Shown here piece after piece: positions 1 to 31,095 of a DNA stretch of 31,095 nucleotides. Position numbers and translations under genes: made by a program. The first letter of the stretch is position 1. The number at the start of each line of letters is the position of its first letter. Source of the stretch: a virus. The notes under the pieces are model-generated. The model was not told the origin of the DNA. It did not search any database and was given only the letters and a program-made list of their open reading frames with translations. The stretch lies in the IMG/VR virus record IMGVR_UViG_3300046010_008003, positions 1 through 31,095 of that record, one strand, 5' to 3'.

Positions 1-650
1 ATTACATTGCAAGAAGCAAAACCAAAACTAAAGCGGGAGCATTAATGTCACGTCAAGCACATATGGAGTTAGCAATCAAAGACAAATTAAATGCCAATCT
101 TGGTGAGGTTATCTTCTATGTAAACAACGGTACAAAGGCATCTCACGGTGATGTTCAGAAAGTTAACAAACCAAAGAAAGGTTGGTCTCAAGAACATATT
201 GATAATTACATGAGAGATTGGGGAACATCAATACCTGAAAATTTAGATTCAATTATTCAATTGAATTGTTATAGAATTGATCCTTTAGATCTTGAAGGTA
301 ACCCAACTATGACTGGTGAGTATAACATACAAAGAGCAATTGCAACATTTAACAAACGAGTTGAACCTTTATTAGTGGTGTTTAAACAAGAAGTTAGAAA
401 TGGTTTGTTGGTTAAAAACCCTGAAGATAGACCATTCTTCACAAAAGACCAATGTGAATTAATTAATGGCCAACCATTTGATGAGGGTGATCAGGATAAG
501 TTAGAGGATGTGATGGAAATTTCTGATGAAGAAATGTCTTTTTGGAACCGTGTTGGTGAAACACCATATCATATGTACAAAAATGCAGATCCTTACATGT
601 TAAGATATGTACCTAAAAAAGAACTATCAGTCCATTTTGATACCGTCTGA
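1..650 (+). CDS. C-terminal part of a family B DNA polymerase-like protein (5' truncated by window)
   Basis: The frame is open from base 3, before the first ATG at 45, and ends with TGA at 648-650. I therefore read this as the tail of a longer gene. The visible residues include an ...MSRQAHMELAIKD... stretch, then a YVNNGTKASHGDVQ motif, a central NKRVEPLLVVF helix, and a KNPEDRPFFTKDQCEL segment. To my recollection this pattern occurs in the C-terminal thumb region of phage family B DNA polymerases; I cannot see the exonuclease or DxD polymerase motifs, which would lie outside the window. The other replication genes in the window (ssDNA-binding protein, recombinase, 5' nuclease) fit that reading. 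The 3' end overlaps the convergent minus-strand gene by 24 bases. A separate hypothetical protein starting at 45 behind a GGGAG is the alternative. Confidence 0.5.
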   Translation, partial: YIARSKTKTKAGALMSRQAHMELAIKDKLNANLGEVIFYVNNGTKASHGDVQKVNKPKKGWSQEHIDNYMRDWGTSIPENLDSIIQLNCYRIDPLDLEGNPTMTGEYNIQRAIATFNKRVEPLLVVFKQEVRNGLLVKNPEDRPFFTKDQCELINGQPFDEGDQDKLEDVMEISDEEMSFWNRVGETPYHMYKNADPYMLRYVPKKELSVHFDTV

Positions 651-968
651 GGATAAAATGTACCAAGTGTCATCGGCGAAATGGAATTGAACACAAGAAC
701 CCCTTTTCAATTCTATTTCGTCCCAATCCTCATCAATTTTATTTCGATCTGGTTTAATAACACAATTTGTTAAAGTTTTAATTATTATATTGTTATTCCG
801 TTCTGAATCTAATATTATCTCACAAAAATCAATATTTTTTACAATTATTAATTCTTCACCATTTGTTCTGTAAATATTTTGGTCGACAATTGAAATTTCA
901 TGGGTTTCCATGAATATGGCCCTATTATCCTTTGTTATGGTTTTTCTTACAGGTTTTAAATGTTTCAT
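627..968 (-). CDS. Small hypothetical, probably virion-associated protein
   Basis: A 113-residue protein of unknown function. Its ATG directly follows the TAA stop of the upstream neck gene with no gap, so the two are almost certainly co-transcribed and translationally coupled. It is beta-rich in appearance, with alternating hydrophobic and polar stretches such as NNIIIKTLTNCVI. It ends in a WYILSSDGIK motif, a C-terminal ending I associate with small conserved structural proteins of T4-like marine phages. No catalytic motif, signal peptide or membrane segment is visible. The gene end overlaps the convergent polymerase-like gene by 24 bases and no terminator hairpin separates them. Confidence 0.6.
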   Translation of the reverse strand: MKHLKPVRKTITKDNRAIFMETHEISIVDQNIYRTNGEELIIVKNIDFCEIILDSERNNNIIIKTLTNCVIKPDRNKIDEDWDEIELKRGSCVQFHFADDTWYILSSDGIKMD

Positions 969-2096
969 TTAGATTATGTATATTTGACGAGGCATTGCCC
1001 TAAACTTGAGTTGTTTATTTAAATTTTCAGCCAACAATGCCTCTCTTTCCATGACCTTTTCAGGTTTTAGTCTTGTGAGTCTACCATCGGCACCAATGAG
1101 TTCCTCAATTAATTTTGATTTTTCATCTTTTGCTTCAGTAGATAAAGATGTATAATCCATACTTAAATCACCATCAGGTGTTTTTAAACTACCGCTAAAT
1201 TTACCTCTAACTCTTGCTAATGTTTCTTTACAATAAGCGGTGAACCATCTTCTAACCCAAATTTGAGCAGGATTGTTTAAATCATACCAACTCGTCTTTT
1301 CAAATGGTACATCAGATGGTAATTTAATAATATCAGGATTATCTTTTAGACATTGATCTCTATCCCCGTCTGTGGTATCATAATACCAATACCAAACTTG
1401 ACCTTTTGCTAATTCAGAATTCCCAAAATCAAATTTACCACCTGGAGTATTTAAAAGGTGTAATGCCTTTTTACCCTCGGGAAGAGCGGTGATATAATAA
1501 GTTAACTCACCCGCAAATATCCTTCTTTGTATGTTTACTTCTTGCATTCTAAGTAAAGTGTCAAATGCTGGTGTCAAATAATAACTTCCGGCCATATTAC
1601 CAATTTGAGCAAGACCACCTCCACCACCTAATCCAGTTCCTGTACCAATACCGGCAAAACCACCTAAACCAAACATTAAATTATTAAGAGTTGCGGGTGT
1701 AAACCATAAAATTTCATTTAACTCACGACCTGCTGGAATTTCATATATTTGTTGGTTAGGTACTAACTGAACAAAGTCTTTTTTAATTACCCAATCACCG
1801 CCAGCTTGTAGACCGACAATTTTGGAATAAGCATAAGTGTATCTGGTTTCCCAATCCAAACTTTTTGTGATAAATGCTCGAGATAAAGATTGAGTATCCA
1901 AATTTAAATTGTATAGTGATGTCCACTGAGATTCTATCAACCAATCTTGGACATATTGTGAGTAGTCGTCGATAGCATACTCTAAAAGGGTGTCCATCAT
2001 TTCATCCTCAAGTTCCACAGATCTCAAAGGTGCTCCCAATAAGTGTCTTACTTTTTGGTAAAATTGATTTCTTTCCGGTTCGTTAATTACAGCCAT
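969..2096 (-). CDS. gp13: Neck (head-tail connector) protein, T4 gp13-like
   Basis: A 375-residue homologue of the T4 neck protein gp13, which forms the collar under the portal, closes the DNA-filled head and receives the tail. The N-terminus shows the family pattern: a helix ending in HLLGAP, then SVELEDEMMDTLLEYAIDDY and SQYVQDW, matching the LGAP...VEI...AI..F.QY layout of T4 gp13. The C-terminal half has WVRRWFTAYCKETLARVRGKF, matching the Y...L.KK.W...L.KF helix of the family. It is longer than T4 gp13 (about 309 residues), partly through a glycine-rich insertion around residues 142-170 (GLGGFAGIGTGTGLGGGGG). A TATTTATA motif lies 12 bases before the ATG. In T4, genes 13, 14 and 15 are contiguous; here this gene is inverted and separated from the gp14/gp15-like genes by two unrelated genes. 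Confidence 0.82.
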   Translation of the reverse strand: MAVINEPERNQFYQKVRHLLGAPLRSVELEDEMMDTLLEYAIDDYSQYVQDWLIESQWTSLYNLNLDTQSLSRAFITKSLDWETRYTYAYSKIVGLQAGGDWVIKKDFVQLVPNQQIYEIPAGRELNEILWFTPATLNNLMFGLGGFAGIGTGTGLGGGGGLAQIGNMAGSYYLTPAFDTLLRMQEVNIQRRIFAGELTYYITALPEGKKALHLLNTPGGKFDFGNSELAKGQVWYWYYDTTDGDRDQCLKDNPDIIKLPSDVPFEKTSWYDLNNPAQIWVRRWFTAYCKETLARVRGKFSGSLKTPDGDLSMDYTSLSTEAKDEKSKLIEELIGADGRLTRLKPEKVMEREALLAENLNKQLKFRAMPRQIYII

Positions 2097-2108
2097 AGGA
2101 TTTTATTC

Positions 2109-2116
2109 TATAAATA
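2109..2116 (-). promoter_or_regulatory. Putative late promoter motif for the neck gene
   Basis: The minus strand reads TATTTATA here, 12 bases before the ATG at 2096. The same octamer, or a one-base variant, precedes nine other genes in the window. Confidence 0.55.
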
Positions 2117-2133
2117 TCTAACAAAATAAATTA

Positions 2134-4323
2134 TTAAATAGGACAAATTACATATTTCTTTTCGTCAGGCGGTACAGTTAAATCAAGATTTTCCAAAGTA
2201 TCTTCATCAACATATTTGTAACCATTAACAACATTAAATTCTGGGTTAATTCTAAATCTTATTGCCAACCTCTTTTCATCACAACCTCGTTGTCCTTTGT
2301 TTGACCAATAAAGTTCGATGTATTTTGTTGGTACGATAAATTCTTCATCATAAATTATCCCACCCATTTGATCTTTAACTTTTTCTAAATATTTTTCTGC
2401 CTGAACATTAGTATCTAACCAAGTGTAAATTTTATCAATTAATTCATTATAAAGTTTTCCAATAACACCTCTTTGGTCGATGTTTTCAGTTTGTTTAAAA
2501 ATTGAAAAGAATTCAGATAGATAACTATCAATAAATGGATCTAATTTTTTTATTTCAAAATTTGTTCCTGACGGAAAAATAACGTTACCTTCTTTGTCTT
2601 TTAAATCTTCGGTCGACTCCACATCCGCCTTTATGTAATACGTCCCACTTTTGAACGAGTTAACAAGACAATTTGTTATTCTAAAAAAAAGAAAATTTAA
2701 AGTTTGTTCTTCATTATGAACTTTTAATAATGTATCAACTAATTTTTCTTTTGCGTCATCACTACAATGATAATTTAATTGTAGCCTCGTTGATTTTTTT
2801 TTGAAGTGTTTTCCCTCAAACCTTTTCTCATATTTGGCGTATTCTTTGGCTCTTGCCGCTCTCAATAAGTCTTCGGTATCGTTAGGTATTGATTTAGTAT
2901 TTTTTTGTTTTCTTAAAATTTTTCTTGTTTCATCCTCAGTAAAATCTTCATTATCAATGAAGTCTGAAATTAATTTTAAAAATTCTCCTGTTTTTTCTTT
3001 ACTAACTAAAGAAAGATCAACAATCGTTGGAAACATACCAACATTTTTGAATCTATAAAAATTATTTAATCTTTCTATTGATGTATCAATGAGTTCTGTT
3101 ACTTTCTCGTCTTGAATTGATTTTCTAAACGATAGTAATTTACAAAAAGAAGAATCTTCATTTTTTGATTTTATACATAAAGATTCTAACGTCGTATATT
3201 TTTTTATTCGATTTTCTGTTATAGATTCTTTAAGTTGTTGTTTTTTTTTGTGTAAATTATAAAGCTCCTCAACAAATTCCCAATTTACGTGGTCCCAAAA
3301 TTTAGAAATGTATTCATCTCTTTTATTCTGATATTTTAAATAATATGCGTGTTCCCAAACATCAAGACCCAGTAATGGATGTCCTCCACCCTTAATAATA
3401 TTCATAAGGGGATTATCTTGATTTGGTGTGGACATAATTTTTAGTTTACCATCTTTGGCTAAATATAACCAAGCCCATCCCGAACCAAAACGATCTTGGG
3501 CTGATTGATTAAATTCATCTTTTAATTTTTTTATATTACCAAAATCACTTTTAATCTTTTTTAACATTTCACCTTTTGGTAATTGTTTTTTTGGTGATAA
3601 CATTTTCCAAAATAATGCATGGTTAAAAGCGCCTCCTGCGTTATTTCTAACTTTATCATCAAATTTACTAATTGATTTGATTATTTCCTCAAGACTTATA
3701 TCCCCATCTTTATCTTTAAGAGCCTTGTTTAATTTTTGTACGTAACCTTTGTAATGTTTGTTATAATGAACATTCATAGTTTTTGAATCTATGAAACGTG
3801 ATAAGGAAGAATATGAGTACGGCAATTTTTCAATGCCTATTTTTTTCATTTCAACAATTAAGTTCTCCTTGACTGATGATTTTTCATTTAAAATAATTGA
3901 TTCTAATAAAACATTTGTTTTTTTCTCTAATTTAGATTCGTACATTTTTTTTTCTAAATCAGGATGTTCTTTTTCAAATTGTTTAATTAATCTACCGGCC
4001 TCAGAATTTGCCTCATTTTCATTCTTACCACCAATATCTTTTCCGTGTCTTCTACCTAAAATAGTCATTTGATATTCGTGAACCCATTCGTGTGCAAGTG
4101 TTCTCATAATGTCACGATTTAATCTATCCTTAGCAAGAATTTTAAGTTTGTGTTTTGAGGTTCGTGATCCCGTTGACATTTCACCATATCTTTCACCGAC
4201 AAACTCAATTGATAAATCTTCTTTTAATGGAAATTCTTTCTGTAAAAATTTGAGAAATTTGAATACAAAGTCCTTGTCCTTTTTCTCAAACTTATCACTC
4301 GTATATTTAATGTTCACTTTCAT
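2134..4323 (-). CDS. Three-module protein: HExxH metallopeptidase-like domain, Mn-type superoxide dismutase domain, unknown C-terminal domain
   Basis: A 729-residue protein. Residues 1-125 contain HEWVH at 78-82 in a predicted helix, and an ENEAN...A segment near 102-110 that could supply a third metal ligand (E104), as in ImmA/IrrE-like or other gluzincin-type zinc peptidases. Residues about 165-357 are a full Fe/Mn superoxide dismutase. H186, H235 (in NHALFW), D321 and H325 (in DVWEHAYY) are the four metal ligands, with H190 and Y194 at the positions of E. coli His30 and Tyr34, and GSGWAWL at 280-286. G231 four residues before H235, and Q302 in STPNQDNPLM, are MnSOD-type rather than FeSOD-type second-sphere residues. 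The SOD segment is bracketed by LLESIILNEK (139-148) and LKESITENRI (364-373). Residues 380-729 match nothing I recognise. SOD activity would detoxify superoxide; whether it acts in the cell or inside the virion is not shown. The ATG lies 15 bases after the helicase stop. Confidence 0.85.
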   Translation of the reverse strand: MKVNIKYTSDKFEKKDKDFVFKFLKFLQKEFPLKEDLSIEFVGERYGEMSTGSRTSKHKLKILAKDRLNRDIMRTLAHEWVHEYQMTILGRRHGKDIGGKNENEANSEAGRLIKQFEKEHPDLEKKMYESKLEKKTNVLLESIILNEKSSVKENLIVEMKKIGIEKLPYSYSSLSRFIDSKTMNVHYNKHYKGYVQKLNKALKDKDGDISLEEIIKSISKFDDKVRNNAGGAFNHALFWKMLSPKKQLPKGEMLKKIKSDFGNIKKLKDEFNQSAQDRFGSGWAWLYLAKDGKLKIMSTPNQDNPLMNIIKGGGHPLLGLDVWEHAYYLKYQNKRDEYISKFWDHVNWEFVEELYNLHKKKQQLKESITENRIKKYTTLESLCIKSKNEDSSFCKLLSFRKSIQDEKVTELIDTSIERLNNFYRFKNVGMFPTIVDLSLVSKEKTGEFLKLISDFIDNEDFTEDETRKILRKQKNTKSIPNDTEDLLRAARAKEYAKYEKRFEGKHFKKKSTRLQLNYHCSDDAKEKLVDTLLKVHNEEQTLNFLFFRITNCLVNSFKSGTYYIKADVESTEDLKDKEGNVIFPSGTNFEIKKLDPFIDSYLSEFFSIFKQTENIDQRGVIGKLYNELIDKIYTWLDTNVQAEKYLEKVKDQMGGIIYDEEFIVPTKYIELYWSNKGQRGCDEKRLAIRFRINPEFNVVNGYKYVDEDTLENLDLTVPPDEKKYVICPI

Positions 4324-4327
4324 TAAT

Positions 4328-4335
4328 CATAAATA
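4328..4335 (-). promoter_or_regulatory. Putative late promoter motif for the SOD-containing gene
   Basis: The minus strand reads TATTTATG, one mismatch from TATTTATA, only 4 bases before the ATG at 4323 and within the 15-base gap after the helicase stop. If it is a promoter, the transcript would be nearly leaderless. Confidence 0.35.
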
Positions 4336-4338
4336 TCA

Positions 4339-6102
4339 CTATCGACCTTTATTTATCAATTTTAAAATTTCTTCAACAACATCACCACTATTTTCTATTG
4401 GTTGATCACCCATAACGGTATTAATAATTCTTTTCTTATTGTTTAAAATATCATAAATTGCACCCTCAATACTATTATCAAATAGTGGATAATAAACAAG
4501 AACATTTGATTTTTGACCATATCTGTACGCCCTATCTTCCGCTTGTGCATGTTCTGCGGGAACAAAAGATAAATCATTCATTATAACAACTTCAGCGGCG
4601 GTTAAAGTTAAACCAACACCGGCTGCCTTTAAATTACCAACAAAAACTTTAATTTTATCATCGTTTTGAAATGAGTCTACTGCTTGTTGACGTATTGCGT
4701 TTGAGCAACTACCATCAAGATAAACTGCTTGTTTACCAAAATGTTGATAGATACTTTGTAGTGTATCTGTAAAGTTTGTAAATATGATGACTTTTTTTCC
4801 TTGTTCTAAAATATTTTCGGTAAACTCTATAGTTTGATTTACTTTTTCATTCGCAATAACTTTTCTAACCTTCATTAGTTTTGAAAACTGAACTGTAAGA
4901 GATGAAGACTCATCGGGATTTTTATCATACCAATCATAGTATTCACCCATTAAATTTTCATATTCCTTAGACTGTAATCTTAAATAAACAGGTGTGATAA
5001 TTTTTTCAGGTAAATCTAAAACATCTTCTTTTAATCTTCTTAGTATTTGTTTTGATGTTCTATCCCTTAACTCCTCTAAATTGGAGGCTCCTGATACATT
5101 CCAAACTTTTCTTTTACCGGCATTAAATTGATATCCCTGACAGTATCGGATGGCATACGCCATCCAATTCTGTGCCACGGGACTTTCGATGATACTCAAA
5201 AGATTATAGTAGTTCATAGGTCTTGATGTCATAGGTGTACCAGTCAATAACCAAACTCTTTTAATGTTTTTAACAAAACTGTTAATGATTTTTGTTCTTT
5301 GTGCTTGGGCGTTTGAAATCATGTGTGCCTCATCTAAAATAACCAAATCAAAATTTGATTTTATTAATAACGAGTTTTCTTTATCTTTTGTATCGTGGAA
5401 ATTCTTTAATATGTCGTAGTTTATAATAACAAAATCAGATTCAGTTGAGTATTTTTTTCCTTCTGCAATAAAAACAGATCTATCTGAATAATTTGCAATT
5501 TCTCTTTCCCAATTTATCTTAAGTGATGCGGGACAAACAATTAATATTTTTTTTGCATTTGTTTCTAAGGCAGCAATAATTGTTGACGTAGTCTTGCCAA
5601 GACCCATATCATCAGCTAAAATAAATCTCTTTGATCCAACTAATTTTTCTATTGCTTCTTTTTGATGACTCAACGGGGGACGGTGTCCATATTTTGAGTA
5701 GTCTATTTCAACCGTTTTAATAATATGAGTTTTAATAAGTGCGGATTTTGGAATCCAAAACTCTGAAAGTTTATCAGATTCAAAAAATTTACCCCAAACG
5801 TGGTAAGATTTTTCCTTTTCCACCAAAAGTTTTTCAATGTATATTTGTTCTGGTACTTGTAAAAGATATCTTTCTTCGGCAAACTTTTTGGCGAAATATG
5901 TGTCTAACTCAACCCATTTTCTGGCAACCTTTGGTAATACGTCGTAATATGTAATTATGTAATCGGATTGAGAACGAGTAGGGTAGAATTTTTTTGAAGA
6001 AAGTTTTTTCTGTTGCAAATAAAGAATATAGTTATTTGCACCCGAATAAGTGTCGAGCAACTCAAGAGCTTTGTGTTCTAAAAGTGTTTGTATATTTTCC
6101 AA
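4339..6102 (-). CDS. SNF2-family DNA helicase/translocase
   Basis: A 587-residue superfamily 2 ATPase of the SNF2 type, with a full motif set. Motif I is DDMGLGKT (164-171), Ia lies near VCPASLKINWER (189-200), II is DEAH (257-260) and III is LTGTP (286-290). Motif V is AAGVGLTLTAA (493-503) and VI is QAEDRAYRYGQ (520-530). The RYGQ ending and the LSHQKEAIEKL entry are typical of SMARCAL1/HepA-like SNF2 proteins rather than T4 UvsW, though a similar role in fork remodelling or recombination is plausible. Residues 1-135 are an N-terminal extension without recognisable motifs. The only in-frame initiator before the conserved part is TTG at 6102; the frame is closed by TAA at 6112-6114, so a TTG start is chosen. 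It is first in the minus-strand block and divergent from the gp14-like gene. Confidence 0.9.
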   Translation of the reverse strand: MENIQTLLEHKALELLDTYSGANNYILYLQQKKLSSKKFYPTRSQSDYIITYYDVLPKVARKWVELDTYFAKKFAEERYLLQVPEQIYIEKLLVEKEKSYHVWGKFFESDKLSEFWIPKSALIKTHIIKTVEIDYSKYGHRPPLSHQKEAIEKLVGSKRFILADDMGLGKTTSTIIAALETNAKKILIVCPASLKINWEREIANYSDRSVFIAEGKKYSTESDFVIINYDILKNFHDTKDKENSLLIKSNFDLVILDEAHMISNAQAQRTKIINSFVKNIKRVWLLTGTPMTSRPMNYYNLLSIIESPVAQNWMAYAIRYCQGYQFNAGKRKVWNVSGASNLEELRDRTSKQILRRLKEDVLDLPEKIITPVYLRLQSKEYENLMGEYYDWYDKNPDESSSLTVQFSKLMKVRKVIANEKVNQTIEFTENILEQGKKVIIFTNFTDTLQSIYQHFGKQAVYLDGSCSNAIRQQAVDSFQNDDKIKVFVGNLKAAGVGLTLTAAEVVIMNDLSFVPAEHAQAEDRAYRYGQKSNVLVYYPLFDNSIEGAIYDILNNKKRIINTVMGDQPIENSGDVVEEILKLINKGR

Positions 6103-6136
6103 TACTACTTTTTAATAAAAATACTAATAAAAAAGA

Positions 6137-6144
6137 TATTTATC
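6137..6144 (+). promoter_or_regulatory. Putative late promoter motif for the gp14-like gene
   Basis: TATTTATC, one mismatch from TATTTATA, inside the near-palindrome GATATTTATC, 12 bases before the ATG at 6157. It lies in the divergent 54-base gap shared with the SNF2 helicase. Confidence 0.5.
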
Positions 6145-6156
6145 AATAAAAAGTGT

Positions 6157-6669
6157 ATGAACGGCAAAGTTCCAATAACAAGATTAGGTAAATTTTTTGG
6201 TAGCGAAGACTTCAGTTTAGAAATTGAAATGGGTCAAGAGTGGTTAATAGGTGATATGAACTTCACTTGTGTTTTATATCGTGTGGATAAAAATAAGACT
6301 AAAATTGATGATGTTTATGGTGAAGCGTTAGTGGATGGTATTAAATATTTACCTCCTGTTGAATTTAATGCTTACGTTAATATTGCAGCTCCTGCATCAG
6401 GAAAAATAGGGTCATCAAAAATCCAACAGAGTGAACCGGGTAATATAACAATGTCTGTTTATTTAAAAACTTTAGATGATTTAGAAATTGATATAAATTT
6501 AGGTGATTATATTGGTTATTATGATTCAGAAAATTTTGTTAGATATTATACGGTTGTTGATGACGGTCGTGTGTATTCTGATTTAAAACATACTTATAAA
6601 GGTTATAAGCCTTATTACAGAACTATTATTGGTTCTTATGTAGGTCCAAACGAATTTAGAGGAATTTAA
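6157..6669 (+). CDS. Probable neck protein, T4 gp14-like
   Basis: A 170-residue protein. The start at 6157 is chosen over an in-frame ATG at 6088. The upstream segment would overlap the divergent helicase start, encodes a low-complexity Ile/Lys-rich peptide and lies before the promoter-like motif. Recognisable features are a KTKIDDVYGEA segment near residue 50, and a C-terminal half with NLGDYIGYYDSENFVRYYTV followed by YKGYKPYYRTI. This resembles the T4 gp14 plan of an IFGED-like segment followed by EGDLIYF...FEI..V...PFYQLG, but it is shorter (T4 gp14 is about 256 residues). Its position directly before a gp15-like gene supports the neck assignment. Only 2 bases separate it from the next ATG. 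A generic head-tail adaptor is the alternative. Confidence 0.5.
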   Translation: MNGKVPITRLGKFFGSEDFSLEIEMGQEWLIGDMNFTCVLYRVDKNKTKIDDVYGEALVDGIKYLPPVEFNAYVNIAAPASGKIGSSKIQQSEPGNITMSVYLKTLDDLEIDINLGDYIGYYDSENFVRYYTVVDDGRVYSDLKHTYKGYKPYYRTIIGSYVGPNEFRGI

Positions 6670-6671
6670 TT

Positions 6672-7712
6672 ATGGCATTACCAAAGAAAAAAGTTATACC
6701 ACATTTACCACTAAAGTACCCAAAGACTTTATTAGCCAGACGACATGAAATGGCCGATATGATCTCTGAAGATGGTACTTTTCTACCAAAGTCACTTTTA
6801 CATGCCGACTTGGATAGGGGGTTTTTAGATTTTGTTAAAGAGTCTTTACAAACTATTGTTGAGGGTAAAATCATACCTGTGGTAGATATTTTAATTACGT
6901 CTCAAAATTGGAGTCAGTTTGTTGAAACTTGGGATTTTCAAAACATAGATAAAAATGTCGAACCTCCTTTTATCACAATCATTAGAATTCCTGAAGTAAA
7001 ATATGGTAATAATCCTGCCGTTACTTATAACATTCCAAATAGAAGGACGTATTATTACATGCAAGTCCCAACTTGGGATGGTAATAGACATGGTATGGAC
7101 ATTTATAAAATACCACAACCAGTGCCTGTTGATATTAAATTCACTGTTGCAATAGTTTGTAATAGAATGAGAGAAATTAATAAATTCAATCAAATTGTTA
7201 ACCAAACTTTCGCTTCAAGACAAGCATACCAAGTAATCAAAGGTCATTATATCCCAATTATAAATGACGGAATAACTGATGAATCAGTTATGGATATTGA
7301 TAAAAGAAAATATTATATCCAAAAGTACGATTTTACAATGATGGGGTTTTTAATGGATGAAAATGACTTCCAAGTTTCACCTGCAATATCAAGAACATTT
7401 ACAATGTTTGAGACGGACTTTACAACAAAAAGAAAACAACCTAAAAGACCTGAACCAAATATACCTAAAGAAACTGTTTTGGAATATGTACAATCAGGAA
7501 CAACAGATCAAACATTATTTGATTACACTTGTGATTTAAATCTTATTGAATCAACAAACATCTCAAGTTTCCAAGTATACATTAATGATTTCTACTATGG
7601 GGTAGACCAAGATTATATTCAAATTAATACGGGGGATGAATTAAAAATTGATATAACCCCAACAGATATTACACAACCATCAAAGTTAGTGTTTACTGAA
7701 AAGTTAATTTAA
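6672..7712 (+). CDS. Tail terminator / sheath-stabilising protein, T4 gp15-like
   Basis: A 346-residue protein. T4 gp15 forms the hexameric ring that caps the tube and sheath and docks the tail to the neck. The supporting pattern is in residues about 150-245: a PVDIKFTVAIVCNRMREINKF strand-helix, then a QIVNQTF...YIPI segment. A YYIQKYDFTMMGFLMDENDF segment then matches the order PI.M.YELSIF.RYEDDMFQIVEQI...R.IEWSLTFEVNGWMYPP of T4 gp15. A C-terminal extension after residue 250 carries a Lys/Pro-rich linker (KRKQPKRPEPNIPK) and a small beta domain not found in T4 gp15. The stop overlaps that of the convergent small gene by sharing TTAA. The assignment rests on pattern and on location before the sheath gene. 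Confidence 0.6.
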   Translation: MALPKKKVIPHLPLKYPKTLLARRHEMADMISEDGTFLPKSLLHADLDRGFLDFVKESLQTIVEGKIIPVVDILITSQNWSQFVETWDFQNIDKNVEPPFITIIRIPEVKYGNNPAVTYNIPNRRTYYYMQVPTWDGNRHGMDIYKIPQPVPVDIKFTVAIVCNRMREINKFNQIVNQTFASRQAYQVIKGHYIPIINDGITDESVMDIDKRKYYIQKYDFTMMGFLMDENDFQVSPAISRTFTMFETDFTTKRKQPKRPEPNIPKETVLEYVQSGTTDQTLFDYTCDLNLIESTNISSFQVYINDFYYGVDQDYIQINTGDELKIDITPTDITQPSKLVFTEKLI

Positions 7713-7873
7713 TTTTCACCGTAGATATCTTTTTTTTCCACACATTTTTCTAAAATTAAGTTCTCTAAAAACTTGTACATTTTAATCCCTCTTTTATCGC
7801 AGTATTTTTTAAGAACCTCATGAACTTGAGAGTCTATCTTTAGATTTTTTATTTTCTTTTTAGTGTCAGACAT
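7709..7873 (-). CDS. Small ribbon-helix-helix-like protein (54 residues)
   Basis: This short gene reads MSDTKKKIKNLKID at its start, then helix SQVHEVLKKYCDKRG and helix KMYKFLENLILEKC, ending ...DIYGEN and TAA. The strand-helix-helix order and the Lys-rich alternating N-terminus fit the Arc/MetJ/CopG ribbon-helix-helix fold of dimeric DNA-binding regulators. A TATTTATA motif lies 37 bases before its ATG, mirroring the sheath gene motif 38 bases before its own ATG. It occupies what would otherwise be a 288-base gap. It sits alone on the minus strand among plus-strand tail genes, and its stop overlaps the gp15-like stop. Regulatory function is inference; it could equally be a small protein-binding helical protein. 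Confidence 0.7.
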   Translation of the reverse strand: MSDTKKKIKNLKIDSQVHEVLKKYCDKRGIKMYKFLENLILEKCVEKKDIYGEN

Positions 7874-7910
7874 AAAGTATGAAAAAAGGCAGAATTAAAT
7901 CTCACCAAAA

Positions 7911-7918
7911 TATAAATA
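7911..7918 (-). promoter_or_regulatory. Putative promoter motif for the RHH-like gene
   Basis: TATTTATA on the minus strand, 37 bases before the ATG at 7873. It forms a divergent pair with the motif at 7955-7962. Confidence 0.5.
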
Positions 7919-7954
7919 CTTTTTAATATGTAAAGTTTTTACAAAAACATCTAA

Positions 7955-15738: not shown

Positions 15739-18700
15739 ATGTCGGAGAGCACATTATCTTTTGCAGGGTCACAAAGTTTTAGAGAAAAACTTTTGGCAAG
15801 AAATTTACAAGCTTACGCTGTACCTGGTGTTTTTTCTCCACAACAACCTATTGTAAATTATGAAACCAATTTAAGTGAGTCTAGTGTGATTGATTCTAAT
15901 AATACTTTGGTATCTACAAATACAGAAGCACAAAAATTATATCCATTAAATGAATATGGTCCTGAAGGAGGATTTGGACAACCAATTGGAATTAATAGTG
16001 TTGCATCAACAAACAGTCCTGAAGGAACAAATCAAGGACCTTACGCTCCACAAGATACTCAATTAGATATTATAAACGAGTTCTTTATTGAGTCCGCATA
16101 TGTTACAAATGTTTGGGGACCTGAAGGTGGTTATAAAGATTTGGTTATCGTTACCGATGTACAAAGTTTGTCCCCAATATACCAACCTTACGCAGTAGAT
16201 AATAGCTGGTATTATAATTTTTCAAACTACACAACCTTTGACATAGTATTCCAAAACGACCCTTTAGGTAGTAATGGATTGTTATCAAGTGACAGTAAGT
16301 TAGCCCAAAAAGGTGCGGAACAACTCAGAGGGTTATTTCAAGAAAGAATTGCGGCTGAGATAATACAAAATACAGTAGGTTTAATAAACTTAGACACAAT
16401 TACGGATCCTTTTTCCGCTTCTATGTTGGCAACAGGTAAACAACCATTCTTCACAAAGAATTGGAAAATTACAGTACCTGAAGGACCTTTATTAGCGACA
16501 GTATCTTTGGCGAACAGATTAACAGGAACATACTTTCCTGTATCATTAATACCTGGTGACTACTTTGAGGATGTGTCAGGAGAAAAGTTACCACAAAATA
16601 TTGGTGCTTTAAGTACTATCAACACTGCAACTGGAGGACTTTTAGGTCCAATTTTAAACAAATATAGAAATCCTTCTGAAGTTTTCGTTGCTAATACGGG
16701 TAATGGACAACAATCGGTTTTATTTGCTAGTTTAGATTATAACAAATATAAACCTGATTATAATAAAGGAGTTTTTGTAGGGTTAACACAAGCGGTATCA
16801 AATTTATTTAATCAAGATAACCAATCAAGTGGTGGGTATTATGTTGGAAGTAAAAACTCAGAACCAAGTCAAATTGATTCACCACCCAACCAATTACCTG
16901 TAAACGAATATGGTCAACAACAGGCCGACATTGTTTATGGACCACAAGAACTTGGTATTCTATATGAAGGAAATGTAGGAAGATTACAATTTGGACTGGC
17001 AGGTAAATCCTATTCCAATGACGGTGGTATAACAGGACAATTAGTTTGGACATCACCAAAATACAAACCTAACGCTGGATGGAAAGTAGGTAAGGGAGGA
17101 GACCCAAAATTTGTAGATCCTGAATTTAATGCAATACAAGCCGATTATAATCGATATCAATCAACAGATATTGAATTTAAAGTCGGGTCTATTTTAGATA
17201 AAACTCAAAGAATAATTGATTCTGCAGATAACGTACAAGGTACCACAAGATTAAAACACGTAGGGACTGCAATAAACCAAGTTTCAAAGGTGTTTAATGA
17301 TGGATATAAAGAGATAACGAAAGGTTCTCAGGTTATGTCTTATACCGATCAGACAACAGGTCAAGAAGCGGGTATTGAATATTGTAGAATATTCCAAAAA
17401 GACACACCTTATTTAACATATGGTGATCTACAAAAAACAGATGGTATTGTTAATTCAGGAAGAAGATTTACATATTCAATATTTGACAACACATATAATT
17501 TAAACATTGCTCCGTTAAGAAATCCTGGATCAACAAACATTGTTGATGGTAAAGTTAAAAAGTATATGTTCTCACTTGAAAACTTAGCTTGGAGAACTTC
17601 AGATAGACCTGGGTTTACTTATGATGATTTACCTGTTTGTGAGAAAGGACCAAATGGAGGTAGAATTATGTGGTTCCCACCGTATGACCTTAAATTTAGT
17701 GATGACTCAAAACCTGACTTTAACGCAACAACTTTCTTAGGTAGACCTGAACCAATTTATACATACAAAAATACAAGTAGAAGTGGTAGTTTAAGTTGGA
17801 CAATAGTTGTTGATAATCCAGCAATGTTAAATACAATAATTGAAAAACAATTAAAAGGTGTTGCAAAAGAAAGAGTTGATAGTATTGTGGACTCATTCTT
17901 TGCGGGATGTACAAAATATGACATTTACGAATTAGGAATCAAATTTAATCAGATACCAACAAGAGATTTGTATATCTATCAACAAGTAATTAATAACCCA
18001 CGATTAACAACTGAAGAATACGAACAAGCACTTACAAGTATATGGTCAAACTCTGAGGGTAGTTTAGTTGATGGAAACGCATTCAACGGAGACGGAAGTA
18101 GTAACCAACAAGGTGGTAATTCAGGTACTGTACAAGAGTCTAGCTCAACCGTAGAACAAGACATTAAAAGTTTTATTAATTATGGGTTTTATTTTCATAA
18201 TGACTTACCCGACCCTAAAACTGAAAGAAAAACCGCATCAGAACCATTTAATTATTGGTATGATCAATATGTCGCGTTAGAGAATAGTTCTTATCAAACT
18301 CAAGCGCCATCTAAAGTTTATTTAACTGCGAATGATGAGTTTGAAAAAGGTGGTATACCAAACTTTTTTAGTCAAGTTGTTAAAGGTAACTTTGATCAAA
18401 TTAAAACTGATTTATTGAGTAAGATTGATGAAGCGATTGTTAAACTTGGTGGTAAGGTAACCATCAACTTAACAGGTTCTGCTTCAGCACCAAATACACC
18501 TGAATATAATGTTAACCTTTCACAAAGAAGGGTTGATAGTGTCATAAAGTGGTTTGATCAACAAAAAACTTCTGATGAAAAAACATTTGGTCAATATAGA
18601 ACAGGAGGAGACCCAAAACTTATTTTCACTATAGATTTTTCAGGTGAAACTATCTCAATACCAAAAGCGGCAACTGTTGTGGATGAAAATAATCCATTTA

Positions 18701-20793
18701 GTAAAAACGCCGCCGAATCTAATATTAGTTCATCAGTTGATTGTACTATAGATATTAAAGAAAAAATTAACAACAAATTAGTTACAACTAAATCTGCTCA
18801 AGTTTATAGTGTTCCTGCTATGGCTTGTAGAAGAGTTGTTATGAAAGATATTATTGTAGAAGTACCAGCACCAATTCCTATAATAGATGATGATCCTGGA
18901 AATGACCCTAGTAATGATATTACTATCGTTGATACACCATATACAGGATATACTAGAACTATTAAACCTGAAGCTGAAGTAAACCTCGAATCAGATATTA
19001 GAAAAGGTATTTCAAAAAAGATATTAAGAAATTTATTTACTGAATGTGATTATTTTGAAATTATAAAAGAATCAAATCCTATGATTTACGATTCATTTAG
19101 AGATAAAATAAAATATTTTAATCCAGCATTCCACTCTATGACCCCTGAAGGTTTGAATGCTAGATTAACATTCTTACAACAATGTATGAGACCTGGACAG
19201 ACTATTCCTGTTATAGGTCCTGATGGTAGACCAAAATATAACGACGCTTTAAACACGGCATTTGGTACACCACCAATATTAGTTTTAAGGGTTGGTGACT
19301 TCTATCATACAAAAATAGTACCTACTAGTTTAGGTATTCAGTACGAACCATTACTGTATGATTTAAATCCCGAAGGTATTGGGGTACAACCTATGTTGGC
19401 AAAAATTAGTATGGGCTTCAATATAATTGGAGGAATGGGGTTAAAAGAACCAGTCCAAGAGTTACAAAACGCACTTTCTTTCAACTATTATGCAAATACT
19501 GAAATTTATGATGAAAGAGCAACAGCGACTGAAAACACAGACAAATTAGACAAATATGTGGTTAGTAAAATTGAATCTAATCAACCATCAATTAAAGCTC
19601 CTCAAATTAATGTTACACAACCTAAAAAGGGTCAGTCAACCATTGGACTTCTAAGTGGGAGTAGTTTAGACTATACCGTATTGTTTACTGAACTACAAGG
19701 AAATTTAACAACATATATTGAATCTTATTTTGATTTTATGTTTAGTACACAACAACAAACAAATATGGGTATCCTTCAGTTAGTTAATAATGGTACTAAT
19801 TTTTCTAAAGGAAATTTGGCGGAATTAACAACACCAAAAGAAACAAAACTTTATGGTAAACCAAGTGATCCATCAGGATTAATAAACAGTTTGGTACAGC
19901 AAGTTGTTACTGATGTGTCAAAAAGAGAAGACCCAATAATGTCTTCATTAAAGAAAAACCCAAAAAACTTTAAAAATAAAACTTTAAGAGAAGTTGAGGA
20001 AAAATTAAAAACCGCAGTTAACGCAAGATATAATGAATTATCAAATGCAACTAATTCTTTGATTAATACTTTTGTTGATAAACAACTAATATTAAATTAC
20101 ACATTTAGAAAAATGGATGTTGTCACAAATAAACTTGATGGTACTTTGATTGACACAAACAACCCAACCACATACGATTTGAGTGGAGAGACTTTCTTTG
20201 GTAATGTTAGTAATAAAGAAAGTATAAATTATCTATATCTAAGTAATACTTTACCCGATGCTCAAGTAGCAAGTTGTTTTAAAATATTAGAAGAATTTAA
20301 CAAATGGGCGGATAGATACATCAACAGACCTTCAACTTATAATAAAGATAACTATACTTTAAATTGGGATGGAGATCTTAAAGATGTTGGTTTGGCTTTT
20401 ACAAATGTAGAAGAAGATAGATTTTATTTAGTGATGTCTCAAATATTTACAGACACAACAAAAAAAGATAAATTATATGAAGATTTAGTTAACGGTCCTG
20501 AAGTTAAAGATGAAGAAGATATTAAACCGGCAATTAAAACATTAATTGATAATTTAAGTAATTCTTTTACCAAGAAATTTAACAAAGAAAAAGAATATTT
20601 TGATGGAAAAAAAGAAGATCAAGATTATGTTACTTTAAAAAGTTATGTGTTACCAACAATAAAAAGTGTTGTTGGATGGACATCACCACCTACAAGTAAC
20701 TTAGAACAAAAAAATAAAATAATAAAAAATCTGTATGCAAATCAAAACTTGAATACGGACACCACATTCAACGGTAAAGTAACTTTTAATTAA
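15739..20793 (+). CDS. Giant baseplate/hub-associated protein with OmpA-like segment
   Basis: A 1684-residue structural protein. Residues about 640-720 hold a conserved tail-protein strand-helix stretch (SGSLSWTIVVDNPAML). Residues about 815-1040 look like an elaborated OmpA/MotB-type peptidoglycan-binding domain. It has FYFHND at the start, KVTINLTGSASAP at 906-918 and YNVNLSQRRVDSVIKWF at 923-939, with exact N..LS.RR...V spacing, and it closes with MACRRVVMKD at 1028-1037. Residues about 1175-1232 carry VGDFYHTKIVPTS and YDLNPEGIGVQPMLAKISM, which I associate with inner-baseplate proteins around the tube end (gp48/gp54/gp53 neighbourhood). The last 450 residues are helical and charged. No lysozyme motif is visible. 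It is followed 2 bases later by the LysM gene, so the baseplate genes form one operon. Confidence 0.75.
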   Translation: MSESTLSFAGSQSFREKLLARNLQAYAVPGVFSPQQPIVNYETNLSESSVIDSNNTLVSTNTEAQKLYPLNEYGPEGGFGQPIGINSVASTNSPEGTNQGPYAPQDTQLDIINEFFIESAYVTNVWGPEGGYKDLVIVTDVQSLSPIYQPYAVDNSWYYNFSNYTTFDIVFQNDPLGSNGLLSSDSKLAQKGAEQLRGLFQERIAAEIIQNTVGLINLDTITDPFSASMLATGKQPFFTKNWKITVPEGPLLATVSLANRLTGTYFPVSLIPGDYFEDVSGEKLPQNIGALSTINTATGGLLGPILNKYRNPSEVFVANTGNGQQSVLFASLDYNKYKPDYNKGVFVGLTQAVSNLFNQDNQSSGGYYVGSKNSEPSQIDSPPNQLPVNEYGQQQADIVYGPQELGILYEGNVGRLQFGLAGKSYSNDGGITGQLVWTSPKYKPNAGWKVGKGGDPKFVDPEFNAIQADYNRYQSTDIEFKVGSILDKTQRIIDSADNVQGTTRLKHVGTAINQVSKVFNDGYKEITKGSQVMSYTDQTTGQEAGIEYCRIFQKDTPYLTYGDLQKTDGIVNSGRRFTYSIFDNTYNLNIAPLRNPGSTNIVDGKVKKYMFSLENLAWRTSDRPGFTYDDLPVCEKGPNGGRIMWFPPYDLKFSDDSKPDFNATTFLGRPEPIYTYKNTSRSGSLSWTIVVDNPAMLNTIIEKQLKGVAKERVDSIVDSFFAGCTKYDIYELGIKFNQIPTRDLYIYQQVINNPRLTTEEYEQALTSIWSNSEGSLVDGNAFNGDGSSNQQGGNSGTVQESSSTVEQDIKSFINYGFYFHNDLPDPKTERKTASEPFNYWYDQYVALENSSYQTQAPSKVYLTANDEFEKGGIPNFFSQVVKGNFDQIKTDLLSKIDEAIVKLGGKVTINLTGSASAPNTPEYNVNLSQRRVDSVIKWFDQQKTSDEKTFGQYRTGGDPKLIFTIDFSGETISIPKAATVVDENNPFSKNAAESNISSSVDCTIDIKEKINNKLVTTKSAQVYSVPAMACRRVVMKDIIVEVPAPIPIIDDDPGNDPSNDITIVDTPYTGYTRTIKPEAEVNLESDIRKGISKKILRNLFTECDYFEIIKESNPMIYDSFRDKIKYFNPAFHSMTPEGLNARLTFLQQCMRPGQTIPVIGPDGRPKYNDALNTAFGTPPILVLRVGDFYHTKIVPTSLGIQYEPLLYDLNPEGIGVQPMLAKISMGFNIIGGMGLKEPVQELQNALSFNYYANTEIYDERATATENTDKLDKYVVSKIESNQPSIKAPQINVTQPKKGQSTIGLLSGSSLDYTVLFTELQGNLTTYIESYFDFMFSTQQQTNMGILQLVNNGTNFSKGNLAELTTPKETKLYGKPSDPSGLINSLVQQVVTDVSKREDPIMSSLKKNPKNFKNKTLREVEEKLKTAVNARYNELSNATNSLINTFVDKQLILNYTFRKMDVVTNKLDGTLIDTNNPTTYDLSGETFFGNVSNKESINYLYLSNTLPDAQVASCFKILEEFNKWADRYINRPSTYNKDNYTLNWDGDLKDVGLAFTNVEEDRFYLVMSQIFTDTTKKDKLYEDLVNGPEVKDEEDIKPAIKTLIDNLSNSFTKKFNKEKEYFDGKKEDQDYVTLKSYVLPTIKSVVGWTSPPTSNLEQKNKIIKNLYANQNLNTDTTFNGKVTFN

Positions 20794-20795
20794 TT

Positions 20796-21119
20796 ATGCA
20801 GGCAAATTATTACAACAGATATCAAGATTTTCTAATTAATGGGCAACAAACTGTTGTCCCATATATTGTATTACCAAGTAAAAGTAGTGATAAATCACAC
20901 ATCTATGTTGTATCCCAATCAAGACTTGATAAAATTTCACAACAATATTATAACTCACCATATTTTGGTTGGTTAATTATGCAAGCAAATCCACAATATA
21001 GTGGTTTGGAACAGAACATACCTGATGGTTCTGTATTGACAATTCCCTTTCCTTTAGTAGCTTCATTACAGGATTATAAAAATGGTTTAGATAACTATTT
21101 CTTCTATTATGGTAGATAG
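20796..21119 (+). CDS. LysM-domain baseplate protein (T4 gp53 / P2 gpX-like)
   Basis: A 107-residue protein. Residues 34-90 form a LysM-like unit: HIYVVSQSRLDKISQQYYNS, then YFGWLIMQANPQY, then IPDGSVLTIPFP. This is the beta-alpha-alpha-beta order of LysM, with the IP.G..L.IP closing strand. In contractile tails such LysM proteins (P2 gpX, the LysM domain of T4 gp53) bind the tube-proximal baseplate rather than free peptidoglycan. The start lies 2 bases after the preceding stop (TAATTATG), and the end overlaps the next gene by 11 bases. Translational coupling of all three baseplate proteins is therefore expected. Confidence 0.82.
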   Translation: MQANYYNRYQDFLINGQQTVVPYIVLPSKSSDKSHIYVVSQSRLDKISQQYYNSPYFGWLIMQANPQYSGLEQNIPDGSVLTIPFPLVASLQDYKNGLDNYFFYYGR

Positions 21120-24100
21120 TGGTGAAAATATATTAGTTGAGTTTGACTATGACAACATAACGTTAATTGACCCAAATAAAGTTGTTGATGAATTTGGAAA
21201 CGTAAAAGAAAGATTAGTTAAACAAGAAGATTTGGTTTATTATGCAAATCTTGAGTGTAGTGTATTACCACGAACTAAACTTGCTGTTGGATCTTCATTG
21301 AACGATAATCAAAGAACAGTATCAGTAGGTAGAATCAATTTCTTAAATCCGGGATTTAAAAGTTTTTTTGATACTAGTTGGAGTGATGAGTTAACAGGAA
21401 AAGATACTTTACAAGGTAAAGGGGTTAATCAAAAAAGAATCACTGCAGTTCAGGAACCAAGTAATAGTGATGAATATTACTACACACAAAACACTTATTC
21501 AAACGGAAAACCAGTTGCAATAGATACAGGTTTATTAGGGATGAAAGATATTAATGTGTCTATGGGTCAAGACTTTTTACCTGTAGTAGAGATCACATTA
21601 GAAGATGTTAAAGGTAGAGCTTTATTTGAGGCTGGTAATAACTCACCCTATGCCGCTTTCTTCCAATTGCCATACCCACTTTTTACACTAACGTTAAAAG
21701 GTTATTATGGTAAAGCAATAAAATATCCTTTGATGTTACAATCATTTACATCAAATTTTGATCCTTCCTCTCATAATTTTTTAATTAGATTAAAGTTTTA
21801 TGGGTATAAGTATACATTATTATCTTATGTGAACTTTGGTTCTTTGATGGCCGTTCCACATATGTATAAAAACTTAATTACCACACCAAGTAAAGTATTT
21901 GAAACAAATCAGACTGCAAAAAATAGTAATCAGAATACATTCCTTAGTAGTCGAGGATATGAAAAAATGAGAGAAATATATTCAGATTACAAATCAAAAG
22001 GTTTGATAGCTGATGATTTTCCTGAACTTACTTTAAATCAATTAAGATATAGATTAGATGAATTTATTAAAAATATACTTTCAGAATTTACTAAAAATAA
22101 TTTAGGGGTTTTAACTGAAGTTAACAATTATACAAATTCACTATTAAACTACCAACAATCGATATACACTTATTTAAACACTTCTTGGTATGCCTTGTTT
22201 ATGGATACCAAAGAACCAATCATTACAAAAAACGGTGAAAAACTATACACATTTAACCCAACTCTAACAGTAGAAAACAGATTGAAGTGGTCTTCTGAAT
22301 TAAACGGAAGAATAAAAAAATTCAACACGCAGTTAAATGAGAATAGCGTATTTGGTAAAACACCTGGTACTTATACAATTGCTGGTACCTCATATCCAAG
22401 TAGAATTAATTTTGCAATAACAGAAAATACCTTTATAAGAAATATAAATCCAGAAACAGATATTGATTGGGAGAAAACTTACACATTTAAAAACCCAACT
22501 TCTAGTAACACATCATTTAACGAAGAAAATTTTAGAGTATACAAAGACGCAAAATCAAAACAACTTTCGGCATATAATGGAAGTTTTTTCTATTTTGAAG
22601 GTCCTGGTTCTTTTATGTATAAGACAAATAAAATGGCGGAACAAGCCCAAAAGTTTAAAAAAGAAATTGAAGAAAGGATTATGAATAATCTTAAAAGTCA
22701 ATTTAATAACAAACAATATGGGTTAGGATTTGTACCAACAATTAGAAATATCTTAGCGGTGTTCTTTTGTCAAGGTGAGGCATTTTTAAGGTTAATGGAT
22801 GAGGTTCATAAAAAAGCTTGGGATGTTAAACAAGACCCATACAGAAAGGCCGCAGTATTTGGAAACTCAACTACCGCACCAAGTGTTGACGTAAAAACAT
22901 CAACTCAAAATGATGAGCCAATTTATCCTTGGCCTCAAGTTATTAAAGAAACAATAACTGAAGGTAAAGAAGAAAAGTTTGAGATTGTTTATCCCGGTGC
23001 TGGAGACATTGCATTTAGATATCGAGCATACACTCCTGAAATTTGGCCTGAAGTTGAATTTGTTGAGGAGTTTATCAAAGGGTATACGTATAGAGACGAG
23101 GACTTCAAAGAACTAACAGATAATCAGGTTAATACTTTAAATAAACCTAGACGAATTTCATTAAATTCGATAGACTTCCCAACATCAAATCAAATTTATC
23201 AGAACAAACAACAGATAAAATATTTTTATGAGATATACGAAAGAGTCTTATTGAATGGATATTATAGTAAACTTAATAGAAGTAGTGGATACCCATTTAG
23301 TATTTATAACATTGAGGCGGAAAATGAGGCAATAAATATTTTAGAAAGTTTAAGTTCATCAAGTCCTTTTCTATCTAAGATATTAAAAGAGTATCTTATT
23401 GACCAAAATAACTTCGAGGTATTTTTAAGACATATTTCTAACGAGGGTCAAGGTGAAAGTTGGCAAGACTTTATTAGGGGGATCTTTGTAACACCATATA
23501 TTAAAAATGAGGTTGAAAATCCATCTAAAATTTATAATGTTGACATATTAGATAATACTAAATCACAACCTGATATAGAATTAAAAACATCGACTTATAA
23601 AACTAATATTGAAAAATATATTTCGGATACAAGTGCTAGTAATATATTTGATTTTACTGATATCTATCCATTACCTAATTTGGATTGGGATCAAAAATAC
23701 TTAGCTTATGGTGAGAATTTAAATAATGCTGTGGAATCTTTTGATACCAAATTGATATTAGAATATAATGATAATCAAAAAACAATTGCAAACTTCGAGA
23801 CTGGAGAAACAGAACAAGTAAAAAGGCCAATAACGAATTTTAATTACTTCGGATTAAACCAAAACATTGTACCTGAAGATTTAAGACTTTTTTATTTGAC
23901 AAGAACAATACCTAGTCAGTTAACAACCGAAGGTAATCTTTTTTATGAAAATTATGATGGTTATCTAACACCTAATCAGACAACATCGATGATGAATACC
24001 CCATATTTTATCAATGCGATCCAAAATGGTGTGTTTAAATTTAGATATAAACCAAACGAAACAAGTCCTTATAAGAGTGCCGCTTATCTATTTTTAGATA

Positions 24101-27100
24101 GTCTTCCTTTAGCAACAACAAAAGAAAAGTTCAAAACTTATCAAGATGGTGCGGTATCAGAATTAAATTATATTTTGGCTACTCTTAAAAAATTTGGGGC
24201 AATACATAAATTACCTTATGCTTGGATTCTAAAATATGGTGGTATATGGCACAGATATAAAACTTGGATAGAAACAGGTGTGGACTTTTTAGATGAGGTT
24301 TGGACTGACTTTAATTATTTAAGAAATTTTGATCCAATAAATTCCGCTTCTACAAAAAATTATCCTTTAGTTATAGATAACACACCTGTAAACATCGTTT
24401 TAGATGAAACTACAGGAGTTCAAGCACCATTCACAAATATAAATGTCGGATTCTATCCACAATTGATAGACGACTTTAATGTGTTTCTCCAAGGAACCAA
24501 GTTATTTAGTGCGTCTACTTTAGTACAAGGTGTATGTTCTATTTCAGGAACAGTAATGACTATTAATAGTATAAGTAGTAATAACATTTTTAATGGTGCG
24601 ATAATAACAGGTGTTGGTATTTTACCAAACACATCAGTGACTTCACAAATAACGGGTACTATAGGTGGTATCGGTACATACACAATATCACCACCTCAAA
24701 CAGCGGCAACCACAACATTCACAGTCCAAAACCTAATATTAAATGGTCCTAGTGCGGTTGATATGCAATTGTTGATTAATGACAAAATAATGTTGGTTTT
24801 TAATCCAAATGGATCTAACATATACGAAGCACCTGGATTTGACCCAAATAACTTACCACGTAGTTTAAAACTAAACGCATGGTCAGTCGTGGTTAAATCA
24901 CAAAAAACTGATAACTACTTTGTTTTTCCTTCTTTTGGCGCAAACATTAACCAAACATTTAATGAATGTTTTGTTACTGATCAAATGTTAATTGAAGTTT
25001 CACAAAACAAATCAATGTTTAATGGATCTGTTAGATTGTATTGGAATGCACCAAATTACGGATATTTTGATAATAGTAAGGTTGTTAAAAATTTACCAGA
25101 CACATACCTAAAAAACATATATTCAGATTCACAAATCCAAGAAAACTTTAAAATTACCGGTAATGTTTCTGACTACACACCATTGGACGATATGTTCTCA
25201 GCTTTTGATAAAGAAATTTTAGATTTATTTGAATTACAATTTTTAAATTTTAGTAAATCAGTTTATGATTATACGGATTTAATCCCACCAACTTTACAAA
25301 ATAATTTAACAGATTTAGATCAACCAAGTTTACAAAATTTAAATAGTACTGAAACCGAAAGTGAGTTATCGTTTAAAAATTTCCAAGCTTTAATGAGAGA
25401 GATGTTAAAGATTAAAAATCCAATAACAACTTCTCCTGAAGATACCCTTACAGATGTAATAGCATCACAAAATGAAGTATTCCAAAATATGTTAAAAAAT
25501 TTCTTGGAATATGATGTTGTGTTTAAATATGGTAATCCATCAAACTTTAATAGAAAAAGTTTCTTTACGTTCTCAACACAATTTATTGAAGAACCGTTAA
25601 CGATTGATCCGTATGTAAAGGGTAATTTACCTGGTGATGGGTCCGCACCAAGTGTGACATTAGCGAATTCTAAAACACAAAATCCCGAAACTTGGAAGGC
25701 ATTAGAAACTTATGTAGGGTTTTCTATGATTCCCGAATTACAATATACAAATAATGGTTCTTATATTACCGACTTCTTTATTGACATGAATGTTGGGTTT
25801 AATGAACAAAATGTGAAAGATTTCGCACCATTAATAAAAATATTCGCAACACAAAAACTAAATGATTCTAATTTGAACGTAAGTAATTTTTATTCATTAA
25901 TGGATGATTACTTATTAGCAAGTAAAACTTACATAGATAATGTGATAAGTGTTTTGATGCCTGCGGTTAGAAAAGAATTACCCGTAGTAATCATTAGTCC
26001 ACAAGAAGGTTCGGTTAGAGCGGACTTAGAGGCTGGATTTACCGAACAAACAAGAACAGAACTTTGGGAAATGTTCAAAGCATTAAATGATACTTGGATT
26101 TCAGGTTATGATTTTACCGATAAAACTCTTTTTGAAGATGTACTTCTTATGGATAGAGCATCAAGAGATATTGGTAATAAAATATTAGTTGATATTTTTG
26201 AAGTTAAAGAATTAATAGAAGATGCATCATATAAAAATACTCTTTTAGGTTTAGTTGAAACTATATTAAAGAATAACAATTTTGTTACATATATGTTACC
26301 ATCATACGTTAATTTCTATAATGTACAAGACGCACAATTGAACCCAACACCAAGACCTGAAGGATCAACACAATTTGCAAAAACATTGTTTGGAACATAC
26401 CTAAATGTCGATTACCGTCAAAGTTCACCTAAATATCTATGTGTTTATGCTAACAAACCAAGTGAACATTTAGCAATGAACAATAATGTTGATTACAGAT
26501 TTAGAGATGACGCTTTTGATTTAAGAAGAGCGAGCGATAACCCATTAATAGAAAATCAACTTAACAAAAGTGATTGGGCTAAATCTAATAAGGTTGTCGG
26601 GTTTAATTTGGACATGACATTACAAAATCAACAAATCTTCAAACAATTTGATATTGCTCAAGATCCTGGTAAACCAACATCAGAATCTTTGGAAGTTTTA
26701 AATCAAATGGCTAACTTATCTAAAAATAGAAGAACATCCACTCAAAATGTTTCACTTTATAATTTATACAAAAATAGAAGTTATAGGTGTTCAGTTGATA
26801 TGATGGGTAATGCTCTTATACAACCAACAATGTATTTTAATGTTAGAAACATACCAATGTTTTCAGGACCATATATGATTACATCTGTAAAACATAGAAT
26901 TAGTGAAAATGGGTTTGACACAACTTTTGAAGGTATAAGACAACCATTCTATTCGTTACCAAAAATTGATAATTTTATTCAGTCATTGAATCAGAATATT
27001 TTAACATCAATTCAAGAAACAATACAACAAAACGAAACTAAAAAACTTTCAGATCCTAACACAATTATTGCTGAGAAAAATGCCGTACTTTCTAATGTTA

Positions 27101-27684
27101 CTGCGGAAGATAAGTTAACCGCAAATCAAGATTGTAATTCAGAAATAAACCCAAGATATGCAGGATTTACTCAAGTTGAAACACCAACAGCAACTCAAGT
27201 TTCATTCATAGAAATGAAACGATTAATAAAGAGTAAATTTGCAGATAGAGGATATAAAGAAAAATTGGATAATTATTCGGAGTTACTATTCTGTTTCCTT
27301 TATGTGGATACATCAACACAACAAGGATTCAAAACATATGAAAATAACTATAGTACAATAGACTTGAGACAATACTTTGCCGGATATCTAGATTATTTTA
27401 ATAAAAAATACTACTGTATTAATAGAGGTACTAATGTGAATTATCCTATTGTAAGTTTTATAGATTTGTCATCATTCCTTGATTTCGCAATAACTAAAGT
27501 CCAAGGATTAATACAAACTACAACACAAGCGGCAACATTATCAGAATATTTAGCAGAACTTTATGTTGTTAGATACCCAATTCCAAGAAATACAAATGTT
27601 TGGACCGAAATGACATCAACAGATAAAGCGGCTTTAATTGATAAATTTAAAAAAGCTATTGAAGTGTATACTTCTATTATTTAA
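21109..27684 (+). CDS. Giant baseplate hub protein (gp27-like plan) with inserted beta domain
   Basis: A 2191-residue protein, the largest in the window. Residues about 145-245 hold a hub-like beta barrel region (VSMGQDFLPVVEITLEDVKGR, then PYPLFTLTLKGYYGK and LIRLKFYGY). Residues about 1890-1950 hold the typical second half: YRCSVDMMGNALIQPTMYF, NIPMFSGPYMITSVKH and GFDTTFEGIRQPF, as in gp27/gpD-type hubs. The roughly 1600 residues between are an expansion. It contains a helical region rich in Tyr and Asn, and at 1140-1208 a Thr/Ser/Gly-rich beta unit of adhesin type. T4 gp27 is 391 residues, so fusion or accretion of other baseplate functions is likely. The start ATG lies inside the LysM gene end (11-base overlap). 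No lysozyme-like catalytic signature was found. Confidence 0.75.
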   Translation: MVDSGENILVEFDYDNITLIDPNKVVDEFGNVKERLVKQEDLVYYANLECSVLPRTKLAVGSSLNDNQRTVSVGRINFLNPGFKSFFDTSWSDELTGKDTLQGKGVNQKRITAVQEPSNSDEYYYTQNTYSNGKPVAIDTGLLGMKDINVSMGQDFLPVVEITLEDVKGRALFEAGNNSPYAAFFQLPYPLFTLTLKGYYGKAIKYPLMLQSFTSNFDPSSHNFLIRLKFYGYKYTLLSYVNFGSLMAVPHMYKNLITTPSKVFETNQTAKNSNQNTFLSSRGYEKMREIYSDYKSKGLIADDFPELTLNQLRYRLDEFIKNILSEFTKNNLGVLTEVNNYTNSLLNYQQSIYTYLNTSWYALFMDTKEPIITKNGEKLYTFNPTLTVENRLKWSSELNGRIKKFNTQLNENSVFGKTPGTYTIAGTSYPSRINFAITENTFIRNINPETDIDWEKTYTFKNPTSSNTSFNEENFRVYKDAKSKQLSAYNGSFFYFEGPGSFMYKTNKMAEQAQKFKKEIEERIMNNLKSQFNNKQYGLGFVPTIRNILAVFFCQGEAFLRLMDEVHKKAWDVKQDPYRKAAVFGNSTTAPSVDVKTSTQNDEPIYPWPQVIKETITEGKEEKFEIVYPGAGDIAFRYRAYTPEIWPEVEFVEEFIKGYTYRDEDFKELTDNQVNTLNKPRRISLNSIDFPTSNQIYQNKQQIKYFYEIYERVLLNGYYSKLNRSSGYPFSIYNIEAENEAINILESLSSSSPFLSKILKEYLIDQNNFEVFLRHISNEGQGESWQDFIRGIFVTPYIKNEVENPSKIYNVDILDNTKSQPDIELKTSTYKTNIEKYISDTSASNIFDFTDIYPLPNLDWDQKYLAYGENLNNAVESFDTKLILEYNDNQKTIANFETGETEQVKRPITNFNYFGLNQNIVPEDLRLFYLTRTIPSQLTTEGNLFYENYDGYLTPNQTTSMMNTPYFINAIQNGVFKFRYKPNETSPYKSAAYLFLDSLPLATTKEKFKTYQDGAVSELNYILATLKKFGAIHKLPYAWILKYGGIWHRYKTWIETGVDFLDEVWTDFNYLRNFDPINSASTKNYPLVIDNTPVNIVLDETTGVQAPFTNINVGFYPQLIDDFNVFLQGTKLFSASTLVQGVCSISGTVMTINSISSNNIFNGAIITGVGILPNTSVTSQITGTIGGIGTYTISPPQTAATTTFTVQNLILNGPSAVDMQLLINDKIMLVFNPNGSNIYEAPGFDPNNLPRSLKLNAWSVVVKSQKTDNYFVFPSFGANINQTFNECFVTDQMLIEVSQNKSMFNGSVRLYWNAPNYGYFDNSKVVKNLPDTYLKNIYSDSQIQENFKITGNVSDYTPLDDMFSAFDKEILDLFELQFLNFSKSVYDYTDLIPPTLQNNLTDLDQPSLQNLNSTETESELSFKNFQALMREMLKIKNPITTSPEDTLTDVIASQNEVFQNMLKNFLEYDVVFKYGNPSNFNRKSFFTFSTQFIEEPLTIDPYVKGNLPGDGSAPSVTLANSKTQNPETWKALETYVGFSMIPELQYTNNGSYITDFFIDMNVGFNEQNVKDFAPLIKIFATQKLNDSNLNVSNFYSLMDDYLLASKTYIDNVISVLMPAVRKELPVVIISPQEGSVRADLEAGFTEQTRTELWEMFKALNDTWISGYDFTDKTLFEDVLLMDRASRDIGNKILVDIFEVKELIEDASYKNTLLGLVETILKNNNFVTYMLPSYVNFYNVQDAQLNPTPRPEGSTQFAKTLFGTYLNVDYRQSSPKYLCVYANKPSEHLAMNNNVDYRFRDDAFDLRRASDNPLIENQLNKSDWAKSNKVVGFNLDMTLQNQQIFKQFDIAQDPGKPTSESLEVLNQMANLSKNRRTSTQNVSLYNLYKNRSYRCSVDMMGNALIQPTMYFNVRNIPMFSGPYMITSVKHRISENGFDTTFEGIRQPFYSLPKIDNFIQSLNQNILTSIQETIQQNETKKLSDPNTIIAEKNAVLSNVTAEDKLTANQDCNSEINPRYAGFTQVETPTATQVSFIEMKRLIKSKFADRGYKEKLDNYSELLFCFLYVDTSTQQGFKTYENNYSTIDLRQYFAGYLDYFNKKYYCINRGTNVNYPIVSFIDLSSFLDFAITKVQGLIQTTTQAATLSEYLAELYVVRYPIPRNTNVWTEMTSTDKAALIDKFKKAIEVYTSII

Positions 27685-27704
27685 TACTTTTTTTTAAATT
27701 CAGA

Positions 27705-27712
27705 TATTTATA
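27705..27712 (+). promoter_or_regulatory. Putative late promoter motif for the small-protein / Pro-rich gene pair
   Basis: TATTTATA followed by ATAAAAAAACT, 11 bases before the ATG at 27724. Confidence 0.55.
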
Positions 27713-27723
27713 ATAAAAAAACT

Positions 27724-27948
27724 ATGAGCGTTAAATTAATATTAGACAATTACTTGGGTAAAAACACAAGAGTTTCTGAAAAAGATATGGGTGATGGTAC
27801 AAAACAAGTATGTGATTTAGATACTGGAGATTGTTACACCGTAAGAATGAAAGATGGATTGATTGAAAGGGTTGATAATACTATGAGAACTTTCAAAAAA
27901 ATACAAGTAGAGACCAATCATGGTATAAAAACTTTATTAAATGGTTAA
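27724..27948 (+). CDS. Hypothetical protein (74 residues)
   Basis: I do not recognise a family. It is a compact, charged protein with a DMGDGTKQVCDLDTGDCYTVRMKDG stretch that reads as two beta strands joined by a Cys-containing turn, then a basic C-terminus (MRTFKKIQVETNHGIKTLL). It has its own upstream TATTTATA motif. Its stop overlaps the ATG at 27941 of the following frame, so it is co-expressed with the Pro-rich protein. No membrane segment or signal peptide is visible. Confidence 0.65.
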   Translation: MSVKLILDNYLGKNTRVSEKDMGDGTKQVCDLDTGDCYTVRMKDGLIERVDNTMRTFKKIQVETNHGIKTLLNG

Positions 27949-27949
27949 A

Positions 27950-28624
27950 ATGAAATTAGATCAAAAAATACTTGAAGAGATAAAAAGATACAATAGTATC
28001 AATCAATATATTATGGAACAAGACGTTCCACCGGCAGAACCACCTCTACCTGAACCTGCAGGTGCTGATGCTGCATTACCACCACCTCCAGGTGGAGATG
28101 TTCCCCCACCACCGGCAGCTCCTGAGGCTGGACCAACACCAATAGATACGGCGACAGATCCTGAAGTTGAAGAAGTTGGAGTTGAAGATAGTACAACAAC
28201 AGAAGAAGGTGGAGAAGAAGAAACTGAAGAAATTGACATCACAGATTTGATTGATAATCAAAAAACTATGTCAGACAAACAAGAAGAGTACTTTAATAAT
28301 TTATTCGGTCAATTAGAAGATTTACAAGGAAAATTAGGGGAAATGGACCAACTAGTGCAAAAATTAAATTCTATTGAAGCTAAAGTTGATAGTTACAAAC
28401 CTAAAACTCCTGAAGAAAAATTAGAATTAAGATCTTTAGATTCTGGACCCTTCAAACAAAAACTATCTGATTTCTTTGAGGACAAAATGGTTGAAATGGA
28501 AAAATCAGGAAAAAATGAATATGTTTTAACATCGGACGAAGTCGAAAATTATAATCCATCTGACGTTCAAAAATCCTTTGATGATGGAATCGCACCTTTT
28601 GATCCTGAAATTTATTATAAATAA
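27950..28624 (+). CDS. Pro-rich, acidic, helical protein (possible scaffold or internal head protein)
   Basis: A 224-residue protein if started at the ATG at 27950; an ATG three codons earlier (27941) overlaps the preceding stop and is equally possible. It has four zones: an N-terminal amphipathic helix (MKLDQKILEEIKRYNSI), a Pro/Ala-rich segment at 27-64 with PPPP runs, an acidic Glu/Thr segment at 65-100, and a helical, probably coiled-coil, segment at 105-150. A short folded C-terminus ends in DPEIYYK. The N-terminus resembles the T4 capsid-targeting peptide plan (helix with an I/L-x-E site, here ILE and IME), and acidic coiled-coil proteins serve as prohead core in T4. That role is inference; no family is recognised. 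A strong terminator follows directly. Confidence 0.7.
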   Translation: MKLDQKILEEIKRYNSINQYIMEQDVPPAEPPLPEPAGADAALPPPPGGDVPPPPAAPEAGPTPIDTATDPEVEEVGVEDSTTTEEGGEEETEEIDITDLIDNQKTMSDKQEEYFNNLFGQLEDLQGKLGEMDQLVQKLNSIEAKVDSYKPKTPEEKLELRSLDSGPFKQKLSDFFEDKMVEMEKSGKNEYVLTSDEVENYNPSDVQKSFDDGIAPFDPEIYYK

Positions 28625-28625
28625 G

Positions 28626-28660
28626 ATTTAAGGTCGAAAATTTCGACCTTAAATTTTTTT
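28626..28660 (+). terminator. Strong intrinsic terminator closing the structural block
   Basis: A 14-base perfect stem (ATTTAAGGTCGAAA with its complement, 28626-28639 and 28641-28654) with almost no loop, followed by TTTTTT. The AAAT arm means it may also stop transcription from the other side. Confidence 0.88.
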
Positions 28661-28671
28661 GGCGACACAAT

Positions 28672-28700
28672 TTGACTATAACTTTTTATACACCTATAAT
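28672..28700 (+). promoter_or_regulatory. Sigma70-like promoter for the ssDNA-binding protein gene
   Basis: TTGACT at 28672-28677 and TATAAT at 28695-28700 with a 17-base spacer, directly after the terminator and 33 bases before the ATG at 28734. The same region also reads as a near match to the Bacteroidota arrangement (TTTG upstream, TAATTTTA at 28697-28704 against TAnnTTTG). It differs from the TATTTATA motif of the structural genes and would suit early or middle expression. Confidence 0.6.
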
Positions 28701-28733
28701 TTTAACACATAAACTTTAATTTTTATTTACACA

Positions 28734-29600
28734 ATGGCGACAAATTCACTAGACGCAGTACTTGCACAGTACGAAAAATCAACACAGAACACATCATCGA
28801 ATGGTTCTAAAATGTCTTCAGAAGACCGAATGAAAAAATATTTCGCAGCTCTTTTGAAAGATAATGAAAAACAAGGACAGAGACGAATCCGTATTCTTCC
28901 TACAACAGACGGATCTTCACCGTTCAAAGAAGTATGGTTCCACGAAATCCTTGTGGACGGTAAATACCAAAAATTTTACGATCCGGGAAAAAATGATAAC
29001 GAGCGTTCACCTTTGAATGAAGTTTATGAAGAACTAATGTCAACAGGTAAAGAGGCCGACAAACAATTGGCAACACAATACAAAGCTCGTAAGTTCTATA
29101 TTGTAAAAGTTATTGATCGTGATAACGAACAAGACGGAGTTAAATTTTGGAGATTTAAACACAACTACAAACAAGAAGGAATCCTTGATAAAATCATCCC
29201 AATTTGGAAGGCAAAAGGAGACATCACAGATCCTGATAAAGGACGTGACTTAATCCTTGAATTAACCAAAGCTAAAACTCCAAAAGGGGCTTTTTACACT
29301 GTAATCCAAACTGTTATGTATGATGACCCATCTTCAATCTCAGAAGATGAAAATCAAATGTCAGAATGGGTTGGTGATGAGTTAACTTGGGAAGATGTAT
29401 ATTCTAAAAAACCTGTTGAGTACCTTGAAGCGATTGCTCGTGGTGAAACTCCACGTTGGGATTCAGAAAAGGGTGGTTATGTTTACTCTAACACTGAAAC
29501 CGCTGAAGTTTCTATGGGAGGAAACTCAACACCAAAATCAATCAATGAGGTTGCTGATCCACAGGCGAATGCTGAGGTTGATGAAGAATTACCATTCTAA
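28734..29600 (+). CDS. gp32: Single-stranded DNA-binding protein, T4 gp32-like
   Basis: A 288-residue protein (T4 gp32 has 301). It coats ssDNA during replication and recombination. The N-terminus has MATNSLDAVLAQYEK and a QRRIRILPTTDG strand, followed by WFHEILVDGKYQKFYDPG. The OB core includes KARKFYIVKVIDRDN, KFWRFKHNYKQ and a DKGRDLILELTKAKTPKG hairpin, like the corresponding gp32 core. It contains no cysteine at all, so the Zn site of T4 gp32 is absent. After a flexible linker from about residue 255, the chain ends DEELPF, an acidic tip like the bacterial SSB tail (DDDIPF). It is monocistronic between the sigma70-like promoter and its own terminator. Confidence 0.85.
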   Translation: MATNSLDAVLAQYEKSTQNTSSNGSKMSSEDRMKKYFAALLKDNEKQGQRRIRILPTTDGSSPFKEVWFHEILVDGKYQKFYDPGKNDNERSPLNEVYEELMSTGKEADKQLATQYKARKFYIVKVIDRDNEQDGVKFWRFKHNYKQEGILDKIIPIWKAKGDITDPDKGRDLILELTKAKTPKGAFYTVIQTVMYDDPSSISEDENQMSEWVGDELTWEDVYSKKPVEYLEAIARGETPRWDSEKGGYVYSNTETAEVSMGGNSTPKSINEVADPQANAEVDEELPF

Positions 29601-29619
29601 TTTTAATTAAACAAATTAT

Positions 29620-29650
29620 AACGGGAGCAGTTTATTGTTCCCGTTTTTTT
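29620..29650 (+). terminator. Intrinsic terminator after the ssDNA-binding protein gene
   Basis: Stem AACGGGA/TCCCGTT (29620-29626 with 29639-29645), a 12-base loop, then a run of T residues. Confidence 0.8.
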
Positions 29651-29674
29651 GTCTATATTTTTAAAAAAAGAACT

Positions 29675-29896
29675 ATGAAACCTATGATAGCAGAAAAATT
29701 AAAAAACGCTCTTATTAAAAAATATGAAGCGGAAATTGCAGATGCGGAAGCAAGACTTTATGTTTATTTTGTAAACCCTGTTGGGATTGGAGAACACCCA
29801 CAACACACCGAAGAAATGGATAATTTAGTTACACAACTTACAGATGCAAAAGACAAGTTGGAAACAATAACAAATTTTAAAATTTACGAAGCATAA
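29675..29896 (+). CDS. Small conserved hypothetical phage protein (73 residues)
   Basis: A mostly helical, charged protein. The first helix contains EAEIADAEARLYVYF, a middle turn reads NPVGIGEHPQHTEEMDN, and a second helix reads LVTQLTDAKDKLETI. I recall this GEHPQH..EE(M/I)D pattern from uncharacterised small genes in T4-like marine phages; no function is known to me. A two-helix hairpin or dimeric coiled coil is the likely fold. Its stop overlaps the recombinase ATG by one base (TAATG), so it is translationally coupled to it. It may be a recombination accessory protein by position only. Confidence 0.65.
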   Translation: MKPMIAEKLKNALIKKYEAEIADAEARLYVYFVNPVGIGEHPQHTEEMDNLVTQLTDAKDKLETITNFKIYEA

Positions 29897-30903
29897 TGGC
29901 ACTTAAAAAGAACGACTTTAGTTCGTTGAAGAAAAAGTTTTCTTCGGACGCAAAATATAAACCACAACGATTTTTTGATCTTGGTTCTGAATTTTTGGAT
30001 GCGGTGGGATTACCCGGACCTGCTATTGGTCACCTTAATATGTTATTAGGTCACTCTGATACAGGTAAAACAACTGCCCTTATTAAAACTGCGGTTGATG
30101 CCCAAAAGAAAGGTATTCTTCCTGTGTTCATTATAACAGAACAAAAATGGTCTTTTGATCACTCAAAAATAATGGGGTTTGAATGTGAGGAAGTAGTTGA
30201 TGAGGAAACAGGTGAATTAACTTGGGACGGATTCTTCTTGTTTAACAATAACTTCAGTTATATTGAACAAATCACAGATTACATTAATGATCTATTGGAT
30301 GCACAAGAAAAGGGTGAATTAGATTATTCACTTTGTATTATGTGGGATTCAGTTGGATCAGTTCCTTGTAAAATGACTTATGAAGGTAAAGGAGGTAAAC
30401 AACACAATGCAAGTGTTTTAGCTGACAAAATTGGTATGGGTATCAACCAACGTATTTCAGGATCACGTAAAGCGGATTCTAAATATGAAAATACCTTAAT
30501 CATCGTTAATCAACCTTGGGTGGAATTACCTGATAATCCATTCGGACAACCTAAAATCAAAGCTAAGGGTGGTGAGGCAATTTGGTTAAACTCTTCTTTG
30601 GTATTCTTATTTGGTAATCAAAAAGGTGCGGGTACAACAAAGATCACAGCAACAAAAGATAAGAGAACTGTAAAGTTCGCTTCAAGAACAAAAGTGTCGG
30701 TTATGAAAAACCACATTAATGGTCTTGGTTTTGAAGACGGAAGGATCATTGTAACACCACACGGTTTCTTACCAGGTAAAGATACTACCGAAGAAAAGGC
30801 ATCAATAGAAAAGTATAAGAAAGAATATGCTGACTATTGGAAAGACATAATCGGAGTTGATGGTGACTTTGATTTGAAAGCGGAAAAGGAAGAGGTTGAG
30901 TAG
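29896..30903 (+). CDS. uvsX: RecA/UvsX-like recombinase
   Basis: A 335-residue RecA-family ATPase. It forms filaments on ssDNA for strand exchange, working with the gp32-like protein just upstream. Walker A is GHSDTGKTT (52-60). The catalytic glutamate is probably E82 in FIITEQKWS, and Walker B is LCIMWDSVG with D151. A disordered loop with GKGGKQH (164-170) matches the L1 position, and VNQPW (204-208) carries the glutamine equivalent to RecA Gln194. KGGEAIWLNSS (224-234) and the RTKVSVMKNHINGLGF strand are UvsX-like. The ending (KAEKEEVE) is acidic, as in RecA. The start overlaps the preceding stop by one base. Confidence 0.88.
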   Translation: MALKKNDFSSLKKKFSSDAKYKPQRFFDLGSEFLDAVGLPGPAIGHLNMLLGHSDTGKTTALIKTAVDAQKKGILPVFIITEQKWSFDHSKIMGFECEEVVDEETGELTWDGFFLFNNNFSYIEQITDYINDLLDAQEKGELDYSLCIMWDSVGSVPCKMTYEGKGGKQHNASVLADKIGMGINQRISGSRKADSKYENTLIIVNQPWVELPDNPFGQPKIKAKGGEAIWLNSSLVFLFGNQKGAGTTKITATKDKRTVKFASRTKVSVMKNHINGLGFEDGRIIVTPHGFLPGKDTTEEKASIEKYKKEYADYWKDIIGVDGDFDLKAEKEEVE

Positions 30904-31095
30904 AAATCATTCAAGATTAAAGGAAGTGTCCAAAACATTATTGGTAGACGGGAATAATTTATTGAAAATTGGGTTTCACGGTGTTAGAGAATTCTATCAC
31001 AATGGAAAACACGTTGGAGGTGTTTGGCACTTTCTAAATACTCTTCGTAAATTCTTGGAAGAACACAACTATGATAAGGTTGTGGTATTTTGGGA
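30896..31095 (+). CDS. 5'-3' exonuclease / FEN-PIN family nuclease, N-terminal part (truncated by window end)
   Basis: A frame open from a TGA at 30875-30877 to the window end. The peptide has TLLVDGNNLLKIGFHGV, then FYHNGKHVGGVWHFLNTLRKFL and YDKVVVFW. The LLVDGNN strand with its first metal-binding Asp, the G.(V/I)..FL helix and the following VVVFWD strand match the N-terminus of PolI-type 5' nucleases and T4 RNase H. No ATG lies upstream; TTG at 30896 (overlapping the recombinase stop) or GTG at 30926 would be the start. I chose 30896 because it overlaps the upstream stop in the coupled style seen elsewhere here. It probably removes RNA primers in concert with the polymerase. Confidence 0.75.
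   Translation, partial: MSRNHSRLKEVSKTLLVDGNNLLKIGFHGVREFYHNGKHVGGVWHFLNTLRKFLEEHNYDKVVVFW

Follow-up and report, generated by a model that had tools for sequence, protein, structure and literature searches.

Phage-encoded superoxide dismutases (SODs), capsid-targeted cargo proteins and SODs in giant-virus particles (PMC9405923) are all known already. The T4 prohead protease gp21 cleaves behind L/I-x-E, and a leader of 10 residues is sufficient to get a protein packaged in the head (PMC9026906). In the SodFM family of Fe/Mn SODs, a C-terminal Gln together with Gly or Ala at the residue termed XD-2 tracks a preference for Mn, a correlation that is strong, not absolute (PMC10172142). Moraphages, jumbo phages of aquatic habitats, have predicted hosts among the Bacteroidota (PMC12619734). 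A search of the open-access literature for phage SODs in virions returned no study, and an SOD that is also capsid-targeted cargo and a core gene with exchangeable modules turned up neither there nor in the annotated phage collection. Here we describe a 31,095-nt stretch of viral DNA (IMG/VR record IMGVR_UViG_3300046010_008003; the window hereafter) encoding a 729-residue protein in which an SOD domain is flanked by leader-like linkers, a HExxH domain and a C-terminal module (Table 1).

The superoxide dismutase domain and its flanking modules

We find that ORF 2134-4323 has the domains and the metal ligands by which a sequence is assigned to the SodFM family. Pfam matches Sod_Fe_N (PF00081) to residues 165-243 (E 1.1e-20, 74.4 bits against a curated cut-off of 27) and Sod_Fe_C (PF02777) to residues 249-353 (E 6.6e-40, 135.7 bits against a curated cut-off of 20.9), and the best PDB match to the ORF by phmmer is the Sphingobacterium MnSOD 6gsc (E 2.4e-64). 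A sequence-only reading of this DNA had named H186, H235, D321 and H325 as ligands with spacings of 49, 86 and 4 residues, all of which are correct in the translated ORF, and GSGWAWL, VNWEF, G231 and Q302 lie at the positions it gave. It had also proposed a Sod_Fe_N/Sod_Fe_C profile search and a structure prediction as checks, and both agree with it, the former as above and the latter through a predicted SOD domain for which Foldseek gives E 1.5e-19 and a TM on target of 0.86 against solved MnSODs, with 48% identity and an rmsd of 2.6 over 201 columns, so that the two-domain SOD fold is present in the predicted model. By the published correlations, Q302 and G319 together predict a preference for Mn. 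Judged from the sequence, the identity of the enzyme is close to certain, and the predicted SOD activity is very probable. The interval given by the sequence-only reading, 3253-3831, covers the SOD domain, but the feature extends over the entire ORF; the HExxH domain, both linkers and the exchangeable C-terminal modules had been overlooked. Its remark that no phage protein of this architecture is known stands among the annotated phage records of the collection.

Table 1 Features of the SOD locus, in window coordinates
Feature	Position	Strand	Basis
Whole ORF, 729 aa	2134..4323	-	HExxH domain + leader-like linker + SOD + second linker + C-terminal module
Metallopeptidase-like domain, residues 1-125	3949..4323	-	invariant motifs; missing from some relatives
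HExxH motif, H78-E-W-V-H82	4078..4092	-	conservation
Leader-like linker, residues 126-158	3850..3948	-	(L/I)xE at E141, E147, E158; low-confidence helix in model
Mn-type Fe/Mn superoxide dismutase domain (SodFM family), residues 159-358	3250..3849	-	Pfam, phmmer, conservation, fold
Metal ligand H186	3766..3768	-	conservation; aligned with MnSOD ligand
Metal ligand H235	3619..3621	-	conservation; MnSOD alignment
Metal ligand D321 (XD-2 residue: G319, per PMC10172142)	3361..3363	-	conservation; MnSOD alignment
Metal ligand H325 (WEHAYY)	3349..3351	-	conservation; MnSOD alignment
Second linker, residues 359-372	3208..3249	-	(L/I)xE at E366, E370
Exchangeable C-terminal module, residues 373-729	2137..3207	-	invariant KAD...FExKK; separate gene in L234/L235/L237
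Neck / head-tail adaptor gene, downstream of SOD	969..2096	-	phrog_211 E 2.9e-10; conserved neighbour
SNF2/UvsW-type helicase gene, upstream of SOD	4339..6102	-	profile matches; conserved neighbour
TATTTAT element just before SOD start codon	4329..4335	-	present before 30/37 SOD genes

Full-length relatives of the ORF occur in other metagenome contigs at 56-85% identity, and across the wider set of relatives the SOD core is constant and the remainder modular. Some proteins consist of the HExxH domain and SOD (about 364 aa), some extend this pair with a C-module, of which there are at least four unrelated types, some join SOD to a C-module without the HExxH domain, and some are SOD alone behind a leader (257-262 aa). 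In the HExxH domain, HEWVH and IGGxNE(D/N)EAN do not vary across 23 rows except at the D/N position, with H78, E79, H82, E102 and E104 fixed throughout, which places an acidic candidate zinc ligand downstream of the HExxH. The domain gives a weak Pfam SprT-like match (E 0.052, below the cut-off) and no PDB match. A hypothetical protein of cyanophage S-SRM01 (L256, 164797-165195) is 34% identical to its residues 51-123, and is free-standing among replication genes.

The C-module of the window type is a separate 381-aa gene in three loci (L234, L235 and L237), and a wider scan with this module alone returned two loci, both already known. It has no match in Pfam, NCBIfam, PADLOC or PDB sequences; the best Foldseek hit to its predicted fold is to designed helical repeats (E 0.19), and VIA-align likewise returns only rows of the designed-helical-repeat type, which cover residues 1-123 and leave the strand-rich half outside. 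The L022-type C-module also has no match. Invariant D...(E/Q)xK-like residues in the C-modules recall PD-(D/E)XK nucleases, a resemblance that is only a lead, as there is no match to a nuclease family profile and, for the window module, none to the fold.

Conservation, ancestry and gene order

A scan of IMG/VR yielded 223 stretches encoding relatives, from which 79 distinct loci were kept, and conservation was read from 37 non-redundant representatives of the family, including a frameshifted copy without its first part. Save for the missing part of that copy, the four His-His-Asp-His ligands are invariant in all 37, as are the gateway pair H190/Y194, G231, Q302, G319 and WEH. The dN/dS of the SOD is about 0.05, with dS near saturation, which indicates that it is under purifying selection. 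This, together with the Pfam, phmmer, conservation and fold results, bears out the earlier claim of an intact MnSOD-type enzyme in a tailed phage. At L054 (8001-10145) the SOD gene is in two ORFs with a break around residues 190-209, reflecting a sequencing error or a broken copy.

In a maximum-likelihood tree, 26 phage SODs form one clade (support 100/100) beside sequences from Bacteroidota and Ignavibacteria, though the bacterial rows were picked by similarity and the donor is therefore only indicated. A single acquisition from a Bacteroidota-like donor may thus lie behind the SOD, which a group of large T4-like phages would since have passed on as a core gene. Among isolates, the phages whose major head proteins come closest to that of G001, a 272-kb relative, are Flavobacterium and Microcystis phages, besides one metagenomic phage, and a Bacteroidota host is likely for the phage group. 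Public records required some care: MW462191 was rejected as a phage relative on account of its bacterial-looking neighbours, and several matches in unannotated 'Staphylococcus/Enterococcus/Salmonella phage' records were left out for their high identity to host-type SODs.

The related loci share a near-invariant gene order of sheath, two small genes, helicase, SOD, neck and small gene. A search with the neck protein, blind to SOD, finds the SOD between helicase and neck in 72 of 76 new loci, a fraction that is a description and not a rate, since many of these loci are near copies. The SOD is a nearly universal core gene of this phage group and not a singular oddity, a point that the sequence-only reading had missed. 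The four exceptions (L230, L231, L233 and L245) have no SOD and carry stand-alone C-terminal module genes between helicase and neck, accompanied in L233 and L245 by an HNH-endonuclease-like gene. One or two small unrelated genes of about 115-235 aa, varying among loci, lie between helicase and SOD in L025, L031, L046, L049, L059, L061-L069 and others. The tail sheath of the window (8001-11351) is 1116 aa long, with matches to sheath families in its last 210 residues only and a long insertion rich in TPTPTP.

TATTTAT precedes 30 of 37 SOD genes, against 1.5 expected by shuffling, and stands ahead of many genes of the 272-kb relative, including sheath, neck and protease. The element TATTTATA recurs throughout that genome on the coding strand, from a few to about 40 bases ahead of many start codons (42 of 267 upstream stretches, against 8 expected by base shuffling), and is found in the window at 2109-2116, 12319-12326, 13839-13846, 15721-15728 and 27705-27712. 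The element could be a phage promoter or a translation element, a hint that the SOD may be expressed together with virion genes.

Linkers, leaders and head machinery

Both linkers of the window protein carry (L/I)xE, and the first is modelled at a pLDDT of about 40 over residues 130-159. We find, across 36 clusters at 85% identity and with 1000 shuffles, 118 such sites in the first linker against 61 ± 6 expected and 54 in the second against 20 ± 4, counts that 0 of 1000 shuffles reach in either case. Sequence kinship inflates these statistics, the clusters being less independent than the shuffles assume, and amphipathic helices favour some patterns. In the N-, SOD and C-domains the motif is at chance level or below. 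Among control patterns in the second linker, [LI]xE has a z of 8.8 and the next highest 4.6; in the first linker, LL pairs bring [LI]xxE to the level of [LI]xE, and part of that signal may be a helix pattern.

The position of the sites is also constrained. Every one of the 36 clusters has a [LIV]-x-E nine residues ahead of LPY (with V in a few of them), whose glutamate, E158, is invariant: the residue after it is mostly Met, but E158 is also kept where that residue is A, G or I. Met is an unusual residue to follow a putative cut; a relic start codon is another possible reading of M159. Relatives without a C-module end just before the first (L/I)xE site of the second linker. The HExxH-less forms begin with a leader of 25-35 residues, e.g. 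MKNLESKAELLKEEIILQEKKDNQNFLITE, followed directly by the SOD start MKRIGIDKLPYSYSSL, and this leader stretch is what forms the internal linker in the window protein.

In the 272-kb relative, too, (L/I)xE is concentrated at protein N-termini. In the first 35 residues of its 256 predicted proteins, [LI]xE occurs 199 times against 127 (z 7.4), with every other residue and spacing pattern tested at |z| < 3.5 and no excess of [LI]xE at residues 60-95. Recurrent leaders such as MKRIIRLTESDLARIVKRVIKE and MKIIITESQ are found at 27 of 267 N-termini versus 1 of 238 internal stretches, a contrast that is descriptive because the patterns were drawn up after viewing the N-termini; the composition test is unaffected. 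The leader families in this genome (L083-L097) read MKRIIRLTESDLxRIVKRVIxE, MKIIITExQ and MNLQEQIxR..., and sit on dozens of proteins annotated mostly without function, which offer a list of candidate injected proteins. One of the leader types of G001, MKILISESQ, recurs at the start, MKILISESQLVRLTE, of the stand-alone window-type C-module in L234, L235 and L237; judged from these genes, the C-module follows a leader where it is a gene of its own and a (L/I)xE linker where it is fused. In the window, the proteins at 27941-28624 and 11366-12247 have helical N-termini with (L/I)xE (INQYIMEQD and FVKEIISEII) and are candidates for a leader of this kind.

A T4-type prohead protease (Peptidase_S77 / phrog_207) is present in G001, G007 and G026, all three of which carry the SOD. 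In G001 it adjoins the gene for the major head protein (phrog_138), in which SFLINE-ASSDG near residue 60 occupies the place of the gp23 site (FLINE|A). No protease is found in the window or in most related contigs, which as fragments (31 kb for the window) are uninformative on this point. Searches of isolated phages by tblastn give no match for the class-A leader peptide or for the neck protein, and hence no isolate with known virion proteins to serve as a control.

Proposed packaged cargo, rival readings and known systems

We propose, as a reading that we hold to be reasonably probable, that an active MnSOD is made as packaged, protease-processed head cargo and then ejected. The phage would encode an active, Mn-preferring SodFM enzyme with the stretch before the SOD as its capsid-targeting leader; a gp21-type prohead protease would cut after (L/I)xE in the first and second linkers, releasing the SOD and its fused modules inside the head; and the cargo would leave with the DNA, removing superoxide in the new host, or would protect the packaged genome. 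Metal, activity, packaging, cleavage, ejection and benefit are all what we infer from these comparisons. HExxH-bearing proteins have no N-terminal leader of their own, so in them targeting would have to act from inside the chain. An extension of this scheme, in which the chain is a multi-enzyme precursor of peptidase, SOD and exchangeable (perhaps nuclease) module that is head-targeted, cut by the protease and injected at the start of infection, is tentative and somewhat doubtful.

The sequence-only reading had offered protection of the infected cell and packaging in the particle as equal options; we keep both, but not at equal weight, because the (L/I)xE linkers, the T4-type protease of relatives and the leader-bearing stand-alone modules favour packaging. 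An ordinary auxiliary metabolic SOD, acting unpackaged in the infected cell until lysis and with linkers that are simply flexible helices, is a rather unlikely explanation that nonetheless has precedent: the stress genes found in freshwater phages include SODs and are read as an aid to the infected cell (PMC6802176), jumbo phages have free-standing sodB, and a catalytic enzyme is useful without packaging. Against it, accessory metabolic genes are usually patchy, whereas this SOD is found in almost all loci at a fixed place next to the neck gene, and the (L/I)xE linkers, the invariant E158 and the leaders of the stand-alone modules would be left unexplained. The junction of E158 and M159 might instead mark an ancestral start, the SOD having once been a separate gene (MKKIGIEKLPY) and perhaps still being initiated internally, without proteolysis. 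M159 is indeed kept in most clusters, at the position where cellular SODs begin, but E158 remains fixed before A, G or I, and the HExxH-less loci retain their 25-35 residues ahead of the junction, which makes this reading improbable.

The adjacency of the neck gene and the fusion to other modules would also suit a non-catalytic role in which the SOD fold is a dimerisation module of neck or head and enzyme function is incidental. We regard this as highly improbable, as such a role would not demand invariance of all ligands and second-sphere residues, and four loci do without any SOD. Several public 'phage' SOD matches do resemble host DNA, MW462191 among them, but dozens of independent contigs that also encode sheath, neck and helicase show the same architecture and gene order, a recurrence that rules out an assembly artefact, a chimera or bacterial contamination, to which we assign a negligible probability.

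If packaged, the SOD would be an oxidative defence that phages carry into the cell themselves, or a shield for their DNA in sunlit water, and 'auxiliary metabolic gene' would be the wrong label for at least this SOD; it would also raise the question of whether superoxide meets the incoming phage in Bacteroidota. From sequence alone, the (L/I)xE leader signal also offers a means of listing the injected proteins, mostly annotated without function, of a widespread uncultivated phage group.

The MnSOD of Sphingobacterium sp. T2 (PDB 6gsc, 5a9g) shares with the phage domain its fold, the four ligands, the second-sphere Gln and Gly and 48% domain identity; the phage SOD differs in being embedded, together with a leader and linkers, in a longer chain, and all phage copies fall in a clade of their own. 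The free-standing sodB of Pseudomonas phages PA5oct, MIJ3 and Callisto and of Vibrio phage 2.275 is likewise an Fe/Mn SOD of a large tailed phage, but is only about 30% identical, with matches that span only the SOD part of the query. Among giant amoebal viruses, Megavirus has a Cu,Zn-SOD that is reported to be one of the virion enzymes, as protection on entry (PMC9405923), although enzyme family and virus are unrelated and the host is eukaryotic. The 272-kb relative is similar to Moraphages in size range, habitat and core genes (prohead protease, gp13 neck, UvsW, ClpA), a resemblance and not an assigned membership; the Moraphage paper does not mention superoxide or dismutase (PMC12619734). 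With the T4 internal head proteins IPI, IPII, IPIII and Alt (PMC9026906), the system described here has in common the (L/I)xE cut motif, a T4-type protease and major head protein in related contigs, and a putative cargo of varied content; unlike theirs, the putative leader of the phage SOD is longer, of other sequence and often internal, and the cargo would be a metabolic antioxidant enzyme.
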